DNA of 45,205 nucleotides from Actinomycetota bacterium (GTDB taxonomy: Bacteria > Actinomycetota > CADDZG01 > JAHWKV01 > JAOPZY01), in NCBI GenBank assembly GCA_035765775.1, contig DASTWV010000049.1:1-45205 (forward strand), read 5' to 3'. Under the pieces are notes generated by a model. That model worked only from the letters and a program-made list of their open reading frames with translations, had not been told where the DNA came from and searched no databases. Shown here in pieces: positions 1 through 45,205 of this stretch (within the stretch, counting starts at the first letter, position 1; each line of letters starts with the position of its first letter). The translations under genes and the position numbers were made by a program.

Positions 1-258
1 CCGTCAAGGGCCTTCGGTCTGCTTCGCAGACGGCCCTCGGTTGGTCCGGGAGGGGAAAGGCAAAGGCGAAGCAAACCGCCGCTTGACAGCCCGACCCTCA
101 TAGGTGTCCCACTGCCCGGGACGAATGTCCCCGACCTCAGCCCGAGGGGCCGCATGTGCGGACCCGGAACGACGGCGTGGGTCCGGGTGCCCCTTGACCC
201 GGCAGATGTTCGTGTCAGAGCCCGGACCCGGACCGCCGCCCACATCATCACGGGGAGG
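1..258. repeat. Left copy of inverted repeat shared with window's right end
   Basis: Bases 1-134 are the reverse complement of 45045-45178 with a single mismatch (position 115). Similarity continues inward to about 258 (right copy to about 44961), interrupted by roughly 40 extra bases in this copy. The outer edge holds a hairpin: AGGGCC (7-12) pairs with GGCCCT (32-37), and GTCTGC (17-22) pairs with GCAGAC (26-31) around a TTC loop. No transposase lies beside it. It may be a dispersed noncoding repeat at which the assembly broke, or the terminal repeat of a larger element. Bases 259-389 hold no gene that I recognise. Confidence 0.9.
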
Positions 259-389
259 TTTCTTCGCCCTGTAAAGCACAGGTCTTCCCCCTGACTTGCA
301 CCACAACCCAACCCATGAAGCGCGCGACATGAAACCAGGCACGCCCGCTGGGTAGAAGTGGAGGGCACACTGCGAAATGGAGCCCAATT

Positions 390-758
390 GTGGACAATCA
401 TCGTGCGGCAGAGTTGCTCGATCATGAGGAGGAGCGCCTGAGCGGGCTCCGGCACACCACCGAGCTGGAATCGCTGGCGGCGGGCTCAGAGATGGACAGC
501 ATCTCCGAGATCGCGGACTACGACCAGCACCCCGGCGACGTGGCGACAGAGACCTTCGAGCGGGAGAAGCGGCTCTCCATCCTCGAGACGGTCGAGGCCG
601 GGCTCGCCGACGTCGCGGCCGCCCGGGCACGCCTCAAGGCGGGCACCTACGGCATCTGCGAGGCGTGCGGCAGGGCGATCGGGGACGAGCGCCTCGCCGC
701 CCAGCCTGCCACCCGCTTCTGCCTCGAGGACCAGGAGAAGGCCGAGATCAGGCATTGA
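390..758 (+). CDS. DksA/TraR-family C4-type zinc finger protein with one Cys missing
   Basis: This 122-aa protein fits the DksA/TraR family, whose members bind RNA polymerase in the secondary channel and tune transcription, often with ppGpp. The N-terminal part (about 1-85) is acidic and helical. It ends in the family motif TYGICEACGRAIGDERL (86-102), followed by RFCLEDQ (109-115). Cys90, Cys93 and Cys111 have normal zinc-finger spacing (CxxC-x17-C), but the fourth position (114) is Asp, so the site would be a C3D or three-Cys site. The start is GTG, since an upstream ATG at 377 is out of frame. The gene stands alone, and a strong hairpin follows at 860-890. The family call is firm and the function inferred. 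Confidence 0.85.
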   Translation: MDNHRAAELLDHEEERLSGLRHTTELESLAAGSEMDSISEIADYDQHPGDVATETFEREKRLSILETVEAGLADVAAARARLKAGTYGICEACGRAIGDERLAAQPATRFCLEDQEKAEIRH

Positions 759-859
759 TCCGCGGCGCTTCGCCGGGGCAGTCTTGTACCGCACAGGTTG
801 CGTAGACCACGATGGCCTCGGCGGCGTTGCCCTGCGGCGTCTGAGATCTGCCCGGCGAA

Positions 860-890
860 CGAGAGGGCCCCCACCGCGAGGGCCCTCTCG
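860..890. terminator. Perfect 11-bp stem terminator between convergent genes
   Basis: CGAGAGGGCCC (860-870) and GGGCCCTCTCG (880-890) are exact inverted repeats around a 9-base loop. The hairpin lies between the stop of the DksA-like gene (758) and the stop of the convergent leftward gene (906), so it could end transcription from both sides. It has no clear T-tract, which is common in high-GC actinobacteria. Confidence 0.75.
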
Positions 891-905
891 AACTCGGGCT
901 GCCGG

Positions 906-1175
906 TCAGACGTCGCGCGCGATCTCGTAGACGTTGGACGAGCGGAACTCGATGGTGGCATCCGCGGGCACCTTGGCGTTGGCTGCGACCCGCAATGCCG
1001 CTTCCTCTGAGTCAAAGACGAGGAAACTCATGGCGTTCTGGCCGGAAGCCGCCCAGGTTCCCCGGACGAAGCCGGGAACCGTCTTCATGAACGCCACGAG
1101 CCCGTCCAGCTCGCGGTCCTGATCGCTCGGGGAGAACCCGGGCTTGAGTGATGCCTGAAATACCAGTGCGTGCAT
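906..1175 (-). CDS. Small dimeric alpha/beta barrel protein (ABM monooxygenase-like)
   Basis: This 89-aa protein has the size and pattern of the antibiotic-biosynthesis-monooxygenase/YdhR-like ferredoxin fold: an N-terminal strand (MHALVFQASL), a helix (DRELDGLVAFMKTVPGF), then WAASGQNAMSFLVFDSEEAALRVA. Members oxidise aromatic polyketides or act as small stress-related dimers. The start at 1175 follows a strong GGAGGAG; an in-frame upstream ATG at 1199 would place that ribosome-binding site inside the gene. It is the last gene of a leftward set, 51 bp after the O-methyltransferase. The fold is fairly secure; whether it is an oxygenase or a non-catalytic member cannot be told. Confidence 0.7.
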   Translation of the reverse strand: MHALVFQASLKPGFSPSDQDRELDGLVAFMKTVPGFVRGTWAASGQNAMSFLVFDSEEAALRVAANAKVPADATIEFRSSNVYEIARDV

Positions 1176-1226
1176 CGTGCTCCTCCTTTCGTCCCTCACG
1201 GGACAGTTCGGTTCCTGGCGGCTGCG

Positions 1227-2249
1227 TCAGATGGCGACAGCTTCGACTGCACTGATGGGCCCTGCGGTGTGGATGACGCGCCCGGGCTGGAATCCGGTGG
1301 AGCGCAGGAGGGCTCGCAAGTCCGAGGGCCGCCGCTCCTGGCCACCGGTCACGGCCAGCATGAGGACATCCAGGGTCTGGCTGACCAGATCGACCCCCTC
1401 GTCAGGCAGGAGGTGTTCGATGATCAGCATGGTGGCGCCCGGCTGCGCCGCACGGCGGATCGCCCCGAGGATGGCGGCGGCTTCCCGGTCCCGCCAGTCG
1501 TGCAGGACCTCCATGAGCAGGTAGAGATCGGCGGCGGGGAGCGGATCGTGGAAGAAGTCACCGGCTTGGGTACGGAGCCGTTCGGGATGGGGACCGGCGC
1601 CGCCGACTACTTCGGGAAGGTCGAATAACACGCCCCGGGCTTCCGGGGCGACCGCCAGGATGGCGTGCAGCAGATGACCCCGGCCGCCGGCGATGTCGGC
1701 GATGGTTCCGAACGGCCGGAAGTCGTAGGCGGCCAGGAGGTCGTCGATGTCCGCCCGTGCCTTGTCTGCCATTGCCTGGCCGAACACTGCGGCTTCCTCT
1801 GCGTGGCCTTCGAGGTAATGAAAGAAGCCCGCGGGGTCGACGCATTCCGCGCCGGGGCGGCCGGTGGCGGCGGCGTGATCCAAAGCGGCGATTGCCGCCC
1901 GCGCCACCGGAAGGCCATTGATGCGGGCGAACGACCGCATCGACCGCGGGTGGTCGCTGCACAGCAAGCGGGACACCCGGTTATGCCGGAACCCCTCACC
2001 GGCGCACTCGAAGATGCCATGGGCGCAGAGGAGCCGCAGGAGGCGTTCGAGCGCCATCGCGTCCACCTGGCAGGGACCCGCCAGGGCTGCTGCCGGGAGC
2101 GCCTCGTCGCCAAGATGGTCAGCAACGCCGACCTCCGCCACCACGTGCAGGGCTCGTGAGGGAACCACCGCCTGGGCGAGTCCCCAGATGACCTCATGGG
2201 GCGCCCGGGTGCCCGGCTCCGTCGCTGGTTCCGTTGTGGTTGCTGCCAT
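1227..2249 (-). CDS. SAM-dependent O-methyltransferase (Methyltransf_2 type)
   Basis: This 340-aa protein has the two-part build of acetylserotonin/hydroxyneurosporene-type O-methyltransferases: a helical dimerisation and winged-helix half (about 15-110, HEVIWGLAQAVVPSRALHVVAE) and a Rossmann SAM domain. The SAM-binding motif IADIAGGRGHLLHAI spans about 183-197, an acidic ribose-binding FDLPEV follows at about 209-214, and LMEVLHDWRD (245-254) carries the His (250) that acts as general base in the family. The length is normal. The start is chosen at 2249, preceded by GGGAGG, rather than at 2282. It lies downstream of the LuxR regulator and glycosyltransferase and probably methylates a hydroxyl of a small aromatic or polyketide-like product. 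The substrate is unknown. Confidence 0.88.
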   Translation of the reverse strand: MAATTTEPATEPGTRAPHEVIWGLAQAVVPSRALHVVAEVGVADHLGDEALPAAALAGPCQVDAMALERLLRLLCAHGIFECAGEGFRHNRVSRLLCSDHPRSMRSFARINGLPVARAAIAALDHAAATGRPGAECVDPAGFFHYLEGHAEEAAVFGQAMADKARADIDDLLAAYDFRPFGTIADIAGGRGHLLHAILAVAPEARGVLFDLPEVVGGAGPHPERLRTQAGDFFHDPLPAADLYLLMEVLHDWRDREAAAILGAIRRAAQPGATMLIIEHLLPDEGVDLVSQTLDVLMLAVTGGQERRPSDLRALLRSTGFQPGRVIHTAGPISAVEAVAI

Positions 2250-2341
2250 TTCCGCCTCCCTTTCTCGACGTGGCGTGTACACCAGCGACGATAGGAAGGA
2301 GGCTGCAGCAGGTCATCCGCCGGATTGCTCAGGCGGCGTAC

Positions 2342-5200
2342 TCATTTCTCGCCGTGGATGGTGCCCTGCCGCTCGAACCAGAGCGCAACCTGGGCCCGGT
2401 TGCGGAATCCCAGCTTGGTCAGGATGTGCTGCACGTGGTTCTGTGCGGTGCGCTCCGAGAGCACGAGCCGGTCGGCGATCTCCCGGTTGGAGAGACCCTG
2501 CGCCACAAGCCCGGCTACCTCCCGCTCCCGGACGGTAAGCGGCCCGGGGGCCGAGCGCTCCACCGCATCGAGCACGTCCTGCATCCGCCCGGCAACCGCA
2601 TGCAGTCTCAGCGCCCGTGCGGCGTCGAGATGCTCAGCGGCGAGTGCCCGCGCCCCTTCCCGATCGCCCGGCGCGTCCCGGAGGAGCAGGGCCGCAGCCT
2701 CATCGCTGGCGCTCTCCAGCTCGTATCCCGCGGCACCGGCCTCCCGGCTGAGCTGGCGGGCCTGGCCGAGGAATGCCGCGGCGGCGTCACGCTGCCCCAG
2801 ATGCAGGGCGGCCTTCCCAAGCCAGAGTTCCACCGGACCCAGGTAGGTGGCCGCCCCCAGACCGCAGGCGACGTGATGGCCGCGGTAGGCCTGCAGCCAG
2901 TCCTGGAGTACCTGGACATCCTCGGGTCGGCCCAGCGCGATGGCCGTCTCGAGCCCCAGAGCGGCGCCCAACAACACGACATGGGGGGGCGGGCGCCAGT
3001 GCGCCACTGGCCCGAGGGAACGCCAGAGGTCGCCTGCCTCTCCGAGCCGTCCCTCACCCGCCAGGTCATGGGCCAGGGCGAGATCGGCGATGAAGGGCGG
3101 ACGTCCCCCCGGCGTGCTGCTCTCCAGCGCGGTCCGGGTTACGCCGTCCAGCCCGGCGTGCCGGGCAATGCCGGACAGGACCGCGGCGCGCCGGTTCGGA
3201 GGCTCCGGATGGTCGCCCCACGCCGCCAGGCCGATCGCCTCGTCGCTCAACCGGCGCGCCTCGGCCAGCCGGCCCTGCGCCTGCGCCAGCACCGCCCGGG
3301 TGTGAAGCACCTGGTACCGGGCGAGCGGGCTGCGCAGCGCATCGGCCAGCACCGCCGAGCGATCCAACTCGCCCGGGATCCGTCCCAATCGGCCTTGTTG
3401 GAACAGGACGTCCACCCGGCAGAGCCGACCCCGGAGCTCGACATCGGCCCGCCCGGCGGCCTCCCCCAGCCGGGTCAGGCGGTCGGCCACTTCCTCTCGC
3501 TCCGCCAGTTTCCCGGGGTGGGCGGCCACGACCTGCCGTGCCCGGAAGGCGGCCACCCGGGCAGCCAGATCACCCGACGCCTCGGCAACGCGCACCGCCT
3601 CGGCGCTGGCCTCCTCTGCCGCGTCATTGTCGGGGAGGAAGATGAAGGTCTCGGCGAAACGCGCCGACAGCCGGGCGCGGAGGGGAGTCGGATCGGGGCC
3701 GAGGCGGTCGAGCACCTCCCGGCACATCTGACGCGTGGCAAGGTCGAAGCCTGGTTGGCCGACCGGATCCAAGACCAGGGCCGCCTCGACCACCAGGTGC
3801 GGACGGGCTTGGTCCGGTGCCGACTCAAGGGCAGACATCCGGCAGCGATGGCAGTCGCCCAGCGCGCCGGCCAGGTTGTGCGCCCGGGCCGCGCCGAGGA
3901 GCAGCCTGCTGCGCGCCTGGGCGTCGATCTCGGCTCCTCCGACCGACGCGGCCTGCTCGTAGAGCCGGGCGGCGTGTTCGTACCCCAACTGCGCCATGGC
4001 CAGGTCGGCCGCACGCTCGAGCCAGGAGGCGGCGAGGCCGCGGGAGCCACCACTGGCCGACGCCGCCCGGTGCCGGGCAATCTCGAACAGGTGGGGGCCG
4101 GCCTCGCTGCCGTGGCGGGCTTCGAGCGCCTCGGCGGCGCCCCGGTGCAAGGCGTGCTGCACCGCGGGCGAAATCCCTTCCAGGACAGCGCCGTGGACCA
4201 GGGCATGGGCGAACCGGTGGCTGGCGGGCGGGAGGCCCGCCTGCAGGAGGCCTGCGGCGACGGCCGGTGCGAGCGCCTCCAGGCACGCGCCTTCTGCGAT
4301 GGCCAAGACGCCCGCCAGCACCGAGGAGTCGAACTCCCTCCCCAGCACGGCCGCCCCCTGCACCGCGGTCTGGGTAGCCTCAGGCAGGCGGGCAAGCCGG
4401 GGGCGTACGGCGGTGCCCAGGTGACCCCGCCCCCCGGCCCGTTGCTCGCCCAGGCTGATGGCCGCCTCCCGCACCGAAAAGGGATTGCCGCCGGTCAGCG
4501 CCGTGATCCCGGCGAATTCCGACTCGGTCACCTCGGTGCCGGTCAGCGACTCCAGCTCCCGGCGGACGCTGTCCGGCTCCAGGCCCACCAGCGGGAGGTC
4601 GTGGACCCGGCGTAGCCCGGCCAACCGCTCCACCAGGCCGCCGGGGGCCGGATCCCGGGTGTTGATCCAGACCAGACAGCGCGCGGCGGGCAGGCCCAGG
4701 GCCAGCTGCCGAAGCAGGAGAAGCGACGCCTCGTCGGCCCAGTGCATGTCCTCCAGGAAGATCGCCAGGCGCTCCTCGGCCGCCGTCGCCGCAAGCACCC
4801 GGCTCACCGCATCGAAGACCAGGAAGCGTTCCTCAGCGCCGGTCTCCACCCACTGGGCTTTGGCTCCCTCACCCCACAGCCGGCGAAGCGGCGCAGCCAC
4901 CGCCTGGTCGCCCGCGATGCTCAGGATGCGGGTCGAGGTCTGCAGGGCTCGGAAGACCTGCCTCCAGGGCCACAGCGGAGGGGTGGCCACGCTGTCGTCG
5001 GCCATCCCCCAGGCCACCGCGAACCCGCGCCCGGCAGCCCGCCCCGCCGCTTCCTCGGCCAGGCGGGTCTTGCCGATGCCCGCCTCCCCGCGGCACAGCA
5101 CCACCGCCGCCTCGCCGGCTTCGGCGCGTGCCAGGGCGGCATCCACCACCGCCAATTCACGCTGCCGTCCGACGAACTCGGTACGCCGCGGTGCCTGCAT
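2342..5200 (-). CDS. Giant LuxR-family regulator with N-terminal AAA ATPase (LAL type)
   Basis: This 952-aa regulator has the LAL (large ATP-binding LuxR) plan. An N-terminal ATPase carries Walker A GEAGIGKT (38-45) and a Walker B region [11 protein letters not shown] (about 146-156). A long helical TPR-like middle follows, and a C-terminal LuxR helix-turn-helix (about 890-945) contains [20 protein letters not shown] and [17 protein letters not shown]. Such proteins activate secondary-metabolite or sugar genes in response to ligands bound by the ATPase/TPR part. The start ATG at 5200 begins just before the conserved EFVGRQREL; the ribosome-binding site is weak. It lies 52 bp downstream of the glycosyltransferase and 92 bp upstream of the O-methyltransferase, so it may regulate its own operon. 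Confidence 0.9.
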
Positions 5201-5252
5201 GTGCCAATTGAAGCACCGCTCGCGGTGGGCGATGATCCAGCCTCCCCCGGTG

Positions 5253-6461
5253 TCAGGCGCGCCGGGCCCCGGCCAGTTCGGGGAGCCGCTCGGCCACCTC
5301 GGCGGCTGCCGGCATGGCGGCGATCTCGGCGGCGATCTCCCGGGTGCGGCGGTGCAGGTCACCACCGGCCAGCATCGAGTCGACCGCGGCCGACACCATC
5401 TGGGCAGTGAGGTCGGCCGGAACCGTCAAGGGGGCGGCCATCGGGCCGATCTGGGTGGTCGTGGTGGCGCAGACCACCGCCGCCCCCGCCCGGGCGCAGG
5501 CGGCGGCCACCAGGGGCTGGTCGGTTCCCAGGGGCAGCAGGCAGAGCGGGACCCCAGCCCCCAGCGCACCGTAGACCGTGCCCCGGCCGGCATGGCACAC
5601 GACCCCGGATGCCTTCGCCAGCACGGCGTCCTGCGGGATGTACGCCGCGGTCCTGACATTGGCGGGCAGCGGACGCAGCGTTTCCACGGCAGCGGGGTCG
5701 CCGGTCGTCATCACCACATCGATGTCCCGGCCCTCCAGGGCCTCGGCAATGGTGCGGAATACCGGCAGCAAGCGGTTGACCACCGTCCCGAGCGTCACGT
5801 AGACCAACGGCCTCCCCCCGAGGTCGTCCAGCCAACCGGGTGCCATCACATCGCTCCGGCGGGCGTATACCTCCGGCCGGATGGCCCAGCGCCGGGTGTC
5901 GGCCGCCAGGTATGGGTTGGCCAGCGCCGGGGGCGTCCGGTCCAGGTAGGCATCGCCGGTCAGGCTGGTGAGCTCGGGATCGGGAGCGAGGCCCCGTTCC
6001 GACCGCAGGCTGGCGAGCACATCGCCCAGCAGCAACTGCGCCACCGGCGCCGGCATCGTGTCGGTGACCCCGAACACGGCCACCGGAAGGTTGAGCTCCT
6101 CGGCCGCCGCCCAGGCCCCGAAGTCGAGGTTGTCCCGCACCATCAGGTCCGGGGTCCAGGATCCGGCAAGCTCCACCAGCCCGGCTGCCTGCGGGCCGGA
6201 CGTGAAGCCGGTCAGCCAGCGCAGCTGCTCGATGGAGGATTGCCGGGCGAAGTCCTCAGTGGGGGGAGTCCCTGCCCAGTCTGCTCCGGTAGCCACCGGG
6301 GTGAGCCCCACGGCCTGCACGGCACCGCCGAAGGAGGCAGCGGTGGCCACGCGCACCTCATGACCGCTGTCCTGCAGTGCCCGGGCCAGTGGGGCAACTG
6401 CGCTCAGATGGCCGGCACCGGGGATCAGGGTGAACAGCACTCGCACGGAACGTGACTGCAT
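5253..6461 (-). CDS. MGT/EryCIII-like UDP-glycosyltransferase (GT1)
   Basis: This 402-aa protein is a GT-B fold family 1 glycosyltransferase, like those that glycosylate macrolides, anthracyclines or flavonoids. The N-terminus [20 protein letters not shown] carries the expected His that activates the acceptor. The C-terminal nucleotide-sugar site shows [18 protein letters not shown] and LPLGTDQP, matching the family's HxGxGT and final DQ pair. The start at 6461 has an AAGGAGG six bases upstream. It is the first gene of a leftward set with a LuxR regulator, an O-methyltransferase and an ABM-like protein, and it diverges from a TetR gene across a palindromic operator candidate (6492-6516). Donor sugar and acceptor are unknown; no sugar-biosynthesis genes are present. 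Confidence 0.88.
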
Positions 6462-6491
6462 GACCAGCCTCCTTAGTTCAGGTTGCCTAAT

Positions 6492-6516
6492 GTCACTGCA
6501 TTGAAGCTGTAGTGAC
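6492..6516. promoter_or_regulatory. Probable TetR operator between divergent genes
   Basis: GTCACTGCA (6492-6500) and TGTAGTGAC (6508-6516) form an inverted repeat with 8 of 9 pairs matched and a 7-base spacer. It lies 30 bp upstream of the glycosyltransferase start and just before the TetR gene. Size, symmetry and location fit a TetR dimer site that would control both directions. Confidence 0.6.
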
Positions 6517-6540
6517 GTGGGTGGTACTGTAGCGTCGGTT

Positions 6541-7182
6541 GTGGACGACGTCAAGGCCCCGATGACCTACCGGCAACGCCAGGCCGAGGAGACCAAGGCG
6601 CGGATTGCCACCGCGGCCCGGGACCTCTTCGCACGCCAGGGGTACGCCCAAACCAGCATGGAGGCGATTGCCGCCGAGGTGGGGGTGGCAGTGCGGACGG
6701 TCTATGCCGCCTTCGGGACCAAGAAAGCGATCCTCGGCGCCATCTGCGAGCAGTGGCTGGAGCGTGCCCAGACACTGGTGCTGGTCCAGGAGGCGATGGC
6801 CGCGCCCGGAGCCCGCCGCCGCCTGGCTCTGCTTGCCCGGGCCGTCCGCCTCCAGTGGGAAGAGGGGGGCGACATCCTGACCATGTTGGAGGTCGCGGCT
6901 GCCGGTGACGCCGAGATCCGGGCGATGGTTGACGGTTGGGCCGGGGCGCGGGCGGCAGCCATGGGGCGGGTGCTGGCCGGCGTGGAGAGTGAGCTCGTGG
7001 CGTCGCTCGGGTTGGCCGGTGCCACCGCCGTCGTGCGGGCGATGACGGCGCCCCAGCTGTACCAATCGCTGGTCGGCGACTCGGGCTGGCTTCCAGATCA
7101 GTTCGAGGAATGGCTGGGCGAGGCGCTCGCCTCGCTGCTGCTGCCGCCCAAGGCCCGTTCCCGGGCCCGCACCCAGGGATGA
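6541..7182 (+). CDS. TetR/AcrR-family repressor
   Basis: This protein is about 213 aa with a classical TetR helix-turn-helix: TKARIATAARDLFARQGYA, then TSMEAIAAEVGVAVRTVYAAF, and KKAILGAI. The C-terminal ligand domain is helical and matches the TetR type ending in QLYQSLVGDSGWLPDQFEEWL. The start is uncertain: GTG 6541 and ATG 6562 are both plausible and neither has a strong ribosome-binding site; GTG 6517 would start right at the operator. The stop overlaps the start of the downstream LuxR regulator (ATGA), implying translational coupling. It probably represses the divergent glycosyltransferase operon and itself through the dyad at 6492-6516. Confidence 0.88.
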   Translation: MDDVKAPMTYRQRQAEETKARIATAARDLFARQGYAQTSMEAIAAEVGVAVRTVYAAFGTKKAILGAICEQWLERAQTLVLVQEAMAAPGARRRLALLARAVRLQWEEGGDILTMLEVAAAGDAEIRAMVDGWAGARAAAMGRVLAGVESELVASLGLAGATAVVRAMTAPQLYQSLVGDSGWLPDQFEEWLGEALASLLLPPKARSRARTQG

Positions 7183-10004
7183 CCATGGGACCGTTGCTTG
7201 AGCGTGAGGACGAGCTGGCGGCGGTCGATCGGCTCCTCGAGGGGGGCGGGGTGCTCATCATCGAAGGCCGGGCCGGCATCGGCAAGACGGCCTTGCTGGG
7301 CACTGCCTGCCGGCTGGGCGCGGAGCGGGGCCGCGGGGTCCTGCGTGGCCGAGGCTCGGAGCTGGAGGCAGGCTTCCCGTTCGGCGTGGTCCGCCAGCTG
7401 TTCGAGCGGGAGCTGATGGGCTTCGGGTCGGGCGAGCGTGCCGACCTCCTTGCCGGCCCGGCCGGGGCCGTTCGTGCCCTGCTGCTGGGGGAGTTCGCGC
7501 AGACCTCGGCGCCGGACACCTCGTTTGCCGTGTTGCACGGCCTGTACTGGCTCACCGCCAACCTTGCGGACCGCCGGCCCCTGCTGATCGCCATCGATGA
7601 CGCACAGTGGGCGGACGAGGCTTCGTTGCGATGGCTGGCCCACCTCAGCCCGAGGCTCGAGGGCCTCCCGGTGGCGCTGCTGATCGCCCTGCGCCCGACG
7701 GAGCCTGCCTCCGAGACTGTCTCGCTGGCGGCCCTGCGAGAGGCAACGCCCACGGTCGTGCAGCCTGGGTTGCTGAGCGAGGCTGCGGTCGGGGACCTTG
7801 TCCGTGAGGTCCTGGGCCCCGGCGCCCGGCCTGAACTGACCGCCGCCGTGTGGGAAGCCAGCGGCGGGAATCCCCTGTACGTGAATGAGGTCCTGCGGGC
7901 GGCGGGCCACGACGGCCGGCCGCTGGCCGAGCTGGACCCCGCCGAGCTGCTGGCCCACGGGCACGAGGGAGTGGGCCGGAGGGTGGTGACCCGGATCCGG
8001 GGGCTGGATCCGAACGCGCTGAGCCTGGCGCAGGCGCTCGCGGTGCTCGGGGACGGCGCCGACCTGCGCCACGCCGCCGCGATCGCCGGCGTGCCCATGG
8101 CGCACGCGCTCTTCCTCGCCGCGGGGCTGGTGCGCATCGAGGTGCTTGCGGTGGAGGACCCTGCCCGCTTCATCCATCCGGTCGTGCGCGATGCGATCGA
8201 GGGATCACTGGGCAGCGATCAACGCGACGCCGCCCACCGGGCGGCTGCCCGGGTGCTGCACGACGAGGGCAAGCCAGCCGGACAGGTCGCCGCCCATCTC
8301 CTCGGAGTGCGCCCGGCGGGGGATCGATGGGTCCTTGACCGGTTGCGCGAGGGGGCTACGGCAGCGATGCAGAGCGGTGCGCCGGCGGCCGCCGCCGCCT
8401 TGCTGCAGCGGGCGCTGTCCGAGCCGGTCCCGGCGGCGGAGCGCGTGGCGGTCCTGCGGGAAGCGGCGCAGTCCGAAGCAGCTGCCGGGAGTGAGGCGGC
8501 CTGCGGTCACCTGGAAGCAGCGTTGCTGGGAGCCCGCGATTCCCGGGAGCGTGCCGAGATCGCGATCGAGGCCGCTGCAACCTATGCCTCGCTGTTCCGC
8601 TGGGTGGACGCCGTGGACGTCATCGAGCGCGCCCTCCAGGAGTTGGGCGACCGCGACGAGGGGCTCGCGGCCCGCCTGGAGGGCGAGTTGGTCGTGTGCG
8701 GGTTGCACGATGCGCGTCGTGCACGACATGTTGTGCCGATCCTGCACCGCCTCTCCTCCCGCACGAATGCGGGTGGGAGGGCGGAGGCGGTAGCGGTGGC
8801 GCGCGGCATGGCGGCGCTGCTGGCGGGGCAGCCGGTGGACGACGCAGTGGCCCCGCTGGAGCAGGCTCTCGCGCATGCGGAGGCCCGGGCAGAGAGCTGG
8901 GACACACGGGCAGCATTGCTGTGGAGCCTGGTGACCGCCGAGGCGTTCGACCGGGTAGACGCCGCCCTGGGGCCTATGATCGCCGAGGTCCACCGATCGG
9001 GCAGCGCCCGGGGGCTCGTCGCGGTCTACAGCACGCTGGGCCTGCTGCGGCTGCGGCTGGGCGCGCTGCCCGAGGCCGATTCGGCGGCCCGGGTCGCGCT
9101 GCGCGTCCTGCAGGAGGGCGACTTCGCTCCCGGGCTCGCCTTCGCGGTCACCGTGCTGGCCGACGTGGCAGTCGAGGCCGGCCAACTCGACGAAGCAGAG
9201 GCCTTGATCGACCTCCTGCCCCCGGGGGGCTGGCCGGCAGGAGTCGGGACCGTGCTCATTCCCGCCGCACGCGGGCGGCTGCGGCTGGCCCAGGGACGGC
9301 CGGGCGACGCCCTCGCCGACTTCCGGCGGTGCGCCGACATGTTCAGCCCGCAGGTGTGGGGCGCAGATCTGCGCGATGTGGGCTACGTGCACGCCCGCTC
9401 GGGTGCCGCCCAGGCTCTGCTGGGCCTCGGTGAGCGCGACGCCGCCCGCGAGATTGCCGCCGCCGAGTTGGCTGACATCCGGCGCTTCGGCGCCCGGCGG
9501 GCGCTCGGCGTGGCGTCACGCGTGGCTGGCCTGGCGGAGGGAGGCGAGCGCGGGCTCGAACTGTTGCATGAATCGGTTGCCAGCTTGAGAGCGTCGCCGG
9601 CGATCCTGGAGCTTGCCCATTCCCTTGCCGCCCTGGGGGCCGCCCTACGGCGGTCGGGCCAGCGGGCGGCCGCCCGCGAACCGCTGGCGGAAGCGCTTGA
9701 CCTCGCCGTGCGCTGCGGCGGCCGCCGGCTGGCTGCTCGGGCCCGGGAGGAGCTCAGAGCCACAGGCGCCCGACCCCGGCATGCGTGGCGGCGCGGCCTC
9801 GAGGCGCTGAGCCCCGGTGAGCTCCGGGTCGTGCGCCTCGCCGCCGAAGGCCGCACCAACCGCGAGATCGCCTACGAGCTCTACGTGACCCTGAAGACGG
9901 TGGAGGGCCACCTGTCCCGGGCCTACACCAAGCTGGGGGTAGCAGGGAGGCCCCAGCTCTCGGGGGTGCTGCAGGGCGAAACAACCAGGGTGGAGACCCA
10001 ATAG
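7179..10004 (+). CDS. Giant LuxR-family regulator with N-terminal AAA ATPase (LAL type)
   Basis: This 941-aa regulator opens with LLEREDELAAVDRLL and Walker A GRAGIGKT (30-37). A Walker B-like segment LIAIDDAQWADEAS follows. The middle is a long Ala/Leu/Glu-rich helical TPR-type region. The C-terminal LuxR helix-turn-helix shows LSPGELRVVRLAAEGRTNRE and VEGHLSRAYTKLGVAGR. The start ATG overlaps the TetR stop codon by ATGA, so the two are co-translated and likely act as a repressor-activator pair. The opposite-facing glycosyltransferase operon has its own LAL regulator, so this short region encodes two. The activating ligand is unknown. Confidence 0.9.
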   Translation: MTMGPLLEREDELAAVDRLLEGGGVLIIEGRAGIGKTALLGTACRLGAERGRGVLRGRGSELEAGFPFGVVRQLFERELMGFGSGERADLLAGPAGAVRALLLGEFAQTSAPDTSFAVLHGLYWLTANLADRRPLLIAIDDAQWADEASLRWLAHLSPRLEGLPVALLIALRPTEPASETVSLAALREATPTVVQPGLLSEAAVGDLVREVLGPGARPELTAAVWEASGGNPLYVNEVLRAAGHDGRPLAELDPAELLAHGHEGVGRRVVTRIRGLDPNALSLAQALAVLGDGADLRHAAAIAGVPMAHALFLAAGLVRIEVLAVEDPARFIHPVVRDAIEGSLGSDQRDAAHRAAARVLHDEGKPAGQVAAHLLGVRPAGDRWVLDRLREGATAAMQSGAPAAAAALLQRALSEPVPAAERVAVLREAAQSEAAAGSEAACGHLEAALLGARDSRERAEIAIEAAATYASLFRWVDAVDVIERALQELGDRDEGLAARLEGELVVCGLHDARRARHVVPILHRLSSRTNAGGRAEAVAVARGMAALLAGQPVDDAVAPLEQALAHAEARAESWDTRAALLWSLVTAEAFDRVDAALGPMIAEVHRSGSARGLVAVYSTLGLLRLRLGALPEADSAARVALRVLQEGDFAPGLAFAVTVLADVAVEAGQLDEAEALIDLLPPGGWPAGVGTVLIPAARGRLRLAQGRPGDALADFRRCADMFSPQVWGADLRDVGYVHARSGAAQALLGLGERDAAREIAAAELADIRRFGARRALGVASRVAGLAEGGERGLELLHESVASLRASPAILELAHSLAALGAALRRSGQRAAAREPLAEALDLAVRCGGRRLAARAREELRATGARPRHAWRRGLEALSPGELRVVRLAAEGRTNREIAYELYVTLKTVEGHLSRAYTKLGVAGRPQLSGVLQGETTRVETQ

Positions 10005-10090
10005 CAAGCACCCCTTCGGAGAGCGACGACCGTCAGCGTCCAGGCCTCGATTGTGCTGCCCAAGCGTGCGTGTCCAACCGGTACAGCGAC

Positions 10091-10113
10091 GCCGCCCTCG
10101 TTCAGCGGGCGGG
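10091..10113. terminator. Possible hairpin terminator between convergent genes
   Basis: CCGCCC (10092-10097) pairs with GGGCGG (10107-10112) around a 9-base loop. It lies between the LuxR gene stop (10004) and the convergent SRPBCC gene stop (10123). The stem is short, so the call is tentative. Confidence 0.4.
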
Positions 10114-10122
10114 TCTGGGCTC

Positions 10123-10572
10123 CTAGCTGGCGCTCGCCTCCACCAACTGGATCATGGAGTCGGTGATGCGCTGGCAGCGCTTCGGGAACCCGAGGCGCAA
10201 CATCGGTGCCATGAGCCGCAGGGCGCCCTTGGGCTCGGCCGACACGTCCACCGTGAGCTCGCAGCGGTCAGTGGCCACCGGGGCAACCCGGAACCGCAAG
10301 GCAAAGCCCAGAGCGTCGTGGGGATGGCGGAAGGCGATGCTGGCCCCGGGCTGGAACTCGGTCACCTCGTATTCGGATTCACGCGTGCGGCCCATCTCCC
10401 GGCGCACCATGACCGCCCGGCTCCCCACGCCGATCGGGCCGGCCGTGAGCAGCCGGACCTCCTGCACCTCTTTCTCCCATTTCGGCTGGTTGGCGGCGAC
10501 GTTTGTGCCGATGACGTCGAAGGTGTCCTCGGCCGAGGCCTGGACCGGAGCGGTGCGGCGCCACGTGATCAT
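10123..10572 (-). CDS. SRPBCC (START/Bet v1-like) protein
   Basis: This 149-aa protein fits the SRPBCC superfamily, known as polyketide cyclase/dehydrase or lipid-transport-like proteins that hold a hydrophobic ligand in a helix-grip pocket. It opens with WRRTAPVQASAEDTFDVI, has a central WEKEVQEVRLLTAGPIGVGS and the typical ELTVDVSAEPKGALRLMAPM before a long C-terminal helix. A strong GGGGAGGGG precedes the ATG. It is the last gene of a leftward operon behind a TetR gene, and its own upstream region carries a 30-bp palindrome (10600-10629), so it probably has a separately repressed promoter. Catalytic function is not shown; many relatives are simply ligand carriers. Confidence 0.78.
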   Translation of the reverse strand: MITWRRTAPVQASAEDTFDVIGTNVAANQPKWEKEVQEVRLLTAGPIGVGSRAVMVRREMGRTRESEYEVTEFQPGASIAFRHPHDALGFALRFRVAPVATDRCELTVDVSAEPKGALRLMAPMLRLGFPKRCQRITDSMIQLVEASAS

Positions 10573-10599
10573 TGGAACCCCTCCCCCAAAAGATGTGCC

Positions 10600-10629
10600 A
10601 CTAGACTAATCACTAGTGGTTACTCTAGT
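10600..10629. promoter_or_regulatory. 30-bp palindromic operator, probable TetR target
   Basis: The 30 bp centred on CACTAGTG (10611-10618) form a palindrome whose only flaws are two symmetric mismatched pairs. The outer arms are ACTAGA (10600-10605) and TCTAGT (10624-10629), and the inner arms are TAA and TTA. It lies between the TetR stop (10652) and the SRPBCC start (10572), an AT-rich patch in a GC-rich window. Position and size fit a TetR dimer or dimer-pair site controlling the SRPBCC gene. Confidence 0.7.
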
Positions 10630-10651
10630 ATGGCGGGAGGCGACCGCTGGG

Positions 10652-11308
10652 TCAAGCCCCGGTCTCGGGGTTTTTCTCGGCCAGGAACTGGGTTTCGATG
10701 GTGGCAATGAGCCATGACTGCCACTGCTGGAGCGTCCACCCCCGCCGGGTCGTCAGCTCGATGAAGGCGGGCAGGGAGTCGACGACGCGCAGGATGTCCA
10801 GGGCCCGCTCCGCACTCATGCCCGGGCGCAGGCCGTGACGGCTGGCGAGCCGATCGATGAAGAGCCGGAAAAACTCGTCCCGGCCGCTCTCGCGGCGGGC
10901 AACCGCCTCCGGATCAGAGGGCAACGCAGCACCGACTGCCACCGTGAACGGGGCCAGCCGGGTCTTGATGTTCGTGTCGGCAGCCACGAAGGCGGCCACG
11001 AGCTCATCCACCGTTGCGGCGCCGAGCAGTCCCGTTGCCAGTGGGGTGTTGCGCCACTCGGCGGAGGGTCGGTCGCCCAGCACGGCCAGCATCTCCACGT
11101 CGGCCAGGAGCTGGGCCTTGGTCTTGAATGTGTAGTACATGGTCTGCACGGCAACGCCGGCGGTATCGGCGACGTCCTGCATCGTGGTTGCCTCGTACCC
11201 CCGCTCGAGGAACAGCCGGTAGGCGGCTTGGACGATGCGCTGCCTAGTCCGGCCCGCTCGCTCCTGCCGGCTGAGGGGGCGCGGGGCGGGAGGCTGGCGG
11301 TTCGTCAT
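10652..11308 (-). CDS. TetR/AcrR-family repressor
   Basis: This 218-aa repressor carries a clear N-terminal TetR DNA-binding domain: RTRQRIVQAAYRLFLERGYE, TTMQDVADTAGVAVQTMYYT and FKTKAQLLADV. The C-terminal part (about 80-215) is a helical ligand-binding domain ending in WTLQQWQSWLIATIETQFL. The start at 11308 (MTNRQ) is preferred over the longer frame from 11401, which would overlap the upstream methyltransferase. It lies 32 bp downstream of that methyltransferase and 79 bp upstream of the SRPBCC gene. The palindrome at 10600-10629 is its most likely target, which would separate SRPBCC expression from the rest of the operon. Confidence 0.88.
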   Translation of the reverse strand: MTNRQPPAPRPLSRQERAGRTRQRIVQAAYRLFLERGYEATTMQDVADTAGVAVQTMYYTFKTKAQLLADVEMLAVLGDRPSAEWRNTPLATGLLGAATVDELVAAFVAADTNIKTRLAPFTVAVGAALPSDPEAVARRESGRDEFFRLFIDRLASRHGLRPGMSAERALDILRVVDSLPAFIELTTRRGWTLQQWQSWLIATIETQFLAEKNPETGA

Positions 11309-11340
11309 CGGGTGATGGTACCGATGCCTCACCCAGGCCC

Positions 11341-12192
11341 TCAGAGCGCCCCGGGAGCCCTGCAGGCGGTAACGACCCAGGCGGACATCCGCCCGACGCA
11401 CTCCGTTGCCCCGAAACGTTCCTCGACTGCCCGGCGGGCGGCGGCGGTCGCCTCGGCCAGCCGCTGCGGGGCCTGCCCCGGCGGGGCCTGCCGCTCGATC
11501 TCGGCGCGCAGCGGGGTTCCCTGGCAGAAGGCGATGGCGACATCGGCGGCCGTGGCAGCCCGGCTCTGCTCTTCCACCAACTCCACCTGCATCGCACCCC
11601 GGAAGCCCGCCTCCTCAAGATGCCGGCGGATAACCCCCGGGTCCGCGTAACCGTGGGGAGTGCGGCGCAGGAACTCGGGAGGGTCATCCGGAAACTGGAT
11701 CGCCAGCGCCTCTGTAACAGCGAGCGCGAACTCGCTGGTTTCGATCCGATCCCACACGCTGAAGAGGAACTCGCCTCCCGGGCGCAACACCCGGTGCACC
11801 TCGGCGAAGGCCCTGGCCTTATCGGGGAAGAACATGGCCCCGAACTGCGACACCACGGCGTCGAACGACTCGTCGGCGTACGGGAGCGACTGGACGTCTG
11901 CCTGGTCCCAGCGCACTGCCCGGGCAGTGCCCACCACCTGCGCCCGTTCGATCATGTCTGGGTTCAGGTCGCTGGCGACGAGGGCCACCGAGGCGGGGAG
12001 CATCGCCGCCAGCGCCCGCGTCAGCACCCCGGTGCCGGCGGCCACTTCGAGGATCGACCCCGAGTCCCGCCCCCGCAGCCGGCCTGCAAGGTCGCGGGCG
12101 TACGGTCCGAAGATCATCGGTACCAGCACGTCGTCGTAGATCGCGGGGACCTGCCCGGCGAATACCCGGTCCGGCGAGCGGTCCTGGTCCAT
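11341..12192 (-). CDS. Class I SAM-dependent methyltransferase (Methyltransf_11/UbiE-like)
   Basis: This 283-aa protein shows a standard class I SAM fold. Motif I is ILEVAAGTGVLTRAL (47-61), an acidic loop follows at VASDLNPDMIERAQ, then LPYADESFDAVVSQFGAMFF and the post-motif EVHRVLRPGGEFLFSVW. The C-terminal part after about 170 is a family-specific cap. The start lies 6 bp after the stop of the upstream TPR regulator-like gene, with little ribosome-binding site, suggesting coupled translation. Relatives methylate small molecules or lipids; nothing here fixes the substrate. Confidence 0.85.
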   Translation of the reverse strand: MDQDRSPDRVFAGQVPAIYDDVLVPMIFGPYARDLAGRLRGRDSGSILEVAAGTGVLTRALAAMLPASVALVASDLNPDMIERAQVVGTARAVRWDQADVQSLPYADESFDAVVSQFGAMFFPDKARAFAEVHRVLRPGGEFLFSVWDRIETSEFALAVTEALAIQFPDDPPEFLRRTPHGYADPGVIRRHLEEAGFRGAMQVELVEEQSRAATAADVAIAFCQGTPLRAEIERQAPPGQAPQRLAEATAAARRAVEERFGATECVGRMSAWVVTACRAPGAL

Positions 12193-12198
12193 GCCGGC

Positions 12199-14062
12199 CT
12201 ACAGTTCCCAGTGCACCGGCGCGAGCGGATCGGGCAGGTAGGAGCAGTAGGTTCCGGTCCGGATCGTCCGGCCGAGGTGTTCCCCGAGCAGCGGATCCCG
12301 GGCCGCGATCCGCCGGATCGCCAGGCGGATCGCCCGGGTCACACTGGCCCGGGCGCGCTCCGACGTGGCGCCCGCCCGCCGGTCCCGCCCGCCGGTCCCG
12401 CCCGCCGAGCCCCACCGCGGCGGACAGCTCCCGGACCAGGAACTCCCGCTCTGCCCCCGCCCGGGCCGCCCGCTCGAGATCGCCCAACGCTGTTGCCTCG
12501 GCCATGTCCTCCTCGATCTCGGTGAGTCGCCGCCGGTACATCTGCTTGGCCACGGCATCGAGGACCGGCATCCCGGCAGCCTCCGCACGGCGACCCGTTC
12601 CCGGCGCCGCCAAGTCAAGCACATGCAGCTCCTGGCCGGGCGCTGCCAGGAGTCGCGAGAGGAGCGCCAGGCCCCGCAGGTCTTTGAGAAGCACCCTCGC
12701 CTCGCCCGCCATGCCCAGGGTCCAGAAGTCTCCCTGCCGCCGGAAGACTGCACCCGGCGGCGGGGGACCGCTTCCGGGGGGCACCCAGCTGGCAGGCGGG
12801 AGCAACGCCCGGGCGGCATCGCGTTCCCGGGTGGCGCCGACTTCGCTCCACAGCCGTACCGCCTCGTGCAGTGACTGGGCTGCCGCTCCCGGGTCGCCTC
12901 CCAACTGCAGCACGCGGCCCTGGGCCGTGGCCGCGGCGGCATGGAGTGCCGGCGAGTCAAACCGGCGGGCGATCTCGCCGAGCGCCGCCGCGGCAGCCAG
13001 TGCCTCGTCCTCGGCCCGGGCGGCGGCGAAGATCTCCACCGCCGCCTCCAGAAGGGGAGCCCGGCGCAGCTCGCTGTGGGGCGGCAACTCCTTCGAGCGC
13101 ATCGAGGCCACGGGCTGCGCCAGCGCCTCCCGGATGGACCGCGCCGCCTCCTCCAGCCGGCCCAGACGGGCGAGCAGCAGCGACGCCCAGGGCTCCACAT
13201 CCCACCCGGTCTCGCGGGCGGCAGCCAGCGCTTCCTCGGCGCCCGGGTAATCGCCCCGGCACAGCCGGATGCGTCCCAGCTCGGCCAACGGCCAGCCGAA
13301 CTCCAGGCGCAGGTACGGCCGCAGCTCGTCGCACGCCCGCACCGCTTCGGCCTCGGCCTCGGCGGCCGCACCCCGGAGCCGCAGGAGCTCCGCCCGGTGC
13401 ACGCGGCACCGCCCGCCGAAGCTGCCCAGGGCTTCGGTGGCCCGCCACCGTTCCATGACCGTGGTCCAGTCCTCGGCCCGGTCGTACAGCGCCAGGCCCT
13501 GGTAGGCACAGATCAGTTCGCAGTACACGATGCCGGCCGAGACCGGGTCCAGCTCACCCGACAGGACCGCAGCTCCCGCCTCGTCGAGCAGGGCGAGCCC
13601 TTGCGGCACCTCGCCCTGGAGGATCAGGCAGCGCCCTTCGGCGAGGCGTCCCACGGCAACGGCCGCCCATTCCCCAACCGCCGACCCGATCGATACCGCC
13701 CGGCGGGCACTCCCCCGTGCGGCCTGGTAGTCGCCGGCGAGGAACCGTTCGTAGGCATCGACAACTGCCAACCAGGCGTGGGTCGGGCTGTCGGCCTGAC
13801 CCTCCAGCAGCCGCGCCGAGCGGCGGGCCCAGCAGCGCACCGGAGCCATGAATCCTGTGTCCATGAGCAGGTGCAGCGCGACGCGCAGGGCGCAGTCGGC
13901 GGCGGCGGACCTGTCGCCCTCGGCCAGCGCCGCGGCATGGGCACGCTCCCACAGCACAAGGGTGCGCTCGAGGTCGCCGGCCTGGTACGCCGCGTCAGCT
14001 TCCGCCCCCAGGGATGACGCCGTCCCGCCGTAACCCGTCTTGTTACGCCCCAGGGTGGACAT
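12199..14062 (-). pseudogene. TPR regulator-like protein broken by a 13-bp tandem duplication
   Basis: The gene would encode about 616 aa: a TPR-like helical array (about 20-390), then a conserved actinobacterial C-terminal module (RQGDFWTLGMAGEARVLLKD, LLSRLLAAPGQELHVLDLAA, MYRRRLTEIEEDMAEA, then TRAIRLAIRRIAARDPLLG and RTGTYCSYLPDP). That module is usually found at the end of AAA-ATPase/TPR regulators; here the ATPase part is absent. The reading frame breaks at 12381-12406, where a 13-bp unit is present twice in tandem. Removing one unit restores the frame and gives LGGRDRRAGATSERAR, the expected sequence. It may be a decayed or switchable gene, or an assembly error. The start near 14062 is uncertain. 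Confidence 0.8.
12381..12406. repeat. Exact 13-bp tandem duplication causing a frameshift
   Basis: GGTCCCGCCCGCC occurs twice in tandem (12381-12393 and 12394-12406), flanked on the left by a partial third copy (CGCCCGCC ending at 12380). Thirteen is not a multiple of three, so gain or loss of one unit switches the reading frame of the leftward gene. With one copy fewer the downstream conserved C-terminal module is read in frame. Confidence 0.92.
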
Positions 14063-14080
14063 CGAGGAAAGGATACGGCC

Positions 14081-14449
14081 ATGCATGCTGATGCAGCATC
14101 CATCCCACTAGAGGTGCGGCAGGGCGGGATCGAGACGCACGGCGCCGACTGGGGCGGGATCACGGTGCGGGTGGTCACTTTGCCGGCGGGGGTGGACTTC
14201 ACGCCCCTGCTTGCCGGCCTGCCGGACGACCTCTGCCACTGCCCGCACTGGGGATACGTCCAGCGCGGGTCCATGCACGTCCGCTACGCCGACGGCACCG
14301 AGGAGGTGACTGCGGCGGGGGAATGCTACTTCTGGCCCGGCGGCCACACCGGTTGGTCGGGGGGAGAAGGGGCGACCTTCCTGGAGTTCAGTCCCACCGA
14401 GGACATCGCGCCGGTCCTGGCACACCTGGCCGCCCAGATGGCTGGCTGA
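14081..14449 (+). CDS. Small single-domain cupin
   Basis: This 122-aa protein fits the cupin family. Motif 1 is HCPHWGYVQRGSMHVRY (53-69) with metal-ligand-like His53 and His56, and motif 2 is GECYFWPGGHT (80-90) with His89. The rest is beta-strand-like. Related conserved actinobacterial proteins have no assigned reaction; sensing or binding a small ligand is possible. A GAGGAAAGG lies upstream of the ATG. It diverges from the broken TPR gene, and the two start regions nearly overlap, so they probably share a promoter region. The long repeat array begins 30 bp after its stop. Confidence 0.8.
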   Translation: MHADAASIPLEVRQGGIETHGADWGGITVRVVTLPAGVDFTPLLAGLPDDLCHCPHWGYVQRGSMHVRYADGTEEVTAAGECYFWPGGHTGWSGGEGATFLEFSPTEDIAPVLAHLAAQMAG

Positions 14450-14478
14450 GGGACGTCCCGGGCGCCCCGCCGGACCCG

Positions 14479-14965
14479 TGTACCACTCCGCCGGGTAGCG
14501 GCCGGGGCGGTCGGTGAGGTCAGGGCCGGCGCTGGCGGCCCGCGGCCCGTGGCCGGGGCGCCAGTTGCTTGTTGGCGGCGTGGTACAGCTGGTGGCTGTA
14601 CCACTCCGCCAGGTATCGGCCGACGGCCAGCGACGCCCGTGGCCGGCGTCCGGGGCGGCCGGTGAGGTCAGGGCCGGCGCTGGTGGCCCGCGGCCCGTGG
14701 CCGGGGCGCCAGTTGCTTGTTGGCGGCGTGGTACAGCTGGTGGATGTACCACTCCGCCAGGTATCGGCCGGGGCGGTCGGCGAGGCCCGCGGCCAGCGTC
14801 CAGGGGCGGTCGGTGAGGTCAGGGCCGGCGCCGGCGGCCCGTGGCCGGGGCGCCAGTTGCTTGTTGGCGGCGTGGTACAGCTGGTGGATGTACCACTCCG
14901 CCATGTATCGGCCGGGGCGGTCGGCGAGGCCCGCGGCCGGCGGCGCCAGTTGCTTGTTGGCGGCG
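14479..14965. repeat. Array of about four imperfect 77-148 bp repeats with junction hairpins
   Basis: Units begin TGTACCACTCCGCC at 14479, 14597, 14745 and 14889. Each ends with the core gccagttgcttgttggcggc (starting at 14560, 14708, 14852 and 14945). Unit lengths are about 118, 148, 144 and 77 bp, so the array is not in a common reading frame and is unlikely to be coding. Each of the three junctions forms a hairpin (14580-14604, 14728-14752, 14872-14896) with GTGGTACA paired to TGTACCAC over a 7-9 base loop. The stretch 14966-15015 after it shows nothing recognisable. Confidence 0.9.
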
Positions 14966-15015
14966 CCCCGCACTCCCCGTTTGGCCTGACCGCCACGGTG
15001 GACGCCGGGCGCCGC

Positions 15016-15405
15016 TTACGAGCGGTCGAGGTCGGTGCGGAAGCGCAGCGACGAAACCACGCGGCCCCCTAGGGCCTCCACGCGCTCGCGCAGGCGCCGG
15101 TCCGAGGTTACGACCCGGAGGGTGCCCGGCTCGGCATCCTCCTCCACGATCCATACGATCTCGTGATCGGCCGCGTCGCGCCCCCGCCAGCGGGCGACCG
15201 CCACCGTGACCCCGTCGTGCAGTCCCGGTTCCAGCCCGGCCACTGGCCTGTCCAGCACGAGGGTCACCGAACTCCCCGTGACTGCCGCCCAGGCGGTGAC
15301 GTCATCAGCCAGCCGCCTCGCTGCGCGGTCCCGGTCGTGCCACCAGCCGTCGGGCCGCGAGCCGATGACATTGGACGCATCCACGATCCACCGCACGGGC
15401 GCCAT
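15016..15405 (-). CDS. NYN/YacP-family (PIN-like) ribonuclease
   Basis: This 129-aa protein matches the NYN domain of the YacP group. It opens WIVDASNVIGSRPDGWW with the conserved catalytic Asp9 and Asn12, continues DRDRAARRLADDVTAW, has a central ADHEIVWIVEEDAE and closes with VTSDRRLRERVEALGG, whose Asp is also a family acidic residue. Relatives cleave single-stranded or structured RNA in ribosome-linked decay. The start lies three bases after the TGA of the upstream SGNH gene, so the two are co-transcribed and probably co-translated. The family is clear; the RNA target is unknown. Confidence 0.85.
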   Translation of the reverse strand: MAPVRWIVDASNVIGSRPDGWWHDRDRAARRLADDVTAWAAVTGSSVTLVLDRPVAGLEPGLHDGVTVAVARWRGRDAADHEIVWIVEEDAEPGTLRVVTSDRRLRERVEALGGRVVSSLRFRTDLDRS

Positions 15406-15408
15406 GGC

Positions 15409-16797
15409 TCAGCCGCTGCGGCTGGGCGAGGGCGTCGCCAGCGGCTGCTGCAGCTGGCGCTCGTCGGCGAGGGCAATCGCCAGCTCTCCTGCCTGCGTGG
15501 GGTGGAAGGGGGCCGGATCTTTGAGCCCCTGCACGTAGGGCTGCGGGTCGCACAGGGCGTGACCCGTGAACCTCGGCTCTACTGCGGTCATCGATGCCGC
15601 GGCGGCCCCCTTGGCCAGGACGGTGTTCAGGGCGTCGAGAAGGCCCAGCATCGCCTTCTGCTTGGTGGCAGTGAGGCCGGTGGCATTGAGGCAGGTCTTG
15701 TCGGTGTCGAACGGGCTGTAGTACAGGTTGACGATCACTCGGGGGCTGCCGGGCAAAGCGGCGAGCTGCTGCAGCAGCCGGTAGTACTGCTGGGCGAAGG
15801 TGGCGAGTTGCTGCTGGAAGAAGGTGACCGCCGCGTCGTTTCGGCATTCGGGCGTGCTGGCACACAGGACCAGGAGGGCGGACCACTGCAAGTCGTCCGC
15901 CCCGACGCTGACGAAGACGGCGGAGAGGTTGGTCGCCGTCTCGGCGGCGGAGAGCTGGGGCGGGGCAGTCACCGAGCCCACCGCCTGGGGACCGAGAATC
16001 CCGGCCGGAATGGTCGCCCCGCTGCAGGCCAGATTCAGCACCTGCCAGCCGTTGGTGGCGGCCAGAACGTTGGCGTAGCTCTCGGCGCTCCGGTGGCAGG
16101 CCCGGTCCTCGGCGGTGGGATCCGGGACCAGCGGGTTGCCGTCCCCCGCCGCCGTGGAATCGCCGAGGACGACGGCGTTGGTACCGGAAGGGACCGCCGC
16201 GGTTGCCGGCGGGACCGCCGGCAGGGGAGCGGACCCCACCACCGCATTGAGCGACCCGATCGAGCGCAGCCGGGACCCGGCGGAGTAGGCGGTGACCATG
16301 ACGCCGCCGAGGTTGGCCGCCTCCACCACGAGGAGGCCGGCGGCGAGCAGGGTGACGGTCCGCCGCCACGAGAGGCGTCGCCAGCCGGCCACCGTGCCTG
16401 CCAGGAGCAGGCCCACTGCCCCGGCGATCACGGTCTCCCAGACGAAGTACCGGGTCCAGCCGGCCTCCAGGGCCCGCCCGACCTCGGCCTTGGACTCGGC
16501 TGCCCCTGAGGGCGTGAACAGCGCGGCCACCTGGCTGTTCACCGAGATGTGGGCCAGGACCAGCCGGGGCCGGATGGGGCCGACGAACTGGATGGTGGTG
16601 GGCAGGTGCTGGCCGAACAGGTCCAGTTCCCCGGGGCCCGACGCGCTCAGCGACGGGGCCGACGCCCCGACCCGCACGGTCTGGCCGACCGCCGAGACCT
16701 CCTGGGTGGGCGTGACGAGCAACGCCACGGCGATCGAGACGGCGGAGATCAGGACGGCCGCGACCAGCCAGGCGAGGATCTTCGCCGTGCGAGCCAT
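15409..16797 (-). CDS. Membrane-anchored SGNH/GDSL-type hydrolase
   Basis: This 462-aa protein has an N-terminal membrane segment (about 8-28), an outside loop, and two more hydrophobic helices (about 118-138 and 148-168). The C-terminal SGNH domain (about 205-450) carries VVLGDSTAAGDG with the nucleophile Ser214, the block-III-like VSVGADDLQW, and PFHPTQAG with the catalytic His. Several Cys in the SGNH part suggest disulfides, so the domain is likely outside the cell. It would act as an esterase or lipase on cell-surface or external acyl groups. The start at 16797 follows GGAAGGGAG; a longer frame upstream runs antisense to the ArsC-like gene and is discarded. Confidence 0.82.
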   Translation of the reverse strand: MARTAKILAWLVAAVLISAVSIAVALLVTPTQEVSAVGQTVRVGASAPSLSASGPGELDLFGQHLPTTIQFVGPIRPRLVLAHISVNSQVAALFTPSGAAESKAEVGRALEAGWTRYFVWETVIAGAVGLLLAGTVAGWRRLSWRRTVTLLAAGLLVVEAANLGGVMVTAYSAGSRLRSIGSLNAVVGSAPLPAVPPATAAVPSGTNAVVLGDSTAAGDGNPLVPDPTAEDRACHRSAESYANVLAATNGWQVLNLACSGATIPAGILGPQAVGSVTAPPQLSAAETATNLSAVFVSVGADDLQWSALLVLCASTPECRNDAAVTFFQQQLATFAQQYYRLLQQLAALPGSPRVIVNLYYSPFDTDKTCLNATGLTATKQKAMLGLLDALNTVLAKGAAAASMTAVEPRFTGHALCDPQPYVQGLKDPAPFHPTQAGELAIALADERQLQQPLATPSPSRSG

Positions 16798-17115
16798 CTC
16801 GCTCCCTTCCTTGTGCCCGGTTTGGCCTCCAGGGTGGTACCCGGGAAGCGGTGCTCGGTCGCGGGGTATACCTGGCCGGCCTCCGTCCCGGTGCACCGTG
16901 GGCCGCACACGGTGCCCAAACGCGTGCTCCCGACCGGCCCGGCGGGGGATCCACCGGTGCGGCATCGTATAAGCGTGCGGGACCACCTTGAGCAACGTGA
17001 CGAGCGCGGCTGGGCTCGCGGGGATGCCGGGGTTGCCGCGCTGCTCCCGCCGGCGGTCCAGGGCCTGGGCCCGGCGAACCGCCCCCATCCGGGCACTGTC
17101 TAGACTGGAGGACCT
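16798..17115. promoter_or_regulatory. Divergent intergenic region with an 8-bp dyad
   Basis: This 318-bp gap separates the leftward SGNH gene from the rightward ArsC-like gene. GCACCGTG (16893-16900) and CACGGTGC (16908-16915) form a perfect inverted repeat with a 7-base spacer, about 100 bp upstream of the SGNH start. It could be an operator or a leader hairpin. GGAGG at 17107-17111 is the ribosome-binding site of the ArsC-like gene. I see no small gene in this gap. Confidence 0.45.
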
Positions 17116-17481
17116 ATGAACGTCTCCGTCTACTTCAACCCGGCCTGCAGCAACTGCCGGACCGTCGAGGGGATCCTCGGGGAGCGCGGCGTCGATATCC
17201 ACTACGTCCGCTACCTGGAGAAGGCCCCGACCCGTGCCGACCTGGACCACGTCCTGGAACTCCTCGGTACCGATGACCCGAGGGAGATCGTGCGGGAGAA
17301 GGAGCCGGTCTACCAGGAGCTGGGGCTTGCCGGGGCAGGCCGGGAGGCGCTGCTGGATGCCATGGTGGCCCATCCCATCCTCATCCAGCGCCCGATCGTG
17401 ATCCTGGGCGACCGGGCAGTGGTGGCACGGCCCCCCGAGCTGGTTCTGGGACTCATCGACTCCACCACGACCGCCGAATGA
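17116..17481 (+). CDS. ArsC/Spx-like thioredoxin-fold reductase
   Basis: This 121-aa protein is an ArsC-family (glutaredoxin-fold) member. The active-site loop NPACSNCR holds Cys11, Cys14 and Arg15, and the family core HPILIQRPIVILGDRAVVARPPE carries the conserved Arg and cis-Pro. Relatives reduce arsenate with glutathione or mycothiol, but many are uncharacterised. No ars genes (arsB/acr3, arsR) lie nearby, so arsenate reduction is not assured and a general thiol-redox role is equally possible. GGAGG four bases before the ATG supports the start. It is convergent with the next gene after a 39-bp gap. Confidence 0.85.
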   Translation: MNVSVYFNPACSNCRTVEGILGERGVDIHYVRYLEKAPTRADLDHVLELLGTDDPREIVREKEPVYQELGLAGAGREALLDAMVAHPILIQRPIVILGDRAVVARPPELVLGLIDSTTTAE

Positions 17482-17520
17482 TCTGACGAGGTCAAACGAG
17501 CGAGTCCCCGAGCAGCTGGG

Positions 17521-18030
17521 TCAGTACGCGTTCTTGATGGTGAAGTAGGAACCTCGGATGGTGCCGGCCAGCTTCGAATTCTGCCGGGCGAACTTGAACT
17601 TCGAGGCGAGTTCATCGGGGATCGGCATCCCTTCGCAGAGCTTGAAGCCGACCGCCCGCTTGCCGGCGTCGTCGATGGTGTACATCACGTTGATCGACAG
17701 GCCGCTCTCGTAGAACACGTAGGCCATGCGGATGCCCTCGACTTCGAAGGCTGTGGCTTCGAGCGGGGGTGACTGGATGACGATGTCGCGTTCCTCCTTG
17801 AGGATCCGGTGCACCCAGTCGACCGTCCTCTGAGCGTTGCCGGCAGGCGTCACCGTGAAGACGTGGCCGTACTTGTTCCGGAAGTAGCGGGCCTCGTTGG
17901 CACGGAGCCCAGCGAGGGCCGGGGCGAACGGCGACGACTCCAGCCCGGTGGTGGAGACGGTCTGGAAATCCACCACCTGGTCGAGGTCGGAGTGGTCCCC
18001 GTCGGTATCACTCGCTTCCATACCGGTCAT
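17521..18030 (-). CDS. Hypothetical protein, unrecognised
   Basis: This 169-aa protein has no signal peptide or membrane segment that I can see. The first 20 residues are acidic (TDGDHSDLDQ); the rest alternates strand- and helix-like segments (YGHVFTVTPAGNAQRTVDWV, VEGIRMAYVFYESGLSINVM, FKLCEGMPIPDELASKFKF) and ends in a basic YFTIKNAY. I do not recognise the family. The start is ambiguous (ATG 18030 or 18021; a longer frame to 18087 exists) and no strong ribosome-binding site is seen. It diverges from the unknown 264-aa gene at 18206 with about 175 bp between, and the two may be functionally linked. Coding bias and length support a real gene. Confidence 0.6.
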   Translation of the reverse strand: MTGMEASDTDGDHSDLDQVVDFQTVSTTGLESSPFAPALAGLRANEARYFRNKYGHVFTVTPAGNAQRTVDWVHRILKEERDIVIQSPPLEATAFEVEGIRMAYVFYESGLSINVMYTIDDAGKRAVGFKLCEGMPIPDELASKFKFARQNSKLAGTIRGSYFTIKNAY

Positions 18031-18205
18031 GGTAGCGGCACTGCGGGTCTGCGTATGGGTCAATCGGGCGTGACAGTCGGACCGCACCTGCTAGACAATG
18101 CGGAGCGCATACCCGGGGGTGGGTGGTACCCGTGCGGAGCCCCCTGGGCATCTCGGCGCCCAGGTCCGCAGATCAACCGAGTCGAATACAAGAAGGGAGC
18201 CACCG

Positions 18206-19000
18206 ATGCAATATGACAATTGTCAATATTCGAACATCATCTGGATCGCCAAAGAGAGCACTCAGTTCAAGGCATTGAAAGAAGGGCTGACGGGGCGTGA
18301 CCCGGTCGCAGCAGTGGACACCTTCTTCACGACCCTTGGTACGGCGCAGCAGGCGTTCAAGAAGGCGCTCAAGCCAGGGGCGGATCTCACCTCGCTGCTT
18401 GCTCAATACCAGAGCGCGACGGGGATCATCTCAACGAGGGATTACACACTCCCAAGTGAGCCAGAACCGGGGAATCCGAGTGAGAACAGCTTTTTCCTTG
18501 ACCTGATCGAGGGCATCGCAGGCGCGGCATCAACGGAAGTCGGCATCGGCATCGCCTTGTACACGTTGATCATGGACGTGATCGAGTGGCTCGAGCTGAA
18601 GGTCCACGTGCGGGGCATCCTGATGAACGCCGGTACCTCGAAGCTCGACGACATTGACTTGGAATGTTTCGGCCAGCTAACGGTCGTTCCCTTCTCCGTC
18701 TCCATCCCGGGCATGAAGAGCATCTTGAACCCCGTTACGAAGAAGAATGTCGACTGTGTTGGCTTCGCCTTCTTCGGCGGTGTGGGGAGCGACTGGTCCG
18801 CCCAGGGGTTCCAGTTCTTCGTGCGGGCGAGCCCAGATGTCGATGCACGCCTGCAGTACGCCACCTTCCGCAAGGGCATCGGTCCAAGCTCCGGGGACGA
18901 GGTGGAGACCGTGTACCGGACCGGCGACGTCATCGGCGTGCTGGTGGACAAGGGCCTGTTGAATACCGTGTGCCTTTTCTGCCGCAACTGGCGAGACTGA
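18206..19000 (+). CDS. Unknown 264-aa protein of low GC, possible horizontal acquisition
   Basis: The gene is visibly less GC-rich than its neighbours, especially over its first 300 bp, with AT-rich codons rare elsewhere in the window. A helical Lys-rich N-terminal part (1-95) is followed by a hydrophobic Gly/Ala/Ile stretch (about 105-130, EGIAGAASTEVGIGIALYTL), then a strand-rich C-terminal half with FGQLTVVPFSVSIPGMKSIL, FAFFGGVGSDWSAQGFQFFV and terminal CLFCRNW. There is no signal peptide. GGGAG precedes the ATG. I do not recognise the family. The helical, hydrophobic and beta-rich arrangement recalls membrane-inserting toxins, but that is a weak inference only. Confidence 0.65.
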   Translation: MQYDNCQYSNIIWIAKESTQFKALKEGLTGRDPVAAVDTFFTTLGTAQQAFKKALKPGADLTSLLAQYQSATGIISTRDYTLPSEPEPGNPSENSFFLDLIEGIAGAASTEVGIGIALYTLIMDVIEWLELKVHVRGILMNAGTSKLDDIDLECFGQLTVVPFSVSIPGMKSILNPVTKKNVDCVGFAFFGGVGSDWSAQGFQFFVRASPDVDARLQYATFRKGIGPSSGDEVETVYRTGDVIGVLVDKGLLNTVCLFCRNWRD

Positions 19001-19044
19001 TAGCCAGAGCTAACCGACACCGAGCTGCACTGCTGGGGTGAGGT

Positions 19045-20271
19045 TCAGATCTGTCCGGCGTGGACCGTGCCGGGCAAGGCCGTTCCTGGATGGAGGCCTT
19101 GGGCAATCTCCAGGAGAATGCTCAGCGGGTAGAAGACCTGCCCGAGGTCGGGATTTGCCGAACTGGGCAGGGTCACGACCGGCTTGATCGCCGCCTCGTC
19201 GAGCACCTGTTCATAGGGACGGAGCAGCGATCCCGCCCAGGACGGAACCACGGCCGCCACTCCCACCGCCGCGAGGCCCATTTCCGCGAAGTTCTGAGCG
19301 AAGGGCGGTGATGAGGCGTACGGTGCCGCCGAAGCGCTGAGCCTAAGCGCAGCTCCCTCACCAATCGTCGTTCGTATGTAGGCCACCACCTCCGGCGGAG
19401 CCTTGCCTGCCCGCCGCCCTGCAGTCGTCCAGCCTTGATCGACGTGCGCCCGGGCCCACTGGATCCGTTCCGGGTTCATCCATTCCAACAGGACCAGCTC
19501 CGCGGTCTCGCCCGCAAGCCGGCACATGGCCGCACTGACTGCAGCCATGCCGAGGCGCACCTCGGCGCCCAGTAGCCGGCGAAGGTCGGCGAGGTACGCC
19601 GCCGTGGCGGCCTCCGGGGTGGGAGATGCGCCGGGGCCTACGGCCACCACGAGCCGGCTGAGGTCGAGTCCGCGTCCAGCCAGCCACCCTGCGGCTTCCT
19701 CGGCGGTGCGCCGATCGCAGGCAAGGGGGCCGATGCCGATCCGGATGGCGGTGGTTGCCGCCAGCATCGCCGCGGCCGCCTCCAGGCCGTCGGACTCGGG
19801 CCGGTCGTCGGTCCACACCGTTGTGTACCCCAGCCTCTCGGCCGTATCAGCAATGGTCCCAGCCAGTGCCAGGTCACCGATGGCAGGGATGGCGAAGCCC
19901 CGCGGGCCTGCGGGCGCTGCGGGCGGGGCGTCGGCCGGCGGCTCCTCCTCGGGGTCGACGACGGACCCGGCGCTGCCATCGGCGGCGATGATCGGGAGCC
20001 CATGCTCCACCCAGGCGCGGATGCCGCCTTCCAGCGTGTCAATCCGGAAGCCCTGCGCCTCGAGCAGCTCGGCCGCCTGGAGGCTACGGGGCCCGGTCCG
20101 GCAGGTGACGACCACCAGGCGGGTAGGGTCCACCTCGCTGAGCCGATCGGCAAGCTCGTGAAGCGGGACGTGGACGGCCCCATCGATCCGCCCCGCCGCC
20201 CATTCATTGCTGCGGCGCACGTCGAGGAGCTGGACATCCCGCTGGCGCTCCTGCAGTTCTTCTGCTTTCAC
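19045..20271 (-). CDS. Rhodanese fused to a luciferase-like (LLM) oxidoreductase domain
   Basis: This 408-aa protein has two parts. Residues 1-95 are a rhodanese domain: LLDVRRSNEWAAGRIDGAVH, then VVTCRTGPRSLQAAELLEAQ with the sulfur-carrying Cys57 in a normal CRTGPRS loop. A Pro/Ala/acidic linker (about 97-125) leads to a C-terminal TIM-barrel-like domain resembling LLM flavin- or F420-dependent oxidoreductases (FAIPAIGDLALAGTIADTAE, RLGYTTVWTDDRPESDG, AAVGVAAVV near the end). The GTG start overlaps the upstream MBL-rhodanese stop (GTGA), so the pair is translationally coupled. It may take a protein persulfide and oxidise or use it, but the LLM domain's cofactor residues are too diverged to be sure it is active. 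Confidence 0.8.
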   Translation of the reverse strand: MKAEELQERQRDVQLLDVRRSNEWAAGRIDGAVHVPLHELADRLSEVDPTRLVVVTCRTGPRSLQAAELLEAQGFRIDTLEGGIRAWVEHGLPIIAADGSAGSVVDPEEEPPADAPPAAPAGPRGFAIPAIGDLALAGTIADTAERLGYTTVWTDDRPESDGLEAAAAMLAATTAIRIGIGPLACDRRTAEEAAGWLAGRGLDLSRLVVAVGPGASPTPEAATAAYLADLRRLLGAEVRLGMAAVSAAMCRLAGETAELVLLEWMNPERIQWARAHVDQGWTTAGRRAGKAPPEVVAYIRTTIGEGAALRLSASAAPYASSPPFAQNFAEMGLAAVGVAAVVPSWAGSLLRPYEQVLDEAAIKPVVTLPSSANPDLGQVFYPLSILLEIAQGLHPGTALPGTVHAGQI

Positions 20272-21662
20272 TTCGGTGATCCTTTCCCAGGCCCGGCGAT
20301 GGCCAACCCGCTCCGGGCGGCGTGCGCCCAGTGGTCATCGACCAGCACCACCGGGTGCCCGGCGCGGTCGAGAATGCTAGCGGCGATGCTGGCCCGGAAT
20401 CCGCTGGCGCAGTGAACCCAGAGGGTATCGGCGGGCAGTCCGGCGATGCTGTCCGGGAGATCCTGGAGAGGAACGTGGAGGGATCCCTCGATCCAACCCC
20501 GGGCACGCTCGTCGTCGCGCCGCACGTCGAGAACCATCGGGGCGGGGACTCCCGTCCGGGAGACCGTCTGCGAGGCGCGGGCGAGCTCAGGGAAATCCGC
20601 TGCCGGGTAGTGGGCGAGCGATGTGCCCGCGGCCAGGGCTAGCCGAGGGCCGGTTGCCGCGCCATCGAGGTCGTCGATCCCGATGCGGGCGAGGGCACGC
20701 TGCGCCTTGTTCACCTGGGACATCGAGTCGCCGACGAGGGTGATCGGCCGGCCCCAGGGCACCACCCAGCCGAGATAGGTGGCGAACGAATCGCCCAGCT
20801 CGACGGAGATGGTCCCGGGCACGTGGCCGCCGCTGAAGAGCCGGCGCTCGGCGAGGTCGACGACCCAGCCTCCCTCCCGGATACGGCGACGCAGGCCCTC
20901 GCCATCGAGCGGTTCAGGGGCCTGCAGGGCGAAGGGGGCCGGCCCGGCCTGGTTCATCGGAGCCATGTGGGTGTAATACCGGGGGTACGCGGTCAGGCCA
21001 TCCAGCAGCCGCGCCACGAAGGTCTCCTCATCGGGGATGGTGAGCGCCATGTTGGTGGCGCGTTCCCGGCCCATCGTGGCCGTCGCTGCCCCCGAGGATG
21101 GCGCCGACGAACAGAAGCTGCCGAACCCGTGGGTGGGCCACACGGCGACGTCGTCCTCCAGTTCTGCGGCCAACCGGCGCACCGAGCGGTACTGGGCACG
21201 GGTCAGTTCCTGGGTGGCCTCCGGGCCGAGGAGGTCTGTGCGCCCAACCGTGCCGTACAGCAGCGACCCACCGCTAAACAGGGCGGCGGGCTGCCCGGGC
21301 TCCGACACGAGGTAGGCGGCATGGTGGCGGGTGTGACCAGGGGTGGCCATGACCCGCACTTGCAGGCGACCGACACGGATCACGTCGCCGTTATGCACAG
21401 CCCGGTGCTCGAATGCAACGTCGTTGCCGTCCGGAATCACGTACGCCGCCCCCGTGCGGCGGGCGAGATCGAGGCCGCCGCTGACGTAGTCATTATGGAT
21501 GTGGGTCTCAGCAACATGCGTGTAGCGCACCCCGGCGGCCTCCGCGGCCTCCATCATCCGGTCGATGTCGCGCTGGGGGTCGATGACCAGCGCGGCTTCA
21601 CCGTCGTGGACCAGGTAGCTGCGGTCCCCGAGTGCCGGAGTCTCGATCGTCACCACGTCCAC
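20268..21662 (-). CDS. MBL-fold persulfide dioxygenase-like protein with two rhodanese domains
   Basis: This 464-aa protein has an ETHE1/CstB/BLH-like metallo-beta-lactamase domain (1-240) followed by two rhodanese domains. Metal motifs include ETHIHNDYVSGG (52-63), TPGHTRHHAAY and WPTHGFGS. The first rhodanese domain (about 245-345) has lost its active Cys (LVGDSMSQVNKAQ), while the last keeps it in HCASGFRAS. Relatives oxidise glutathione- or CoA-persulfide to sulfite and move sulfane sulfur. Paired with the rhodanese-LLM protein and a TSUP exporter, it would detoxify sulfide or persulfide. The GTG at 21662 starts it; the divergent GntR gene shares its 59-bp promoter region. Confidence 0.88.
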   Translation of the reverse strand: MDVVTIETPALGDRSYLVHDGEAALVIDPQRDIDRMMEAAEAAGVRYTHVAETHIHNDYVSGGLDLARRTGAAYVIPDGNDVAFEHRAVHNGDVIRVGRLQVRVMATPGHTRHHAAYLVSEPGQPAALFSGGSLLYGTVGRTDLLGPEATQELTRAQYRSVRRLAAELEDDVAVWPTHGFGSFCSSAPSSGAATATMGRERATNMALTIPDEETFVARLLDGLTAYPRYYTHMAPMNQAGPAPFALQAPEPLDGEGLRRRIREGGWVVDLAERRLFSGGHVPGTISVELGDSFATYLGWVVPWGRPITLVGDSMSQVNKAQRALARIGIDDLDGAATGPRLALAAGTSLAHYPAADFPELARASQTVSRTGVPAPMVLDVRRDDERARGWIEGSLHVPLQDLPDSIAGLPADTLWVHCASGFRASIAASILDRAGHPVVLVDDHWAHAARSGLAIAGPGKGSPK

Positions 21663-21682
21663 GGCAGGTCACCCCCCCCACG

Positions 21683-21721
21683 GTTATTGTCATAACATTC
21701 GAATATCAGTATCATACATCC
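21683..21721 (+). promoter_or_regulatory. GntR promoter, probably leaderless, with overlapping palindromes
   Basis: On the plus strand a -35 TTGTCA (21687-21692) and a -10 TATCAT (21710-21715) are 17 bp apart, close to the sigma-70 consensus. The expected transcription start falls about seven bases later, on the GTG at 21722, so the mRNA would be leaderless. GTTAT-tgtc-ATAAC (21683-21696) overlaps the -35, ATTCGAAT lies at 21697-21704, and GTAT-c-ATAC (21709-21717) covers the -10. This AT-rich island is shared with the divergent sulfur operon and is the likely GntR operator. Confidence 0.65.
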
Positions 21722-22531
21722 GTGCACGCACTACGCAGCCCGAGCGAGGACGAGCCCCGGCCCCTGGACCGGTCCAGCCCCCTGCCGTTGTGGGCGCAAC
21801 TCTTGAGTGAGCTCGAGCGCCGCCATGCAGCAGGTGCCTTCGCCAGTCAGTTCCCGACCGACAAGGAGCTGACCGAGAGCTATGCGGTGAGTCGCCAGAC
21901 GGTGCGCGACGCCGTACGCAAGCTCGGCGACCGGATCGGTCTCGACCGCCAGCGGGGCCGGGGCACCTTTGTGCGCGCCGAGTTCCAGCAGCCGGTGGGC
22001 GCCCTGTACAGCCTCTTCCAGGCGATCGAGGCGCAGGGTGTCGAGCAGCGCAGCCTGGTGCTGGCCAAGGACCTGCGCCAGGATGCGGTTGCCGCTGAGG
22101 ATCTGGGCATAAGCGCCGACGCCACGGTGGTCTACCTGGAGCGGCTCCGCCTGGCGGGGGGGCTACCCCTGGCAATGGACCGGATCTGGCTACCGGCGGA
22201 TCTGGCCGAGGCGGTCCTGGCCGCGGACTTCGACCACGCCGCCTTGTACGACGAACTGTGGAGCCGGTGCGGTGTGCGCCCGAGCCGGGGTGAGGAACAC
22301 ATTCGACCGGTGGTCCCTGAACCGGAGGAAGCCCACGCCCTCGGTATAGAGGCGGGGGGCGCGGCGTTCAGTGTCGAGCGGCGCACGTGGGTGGGCGACC
22401 GCCTGCTCGAGCGGCGCCACACGCTGGTCCGGGGGGACCGCTACGCCTTCGTCACCTCGTGGGCCACCGGCGGCCCGCATGCGGCCGGGGCGCAGCTATC
22501 CCTTGTCGGCGACGGCCGGCTCGGTTCGTGA
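21722..22531 (+). CDS. GntR-family regulator, HutC/UTRA subfamily
   Basis: This 269-aa regulator has the GntR winged-helix domain near the N-terminus (PLWAQLLSELERRHAAGAFA, FPTDKELTESYAVSRQTVRD, LDRQRGRGTFV). A UTRA effector domain follows (about 100-255), with YLERLRLAGGLPLAMDRIWL and YDELWSRCGVRPSR, then VERRTWVGDRLLERRHTLV. The GTG start is placed right at the predicted transcription start; an upstream in-frame ATG at 21632 would run into the divergent gene. It sits between the leftward MBL-rhodanese/rhodanese-LLM pair and the rightward TSUP exporter, so it probably controls both. A GntR of this class next to sulfur genes suggests a small ligand, not identified here. Confidence 0.88.
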   Translation: MHALRSPSEDEPRPLDRSSPLPLWAQLLSELERRHAAGAFASQFPTDKELTESYAVSRQTVRDAVRKLGDRIGLDRQRGRGTFVRAEFQQPVGALYSLFQAIEAQGVEQRSLVLAKDLRQDAVAAEDLGISADATVVYLERLRLAGGLPLAMDRIWLPADLAEAVLAADFDHAALYDELWSRCGVRPSRGEEHIRPVVPEPEEAHALGIEAGGAAFSVERRTWVGDRLLERRHTLVRGDRYAFVTSWATGGPHAAGAQLSLVGDGRLGS

Positions 22532-22589
22532 CCGCTTCTCGTGCAGACCTCGCCCTGACGGGCAACGGCGGGGCAGAGGACGGGGACTG

Positions 22590-23348
22590 ATGGCCTCCGA
22601 GGTCGGCGTGCTCGGAGGGGGGGTGGCCGTGGGCATGCTCTTCGGCCTCTTCGGGGTGGGTGGCTCGTCGTTCGCCACGCCTGTCCTCGCCCTGCTCGGC
22701 GTGCCCCCGTTCTACGCCGTCGCCTCCGCCCTGCCCGCAGCCCTGCCTTCCGCGGCCTCGGGAGCGGTGGGCTACCTGCGCCGCGGGGAGGTGAACTGGC
22801 GGGTGGTCGGCCTCTCGGTGGCCGGCGGTCTGCCGATGACCGTGCTGGGGGCACTGGCCTCGCCGCACGTAGGGGGCCATAGCCTGCTCGTGGCCTCGGG
22901 GGTGGTGCTGGTCATCGTGGGCCTGCGGGTCCTGCGGCCCATCTCCCCGGCCACGCTGCGCCACGGTTTCCGGCGGCTCAGCAATCCCTGGTTCGTGGTC
23001 GGGGGCGCGGCCAGCGTCGGGCTGTTCACGGGTCTGTTGGCCAACGGGGGTGGCTTCTTGCTGGTGCCCCTCTACCTGTTGGTGCTCGGGCTGCCGATGC
23101 GCACGTCGTCGGGGACCAGCCTGGCGGTGATCGCGGCCTTGTCGATACCCACGCTGGTCACGCACTGGGCCCTCGGCCACGTGAATTGGCCTGTGGCGGC
23201 AGCCTTCGCCGCCGGCTCCATCCCTGCCGCCTACCTGGGCGGAATGCTGGCCCAACACTTCAAGAATGACCGCCTCCGGGTTGCCTTCGGCTGCATAGTG
23301 GTCACCTTCGCTGTGTACTTCCTGTTCACCCAAATTACCCGCCGCTAG
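22590..23348 (+). CDS. TauE/SafE (TSUP) family sulfite or anion exporter
   Basis: This 252-aa integral membrane protein has the TSUP pattern: an N-terminal glycine-rich repeat (GVAVGMLFGLFGVGGSSFAT, PVLALLGVPPFYAVASALPA) repeated in the second half (SVGLFTGLLANGGGFLLVPL, YLLVLGLPMRTSSGTSLAVI), each half with about four helices. Members export sulfite, sulfoacetate or other sulfur anions, or take up such compounds. The start ATG at 22590 has AGAGGACGGGG upstream; a longer frame runs back into the GntR gene and is discarded. It lies 58 bp after the GntR gene and likely removes sulfite made by the MBL-rhodanese pair. Confidence 0.88.
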   Translation: MASEVGVLGGGVAVGMLFGLFGVGGSSFATPVLALLGVPPFYAVASALPAALPSAASGAVGYLRRGEVNWRVVGLSVAGGLPMTVLGALASPHVGGHSLLVASGVVLVIVGLRVLRPISPATLRHGFRRLSNPWFVVGGAASVGLFTGLLANGGGFLLVPLYLLVLGLPMRTSSGTSLAVIAALSIPTLVTHWALGHVNWPVAAAFAAGSIPAAYLGGMLAQHFKNDRLRVAFGCIVVTFAVYFLFTQITRR

Positions 23349-23639
23349 GTTCTGGAGAACCAACCTCGGGCGTGGCCTCCCGCAAGGGATTCGACCTACC
23401 CGGGCAGCTGAACCGCCACCAGTGAGTCTCGACCGGCCGGGCACCCAACCGCGGACCGGGATGATCCCGCTGCCCCAGAGCGACCGGTTGGGTTCCGGCT
23501 CCGGTTCAGGCATGAGCCGTATGTTTGTGCCGCAGCGGCGCCCCCCTGAGTCCGCTGTGGCTTGTCTGTGAGTGTCCGGGGGTGCTATAGGGGACTCAGC
23601 ACTCACAGACTCCGAACGAGGCCCCGGGCCCGCCCGGCG
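23349..23639. other. Intergenic region with an 11-bp dyad
   Basis: This stretch follows the TSUP gene. Just after its stop, GGTTCT and AGAACC lie two bases apart (23348-23361). Further on GTCTGTGAGTG (23564-23574) and CACTCACAGAC (23600-23610) form a perfect 11-bp inverted repeat with a 25-base spacer that contains CTATAG. It lies just upstream of the TetR remnant and may be a terminator-like hairpin or an old operator. No N-terminal TetR helix-turn-helix is visible in any frame here. Confidence 0.5.
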
Positions 23640-23984
23640 GCGGCTGCCGCCTGGGAGGAGCTGGAGCATGCGCGCCTCGAGCGGTGTGTGCAGCTGGTGC
23701 GCCGTCTCCGACGGGACGGGTGCCTGGCGCGGCACTGGGACATCCCGTCGGCCGCCCGCTGCTTGTGGGCTGTGACTTCCCAGCGGGTCTGGAGCGACCT
23801 GGTCGAGGACCAGGGCTGGTCCACCGCCCGCTACCGGCGCCACCTCACTGCCCTGCTGGAGGCGGCACTCCTGGCACCCGAGCCCGAGCCGCAACCGGCC
23901 ATGGACGCGGACCGGACGGCGCCCGGGACCGGGACCGGAGAAGATGGGCTGGGCGAGGCCGGCGGGGAGGCCCCAACGGGCTGA
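23640..23984 (+). pseudogene. C-terminal remnant of a TetR-family repressor
   Basis: The peptide AARCLWAVTSQRVWSDLVED followed by QGWSTARYRRHLTALLEAAL matches the C-terminal helices of actinobacterial TetR proteins (family pattern LWALTS...LV..RGWS...Y..WL...L...LL). The N-terminal helix-turn-helix is absent, and the only upstream in-frame start is a TTG (23562) inside a hairpin region. The Pro/Gly-rich tail to 23984 is noise. It probably once regulated the adjacent cluster or was left by a deletion. Confidence 0.65.
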
Positions 23985-24052
23985 CCAGGGGATCCCGGGG
24001 CGGGCCGCACTGGCCGCCCGGGGTGGTGCCCGGGAGGGATGAGGGGCGGCGG

Positions 24053-26368
24053 ATGAGCAGGACCGAGCGGGGGCTGCACCGGCTTCCCCTGTCCCGCACG
24101 TCCTTTGTCGGGCGGGCCCATGAGCTCGCCGACCTCGCCGAGCTCCTCACCGCCGGGCACGTGGTGACCCTCACCGGGCCTGGCGGGTCGGGCAAGTCCC
24201 GCCTCGCCCTGGAGTCCGCTGGCCGGCTGGCGGGGATGTTCCCGGATGGGCTCGTGCTGGTGGAGCTCGCCGGGGTCGCCTCCCCGGAGTTGGCCGCCCC
24301 AGCGGTCGCCGGTGCCCTCGGCATCCGGGGCCGGGCCGGGCACGCGCTCTCCGGCGAGATCGCCGAGGCCATCGGAGACCGCAGGCTCCTGCTGCTCCTG
24401 GACAACTGCGAGCACCTCGTTGCTGCCTGCGCCCACCTGGTCCAGTCGTTGATCGGGCGGTGCCCGGACGTGGGGATCCTCTCCACCAGCCGGACTCCCC
24501 TGCGGGTCGCAGGAGAGCGGGTGGTCGCCGTCCCTCCCCTGCGGATCGCCGAGGAGGCCGTTCCCCTGTTCGTCGACCGGGCCCAGGCCGCCCAGGCCCG
24601 GTTCGCCCTCGACGACGCCAGCCGCGCCGCCATCGAGGTGATCTGCCGGCGGCTGGACGGCATACCGCTGGCCATCGAGCTGGCGGCGCCCTGGGTGGCG
24701 GTGATGCATCCCTCCGAGCTGGTGCCCCTGCTCGATCGCCGGTTCGACGTGCTCAAGGGCGGCGCCCGGGGGGCCGCCGAGCGCCAGCGGACGCTCTGGG
24801 CGGCAGTCGACTGGAGCCATGCGCTGCTCGCGCCCGAGGAACGGGCGCTCTACCGGCGGCTGAGCGTGTTCGCCGGTGGCTTCACCCGCGGGGCCGCCGA
24901 GGCGGTCTGCGCCCCGGATGGCTTGGATGGGGGGACCATCCTCGCCGCCCTGGCGTCCTTGTGCGCCTCGTCGATGGTGGTGGCCGAGCCGGCGGCCGCG
25001 GGTGGCACGCGCTACCGGCTGCTCGAGACACTCCGGGCCTACGGGCTCGAGCGCCTCGAGGAGGCAGGCGAGGGGGATGCCTGCCGGGCCCGCCATCTGG
25101 ACTACTTCACCACCATGGCGGAGTCGGCCCATGAGCAACGGGTTCGCGGGGGCGGCCGCTCGGTGGTCGACGTGCTGGAGGCCGAGCGGGACAACGTTCG
25201 GGTGGCGTTGGACTGGGGGCAGGATCACGACCCCGACGCCGCCCTGGGGCTCGCGGGCACGCTGGTCGAGGACGTCCGCCGCTCGCTGTTCGGCTTCCAG
25301 GAGATGGAGGAGCGCCTGCGGGCGCTGCTGGGTCGGTCCGACGACGCCTCGGCTCGCCGGGCACGGGCGCTGCTGGCCGCGGGCTACATGGCGTTGGCTG
25401 CTGCCGAGGACGCCCAGGGTCAGGCCCTCGCCGCCGAGAGTTGCCGGCTCTACGAGGCGCTGGGTGACCGCTGGGGGGAGGCCTGGGCCCACCTAGCACT
25501 GGGCATGGCCGCCTGGCTGGTGGACGACCTGCCCGTCGCCCTGTCCGAGTACCGGCGCAGCGAGGTGCTGCACGCCGAGCTGGCCAACGAGCTGGGGTGC
25601 TTCCGGGCCCGGGTGCGGGGGGCGTTGGCCAGGGCATCGGTCTCGCCGCCGCCGGCCGATTTCCTCGCGGAGTTCGACGCGCTCGTCAAGGAGGGACAGC
25701 GTCTGGGCGATGCGTTCGGCACCGCCCTGGCCCACAGCTGGTGGGCGATGCTCACCCTCGGCGCCGGTCCCGGGGGGCCCAGTCGGGCGGCTGCACGGAG
25801 CGGCGCGCCCCTGTCGGCATACCGGAGCTTCTGGCAGGCGATCGAGTTGCTGCGCCCGAGTGGTGATCCCATCATCCAGCTCCCTCTCGCCGGCCTGGGA
25901 GCCTGTTTTGCCGAGTCCGATCCCGATCTGGCCCTGCGCCTCCTCGGAGCGGCGGAGGCGACCTTCCGCCTGTTCGGCCTGCGCCGGCCACCCGTGCTCC
26001 AGCGATTCATCGGCGGGGCGCTTGACCGAGCGCGGATGCTGGCCGGTGAGCCCCGGGCGACGCTTGCCTTCGCCGCCGGACAGGAGCTGTCGTTCGACGA
26101 GGCAGTTGCCCTCGCCGGGTCTCGTATTCCCAGTGGCGGGGCCTATGGCAGGACCGCCCGGCCCGGGGACCTGACCAGCCGTGAGGAGCAGATTGCCCAC
26201 CTCGTGGCGGCGGGGCTGACCAACCGGGAGATCGCCGAGTCCCTCGTACTCTCCGTGCGCACGGTCGAGAGCCACATTGACCGCATCCTCACGAAGCTGG
26301 GGTTCCACAGTCGATCCCGCATCGCCGCCTGGCTGGCCGAGGAGCCGGCCAGGAGGGGAGATCCGTAG
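24053..26368 (+). CDS. LuxR-family regulator with N-terminal NB-ARC-like ATPase
   Basis: This 771-aa regulator opens TSFVGRAHELADLAELL with Walker A GPGGSGKS (42-49) and a Walker B/sensor segment LLLLLDNCEHLVAAC. Family motifs ILSTSRTPLRVAGERV, LDGIPLAIELAA and WSHALLAPEERALYRRLSVF follow. This is the predicted-ATPase (NB-ARC/STAND) type, and a TPR-like middle comes next. The C-terminal LuxR helix-turn-helix shows LTSREEQIAHLVAAGLTNRE and RILTKLGFHSRSRIAAWL. The start ATG at 24053 is preceded by GGGAGG about 16 bases away. It lies 137 bp upstream of the FAD monooxygenase, which it probably activates. Confidence 0.9.
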   Translation: MSRTERGLHRLPLSRTSFVGRAHELADLAELLTAGHVVTLTGPGGSGKSRLALESAGRLAGMFPDGLVLVELAGVASPELAAPAVAGALGIRGRAGHALSGEIAEAIGDRRLLLLLDNCEHLVAACAHLVQSLIGRCPDVGILSTSRTPLRVAGERVVAVPPLRIAEEAVPLFVDRAQAAQARFALDDASRAAIEVICRRLDGIPLAIELAAPWVAVMHPSELVPLLDRRFDVLKGGARGAAERQRTLWAAVDWSHALLAPEERALYRRLSVFAGGFTRGAAEAVCAPDGLDGGTILAALASLCASSMVVAEPAAAGGTRYRLLETLRAYGLERLEEAGEGDACRARHLDYFTTMAESAHEQRVRGGGRSVVDVLEAERDNVRVALDWGQDHDPDAALGLAGTLVEDVRRSLFGFQEMEERLRALLGRSDDASARRARALLAAGYMALAAAEDAQGQALAAESCRLYEALGDRWGEAWAHLALGMAAWLVDDLPVALSEYRRSEVLHAELANELGCFRARVRGALARASVSPPPADFLAEFDALVKEGQRLGDAFGTALAHSWWAMLTLGAGPGGPSRAAARSGAPLSAYRSFWQAIELLRPSGDPIIQLPLAGLGACFAESDPDLALRLLGAAEATFRLFGLRRPPVLQRFIGGALDRARMLAGEPRATLAFAAGQELSFDEAVALAGSRIPSGGAYGRTARPGDLTSREEQIAHLVAAGLTNREIAESLVLSVRTVESHIDRILTKLGFHSRSRIAAWLAEEPARRGDP

Positions 26369-26505
26369 CCCGCGACGAACTTCCGTAGCGCGCTGCCGTA
26401 GTTCTTCGGTTCCCCTCCCGCGCCCGCCCTCCTAGCGTCGTGACCGGCTCATTGAAGGCGGTCCGCCAAACAGACGGGCGCCTGGCGAACGGGGGAGGGA
26501 GCACC

Positions 26506-28086
26506 ATGTCCAGGGAACCGGTTGTCGTTGTGGGGGCGGGACCGACCGGGTTGCTGCTCGCGGCCGAACTGGCTCGCCGTGGGACGCAGGTCCGCATCCT
26601 CGAGCGGGCCGGGTCACCTTCGCAGGAGTCCCGGGCTAACGGGATCCACTCCCGGACGCTGGAGACCTTGGACCGGCTCGGGATCGCCCGGGAGCTGGTC
26701 GCCCTCGGCAACCCGATCGCTGCGTTCAACATCATCTCGGGGGGCCGCCCCATCCTCCACGTCGACTTCTCCCGGCTCGATGGTCCGTTCCCGTGCGCCC
26801 TTATCGTGCCCCAGTACCAGACGCAGGCGGTTCTGGAGCGGTACCTGTGGTCACTGGGAGTCGGCGTCGAACGAGGGGTGGAGGTCCGGCGCCTGCGCCA
26901 GGGCGGCGACCGGGTGGTGCTCACCACCTCGGCCGGTGACGTGGAGGCCTCGCACGTGGTCGGGTGCGACGGCGCGCACAGCACGGTGCGCCACGAGCTC
27001 GGCCTGCCCTTCGAGGGGCAGGGGTATGGGCAGGACTGGCTGGGCACCGACGTCCAAGTCGATTGGGAGTACCCAAGCACGGAGACCCACATCTTCGCCA
27101 GCCCCGCGGGCGTACTGGGTTGCTTCCCCTTCGGCGGCGGGAGGTGGCGGGTGATGGTGGCCCAGGTGGCGAACCGCCCCGAGGAGCGGGCGAGGCCGGG
27201 CCTTGAGGAGATCCGGGAGCTGGTCGCCCGCCGGGGACCGGCGGGTATGCGCATCGGCGACCCGACCTGGCTGGGGGCCTTCCGTGCTTCCCGGCGCTCC
27301 GCCCCCCGCTACCGGGTCGGCCGGGTGTTCTTGGCCGGGGATGCCGTCCACATCCACAGCCCGGCCGCCGGCCAGGGCATGAACACGGGGCTCGGCGATG
27401 CGGCGAACCTCGGCTGGAAGCTGGCCCTGGTGGCCGGCGGGCAGGCGTGCGACGCCCTGCTGGATACCTACGAGCAGGAGCGGGCGCCGGTGGCCCGCCA
27501 GGTGATCGCGCTCACCCATTCGCTGGTCCAGGTGTTCGGCGCCAAGGCGTTCCGCTCGCCGGCCGGACGGCGGGTCCGGGACCAGCTGCTGCCCCGCTGC
27601 ACCGCCGAGCCGCACGCCGCATCCGCCATTGCCCGGCGCTTCTCCCAGCAGCACGTGAGCTACCGCGGCAGCCGCCTCGCCGCCGGCACCAGCCGGGGGC
27701 CGGTGCGGGCCGGCGACCGGGCACCGGACGTTCCCGGGTGGTCTCCGGCGGGCGGAGCATCCTTCTTCGACGTGTTCCAGCATGGCGGCCATACGCTGCT
27801 CGTTGCGGGGGACCGGCTTCCGGGACCGGCGATCAGTGACCTGTACCCGGGCCTGCCCGAGGACAGCCGCGCGGTCGTCGTGCCGCCCGGCGGCCCGGCT
27901 GCAGCCCGGTACGGGCTGCGAGCGGGGTGGGTCTGCCTGGTCCGCCCGGATGGCTATGTCGCCTACCGGGGCCCCGGTGCCGGGTCCGGGGGATACCTCG
28001 AGGGATATCTCGCCCCGGCGATTCCCTCGGCGGCAGGGTCATCGGGGCCTGCTCCCGCCCCAGACGGGGCAGCGAGCAGGCCCTGA
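26506..28086 (+). CDS. FAD-dependent aromatic hydroxylase (PHBH/RdmE/PgaE-like)
   Basis: This 526-aa group A flavin monooxygenase has FAD motif PVVVVGAGPTGLLLAAELA (5-23), the QSRANGI-like QESRANGIHSRTLETLDRLG, the mid-domain DG motif VVGCDGAHSTVRHELGLPF and the second FAD motif VFLAGDAVHIHSPAAGQGMN. A C-terminal thioredoxin-like domain (about 400-510) is present. Such enzymes hydroxylate aromatic polyketides with NAD(P)H and oxygen. The start at 26506 (GGGGGAGGGAGC upstream) is preferred to 26440. It is convergent with the SnoaL gene and lies next to O-methyltransferase and esterase genes, the set seen in anthracycline tailoring, but no polyketide synthase is near. Substrate unknown. Confidence 0.88.
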   Translation: MSREPVVVVGAGPTGLLLAAELARRGTQVRILERAGSPSQESRANGIHSRTLETLDRLGIARELVALGNPIAAFNIISGGRPILHVDFSRLDGPFPCALIVPQYQTQAVLERYLWSLGVGVERGVEVRRLRQGGDRVVLTTSAGDVEASHVVGCDGAHSTVRHELGLPFEGQGYGQDWLGTDVQVDWEYPSTETHIFASPAGVLGCFPFGGGRWRVMVAQVANRPEERARPGLEEIRELVARRGPAGMRIGDPTWLGAFRASRRSAPRYRVGRVFLAGDAVHIHSPAAGQGMNTGLGDAANLGWKLALVAGGQACDALLDTYEQERAPVARQVIALTHSLVQVFGAKAFRSPAGRRVRDQLLPRCTAEPHAASAIARRFSQQHVSYRGSRLAAGTSRGPVRAGDRAPDVPGWSPAGGASFFDVFQHGGHTLLVAGDRLPGPAISDLYPGLPEDSRAVVVPPGGPAAARYGLRAGWVCLVRPDGYVAYRGPGAGSGGYLEGYLAPAIPSAAGSSGPAPAPDGAASRP

Positions 28087-28105
28087 CGCAGCAACCGGTT
28101 CTCGA

Positions 28106-28543
28106 CTATCCGACGGGCTCGGGCGCGGGCACGAGGCCCAGTTGCTCCAACATCAACAGCCGGTCGAACATGAGGTTGAACAGGGTGTGCTTGCCGTCAC
28201 GGAAGCGGATGACCTGGACGTAGTCGGTGCTGACGGCCCGTCCGGTGGGCGGGATGTCCCCGGCGGGCACCCGGAGCACGCCCTGGTGAGTCCCGCTGAA
28301 GGTGCCTTCCTCGAGGGCCATGTCCTCGAAGAAGTGCACGTCGTGCACCTCGACATGCGCGTCGGGGAAGGCGGCCATGAAGCCCCGGTAAAACTCGGCA
28401 CAGGCTGTCTTGCCCTGACCCCGCACACCGCCAGGCCCCTGGAACACGACGTCGTCCGCCAGCACCTCGGTGAACCCGTCGATGTCATGGGCGTTGAATG
28501 CGTCGGTCCCCCGCTCGAACGCTTCCCGGTTGGTGATCCCCAT
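28106..28543 (-). CDS. SnoaL-like polyketide cyclase (NTF2 fold)
   Basis: This 145-aa protein matches the SnoaL-like family of NTF2-fold cyclases and small isomerases. It opens FERGTDAFNAHDIDGFTEVL, with FQGPGGVRGQGKTACAEFYR, then HVEVHDVHFFEDMALEEGTF, SGTHQGVLRVPAGDIPPTGR and VIRFRDGKHTLFNLMFDRLL. The conserved acidic and His residues around ADDVVFQ and FPDAHVEVHDVHF lie in the family positions. SnoaL closes the last ring of nogalamycin-type anthracyclines, but many relatives have other substrates. AAAGGAGA precedes the ATG. It is the last gene of the leftward set with an O-methyltransferase and an esterase-like hydrolase. Confidence 0.82.
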   Translation of the reverse strand: MGITNREAFERGTDAFNAHDIDGFTEVLADDVVFQGPGGVRGQGKTACAEFYRGFMAAFPDAHVEVHDVHFFEDMALEEGTFSGTHQGVLRVPAGDIPPTGRAVSTDYVQVIRFRDGKHTLFNLMFDRLLMLEQLGLVPAPEPVG

Positions 28544-28736
28544 TGCTGTCTCCTTTCGGTGAATGAACCGGTCGGCAGAAGGGTGGCTCAGGGGGAAGAC
28601 TGTTCGCTATAGGGTCGGCACCCTGGTCTTTTCTCTGCCCACCCTGCGGGACGGGTGCGGCCCACTGTCCCAAGCTTGCTGGGCGCACCGAACCTGCCTC
28701 CCGGTACCCACGCTGTGCACGTCACCGGTCCGGAAG

Positions 28737-29736
28737 CTACCGGGCGAAGATGAGCGTCACGGCAGACGGCGTGGGCTGGAACGACACGTCAGTGAAGCCG
28801 GCCTGGGCGAGCCACGCCTCGTAGTCGGCTCGCCGCCACGTTGCCCCGTGCCTGGTCTTGAGCAGCATGTCGGCGCCGAAGACCAGTGCGAAGGGCGGGC
28901 CGCTCCGAGCGTTGTCAACCACGAAGTCGCTGACGACCAGCGTGCCTCCCGGCCTGAGGGCCTGCCGGAACTTGGTGAAGATCGCCACGTTGTCCTCCGG
29001 TCCCTCCTGGTGGGCGATGCCGGAGTACACGCAGACGTCATACGCCCGCGTGCCGAAATCGGTGGTGTGAAAGTCACCGTCGATGCAGGTGAAGCGGTCG
29101 GCGGCGCCGCGCTCCGCCACGAACCGGCGAGCGATGGCATTGACCCGCGGCCAGTCCAGTTGCGTGGAGCGGGCTGCCCGGTTGACCATGAGCCAGATCG
29201 CCGAGTAGATGCCCGAGCCGCCGCCCACGTCCAGGATCGAGATCTCGCCCGCGTCCGCCAGGCGGAGCCTCTCGGCAGCGATCCGCGCCGCCGGAACTGC
29301 TGATGGGGCGATGGCTGGTACCAGCTCCTCCCAGAAGGGGTTCTCGGGCACCTCGAAGGTCTCCTGCACCACCGGGACCCCGGTCCGGACCACGTCCCGG
29401 CAGGGTCGCCCAGGCCCCAATCTCGCTCAAGAGGAGCCGGGCGAAGCCGCCCAGGTACCCTGGCTGGCCCTCGACCAGGAAGGCGGCAGCCTCCGCCGTG
29501 TTGCAGTAGCGACCGTCCTCCAGCTCCACCAGCCCGAGGCCGAGGAGCCCGTCGAGGAGCGTCTGGGCACCCCGCTCCGAAATTCCGGCACGCCCGGCCA
29601 GCGTAGGCGCCGTGCCGGCACCGGCCTCCACGTGGCTGAACAGCGAGTGGGCGACGGCCGCCCCGAGGATCCCCGAAGCCCAGCCGCCGGTGGCAACCTG
29701 CAGGATGCGCTCGGGTGTGGCTTTCGTGTCGTTCAT
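28737..29736 (-). pseudogene. O-methyltransferase split by a one-base frameshift
   Basis: The N-terminal half (29736 down to about 29400) is the dimerisation domain (GGWASGILGAAVAHSLFSHV, LVELEDGRYCNTAEAAAFLV, LLSEIGAWATL). The C-terminal half continues in another frame with RDVVRTGVPVVQETFEVPEN, motif I ISILDVGGGSGIYSAIWL and ALRPGGTLVVSDF. Both halves align to one Methyltransf_2 enzyme of about 332 aa once a single extra C is removed at about 29397-29400 (CTGCCGG read where CTGCGG is expected). A strong AAGGAGG precedes the start. Either the gene is decayed or the base is a sequencing error; the family is the DnrK/RdmB type of polyketide tailoring enzymes. Confidence 0.82.
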
Positions 29737-29775
29737 TGCCCCCTCCTTGCGCTCTGGGCGCCGGGTGTGCTGCCT

Positions 29776-29790
29776 TAGCCGTAGCGGCTA
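29776..29790. other. Short dyad at the end of the hydrolase gene
   Basis: TAGCCG (29776-29781) and CGGCTA (29785-29790) are exact inverted repeats around TAG, overlapping the stop codon of the alpha/beta hydrolase. It may be a small attenuator or chance. Confidence 0.35.
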
Positions 29791-30624
29791 TGGGCGTGAG
29801 CCGATGATCTCCAGGAAGCGGTCGAGCATCGCGTTCACCTGCTCGGGCACCTGGAGCGTGAGGTAGTGCCCGGAGCCCGCGACGCGCCCGACCAGCACGT
29901 CGGGCCGCAGGCGCCGGAGCCGCTCCAGGTCCGTGGGGGTTTCGGCATGGATGTAGAGCAGCGGGCAGGTCCCGGCGGAAAGCTCGGCGGCGGAGTCGGA
30001 GGCCATGAGGTCGCGAAAGAACGGGACCGCCATCTGGCGGGGAGCCCTCGCCAGGTCTTCCATCACCCTGGCCGTGACCGACGCCGCGTCGTGGGGGCCG
30101 AAGGTTGCCCGGAAGAAGCTCTGCAGGGCTCGTACCCAACCTTCACCCTCCAGGCCGGGGAGCAGGGCGGCGAGGGCTCCCTGGCGCACTGGTTCGGGGA
30201 AGAGAACAACCCCATCCAGCAACACGACGCCGGCAGCCAGGTCTGGCCGGAGTGTAGCCACCTCGAGGGCGACGGGCATGCTGTGGCCGCACAGCACCGC
30301 CAGGGTGACTCCCGCCGCCTCGCAGACGCCGATCACGTCCTCGGCGAAGTCGCGTACGCCGAACCCAGACTCCGGTGTGGCGCTCTCACCGTGCCCGGGA
30401 AGATCGATGGTCAGCACCCGGTGCCGGCGGGAGAGGTGCTCGACCTGGCCCGCGTAGTACCCGCGGTGGCAGAAGGCGCCGTGGATGAGCACGATGGTCG
30501 GGTCGCCCGCGCCAACGATCTCGTAGACAATCCGGCGCCCCCGTACGACGGTGGCCCGTACCGATGGCGAGGCCGGTGGGTGGCTCACCTGCGGCGGGTC
30601 GGAGAGCTGGGCGATGGCGGGCAT
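29788..30624 (-). CDS. Alpha/beta hydrolase (RdmC-like esterase)
   Basis: This 278-aa alpha/beta hydrolase has the oxyanion HG (IVLIHGAFCHRGYYAGQVEH), the loop LTIDLPGHGESATPES, and the nucleophile elbow LCGHSMPVALEVATLRPD with Ser115 (GHSMP, not the usual GxSxG). A catalytic His lies in VAGSGHYLTLQVPEQV near the end. Length and fold match methyl-ester hydrolases of anthracycline pathways as well as many general esterases. The start at 30624 follows GAGGAGG; the longer frame from 30693 is discarded. It lies 51 bp upstream of the broken O-methyltransferase and 107 bp downstream of the TPR-LuxR regulator. Substrate unknown. Confidence 0.82.
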   Translation of the reverse strand: MPAIAQLSDPPQVSHPPASPSVRATVVRGRRIVYEIVGAGDPTIVLIHGAFCHRGYYAGQVEHLSRRHRVLTIDLPGHGESATPESGFGVRDFAEDVIGVCEAAGVTLAVLCGHSMPVALEVATLRPDLAAGVVLLDGVVLFPEPVRQGALAALLPGLEGEGWVRALQSFFRATFGPHDAASVTARVMEDLARAPRQMAVPFFRDLMASDSAAELSAGTCPLLYIHAETPTDLERLRRLRPDVLVGRVAGSGHYLTLQVPEQVNAMLDRFLEIIGSRP

Positions 30625-30731
30625 CTCGTTCCTCCTCTTCCAGAGCGGGTCGGTTCGGATCGAAGCATGCGACCCGAGGCTCCGGCGAGGCATCGCCAGA
30701 ACGGGCCATCCCCGAAGATGGCCAGTCCTGG

Positions 30732-32351
30732 CTATAGGAGGTGCAGGCGGCTGGCGGCCGCGGCGGCGGCCGTGCGGGAAGTGACGCCGAGCTTGGTGAG
30801 CAGATTCGAGACGTGCCGGTGGACCGTGTGCGGGCTGATGACCAGGCGCTCGGCGATGTCGCGGTCGCTCAGGCCCTCGGCGACCAGCCGGAGGACCTCC
30901 ATCTCCCGGCGGCTGAGCCCGGCGTGCGCGCTCGATGGAGGCTCCGGCGCCGGGCGCATGGCGCCGAGGCGTGCGAAGGCCTCAGCGGCAAGCCGGGCCT
31001 CCCGGGCCGCCTCGTCGGCGCTGCCTTCCTGGCGCAGCACCCCCGCCAGGGCGAGGCGAGCCTCGGCGGCCGCATAAGGCAACCCGGCGGCGGCAAGGCG
31101 GTCCACGGCATCCTCCAGCAGCTCCCTTGCAGCCCGCTGGTCTCCCGAACGTGCTTCAACGACGCCCCGGGTTGCAGACGCCGCGGCCGCGAGCGCCGGG
31201 TTGGCGGTGGCCTCGGCCACCGAAGCCACTTCGTCGGCGGCGGCCCGGGCGCCGTCGAGATCGTCCAGGGCGGCGCGGGCCCGGGCGAGCAGCTCCCACC
31301 CCCGGGCGCGCAGCATGCGGTCCTCTGGGGCGACCTGGCGCAGGAACCGCTCCGCCCATCGAGCCGCCGTCCCGGGATCGCCCCGGTCCAGCGCCAGCGC
31401 GGCGTGCCCGATCTGCGCCTGGGGATGGAACGCGACGCGGTCGAAGAGGGCCGTAGCCTCGTCGAGGCGCCCCTGCCGCCGCCGGAGTTCCCCCAGGCTG
31501 GCGAGGGTGTCGCCGACGAGCCCCCGGTGGAGCGCGAGCTGTTCCGCGGCCCCCTGCAACTCCCGTTCCGCTTCGGCCCAGTCGCCCCGCTCGGTGAGCA
31601 CAATCGCGTAGTGGGTGCGGCAGACAGCGAAGAGGCCCCCCAGGCCGGTGCGGCGGCAGAACTCCATCATCCGCGTGCACCATTGGCCGGCCCGTTCGAA
31701 ATCCCGCACCCGCTCGCAGCCGACGATCATCGTGCAGCCAGTGGCCGCGATCAGCTCCACGTCGTGCATCTCGCCCCCCGTGGCGGCCGCGGTGGCTTCA
31801 TCGAGCAGGCGCATCCCCCCGGCGACGTCACCCTCGGACACCAGGGTTGCCCCCCACACTGCGCGCGCCAGCATTTCCACATCGATGAGCCCGAAGCGCT
31901 GGGCGAGCTCCACCGCCTCGACGGCCTTGGCTCGTGCCGTCGCCGGGTCATTGGTGAAGAGGAAGGCGCAGTTGGACTCATGCATCGCCAGGAAGGCGTG
32001 CTCGGGCGACACCTCGACCTCGGACAGGAGCCGGCGGGCGCGCTCGGTCCACCCGTTGAGCGCCGCCATGTCGCCCCGGCGGAGCGCGGCCTCCCGGGCG
32101 ATCTGGCAGGCCACGCGTGCGGAGCCTCGGGCATCCCCCTGCTCGCGGTAGAGCCGGTAAGCCCGTTCCCGGGCCTCTGCGCAGGCGTCCAGGTCCTCGA
32201 GCCACCAGCATGCCCGGGCCAGACCTTCCAGCGTGCCCGGTGACTCCCCACCGGCGAGTGCGGCCTCAAACGCCGCTCGGGCTGTCGCCCACTCGCCGCG
32301 GGCCAGGGCTGCCCGCGCGAGAGCGACCCCGTCCGCTTGCGCTGCCCGCAC
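30732..32351 (-). CDS. TPR-LuxR regulator lacking an ATPase domain
   Basis: This protein is about 539 aa, almost wholly TPR-like helices (for example [60 protein letters not shown]) followed by a C-terminal LuxR helix-turn-helix: [58 protein letters not shown]. No Walker motif is visible, so it differs from the LAL regulators elsewhere in the window. The start is unclear: GTG 32351 is plausible but has no good ribosome-binding site, and the frame continues to 32495. It is the first gene of the leftward set with hydrolase, O-methyltransferase and SnoaL genes, which it probably controls. Confidence 0.82.
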
Positions 32352-32707
32352 GGGGAAAGGATAGACCCCACTTTGGAAACGGTCGGTAGCGGGGCGATGG
32401 TCCGGGCGAGCGGCACGCCACCGGGGGGCTGGGTGTCTCCCCCCGGGGGCCAGGTGATTGGTCGCTGGTGGGCGAGGCCAGCTGGCCGGCGGCACCCCTC
32501 GGGGTGCAGAGCTCCGGCAGTGGATGGTCGAGCCATCCCGGGTTCCCGATCCGGTTGACGACCCCGTCCTTGCATTCTGGGGCCGGCGGGGCGTGGAGCC
32601 GGGCGTCAGGGAGGGCCGGGGGGCTGGGCTCCGGCGTCGCCGAGCCGGTCAGCTCCTGCGCCCGGGGCGGCGAAGGGCTGGGGCGTGGGGGCGGGATACC
32701 GCAGCCG
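32352..32707. other. Intergenic region, no gene recognised
   Basis: About 356 bp between the TPR-LuxR gene start and the stop of a small conserved gene. GCACCCC (32492-32498) and GGGGTGC (32501-32507) form a tight hairpin, a candidate terminator. The rest is G-rich with no coding signature I can support; possible in-frame extension of the LuxR gene reaches 32495. Confidence 0.4.
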
Positions 32708-32884
32708 CTACGCGGCCGCCTGCAGCTTGGCCAGCACTGCCCGGAGGTGCTCCCGCCGCTCCTTCAACTCCCGCCGGTAGATCGGGTTGTCGGTGTCTGC
32801 GATCTCCGGGCTCAGGTTGCTGATCTCGGACTCGAGAACATCGCCCAGGAGCTGCGCCTGGGATTCGGAAAGCTCCAGTGTCAT
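32708..32884 (-). CDS. Small conserved 58-aa helical protein
   Basis: The 58-aa protein begins MTLELSESQAQLLGDVLESE, continues ISNLSPEIADTDNPIYRREL and ends KERREHLRAVLAKLQAAA. It is wholly helical, with a turn at the DTDNP segment, and resembles a small conserved family of unknown function in actinobacteria. AAAGGGAGG lies before the ATG; the longer frame to 32998 would overlap the SWIM gene. It lies 59 bp after the SWIM gene, as the last gene of the SNF2 operon. It may bind the helicase or be a co-transcribed passenger. Confidence 0.72.
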   Translation of the reverse strand: MTLELSESQAQLLGDVLESEISNLSPEIADTDNPIYRRELKERREHLRAVLAKLQAAA

Positions 32885-32943
32885 GGCAAGCCTCCCTTTC
32901 TGGGACCTGCAAACTGCCTCCCCTCCAGCGTAGCTCGGGCTCG

Positions 32944-33891
32944 TTATTCCGGGGCCGTTTCGCCGGCCGGATCGCCCTCCTCGGCCCATCCAGCCCATCC
33001 GGCCCAGCTGGCCCCTTCACCCCACGAAGCCGGAGCCAGGGCAGCCATCCGCTCGTAGGCCGGGCGCAGCTCGTCCGCCAGGCTCGTCCCCAACCCGAGG
33101 TCGATCGGGTCCAGCTGGCGCAGGACGGCGTCGGGCACCACGGCGGGCACCGGCCGGACGTGCAGCTCGGCCAGCTCCGGTCCCGCCGACCAGAAGCCCG
33201 CCAGGGACTCCTCCAAGGGCGGGACTCCGGCCCCCGATGGACCGGCGGCCGCCGGCCCGGCCGGCACCTCGCCAACCGACGGGCTGTCCTGGCGCAGCAG
33301 CCGCAGGTTGGCCAGGAGCACGTCCTTCGGCCGCCCCCGCCAGGCGAGGATCAGGAAGGGATCCTCGTCGAAGGCTTCCGCCAGGATGTAGTACGTGGCA
33401 GCGATGTGCTTGCACGGGTTGGCGTAGTCCGGGCACGAACACTGGGTCACCAGGTCCCGATGCGAGGCGGGGAACAGCGCCAGCTTGCAGGCCCGGAACA
33501 CCTCACCGATGTCCTGGGGCATCTCACCCGCCAGCAGCATCGCCAGGTACAGCGCCTCCCCGGCCAGCGCGTCCTCTGCCGCCCGCCAGTCGCGCTCGGA
33601 CAGCACCGTGAGGCCGATCGAGACCTGGTAGGGCCGCGCCCGGGAACCCTGCACCCGGGCGGACACGACTCCCGGGGAGACCTCGAGGTCCAGCACCTGA
33701 CCCGTGCGGGCGTAGGACTTCCCCCGGGTCAGGCGGCCGCCCAGGCGGAACGACTCCAGCACGGCGATGAACTGCTGGGACCACCACGTCTGGCCTATGG
33801 CGCCCCGCTGGCTCTTGGCCTTGATCCCGGCGGCAGCCCGCCGGACCGTCGGCGGGTAGTACGGGTAGTACGGCTCGTCGAAGGGGGCCAT
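32944..33891 (-). CDS. SWIM zinc-finger protein, SNF2 helicase partner
   Basis: This 315-aa protein opens with FDEPYYPYYPPTVRRA and IGQTWWSQQFIAVLESFRLG, typical of bacterial SWIM proteins paired with SNF2 helicases. The SWIM zinc motif is CSCPDYANPCKHIAATYYIL (CxC...CxH). A middle RAAEDALAGEALYLAMLLAG precedes it, and the C-terminal part is Pro/Ala-rich with a Trp/Gly/Glu tail. SWIM domains bind DNA or protein. The ATG lies four bases after the SNF2 gene stop, so the two are co-translated. The exact role, whether a remodelling factor or repair protein, is unknown. Confidence 0.88.
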   Translation of the reverse strand: MAPFDEPYYPYYPPTVRRAAAGIKAKSQRGAIGQTWWSQQFIAVLESFRLGGRLTRGKSYARTGQVLDLEVSPGVVSARVQGSRARPYQVSIGLTVLSERDWRAAEDALAGEALYLAMLLAGEMPQDIGEVFRACKLALFPASHRDLVTQCSCPDYANPCKHIAATYYILAEAFDEDPFLILAWRGRPKDVLLANLRLLRQDSPSVGEVPAGPAAAGPSGAGVPPLEESLAGFWSAGPELAELHVRPVPAVVPDAVLRQLDPIDLGLGTSLADELRPAYERMAALAPASWGEGASWAGWAGWAEEGDPAGETAPE

Positions 33892-33895
33892 GCGT

Positions 33896-36800
33896 CTAGC
33901 CCTCCGACACCGCGTCGGCATCGAGGGCGATGAGGTCCCGGAGCTGGTCGGCGGAAAGCTCGGTCAGCCAGGCCTCTCCGGCCCCCACGATGCGCTCGGC
34001 GAGGGCCTGCTTGCGCTCGATCATCTTGTCGATGCGCTCTTCCAGCGTCCCGGCGCAGATAAACTTGCGGACCTGCACGTCCCGGCGCTGGCCGATGCGG
34101 AAGGCCCGGTCGGTGGCCTGGTTCTCGACCGCGGGATTCCACCAGCGGTCGAAGTGGATCACGTGGTTGGCGGCCGTCAGGTTGAGCCCGGTCCCGCCCG
34201 CCTTCAACGAGAGCAGGAACACCGGGGGGCCGGCGTCGCCCTGGAACCGGGCAACCATCTCGTCCCGGGCCGGCTTCGGGGTGCCCCCGTGCAGGAAGGC
34301 CACCTCCCGTCCCAGGCGCTCGCGGAGGTACGGGCGCAGCCTGGTGCCCATCTCGGCGAACTGCGTGAAGCACAGGGCTTTCTCCCCGGCGGCCACCACC
34401 TCTTCGAGGATCTCCTCCAGCCGGGCCAGCTTCCCTGACCGGCCCGGGAGCGGGGAGCGGTCGCCTAGCAGGTGGGCGGGGTGGTTGCACACCTGCTTGA
34501 GCCGGGTCATCGTCGCCAGGATCAGGCCCTTGCGCTGGATGCCTTCGGAGTCCTCGACCTGGCGCAGCATGTCGTCCACCACCGCTTGGTAGAGCGTCGC
34601 CTGCTCCCGGGTGAGGTTGCAGAACACCTTCATCTCCACCTTGTCGGGCAGGTCGGCGATGATGTCGCGGTCGGTCTTCAGCCGGCGCAGGATGAAGGGC
34701 CCGGTGAGGCGCTTCAGGCGCTCGGCAGCGTCCTCATCCCCGAAGCGCTCGACGGGAATGGCGAACCGCTGGCGGAACTCAGACGCCTCGCCCAGCAGAC
34801 CGGGGTTGAGGAACTCCATGATCGACCACAGGTCCGCCAGCCGGTTCTCCACCGGCGTCCCGGTGAGTGCCACCCGGCGCCGGGCCGGGATGGCGGCCAC
34901 CGCCTGGGTCTGGCGTGACCCGCGGTTCTTGATGTTCTGTGCCTCGTCCAGCACCACCCGCCCCCAGGGGATATCCGATAACCGCTCCCGGTCCCGCACG
35001 GCCAGCGCATAGGTGGTGAGCACGAGGTCCGCACCGCCCGCCGCCTCTGCGAACTCCTTGCCGGCCAGGCGCTCGGTGCCGTGGTGTACGTGCACCCGCA
35101 GGGCGGGGGCGAACCGGCTGGCCTCCCGTTCCCAGTTGCTGACCAGGGACATCGGGCAGACCAGCAGCGTCGGCAGGGGCCGCCCGCGGCGCCTGCCCTC
35201 CCGCTCGGACAGCAGCAGGCTCAGGAGCTGGATGGTCTTCCCCAGACCCATGTCGTCGGCCAGGCAGGCGCCCAGCCCGAGGGCATCGTGGAACGCCAGC
35301 CAGGACAGCCCCCGCCGTTGGTAGGGCCGCAGGGTGGCGGCGAGGCCCTTCGGAATCCCCGCCTCCCGGTAGCGCCGGGGGCCCACGCCCGGGTCCGGAC
35401 CCAGCAGGTCGGCGAGGGCTCCCTCCCCGATGACGCCCACCACGGGCAACCCGACGCCGGCCGGGCGGGCCCCCAGCCCGACGGCCATCGCCTCGGCAAG
35501 GCGCATCTCCCCCCGGTGCCGGTTCCCCCGGAAGAAGCGCAGGGCGGCGGCCACCTCGTCGCTGCGCAGCTCGACCCACCGGCCCCGGAGCTGGACCAGC
35601 GGGGCCTTGAGGGAGGCCAGCCGCTGCATCTCCGCCTCCGAGAGCGTCTCGTCACCGATGGCCACCTGCCACTCATAGGCGACGATGCCGGCGACGCCCA
35701 GCACCGACGGGGTGAGTGATCCCTCGCTCTTGGGGCGCAGGCTGAGCTTGACCCCCAGGCGGGCGGAGCGCTTCGACCACCAGGGCGGGACCAGCACGCC
35801 GAAGCCCGCCTGCTGGAGGAGCGGAGAGCCCTGCGCCAGGAAGGCGTAGGCATCGTCGGTGGCCAGATCGGAACCTGAGGGCCGGGCGGTGCGCAGCGCG
35901 GGCTGGAGGGCCGGGTACAGCCGGCTCGCCCGCCCGAGGCCCGCCAGCAGCGTCTCCTCGGGGTTCTGGGCTCCCGCTTCGCTGCCCCAGCCCGGCCCCC
36001 CGCTGGTGCGCCCGGCCCAGATCTGGGCGGCGGGCACCAGTACCGACCGGTCGTCGAGCGACTGCAGCAGGAACTCCAGCCGCCAGGGCGCCTCCAGCGC
36101 GGCTCCGGGTTCGGCCTCGGGTTCGGCTTCGGGGGCCTTGAGCCGGAAGCAGGTTCGCAGCCCCGACCGGGGCGGGGACAGCACCGGGCGGCTCCACGCT
36201 TCCAAGGTGGTGGCAAGGGAAGCGAACCCGGGAGCCCGCTTCCCCGCCGAGTCGGGCAGGGTCGGATCCTGCGCCCCGAGCCCCCGCACCCAGGCCCGGG
36301 CCACCCCGCCCTTCCGGCGAGCCGGCGCCCCGCCCCCAGCGCCGGTCGCCGAGCGGGCGAGGGCGTCGACCAGGTCGCCGAGCATTGAGGCCACGATGTC
36401 CGCCGGGGCACGCCCCGCAAGAGATCCGCCCACCGGCTCGGCCCGGCACACCGGCGGCATCGCCCGCATCAGGATCCCGATCGCCTCCCGGGCGTCGGGG
36501 GTCGCCGTCACGGCCAGCCACCGGGCAGCGGACGCTCCGTCGGCGGCGGCGGTGATCCTAGGAACCACCTGACCGCCGACCACCGTCGCCAGGGCCAGGT
36601 TGGCGATCTGGATGAGGAAGTCGAGCGACGCCCCGAGTGGGGTCCCTCGGTCCTCGACCCCGACTTCCTCCAGGGCGAGGAGCAGGCGGACCGCGGCCAA
36701 CGGACCGGCGGCGAGCACGGGCACCTGCCAGGGGGCCAGGCCGACTGAGGTGCCAGGCTGCTGTTCGTCGACCGCCAGCAGCTCGGGCGAGGGCACTGGC

Positions 36801-37036
36801 CCGGATGGGGCCGTCGGCAGCAGCAGGGTGAGGGTCCCCGGGATGGCGGCCAGGGTCGTCCGGCCAGCCAGCCAGGCTGCCAGGAATTCAGTGCTGAGGG
36901 CAAAGGGGTGGGGCCGGGTCCGCGGGACCCGGGCGGGGCGGCCCCGCGGCCTGGACGCGGGCGCGACGGCAACGCCATCCTCGCCCCATAGGCAGAGTTG
37001 CCCGGCCGAGGACCAGAGCCCGTGGACTGCGATCAC
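33896..37036 (-). CDS. SNF2-family DNA-dependent ATPase/helicase
   Basis: This 1046-aa protein has an N-terminal variable region, then a SNF2-associated domain (DUF3670-like, LLQQAGFGVLVPPWWSKR), and a two-lobe SNF2 ATPase. Lobe 1 shows YQRRGLSWLAFHDALGLGAC, Walker A DDMGLGKTIQ, VLDEAQNIKN, and TGTPVENRLADLWSIMEFLN. Lobe 2 shows ALCFTQFAEMGTRL, SLKAGGTGLNLTAANHVIHF and DRAFRIGQRRDVQVRKF with the arginine finger. Such proteins translocate on duplex DNA and displace bound proteins, and some are linked to repair, transcription or phage defence. The start is GTG. The SWIM gene follows at once and a small helical protein gene after that, so all three form an operon. Confidence 0.93.
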   Translation of the reverse strand: MIAVHGLWSSAGQLCLWGEDGVAVAPASRPRGRPARVPRTRPHPFALSTEFLAAWLAGRTTLAAIPGTLTLLLPTAPSGPVPSPELLAVDEQQPGTSVGLAPWQVPVLAAGPLAAVRLLLALEEVGVEDRGTPLGASLDFLIQIANLALATVVGGQVVPRITAAADGASAARWLAVTATPDAREAIGILMRAMPPVCRAEPVGGSLAGRAPADIVASMLGDLVDALARSATGAGGGAPARRKGGVARAWVRGLGAQDPTLPDSAGKRAPGFASLATTLEAWSRPVLSPPRSGLRTCFRLKAPEAEPEAEPGAALEAPWRLEFLLQSLDDRSVLVPAAQIWAGRTSGGPGWGSEAGAQNPEETLLAGLGRASRLYPALQPALRTARPSGSDLATDDAYAFLAQGSPLLQQAGFGVLVPPWWSKRSARLGVKLSLRPKSEGSLTPSVLGVAGIVAYEWQVAIGDETLSEAEMQRLASLKAPLVQLRGRWVELRSDEVAAALRFFRGNRHRGEMRLAEAMAVGLGARPAGVGLPVVGVIGEGALADLLGPDPGVGPRRYREAGIPKGLAATLRPYQRRGLSWLAFHDALGLGACLADDMGLGKTIQLLSLLLSEREGRRRGRPLPTLLVCPMSLVSNWEREASRFAPALRVHVHHGTERLAGKEFAEAAGGADLVLTTYALAVRDRERLSDIPWGRVVLDEAQNIKNRGSRQTQAVAAIPARRRVALTGTPVENRLADLWSIMEFLNPGLLGEASEFRQRFAIPVERFGDEDAAERLKRLTGPFILRRLKTDRDIIADLPDKVEMKVFCNLTREQATLYQAVVDDMLRQVEDSEGIQRKGLILATMTRLKQVCNHPAHLLGDRSPLPGRSGKLARLEEILEEVVAAGEKALCFTQFAEMGTRLRPYLRERLGREVAFLHGGTPKPARDEMVARFQGDAGPPVFLLSLKAGGTGLNLTAANHVIHFDRWWNPAVENQATDRAFRIGQRRDVQVRKFICAGTLEERIDKMIERKQALAERIVGAGEAWLTELSADQLRDLIALDADAVSEG

Positions 37037-37099
37037 GCCGGAAGCGTACGCCGAGGCCGGTGGTGAAGGATTGGTGAAGCAGGAGCCCCCGGACCGTAG

Positions 37100-37525
37100 T
37101 TAGACGATGACCTCGAGCCCGGCCCCCCCACCCTCTGCCCGGGGGAGGTAGTCCCCCCAGGCCGCGGCCAGGCGCCGGATGCCCTCGGCCAGGACGTCAG
37201 CCGGGCGGGCGATGGTCAGGCGGATGTGGTCGTCGAACGAGAGGTCGCACGAGGTGGTCGGGCCGGGAAGGATCGCGACGCCCCGCTGCCTCGCCACGGT
37301 GGCCAACTCGCGGGCGCTGCCCGACGGCAGGCGTACCCAGAGCGTCAGGCTGCCCCTGGGCGCCGACCAGGACCAGGTGGGCAGCAGGTCATGCAAGTGG
37401 GATTCCACCAGGTGGAAGTTGGCGGTCGCCGACGCCCGGCGCTCCTCCCGTACCCGGTCGATCTCGGCGAGCAGGTGGAGCGAGATGATCTGGGAAGGCA
37501 CCGACGTGCCGAGGTCCAGCATCGC
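37100..37525 (-). pseudogene. C-terminal remnant of a MocR-type aminotransferase
   Basis: The peptide MLDLGTSVPSQIISLHLLAE (from 37522), then RGSLTLWVRLPSGSARELAT, VARQRGVAILPGPTTSCDLS and DHIRLTIARPADVLAEGIRR match the end of GntR-MocR/PdxR proteins, whose PLP domain resembles class I aminotransferases. The helix-turn-helix and the first two thirds of the PLP domain, including the PLP-binding lysine, are missing. The upstream end coincides with a 4 x 10-bp tandem repeat (37531-37570), possibly the deletion junction. No function expected. Confidence 0.75.
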
Positions 37526-37530
37526 CTTAG

Positions 37531-37570
37531 GGAGCCTGGGAGAGCCTGGGAGGGCCTGGGAGGGCCCAGG
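37531..37570. repeat. Four 10-bp tandem repeats, with hairpin after the MBL gene
   Basis: Ten-base units of the form RGRGCCTGGG occur four times in a row, the last one diverged. The end folds into a perfect hairpin: GGCCTGGG (37553-37560) and CCCAGGCC (37565-37572) around AGGG. For the leftward MBL-fold gene (stop 37610) this lies about 38 bases downstream and may act as its terminator. It also marks the truncated end of the MocR remnant. Confidence 0.75.
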
Positions 37571-37609
37571 CCTCCACTGGCGCATGTCGACGGTGAGGTT
37601 CGGCGATCC

Positions 37610-38350
37610 CTAGCCCAACAACCCTTTCACCTCCGCCGACTTCACCATGATCCGCAGCTTCTCGGTGGCGTCCTCGGTGAGCGGGTCGCCGTGGCCGACA
37701 CCGACGAACTCGGGGGCCAGGTCGATCATCTTGTGCAGCGAGTCCCGCTGCTCGTGCAGGTTCAGGTTGAACGCCGGCCAGCCGGGCGAGAACAGCGGGA
37801 ACGTGGCGATGGCGTCGCCCGCCAGCAGGATCCTGCGCTCCGCCCACCAGAACGCCACGTGGCCGGGGGTGTGGCCCGGGGTGTGGATGACCTCCACGCT
37901 GCCGATCTTGGTGCCCTCCCGGATCGACTCGTCGATGGGGCACTTCGGTGCATGGCCGAAGCCCACGGCCGCACCGAACTGCAGGTAGTAGACCTTGGCG
38001 TAGGGGATCAACGGGCGCTGGGGCGTGATCGGCACCCGTTGCGCTTCCCGGTCACCGGCGATGATGTCCGCCTCCCAGGCGTGCGAGAGCACCGTCGCCC
38101 CGCTCAACTCCTTCAGCATGGCCAGCCCGCCGATGTGCGAGCGGTGGGCATGGGAGATGACGATGTGCTTGAGGTCGGTGACCTGCCGGCCCATCGCCTT
38201 GATCTCGGCGAGGACGCGGTGGGCGTCGGTGTCAAACAAGGTGTCAAACAGAGTCAGGCCCGCCGGGTCGTCGAGCAAGAAGGCGTGGACATTGCCACCC
38301 TTGTGCTGCCACATGACCCGGACGCCTTCCGCGGTGCCCACGGACGGCAT
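37610..38350 (-). CDS. Metallo-beta-lactamase-fold hydrolase with altered HxHxDH motif
   Basis: This 246-aa MBL-fold protein has the main metal motif as SHAHRSHIGG (66-75): His67, His69 and His72 are kept, but the usual Asp at 71 is Ser, so the second metal site is likely weakened. Further family residues are TPGHTPGHVAFWWAE, LLAGDAIATFP and GVGHGDPLTED. Family members hydrolyse lactones, thioesters or nucleic acids and some quench quorum-sensing signals; the substrate here is unknown. An AGGGTG lies upstream of the ATG at a loose spacing. The gene stands alone between the secreted repeat protein and the MocR remnant. Confidence 0.85.
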   Translation of the reverse strand: MPSVGTAEGVRVMWQHKGGNVHAFLLDDPAGLTLFDTLFDTDAHRVLAEIKAMGRQVTDLKHIVISHAHRSHIGGLAMLKELSGATVLSHAWEADIIAGDREAQRVPITPQRPLIPYAKVYYLQFGAAVGFGHAPKCPIDESIREGTKIGSVEVIHTPGHTPGHVAFWWAERRILLAGDAIATFPLFSPGWPAFNLNLHEQRDSLHKMIDLAPEFVGVGHGDPLTEDATEKLRIMVKSAEVKGLLG

Positions 38351-38498
38351 TCTATGGTCACCCTATGTGAGGATCAACCGTTTTCAGAAGGCAAGGTGCG
38401 GCTGGCGAGAGGGTTCGCCACTGCTTGTGCATGACTGAGCACCGTCTGGGTGTTCGGACAGGCACAAATATGGCCCTGGACCGGCCCCGAGCCCGCCC

Positions 38499-39644
38499 TC
38501 AGCCCCGGCCCCCCGGCGCCACCGCCACAATCGGCTCCGGCGGCGGGTTGCCCCCCAGCGACCCCTGGAAGGGGGAACTCGAGAAGTCGAAGATCCCGCC
38601 GTCGGTCGCCACCATGAGGTAGCCGTCGCCGTAGGCCACCATGCCCACCACCGGCTGGTTGAGCCGGGTGCCGCCCATCGAGCCGAGGAACGGGGGGCCG
38701 AAGGCGAAGATGCCGCCGTCGGAGGCCACCAACCAGTACCCGGGCCCTGCCGGGTTCGGCGCCAGGCCCACCACCGGCCGGTTCAGGTGCCGGCCACCCA
38801 TCGACCCGGCGAAGGTGGCGTCGCCGAAGGTGAAGATGCCCCCGTCGCTGGCCACCATGTAGTACCCGTTGCCCGACGGCGTCGCCACCGATCCGATCAC
38901 CGGCGCGTTCAGGCGCACCGTGCTCATGTCGCCCAGGAAGGTGGCGTCGCCGTAGGGGACGGCCCGCCCCAGCGAGGTGAACAGCCAGTAGCCCTTCCCA
39001 TCGGCCGTCCCGGAGATGCTCGTCACCGTTTCGCCTTTGCCGAGGGCCGGGGCATCGCCGTAGGTGCTGGCGTCGCCACAGGTGTAGACGTGGCCCGCCG
39101 TGTCCACCAGCCAGTAGCCCTGCCCGTCCGGTGTGCTCACCATGTCTGCTGCCACCGTCCCGACCACCACGGTCGGGGCCGTGCCGCACTGCACGGGGCC
39201 GAAGTTGTAGACGAAGCCGTCCCGGCGGAGCAGCCAGTAGCCGGGGGCCGGATTGATCATCCAGAGGTAGCTCGCTTGGGCCACCGCGCCTCCGGGGTCG
39301 CTCACCGTCACAGTGAAGGTGTGCGTCCCGTTGCTGAGGCCGGTGTAGGCGACGGGCGTGGTGCACGTCGCAATGGGGTTGGAGTCCAGCTGGCACACGG
39401 TGGTGAGCGGCGTGTTGGGGAAGTTGTCGTCCAGGGTGGTGAAGGCGAAGGATCCGGTGGACGAGGCGGAGGGGTTGGGCGGCTGGTCGGTGATCGTGAC
39501 CTGGGGCCCGGTGGCGGCGCGCACCGCTCCGGCCGCGCCCAGGAGGGGGATCTGGAGCATCAGGAGCCCGACCGCCAAGACCGCACCGGCGAGGGTCAGG
39601 CGCCGCCGGTACCGGACCAGCTTGTTCGGTGGGTGGTTCGTCAT
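38499..39644 (-). CDS. Secreted beta-propeller-like repeat protein (GYWLV...DGGIF repeats)
   Basis: This 381-aa protein has a signal peptide: basic start (NKLVRYRRRL), hydrophobic LAGAVLAVGLLMLQIPLLGA and a likely cut near AVRA-AT (about residue 44). An Ig-like domain (about 45-135) contains LSNGTHTFTVTVSDPGG. Then about seven repeats of some 40-50 residues follow, each with GYWLV or GYYMV, ASDGGIFTFGDATF and GSMGGRHLNRPVVGL. Such repeats are common in Acidimicrobiia and probably fold as a beta-propeller. It is exported and may bind surface polymers or sugars. Two internal repeats lack the full DGGIF motif. The gene stands alone between the MBL gene and the acetoacetyl-CoA synthetase. Confidence 0.87.
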   Translation of the reverse strand: MTNHPPNKLVRYRRRLTLAGAVLAVGLLMLQIPLLGAAGAVRAATGPQVTITDQPPNPSASSTGSFAFTTLDDNFPNTPLTTVCQLDSNPIATCTTPVAYTGLSNGTHTFTVTVSDPGGAVAQASYLWMINPAPGYWLLRRDGFVYNFGPVQCGTAPTVVVGTVAADMVSTPDGQGYWLVDTAGHVYTCGDASTYGDAPALGKGETVTSISGTADGKGYWLFTSLGRAVPYGDATFLGDMSTVRLNAPVIGSVATPSGNGYYMVASDGGIFTFGDATFAGSMGGRHLNRPVVGLAPNPAGPGYWLVASDGGIFAFGPPFLGSMGGTRLNQPVVGMVAYGDGYLMVATDGGIFDFSSSPFQGSLGGNPPPEPIVAVAPGGRG

Positions 39645-39716
39645 GCCCGGGTAACTCTACCTACGGACGCCCGGATGGGGAACCCCCCTCCGCGGCACCC
39701 CTCTACCGCAGAGCGG

Positions 39717-41666
39717 CTACCGCAGAGCGGCCTCGATGAGCGAAGTGAGCGCCTCCGGGTTGGCCAGGGCGTCGGCGCTGAAGACCGAGGGCGGGGCCAT
39801 CCCCATCAGGATCCGCCGGACCGGGACCTCCACCTTCTTCCCGTTCAGCGTCCGGGGGATGGCCGCCACCGCCAGGATGCGGTCGGGCACGTGGCGGGGC
39901 GACAGCTGGATGCGGAGCCGGTCCCGGATCCGGGCGCACAGATCGGCATCCGCCACCACGCCGCGGGCGGGGACGACGAACAGCAGCAGCTCGCCCGCCT
40001 GGTCGAGGCCGCCCGTGTCCACCACCAGGCTGTCGGCCACCTCCGCCAGGTCTTCGACGACGGCGTAGAACTCGGCGGTCCCCATCCGCACGCCGCCCCG
40101 GTTCAGCGTGGCGTCCGACCGCCCCGAGATGATGCAGCTGCCCCGCTCGGTGATCGTGATCCAGTCGCCGTGGCGCCACACGCCCGGGTAGGTCTCGAAA
40201 TAGCTCTCCCGGTAGCGGTGCTGCCCGGGGTCGTTCCAGAAACCGGTGGGCATCGAGGGCATCGGCTCCGTCACCACCAGCTCGCCCACCGACCCCACCA
40301 GCGGGTGCCCTCCCGGGTCGAATGCCTCGACGGCCGCCCCGAGCATCCGGCACTGGATCTCGCCGGCGTGGACGGGCAGCAGCGGGCACGAGCCGACGAA
40401 CGCGGTGCACACGTCGGTGCCCCCGCTCACCGACCCGAGGGCCAGGTCCGGGTGGACCGCCTCGTACACCCACCGGAACCCCTCGGCGGGCAGCGGCGCC
40501 CCGGTCGAGCCCAGGCTGCGCACCGCCGACAGGTCGAACGTCGTTCCGGGGCGCAGGCCCGCCTTCAGGCACGCGGTCAGGTAGGGGGCGCTGGCCCCGA
40601 AGTACGTGATCCCGGTTGCTTCGCTCAGCCGCCACAACGCGCCGAGATCGGGGTACGCCGGGCTGCCGTCGTACAGCACGACGGTGGAGCCCACCAGCAG
40701 GCCGCCCACGAGCAGGTTCCACATCATCCAGCCCGTGGTGGTGAACCAGAAGAAGCGGTCGCCCTCGCCCAGGTCCATGTGCAGCGCCAGGGCCTTCAGG
40801 TGTTCGAGCAGGATCCCGCCGTGACCCTGGACGATTGCCTTGGGCGCCCCGGTGGTCCCCGACGAGTACAGGATCCACAGCGGGTGGTCGAACGCCACCG
40901 GCTCGAAGGCCGGCTCGCCCCCGCGGGCGCTGCCCGGCAGCGAACCCCAGTCCACGACGGCGTCCCCCGCGGACCACGACCCGAGCACGGGCACCCCGAC
41001 CACCGCCTGCAGCGACGGGAGCTGGCGACGGATCTCCGCCACCTCTGCCCGGCGGTCGTGGTCGCGGCCACCGTACCGATACCCGTCGCATGCGACGAGT
41101 ATGGTCGGCTCGATCTGGCGGAACCGATCTACGACGCTGCGGGTGCCGAACTCGGGCGCGCAGGCTGACCACACCGCGCCGAGCGATGCCGTGGCCAGGA
41201 AGGCGACGACGGCTTCGGTGATGTTGGGCAGGTACGCCGCCACCCGGTCCCCCCGCCCGACGCCGAGGCTCCGCAAGGCCCCCGCGGCCGCAGCCACCTG
41301 GGCGGCCAGCTCGTCCCGGGACAGGGTGGCGAGCGTGCCCGCCTCGGAAGCTGCCACCACGGCGGGGGCACCGCCCCGCCGGGCGAGGGCGTGCTCGGCA
41401 TAGTTCAGGGTGGCGCCCGGGAACCATGCCGCCCCCGGCATCGATGACGACCCCAGGACCCGCTCGTACGGGCGGTGCGCGAAGACCTCGAAGTAGTCCC
41501 AGATCGAGGCCCAGAACGCATCGAGATCCGCCACCGACCAACGCCACGCCTCCTCGTAGGAGGGGAAGGCCAGCCCGCCGGCGGACGCCAGCCACGCCAG
41601 GTAGTTCGCCATGGCCGAGGACGCCACCCGCTCGTCCGACGGTGTCCACAGCGGGGGGTCATTCAC
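39717..41666 (-). CDS. aacS: Acetoacetyl-CoA synthetase
   Basis: This 649-aa ANL-superfamily ligase makes acetoacetyl-CoA from acetoacetate, ATP and CoA. It has the family start [20 protein letters not shown], the P-loop-like [69 protein letters not shown] and the A8/A10 pair [16 protein letters not shown] and [14 protein letters not shown], whose Lys is catalytic. The GTG start overlaps the FAH-family stop by GTGA, so it is translationally coupled. It is the last gene of the tyrosine operon: acetoacetate released by the hydrolase is activated here for beta-ketothiolase. Length is normal. Confidence 0.93.
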
Positions 41667-42607
41667 CCCCCGGTGGCCCCCATCGGGGCACCCACCGGGT
41701 TGCGCAGGACGCCGATGCCTTCGATCTCCAGCTCCACCACGTCGCCCGGTGCCAGCCGCCGGCCGAGGTCCAGCCCGCAGCACCCGCCCGGGGTCCCCGA
41801 CCCGTAGACGTCGCCGGCCTCGACGCCCTCTCCGGCGGAGACGTGGGCGATCATCTCGGCCCAGCTCCAGCGGGCCTCAGACGACCGTCCCCGGCCCCAC
41901 TCCTCGCCGTTCACCCGGCACGCCATGGCCAGGTCGGGCTGGGCCCCCAGCTCGTCCGCGGTGACGATGCACGGCCCGAGCCCGGTGCAGAAGTCCTTGG
42001 CCTTGGCCGGGCCGAGCCAGGTGGTGGCCTCCTTGGCCTGCATGTCCCGGGCGGAGAAGTCGTTCAGGACGCTGAAGCCGAAGATGTGGCCCGGGGCGTC
42101 GGGGACCGCGATGTCCGTGCCCGGCCGCCCGACGATCATCGCCATCTCCAGCTCGAAGTCGAGATGTGTGGTGTAGGAGGGCCACGGGCAGGTCTCCTCG
42201 GGGCCGATCATCCGGCGGTGATTGCCCTTGTAGTACACCGGCGCCTCGTACCAGTAGGCGGGGACCTCGCTGCCCCGGCGTTCCGCCCCCTGGCGCACAT
42301 GGCTTTCGAAGGCGAGGAAGTCGCGGAGGGAGGCGAGGCGGTCCAGGGGGCACACCCAGCGGAAGCCCGGGGCGCCCTGCCACACCGTCGGCTCCTCGGG
42401 CGATGCGGCGATCAGGGACCGGACCGCCTCCCAGGCCTCCGGCCCGGCCTCGATGAGGGTGGCCACCGACCACAGGTAGGGCGGGACCTCGTCCTCACCG
42501 GTCGCCAGCGACCAGGCCACCACGAGGTCCAGTGGCCCCCCGCCGGGCACCGCCACCGCGACGCGCGGCGAGGGCAGGGCATCGTTGCGGTACCGCCAGA
42601 TCCGCAT
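41663..42607 (-). CDS. Fumarylacetoacetate hydrolase (FAH) family protein
   Basis: This 314-aa FAH-family protein has the metal site HLDFELEMAMIVG, the loop GHIFGFSVLNDFSARDMQ and GSGTPGGCCGLDLGR. A preceding LRDFLAFESHVRQGAERRGS and NHRRMIGPEETCPWPSY fit this family. In the homogentisate pathway it would cut fumarylacetoacetate to fumarate and acetoacetate. It is shorter than the classic FAH (about 420 aa) but within the bacterial range. It starts at ATG 42607 with a weak ribosome-binding site, 13 bp after the dioxygenase stop. No maleylacetoacetate isomerase is present, so it may also accept maleylacetoacetate. Confidence 0.88.
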   Translation of the reverse strand: MRIWRYRNDALPSPRVAVAVPGGGPLDLVVAWSLATGEDEVPPYLWSVATLIEAGPEAWEAVRSLIAASPEEPTVWQGAPGFRWVCPLDRLASLRDFLAFESHVRQGAERRGSEVPAYWYEAPVYYKGNHRRMIGPEETCPWPSYTTHLDFELEMAMIVGRPGTDIAVPDAPGHIFGFSVLNDFSARDMQAKEATTWLGPAKAKDFCTGLGPCIVTADELGAQPDLAMACRVNGEEWGRGRSSEARWSWAEMIAHVSAGEGVEAGDVYGSGTPGGCCGLDLGRRLAPGDVVELEIEGIGVLRNPVGAPMGATGG

Positions 42608-42620
42608 GGCGGTGTCGAAA

Positions 42621-43733
42621 CTAGTCGAGCAGCCCCATCCCTGCTGCCCACGAGGTGGTGTACTCCTTGATCTCGGCGCCGTCCAGAGCCGGATCCACCG
42701 CCAGTGGCCGGCGGGTCTCCACCATCACGGCCACCTCGTCAGTGCGCTGCTTGGTCTTCGCGGCGGCGATAGCGGCGGGCTGCGGGCCGTGAGGGATCCC
42801 TTGTGGGTGGTGGGTCAGGAAGCCTTCACCGATTCCAGCTCGTGAGAAAAAGCTGCCGGCGTGGTAGAAGAGCACCTCGTCGGCGTCGATGTTGGCGTGG
42901 TAGAACGGCACCTTCAGCACGGCCGGGTCCTCCTCCAGAGGACGGGGGACGAACGAGCAGATGACGAATCCCTCGTTGGCGAACGTGCAGTGCGCCGACG
43001 GCGGCATGTGGTAGCTGGGCGAGTAGACCGGGCGGTGGTCGAGGATGTTCAGCCGCACCGGGCAGAGGTCGCCCTGCCAGCCGACCACGTCGAGCGGGTG
43101 CCAGGCGAACCAGGCCGAAGTCCACGTGCCGTCCCGCTTGATGCGCACCTCGAAGGAGCCGGCCTCGTCGTGCGGGCAGGGCTCGGGCACCTCCAGCATG
43201 CCGGGGTCGAACTGGGCGTGGCGTCCCATGAGGCCCCGATCGGGGAGGTGGTACTCGCCGGTGCCCTCGATGACGAACAGGAACGCCTCCGACTCTGGCA
43301 CGATCCGGTGCGTGGTCCCCTTCGGGAGGACGACGTAGTCGCCCGGCCGGTAGCGCAGCGGCCCGTAGTCGGTCTCGACGACGCCTTCGCCCCGGTGCAC
43401 GAAGTAGCACACGTCCCCGTCGGCGTCCCGGAGGAAGTAGGGCATCGGCGCACGGCGCCGGGAGACGAAAAGGCGGACGTCCTCGTTGCCCGCCACCAGT
43501 GCCCAGCCGCCCTTCGGATCGGCGGCGTCGGCCGGGGTCACCCGGTTGAGGTCGAAGGCCCGCGGCCGGAGCGGGCCCTCGATGCGCACCCAGGCGGTCG
43601 GTGGGTGGGTGCGGTACAGGTGTGAGGAGCGCCCGAAGAACGTCTCCCGGCCGTGCTCCTCCTCGAAGGTGCCCTCGGGTATGGCAACGTGCGCCTGCCG
43701 GGTGACGATCCCCTTGGAGAAGACGGGGTCCAC
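42621..43733 (-). CDS. hmgA: Homogentisate 1,2-dioxygenase
   Basis: This 370-aa enzyme opens the ring of homogentisate with oxygen to give maleylacetoacetate. The conserved features are FSKGIVTRQAHVAIPEGTFE, HGRETFFGRSSHLYR, the metal-site segment HANIDADEVLFYH, and EGFLTHHPQGIPHGPQP. The start is taken as GTG 43733, since the HPPD stop lies at 43747 and no ATG gives a better frame. It is slightly short at the N-terminus against some relatives. It follows HPPD directly in the operon and is followed by the FAH-family gene; the product flow fits the pathway. Confidence 0.93.
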   Translation of the reverse strand: MDPVFSKGIVTRQAHVAIPEGTFEEEHGRETFFGRSSHLYRTHPPTAWVRIEGPLRPRAFDLNRVTPADAADPKGGWALVAGNEDVRLFVSRRRAPMPYFLRDADGDVCYFVHRGEGVVETDYGPLRYRPGDYVVLPKGTTHRIVPESEAFLFVIEGTGEYHLPDRGLMGRHAQFDPGMLEVPEPCPHDEAGSFEVRIKRDGTWTSAWFAWHPLDVVGWQGDLCPVRLNILDHRPVYSPSYHMPPSAHCTFANEGFVICSFVPRPLEEDPAVLKVPFYHANIDADEVLFYHAGSFFSRAGIGEGFLTHHPQGIPHGPQPAAIAAAKTKQRTDEVAVMVETRRPLAVDPALDGAEIKEYTTSWAAGMGLLD

Positions 43734-43746
43734 TAGAGGGCGTCCA

Positions 43747-44835
43747 TTACAGGTTGCCCCGGAGGGCCTGCTCCCGCTCGATGGCTTCGAAGAGGGCCTT
43801 GAAGTTGCCCGCCCCGAAGCCCAGCGAGCCATGCCGCTCGATGATCTCCAGGAAGAACGTCGGCCGGTCCTGGAGGGGGGCGGTGAAGATCTGCAGCAGG
43901 TAGCCGTCGTCGTCGCTGTCGACCAGGATGGCGTTGTCCTGCAACGGTTGCAGGTGCTCGGCGACCTCGGGAACCCGGAGCACGGCGTCGTCGTAGTAAT
44001 GGTCCGGCACCCCGAGGAACGGCACGCCCGCCGCCCGCATGGCGGCGACGGCGGCCACGATGTCGTCGGTCTGCAGGGCGATGTGCTGCACCCCCGGGGT
44101 GCCGTAGTACTCCAGATACTCCTCGATCTGCGATTTGCGCCGCCCGGCGGCGGGCTCGTTGATCGGCAGCTTGATCTTGCCCTTGCCGTCCCACAGCACC
44201 TTGGACATGAGGGCGGAGTACTCCGTCGAGATGTCGGCCTCGGAGAAGTGCAGCATCTCGGCGAAGCCCATCACCGCCTCGTAGAAGGCGACCCACTCGT
44301 CCATGCGGCCCAGCTCGACGTTGCCCACGACGTGGTCGATGCTGCGGATGCCCAGGTCGGGCGTTGGCAGGCTGGGCTGCACGGGTTGGAAGCCGGGCAG
44401 GAACACGCCCCGGTAGTCGTCCCGGGAGATGAGCGAGTGCACCGTGTCGCCGTAGGTGCCGATCGACGCCCGCACGACGGTGCCGTGCTCATCCTCGATC
44501 TTCTCGGGCAGGGCGACGCTGGTCGCCCCCCGCTCCAGGGCGGTCCAGTAGGCCGCCTCGGCGTCGGGGACGGTGAAGGCGACGTCGCGTACCCCGTCGC
44601 CGTGGTGGCGGACGTGGTCGGCGATCTCGCCGGCGGCGCCCAGGGCGCCGGTGAACACGAAGGTGGCGTCACCCTGGCGGACGCACCAGCTGGCCCGGTC
44701 CCGGCTGCCGGTCTCCAGGCCACGGTGGGCGACGGGGGTGAAGCCCAGCGCCCGGTAGAACTGGGCGGCCTGCCAGGCGTTGCCGACGTAGAACTCGACG
44801 TGGTCCACCCCGAGGATCGGGAAGGCGTCGTCCAT
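43747..44835 (-). CDS. hppD: 4-Hydroxyphenylpyruvate dioxygenase
   Basis: This 362-aa enzyme converts 4-hydroxyphenylpyruvate to homogentisate with oxygen. It has two VOC domains. The N-terminal one starts ILGVDHVEFYVGNAWQAAQF. The C-terminal one holds the iron ligands: His168 in RSIDHVVGNV, His251 in VQHIALQTDD and Glu330 in FFLEIIERHG. Conserved YGTPGVQHIALQTDD and GNFKALFEAIEREQ are clear. The ATG at 44835 follows GGAGG; the longer frame to 45054 runs into the repeat. It is the first gene of the tyrosine operon, and a short perfect palindrome lies 30 bp upstream (44865-44877). Confidence 0.95.
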   Translation of the reverse strand: MDDAFPILGVDHVEFYVGNAWQAAQFYRALGFTPVAHRGLETGSRDRASWCVRQGDATFVFTGALGAAGEIADHVRHHGDGVRDVAFTVPDAEAAYWTALERGATSVALPEKIEDEHGTVVRASIGTYGDTVHSLISRDDYRGVFLPGFQPVQPSLPTPDLGIRSIDHVVGNVELGRMDEWVAFYEAVMGFAEMLHFSEADISTEYSALMSKVLWDGKGKIKLPINEPAAGRRKSQIEEYLEYYGTPGVQHIALQTDDIVAAVAAMRAAGVPFLGVPDHYYDDAVLRVPEVAEHLQPLQDNAILVDSDDDGYLLQIFTAPLQDRPTFFLEIIERHGSLGFGAGNFKALFEAIEREQALRGNL

Positions 44836-44864
44836 GTGAAGCCTCCAGCGTTGCGTTCGGCCCT

Positions 44865-44877
44865 CGATCAATGATCG
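44865..44877. promoter_or_regulatory. Palindromic operator candidate upstream of the tyrosine operon
   Basis: CGATCA (44865-44870) and TGATCG (44872-44877) are exact inverted repeats around one A, 30-42 bp upstream of the HPPD start. No regulator gene for the operon lies next to it in the window, so the binding protein is unknown. Its place fits a repressor site for the tyrosine operon. Confidence 0.5.
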
Positions 44878-44960
44878 CGCCGCATCCCGGCAGCGGTTGG
44901 AGGACGCGGCCGGTTTGCCGTGTTCGTTCTGGGGAGTTTCTGGTCCCGTTTTGGGCCAAA

Positions 44961-45178
44961 AAGCTCCCCGCGATGATGTGGGCGGCGGTCCGGATCCGGG
45001 CTCTGACGCGTTCGGGGTCCACCCATGCGGCCCCTCGGCCGAACTCGGGGACATTCGTCCCGGTCAGTGGGACACCTATGAGGGTCGGGCTGTCAAGCGG
45101 CGGTTTGCTTCGCCTTTGCCTTTCCCCTCCCGGACCAACCGAGGGCCGTCTGCGAAGCAGACCGAAGGCCCTTGACGG
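44961..45178. repeat. Right copy of inverted repeat shared with window's left end
   Basis: This copy is the reverse complement of the left-end repeat. Bases 45045-45178 match 134-1 with one mismatch; inward to about 44961 the similarity continues, but this copy lacks about 40 bases present in the left copy. A hairpin made of AGGGCC/GGCCCT and GTCTGC/GCAGAC arms is present near its outer edge, as on the left. The last 27 bases of the window (45179-45205) have no counterpart at the left end. A short palindrome TTTTGG-g-CCAAAA (44949-44961) lies at its inner border. Bases 44878-44948 hold the HPPD promoter region and no gene. Confidence 0.9.
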
Positions 45179-45205
45179 GTGAGAAGGCCCCCTGGCAAGC
45201 TGTCG

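What the first reader, a model, noticed from the sequence alone, without database searches (positions are those of the whole stretch)
14479..14965. Unexplained array of long repeats with hairpins at each junction
Four units share a 20-base core and a common start, with unit lengths 118, 148, 144 and 77 bp. They are out of phase with each other in every frame, so not coding. Each of three junctions folds into GTGGTACA/TGTACCAC hairpins with a 7-9 base loop; in the first junction a base change extends the stem to nine pairs with both sides matched, as expected if structure is conserved. It could be a structured RNA array, a protein-binding array or a recombination locus.
Basis: seen in the sequence. 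Interest (0 to 1): 0.62.

Follow-up and report, generated by a model that had tools for sequence, protein, structure and literature searches.

The report
Tandem array of dispersed palindromic repeat
A 490-base array between two genes turns out to be a local multiplication of a short mirror-image DNA repeat that is scattered through this one bacterial genome, much like the REP repeats of other bacteria, rather than a special RNA or recombination device.

Summary
It is not a stand-alone locus. Its hairpin is one of 36 copies of a sharply bounded imperfect palindrome of about 49 bp, at about 30 loci of the same genome. The copies sit between genes and are over-represented between convergent genes (12 of 25 loci against 9 of 59 control gaps). 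None was found in 395 other genomes of the phylum. The window array is one copy multiplied in tandem together with its flank and cut off inside a palindrome at both ends; smaller tandem clusters exist at other loci. Published REP/REPIN repeats show this same arrangement (PMC3733652, PMC3116915; passages). The hoped-for covariation is absent: the arms vary independently. The RAYT transposase family and the GTAG/CGTC tags of the main REP superfamilies were tested and not found. Best reading: an orphan, lineage-specific REP-like repeat; its mobility is inferred, not shown. A possible tie to duplicated DUF222-HNH genes was noticed but did not generalise.

The parts
14479..14504 (+). Right half-palindrome that opens the array (no left half)
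   Evidence: family D3; one-mismatch half-site
14568..14616 (+). Palindrome copy 1 (49-bp core)
   Evidence: (14560-14624, 68.0 bits)
14716..14764 (+). Palindrome copy 2 (49-bp core)
   Evidence: (14708-14772, 71.4 bits)
14860..14908 (+). Palindrome copy 3 (49-bp core)
   Evidence: (14852-14916, 69.3 bits)
14942..14965 (+). Left half-palindrome that closes the array
   Evidence: family D2
14498..14942 (+). Tandem block of palindrome plus spacer; the spacers are repeated too
   Evidence: period 148, 3.0 copies, score 719
14081..14449 (+). Left neighbour, 122-aa ORF, cupin-like by eye, no Pfam match
15016..15405 (-). Right neighbour, NYN_YacP domain (PF05991, E 2.9e-7); convergent with the left neighbour

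Best explanation
The hairpin is a short, precisely bounded, non-coding palindromic repeat of about 49 bp (ATA-GTTGGYGG-M-GTRGTACA-GCCAGGGGA-TGTAYYAC-K-CCRCCAAC-TAT) that spread through this genome as a REP-like element without a gene of its own and settled between genes, mostly at gene ends. Shown: the family, its edges, its intergenic and convergent bias, its absence from relatives, and tandem clusters that include flanking DNA. Inferred: that a transposase or recombinase (lost, not assembled, or not recognised) copied the element, and that the window array arose afterwards, when one copy and about 90 bp of flank were duplicated by slippage or unequal exchange. The half-palindromes at the two ends are then breakpoints.
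For: blastn with the array alone: 41 matches across the own genome. Model: 36 places. Sharp 49-50 bp edges in 28 non-redundant copies. 33 of 36 places overlap no called ORF; 12 of 25 loci convergent against 9 of 59 control gaps, p = 0.0026. 56 flanking proteins share no functional theme. 0 of 395 other phylum genomes. Other tandem clusters with their own flanks at C59, C28 and C21/C43. Published REP and REPIN clusters are described as tandem copies including flanking DNA (PMC3733652 and PMC3116915, passages read).
Against: No mobiliser identified: no Y1 transposase, no target-site duplication, no isolated pair of ends around a transposase seen. No same-genus genome is held, so no empty site was seen and mobility is not demonstrated. 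The copy number (36) is low for REPs, which PMC2817692 (abstract, search listing) calls usually >100 per genome. The gene caller is rough and the control gaps are few.
Confidence: 0.78

Rival explanations
1. The palindromes act as RNA hairpins at transcript ends (bidirectional terminators or mRNA 3' protection) and were amplified in tandem at this convergent junction.
For: Excess between convergent genes. At 7 of 9 co-directional loci the copy lies nearer to the upstream gene's stop, and at 7 of 9 it has the same orientation (read; not significant). The inner 8-bp stem is well conserved.
Against: No covariation; outer arms often do not pair, and one of three copies tested folds no better than shuffles; no strand preference in folding energy (16 of 28); no T-run terminator in the array; not shared with relatives.
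Confidence: 0.1
2. They are double-stranded binding sites for a dimeric protein (regulator or chromosome-organising protein), each half being read separately.
For: Half-sites vary in blocks independently of each other; the asymmetric centre is conserved.
Against: Few copies in divergent promoter gaps (4 of 25); flanking genes have no common theme; 49 bp with sharp edges is long for an operator; tandem copies carry flanking DNA.
Confidence: 0.07
3. The palindrome is the substrate of DUF222-HNH proteins, whose multi-copy genes carry it downstream.
For: Three copies (C5, C24, C33) lie roughly 130-220 bp downstream of DUF222-HNH genes or gene ends; the C24/C33 duplicate stretch (301 bp, 92.7%) stops within 2-3 bases of the palindrome's edge.
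Against: The three may descend from one event. The C57 relative has no copy in the stretch read and the two genes of a second clade (C32, C59) have none. In 38 downstream stretches from 11 relative genomes no repeat was shared within a genome; the inverted-repeat scan there was insensitive (9 of 28 known copies).
Confidence: 0.05

Closest known systems
REP elements (GTAG and CGTC superfamilies), PMC3733652
   Same: Short intergenic palindromes, mostly between convergent or co-directional genes, with clusters of tandem copies that include flanking DNA; the CGTC type also lacks a dedicated transposase (abstract and passages read)
   Different: 49 bp instead of 20-40 bp, stem of up to 19 pairs, no GTAG or CGTC tag, no RAYT gene, only 36 copies
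REPINs, PMC3116915
   Same: Long symmetrical hairpin as the dispersed unit; ordered clusters are tandem copies including flanks (passages read)
   Different: Loop of 9 bases instead of a longer spacer; REPIN hairpins show common compensatory changes, here there are none; no RAYT
Mycobacterial interspersed repetitive units (recalled)
   Same: Interspersed intergenic repeats that form tandem arrays in a high-GC actinobacterium
   Different: Compared from memory only; no sequence comparison was made

Membership tests
REP, broad sense (repetitive extragenic palindrome) | Palindrome repeated many times between genes | tested here: met
   36 places, 33 overlapping no called ORF
REP, broad sense (repetitive extragenic palindrome) | Size 20-40 bp | tested here: not met
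   Conserved block 49-50 bp; size range from PMC3733652 abstract
GTAG REP | Unpaired GTAG/GTRG tag at one end | tested here: not met
   GTRG or CGTC near 6 of 56 ends; background 187 of 528 stretches
GTAG REP | RAYT (Y1_Tnp, PF01797) gene in the genome | tested here: not met
   0 matches in a 95.8% complete genome; 5 of 14 control genomes ring, E. coli among them
CGTC REP | Unpaired CGTC tag at one end | tested here: not met
   Same count as above
BIME | Neighbouring palindromes in alternating orientation | tested here: not met
   Tandem copies have the same orientation in every cluster
REPIN | Compensatory changes in the long hairpin | tested here: not met
   Fewer two-sided changes than in shuffles
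CRISPR array | Near-identical short repeats with unique spacers | tested here: not met
   Unit lengths vary and the spacers are repeated as well
MITE | Target-site duplication | tested here: not met
   Best z 3.6 among 1352 combinations, 24 copies
MITE | Full-length relative with the same ends | tested here: inconclusive
   Isolated half-sites looked at (8 fetched) are mostly within coding-like DNA or lone halves
Rfam RNA family | Match to a curated family | tested here: not met
   None in the array at E<=1 or in the window at gathering score
Intrinsic terminator | Stem-loop followed by a T-run | tested here: not met
   0 found in 14400-15060
Integron attC site | R and L boxes recombined by IntI | not tested

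The most novel reading that the evidence does not exclude
Multi-copy DUF222-HNH ('13E12'-type) proteins of actinobacteria copy or cut a dispersed palindrome that lies downstream of their own genes, and would thus be a second kind of domesticated mobiliser beside RAYT, with REP-like elements as their substrate.
Probability: 0.05. Interest if true: 0.75.

Novelty: new member of a known kind. Interest (0 to 1): 0.27.

Why it matters
It explains an odd array as ordinary genome biology and adds an orphan, untagged REP-like family without a RAYT in a little-sampled high-GC lineage. If its mobiliser were found (a lost RAYT, or another enzyme such as DUF222-HNH), that would bear on the open question of how REPs without RAYTs spread.

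Tried and rejected
Coding origin: the minus strand of the array reads partly open, but stops and frame shifts interrupt it, and several dispersed copies carry stops in the equivalent frame by eye; rejected.

Structured RNA with covariation: rejected. An apparent excess of G.T over A.C wobbles on one strand, seen, shrank to 28 against 20 cells in the 28 non-redundant copies, and folding energy favours that strand in only 16 of 28.

DUF222-HNH link: followed through; kept only as a low-probability reading. The inverted-repeat scan used on relatives found only 9 of 28 known copies and neither of the two DUF222-linked copies that I gave it, so it cannot exclude weak palindromes there.

Target-site duplication: none. 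Homology beyond the core: permissive BLAST scoring gave meaningless long alignments in this G+C-rich DNA and was replaced by a position-by-position count. Units that open at the hairpin loop (insertion of circles): the window array begins at the loop edge, but its right end stops short of it and the C28 duplication breaks outside the palindrome; dropped.

Rows dropped: of 31 distinct copies from the first extraction 29 were aligned, two near-duplicates of the C43/C21 clusters being left out. Counts on 28 copies leave out 8 of 36 tandem or duplicated copies; the duplication test leaves out 12. The gene-context test uses 25 of about 30 loci; four at contig ends and one overlapped by a doubtful ORF were left out. 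Of the 40 DUF222 stretches fetched from relatives two ran off the contig without a stop and were left out.

Full report
What is there. Window 14479-14965 holds a right half-palindrome, three full palindromes and a left half-palindrome, joined by spacers that are themselves repeated. TRF gives it the highest score in the window (719). The stem is longer than stated: about 14 pairs around a C/T mismatch, with a 9-base loop. The array lies between two convergent genes, a 122-aa ORF that looks cupin-like by eye (no Pfam match) and a NYN_YacP-domain gene. The array region has no terminator-like or promoter-like consensus and no Rfam match; the window has no tRNA.

It is a dispersed family. Searching the window's own genome (3.6 Mb, 62 contigs, 95.8% complete) with the array alone by blastn gave 41 matches on many contigs. 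A covariance model from 29 copies found 72 matches at E <= 0.001, that is 36 places, each seen on both strands. The source copies match by construction, so the independent evidence is the blastn result. Merging neighbours leaves about 30 loci. The conserved block is 49-50 bp with sharp edges (28 copies): ATA-GTTGG-YGG-M-GTRGTACA-GCCAGGGGA-TGTAYYAC-K-CCRCCAAC-TAT. Outside it, conservation is mostly near background. Three copies (C26, C32, C35) also share TCCGATTTCYACCAG about 21 bases downstream; this motif occurs exactly nowhere else in the genome.

Where it lies. With a gene caller trained on these loci (rough), 33 of 36 places overlap no ORF, two overlap the doubtful ORF inside the window array, and one a doubtful ORF on C23. 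Of 25 loci with genes on both sides, 12 are convergent, 9 co-directional and 4 divergent; the 59 control gaps of at least 50 bp in the same loci are 9, 34 and 16 (Fisher p = 0.0026 for convergent). Gaps with a copy are longer (median 263 against 115 bp). The 56 flanking proteins share no common family: no Pfam family matched more than three of them.

Distribution. No match in 40 relatives; the 23 other held genomes of the class were already among these by their handles. No match in 395 other genomes of the phylum (with stricter filters; this draw includes relatives searched before). Only one same-family genome and no same-genus genome appear in these lists. An exact degenerate pattern gave one hit in the collection of 84,980 species, which lacks the outer stem and looks like chance, and none in viral contigs. 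blastn found nothing in plasmids or phages.

Structure. On 29 copies the stem has fewer two-sided changes and a lower covariation score than shuffled columns. On 28 copies, 392 of 532 pair cells are Watson-Crick, 28 G.T, 20 A.C and 92 other. The half-sites carry block variants GT or CC, and GNG or CAC, on either side; 10 of 28 copies have GT/GNG on both sides, and left and right blocks are not associated (p = 0.35 and 1.0). This fits halves that vary, or are exchanged, independently and does not fit a stem kept for its fold. Of three copies folded as DNA two do well (z -4.9 and -3.8) and one does not (z -0.07).

Tandem clusters. C59 has two copies 103 bp apart; C28 has two copies in a 134-bp duplication (93%); the starts of contigs C21 and C43 each hold at least two copies 92-103 bp apart and match each other in opposite orientation, so they may be the two sides of one longer array that the assembly could not cross. 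Each cluster repeats its own flanking DNA. PMC3733652 (abstract, section 6 and passages read; [quoted passage not shown] PMC3116915 (passages read) says that ordered REPIN clusters are tandem repeats including the flanking sequences. The window array is of this kind. Lone right halves occur at the array start and, by eye, at C21:129866.

How it spreads is not shown. No Y1 transposase (PF01797) was found, although the same model rings in 5 of 14 control genomes including E. coli. No target-site duplication was found. GTAG or CGTC tags are not enriched (6 of 56 ends; background 187 of 528 stretches). So it behaves like a REP family but fails the defining tests of the two tagged superfamilies and of RAYT association.

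The DUF222-HNH lead. Copies at C5, C24 and C33 lie downstream of DUF222-HNH genes or gene ends. Contigs C24 and C33 both break inside such a gene; their shared 301 bp run from the gene to within 2-3 bases of the palindrome's end. A fourth relative (C57) has no copy within the stretch read, and a transposase-like ORF (my reading, not scanned) sits just downstream of it. Two DUF222 genes of another clade (C32, C59) have none. In 38 downstream stretches from 11 relative genomes no within-genome repeat was found, with the sensitivity limits. One duplication that carried a resident palindrome along would explain all this, so I give the functional link 5%. For DUF222 I saw only passages of PMC10589994, which lists REP13E12/HNH endonuclease/DUF222 among repeats recovered in mycobacteria. 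Searches for a DUF222-palindrome link and for part of this repeat's letters found nothing relevant in the held library; that library is partial.

Verdict. It is an ordinary kind of thing: an orphan, lineage-specific REP-like family, of which one copy was amplified in tandem here.

Noticed in passing
L068:2279-3778 (C5), L076:2139-3665 (C57), start of contig C24, end of contig C33: Multi-copy DUF222-HNH genes with near-identical C-terminal ends; contigs C24 and C33 break inside such a gene, and three copies have a palindrome downstream.
   Followed up: partly
contig starts G000:C21:1-250 and G000:C43:1-220 (L026, L021): Both contigs begin inside matching palindrome arrays in opposite orientation, so they may be neighbours across one long array.
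   Followed up: no
window 1-171 and 45009-45178: The two ends of the window's contig carry a 171-bp inverted repeat, 95% identical, probably another repeat that broke the assembly.
   Followed up: no
G000:C26:61808, C32:75439, C35:73606: The motif TCCGATTTCYACCAG occurs exactly three times in the genome, each time about 21 bases beyond a palindrome.
   Followed up: partly
flanks of C59:82459 (L011) and C50:84646 (L018): Both flanks contain GATCACAGAAATTTTCGCGAGGCGC, perhaps a second small repeat or a longer form of this one.
   Followed up: no
window 2342-5365 (-) and 7110-10004 (+): Two large AAA_16/LuxR-type regulators lie close together in the window.
   Followed up: no

What the first reader, a model, noticed from the sequence alone, without database searches (positions are those of the whole stretch)
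19045..20271. Rhodanese fused to a luciferase-like oxidoreductase domain
I know of no well-described enzyme joining a sulfur-carrying rhodanese domain (active Cys57) to an LLM-type barrel. The natural guess is a protein that loads sulfane sulfur on Cys57 and passes it to a flavin- or F420-dependent site for oxidation or C-S cleavage, as LLM enzymes act on alkanesulfonates. Translational coupling with an MBL-rhodanese protein backs a sulfur role.
Basis: partly seen in the sequence, partly recalled or inferred. Interest (0 to 1): 0.65.

Follow-up and report, generated by a model that had tools for sequence, protein, structure and literature searches.

The report
Rhodanese fused to a degenerate barrel
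One uncultured actinobacterium joins a sulfur-carrying rhodanese domain to a luciferase-family barrel; the join is real, but the barrel has lost its cofactor-binding residues, so it is more likely a retired enzyme kept as a structural or docking part than a new sulfur-oxidising enzyme.

Summary
A 408-aa ORF on the MINUS strand (20271..19045) joins a rhodanese domain (Cys57 in CRTGPR) to an LLM-type (beta/alpha)8 barrel (AlphaFold2 pLDDT 91; best PDB match the F420-dependent reductase Mer). It overlaps a CstB-like MBL-rhodanese gene by 4 bases. The linker is open, keeps a remnant of the ancestral rhodanese tail, and codons 89-151 contain no ATG, GTG or TTG start, so the barrel is not a separate gene.

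The proposed mechanism is not supported. I found the fusion in one genome only. All 46 homologous barrels examined, including a paralogue in the same genome, are unfused. The fused copy is uniquely altered at three F420-site positions: Pro182 at the non-prolyl cis-peptide site (40 V, 4 A, 2 L elsewhere; V-to-P cripples Mer), Ser-Ala for Gly-Pro after beta5, Glu263 for Asn after beta6. Its tree branch is 3-4 times longer than its sisters'.

Relatives hold the same locus with a standalone rhodanese, no barrel, and the same GntR and TauE neighbours. Best reading: a sulfane-sulfur operon whose rhodanese exchanged its tail for a duplicated, degenerate F420-type barrel. New architecture, modest interest; the barrel's present role is inferred, not shown.

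The parts
19045..20271 (-). Rhodanese::LLM-barrel fusion gene, 408 aa, GTG start
   Evidence: ORF; Pfam Rhodanese and Bac_luciferase
20005..20265 (-). Rhodanese domain, aa 3-89; catalytic-loop Cys57 codon at 20101-20103 (CRTGPR)
   Evidence: Pfam E 1.1e-17; CX4R motif; PDB rhodaneses by phmmer
19906..19983 (-). Linker aa 97-122; first part (ADGSAGSVVDPEEE) aligns with the tail of standalone rhodaneses (DDAGNPGSVEDP), rest Pro/Ala-rich; no start codon
   Evidence: alignment and codon list; low pLDDT 89-112
19087..19905 (-). Compact LLM-type (beta/alpha)8 barrel, about aa 123-395
   Evidence: AF2 pLDDT 90.8, eight strands; Foldseek to Mer; profile match to Mer E 3.3e-19
19726..19728 (-). Pro182, at the position of the F420 'backstop' non-prolyl cis-peptide (jMer Val62)
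   Evidence: aligned; 46 unfused homologues have V (40), A (4) or L (2)
19531..19536 (-). Ser246-Ala247 in place of the conserved Gly-Pro in the loop after beta5
   Evidence: G in 44/46 and P in 44/46 unfused homologues
19483..19485 (-). Glu263 in place of the conserved Asn at the end of beta6 (jMer position 178)
   Evidence: N in 43/46 unfused homologues
20268..20271 (-). GTGA stop/start overlap with the upstream gene
   Evidence: sequence
20268..21662 (-). CstB-like MBL protein with rhodanese domains, 464 aa; catalytic rhodanese loop CASGFR; iron-ligand Asp replaced by Gly132
   Evidence: Pfam; phmmer to 3tp9 and 3r2u; alignment
21632..22531 (+). Divergent GntR/UTRA regulator (ORF as listed; the true start may lie further downstream)
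   Evidence: Pfam; conserved neighbour in L090 and L091
22371..23348 (+). TauE/SafE-type sulfite exporter (ORF as listed)
   Evidence: Pfam E 5e-47; conserved neighbour in L090 and L091

Best explanation
This is the rhodanese of a sulfane-sulfur homeostasis operon (rhodanese, CstB-like MBL-rhodanese, divergent GntR regulator and TauE exporter). Its C-terminal helical tail was replaced, in this lineage, by a second copy of a small F420-type LLM barrel. Inferred working: Cys57 takes sulfane sulfur from a low-molecular-weight persulfide or the coupled CstB-like protein and passes it on (rhodanese chemistry and operon partners by homology); sulfite made from it leaves through TauE. The barrel no longer binds F420 productively and serves as a folded non-catalytic part for docking, oligomerisation or stability. 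Shown here: the fusion, the predicted fold, the neighbours, the paralogy and the loss of three F420-site residues. Inferred: the sulfur transfer, the loss of F420 binding as such, and the barrel's present role.
For: Rhodanese with intact CX4R loop. Operon partners: CstB-like MBL-rhodanese with PDB relatives 3r2u and 3tp9, and TauE. Two relatives (L090, L091) have the same locus with a standalone rhodanese and no barrel. The linker carries a remnant of the rhodanese tail. The barrel groups with the family's standalone copies at 100/100 support, on a branch of 1.02 against 0.37 and 0.24. It changes 12 of 50 otherwise invariant positions, against 0-8 of 50-58 for standalones (Fisher p about 1e-5, rows not independent). 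Pro182, Ser246-Ala247 and Glu263 hit the F420 site. In jMer, V62P lowers turnover from 5700 to 3.2 per min, and position 178 to Glu lowers kcat to 2-7% and raises the F420 Km about sixfold (PMC11094777). The standalone paralogue L002 keeps all these residues and can keep the original activity. A streptomycete circuit of PDO, rhodanese, TauE and regulator is known (PMC7533328).
Against: The barrel is full length and predicted to fold with high confidence, so it is probably kept in some use; but AF2 was helped by an alignment of ordinary homologues and would show the fold in any case. The CstB-like partner lacks the iron-ligand Asp (Gly132, also Gly in L090, L091, L093 and L111), so it may not be a persulfide dioxygenase and the operon's sulfur flow is uncertain. 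Only one fusion sequence exists, so selection on the fused barrel cannot be measured.
Confidence: 0.66

Rival explanations
1. Active bifunctional enzyme: Cys57 passes sulfane sulfur to an F420- or flavin-dependent LLM site that reduces or oxidises it.
For: Fold is LLM; the genome encodes a genuine 2-phospho-L-lactate transferase for F420 synthesis (TIGR01819, 305 bits over 257); sulfur operon.
Against: Three F420-site positions changed only in the fused copy, one of them the mutation that inactivates Mer (PMC11094777). Unfused homologues sit in varied neighbourhoods, none of those examined being this sulfur operon (aromatic amino-acid, nrdR/dUTPase and thiamine gene sets).
Confidence: 0.1
2. 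Recent non-functional fusion: the barrel is evolutionary debris under relaxed selection, carried as a passenger on a working rhodanese.
For: Single genome; branch 3-4 times longer than its sisters; invariant residues lost across the barrel.
Against: About 885 bases without a stop, third-position GC still 0.78, about 49% identity to the nearest standalone kept over the whole barrel; all eight strands predicted.
Confidence: 0.17
3. The barrel changed ligand: its former active-site mouth, with Cys185 and Cys250, now binds another sulfur acceptor such as a thiol cofactor and receives sulfur from Cys57.
For: The protein has only three cysteines (57, 185, 250); 185 and 250 follow beta3 and beta5 near the former F420 mouth; several substitutions fall at the cofactor site.
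Against: Cys250 is conserved in most unfused relatives, so it is not a novelty of the fusion; no direct evidence of any ligand.
Confidence: 0.07

Closest known systems
Single-domain rhodanese of sulfane-sulfur operons (PDO, rhodanese, TauE; e.g. the Streptomyces coelicolor circuit, PMC7533328)
   Same: Rhodanese with CX4R loop next to an MBL-rhodanese (type III PDO-like) protein and a TauE exporter
   Different: C-terminal LLM barrel instead of a short tail; GntR/UTRA regulator instead of a CsoR-like one; MBL partner lacks the iron-ligand Asp
F420-dependent LLM oxidoreductases, closest solved Mer (8qpm, 1z69); NCBIfam TIGR03841, TIGR03620
   Same: (beta/alpha)8 LLM fold; profile and structure matches
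   Different: About 260-295 aa against 321-349 in Mer, below every NCBIfam cut-off, cis-peptide position is Pro, Gly-Pro loop and beta6 Asn lost
Rhodanese fusion enzymes of sulfur metabolism (BpPRF, CstB, CoA-disulfide reductase-rhodanese)
   Same: A rhodanese joined to a partner domain within sulfur metabolism (PDB hits)
   Different: Partner is an LLM barrel with a degenerate cofactor site, a combination not found in the papers searched

Membership tests
Rhodanese (PF00581) | Rhodanese fold above the Pfam cut-off | tested here: met
   64.8 bits against 22.2
Rhodanese (PF00581) | CX4R active-site loop with catalytic Cys | tested here: met
   C57-RTGP-R62
Rhodanese (PF00581) | Sulfurtransferase activity | not testable with these tools
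   Needs protein
Luciferase-like (LLM) superfamily, PF00296 | (beta/alpha)8 barrel of LLM type | tested here: met
   Pfam 45.1 bits over 27.9; AF2 and Foldseek
F420-dependent LLM oxidoreductase | Non-prolyl cis-peptide backstop after beta3 | tested here: not met
   Pro182 at the position of jMer Val62; 0 of 46 relatives have Pro. The cis state itself was not measured
F420-dependent LLM oxidoreductase | Gly-Pro loop after beta5, where the F420 tail lies in Mer | tested here: not met
   Ser246-Ala247; G and P each in 44/46 relatives
F420-dependent LLM oxidoreductase | Carboxamide residue at the end of beta6 | tested here: not met
   Glu263; Asn in 43/46
F420-dependent LLM oxidoreductase | Host makes F420 | tested here: met
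   CofD equivalog TIGR01819 above cut-off; other F420 biosynthesis genes not tested
F420-dependent LLM oxidoreductase | F420 binding and hydride transfer | not testable with these tools
   Needs protein
Sulfane-sulfur circuit (PDO, rhodanese, TauE, CsoR-like regulator) | MBL-rhodanese, rhodanese and TauE together | tested here: met
Sulfane-sulfur circuit (PDO, rhodanese, TauE, CsoR-like regulator) | CsoR/CstR-like persulfide-sensing regulator | tested here: not met
   Adjacent regulator is GntR/UTRA
Persulfide dioxygenase (upstream partner) | 2-His-1-Asp iron site | tested here: not met
   Asp ligand (AcPDO D130, PMC6060420) is Gly132 here and Gly in L090, L091, L093, L111

The most novel reading that the evidence does not exclude
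The fused barrel is not debris: it has changed ligand, and the protein is a new two-domain sulfur relay in which Cys57 delivers sulfane sulfur to Cys185 or Cys250, or to a thiol acceptor held in the former F420 pocket.
Probability: 0.08. Interest if true: 0.65.

Novelty: new variant of a known kind. Interest (0 to 1): 0.36.

Why it matters
It is a clear case of a cofactor barrel being duplicated, fused onto a sulfurtransferase and stripped of its cofactor-site residues while a normal paralogue stays elsewhere in the genome, a clean setting to test what pseudoenzyme barrels are kept for. For annotation it warns that 'LLM class F420-dependent oxidoreductase' would probably be the wrong label. 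It also points to an MBL-rhodanese subfamily lacking the iron-ligand Asp.

Tried and rejected
Separate translation of the barrel: rejected, no start codon in codons 89-151. Widespread fusion: not found in what could be searched; no fused homologue in searches counted as 912 genomes, including 396 of the own phylum and 400 of the phylum of L061, and no plasmid record covering 80% of the query among 72,556. A first peptide-pattern scan of genome contigs with the whole protein found nothing; the barrel alignment found 10 named loci. PF01933 as a sign of F420 synthesis is ambiguous, because it also rings in controls such as E. coli; resolved with NCBIfam. An alignment that included the MBL protein's rhodanese was misplaced onto the barrel and was not used. 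The full-length model gives a low-confidence rhodanese half because it had no relatives there, so domain arrangement is not interpreted. Function from neighbours of unfused barrels: contexts vary too much.

Full report
WHAT IS THERE. The finding's coordinates hold one long ORF on the minus strand, 20271 to 19045, 408 aa with a GTG start; the + strand in frame 1 has stops. Pfam sees Rhodanese at residues 3-89 (E 1.1e-17) and Bac_luciferase (45.1 bits, cut-off 27.9). The rhodanese loop is C57-R-T-G-P-R62. The start codon overlaps the stop of the upstream MBL-rhodanese gene by four bases (GTGA), with AAAGGA a short way upstream.

IS THE FUSION REAL. Codons 89-151 contain no ATG, GTG or TTG; the next possible start, codon 152, lies inside the second strand of the barrel. 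Third-position GC is 0.83 (rhodanese), 0.92 (linker) and 0.78 (barrel), as in the neighbouring MBL gene (0.84). The linker begins with ADGSAGSVVDPEEE, which aligns with DDAGNPGSVEDPNAE in standalone rhodaneses of relatives (L092 and others), before their helical tail of about 50 residues. So the barrel took the place of that tail; a missing stop between two neighbouring genes would not leave this pattern. Reads were not available, so an assembly chimera is not formally excluded.

THE BARREL. With ten relatives as alignment, residues 114-408 model at mean pLDDT 90.8 and pTM 0.89, with eight strands in (beta/alpha) order. Foldseek against the PDB puts F420-dependent enzymes first: Mer 8qpm (E 1.6e-11, TM 0.70), 1z69 and the secondary alcohol dehydrogenase 1rhc; alkanesulfonate monooxygenases come later. 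The family profile also finds Mer first (1z69, E 3.3e-19). The family is compact, about 260-295 aa against 321-349 in Mer. The genome has a CofD equivalog (TIGR01819, 305 bits against a 257 cut-off), so it probably makes F420.

RELATIVES. The own genome has one more copy, unfused and 294 aa (L002). Each of the seven other genomes held for the order has one unfused copy. Searching 396 genomes of the phylum and 400 of the phylum of L061 gave further homologues, and ten named loci came from Actinomycetota and Chloroflexota/Thermomicrobiales MAGs. No barrel ORF checked had a rhodanese in frame. In the tree the fused barrel groups with L002 and the other copy of its family at 100/100, on a branch of 1.02 against 0.37 and 0.24. 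It also shares their C-terminal extension. It is therefore best read as a duplicate within that family that has evolved fast.

THE COFACTOR SITE. In M. jannaschii Mer the non-prolyl cis-peptide Gly61-Val62 after beta3 is the F420 backstop, and V62P lowers turnover from 5700 to 3.2 per min. Changing residue 178 at the end of beta6 to Glu leaves 2-7% of kcat and raises the F420 Km about sixfold. The F420 tail lies between the loops after beta4 and beta5 (PMC11094777). The paper calls residue 178 Gln, while the PDB chain shown reads Asn there; either is a carboxamide. Mapped through the HMM alignment, the fused barrel has Pro182 at the Val62 position, Ser246-Ala247 for the Gly-Pro after beta5, and Glu263 at position 178. 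Among 46 unfused homologues these positions are V 40, A 4, L 2; G 44 and P 44; N 43. Asp258, invariant in all 46, is Glu in the fusion. In a leave-one-out count the fusion changes 12 of 50 otherwise invariant positions, the standalones 0-8 of 50-58 (Fisher p about 1e-5, with the caution that rows are related). F420 binding of the normal kind is therefore unlikely; it was not measured.

THE OPERON. Two relatives of the order (L090, L091) have the same locus: a standalone rhodanese, then the MBL-rhodanese gene (62% identical), a divergent GntR regulator (51-58%) and TauE (64-65%). A third (L111) has the MBL gene at 63%. The MBL protein matches 3tp9 and S. aureus-type 3r2u along nearly its whole length, the CstB type. 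A circuit of persulfide dioxygenase, rhodanese, TauE and regulator controls sulfane sulfur in Streptomyces (PMC7533328). One caution: the iron-ligand Asp of persulfide dioxygenases (D130 in AcPDO; PMC6060420) is Gly132 here and Gly in L090, L091, L093 and L111, while a second MBL-rhodanese of the own genome (L118) keeps Asp. So the partner's dioxygenase activity is itself in doubt.

CONCLUSION. The mechanism offered is probably wrong: the rhodanese half looks active and belongs to a sulfane-sulfur operon, while the barrel looks like a pseudoenzyme. What the barrel does now is not shown.

Noticed in passing
window 20268-21662 (-), Gly132 codon 21267-21269: The CstB-like MBL protein has Gly where persulfide dioxygenases have the iron-ligand Asp; the same in L090, L091, L093 and L111, while a second MBL-rhodanese in the own genome (L118) keeps the Asp. 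A possible non-canonical or inactive PDO subfamily.
   Followed up: partly
L061-L063, about positions 1-4800: In three Chloroflexota MAGs the unfused compact LLM gene follows aromatic amino-acid genes (a PLP-dependent enzyme, TrpA, DAHP synthase; chorismate mutase in L061 and prephenate dehydrogenase in L063), a possible clue to the parent enzyme's substrate.
   Followed up: no
L088 9124-12035: In another relative the unfused LLM gene overlaps a DAO-family (ThiO-like) gene followed by thiG, i.e. a thiamine thiazole gene set.
   Followed up: no
window 17116-17481 (+): ArsC-family (arsenate reductase/Spx-like) protein a few genes from the sulfur operon.
   Followed up: no
window 17521-18087 (-) and 18098-19000 (+): Two ORFs beside the fusion with no Pfam match; GC falls to 0.65 over 18001-20000.
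   Followed up: no
L090, L091, L092, L038, L039 (rhodanese ORFs): Standalone rhodaneses of the order share a conserved C-terminal tail (FMRE[YW]LxxKG...I) with no Pfam domain.
   Followed up: partly
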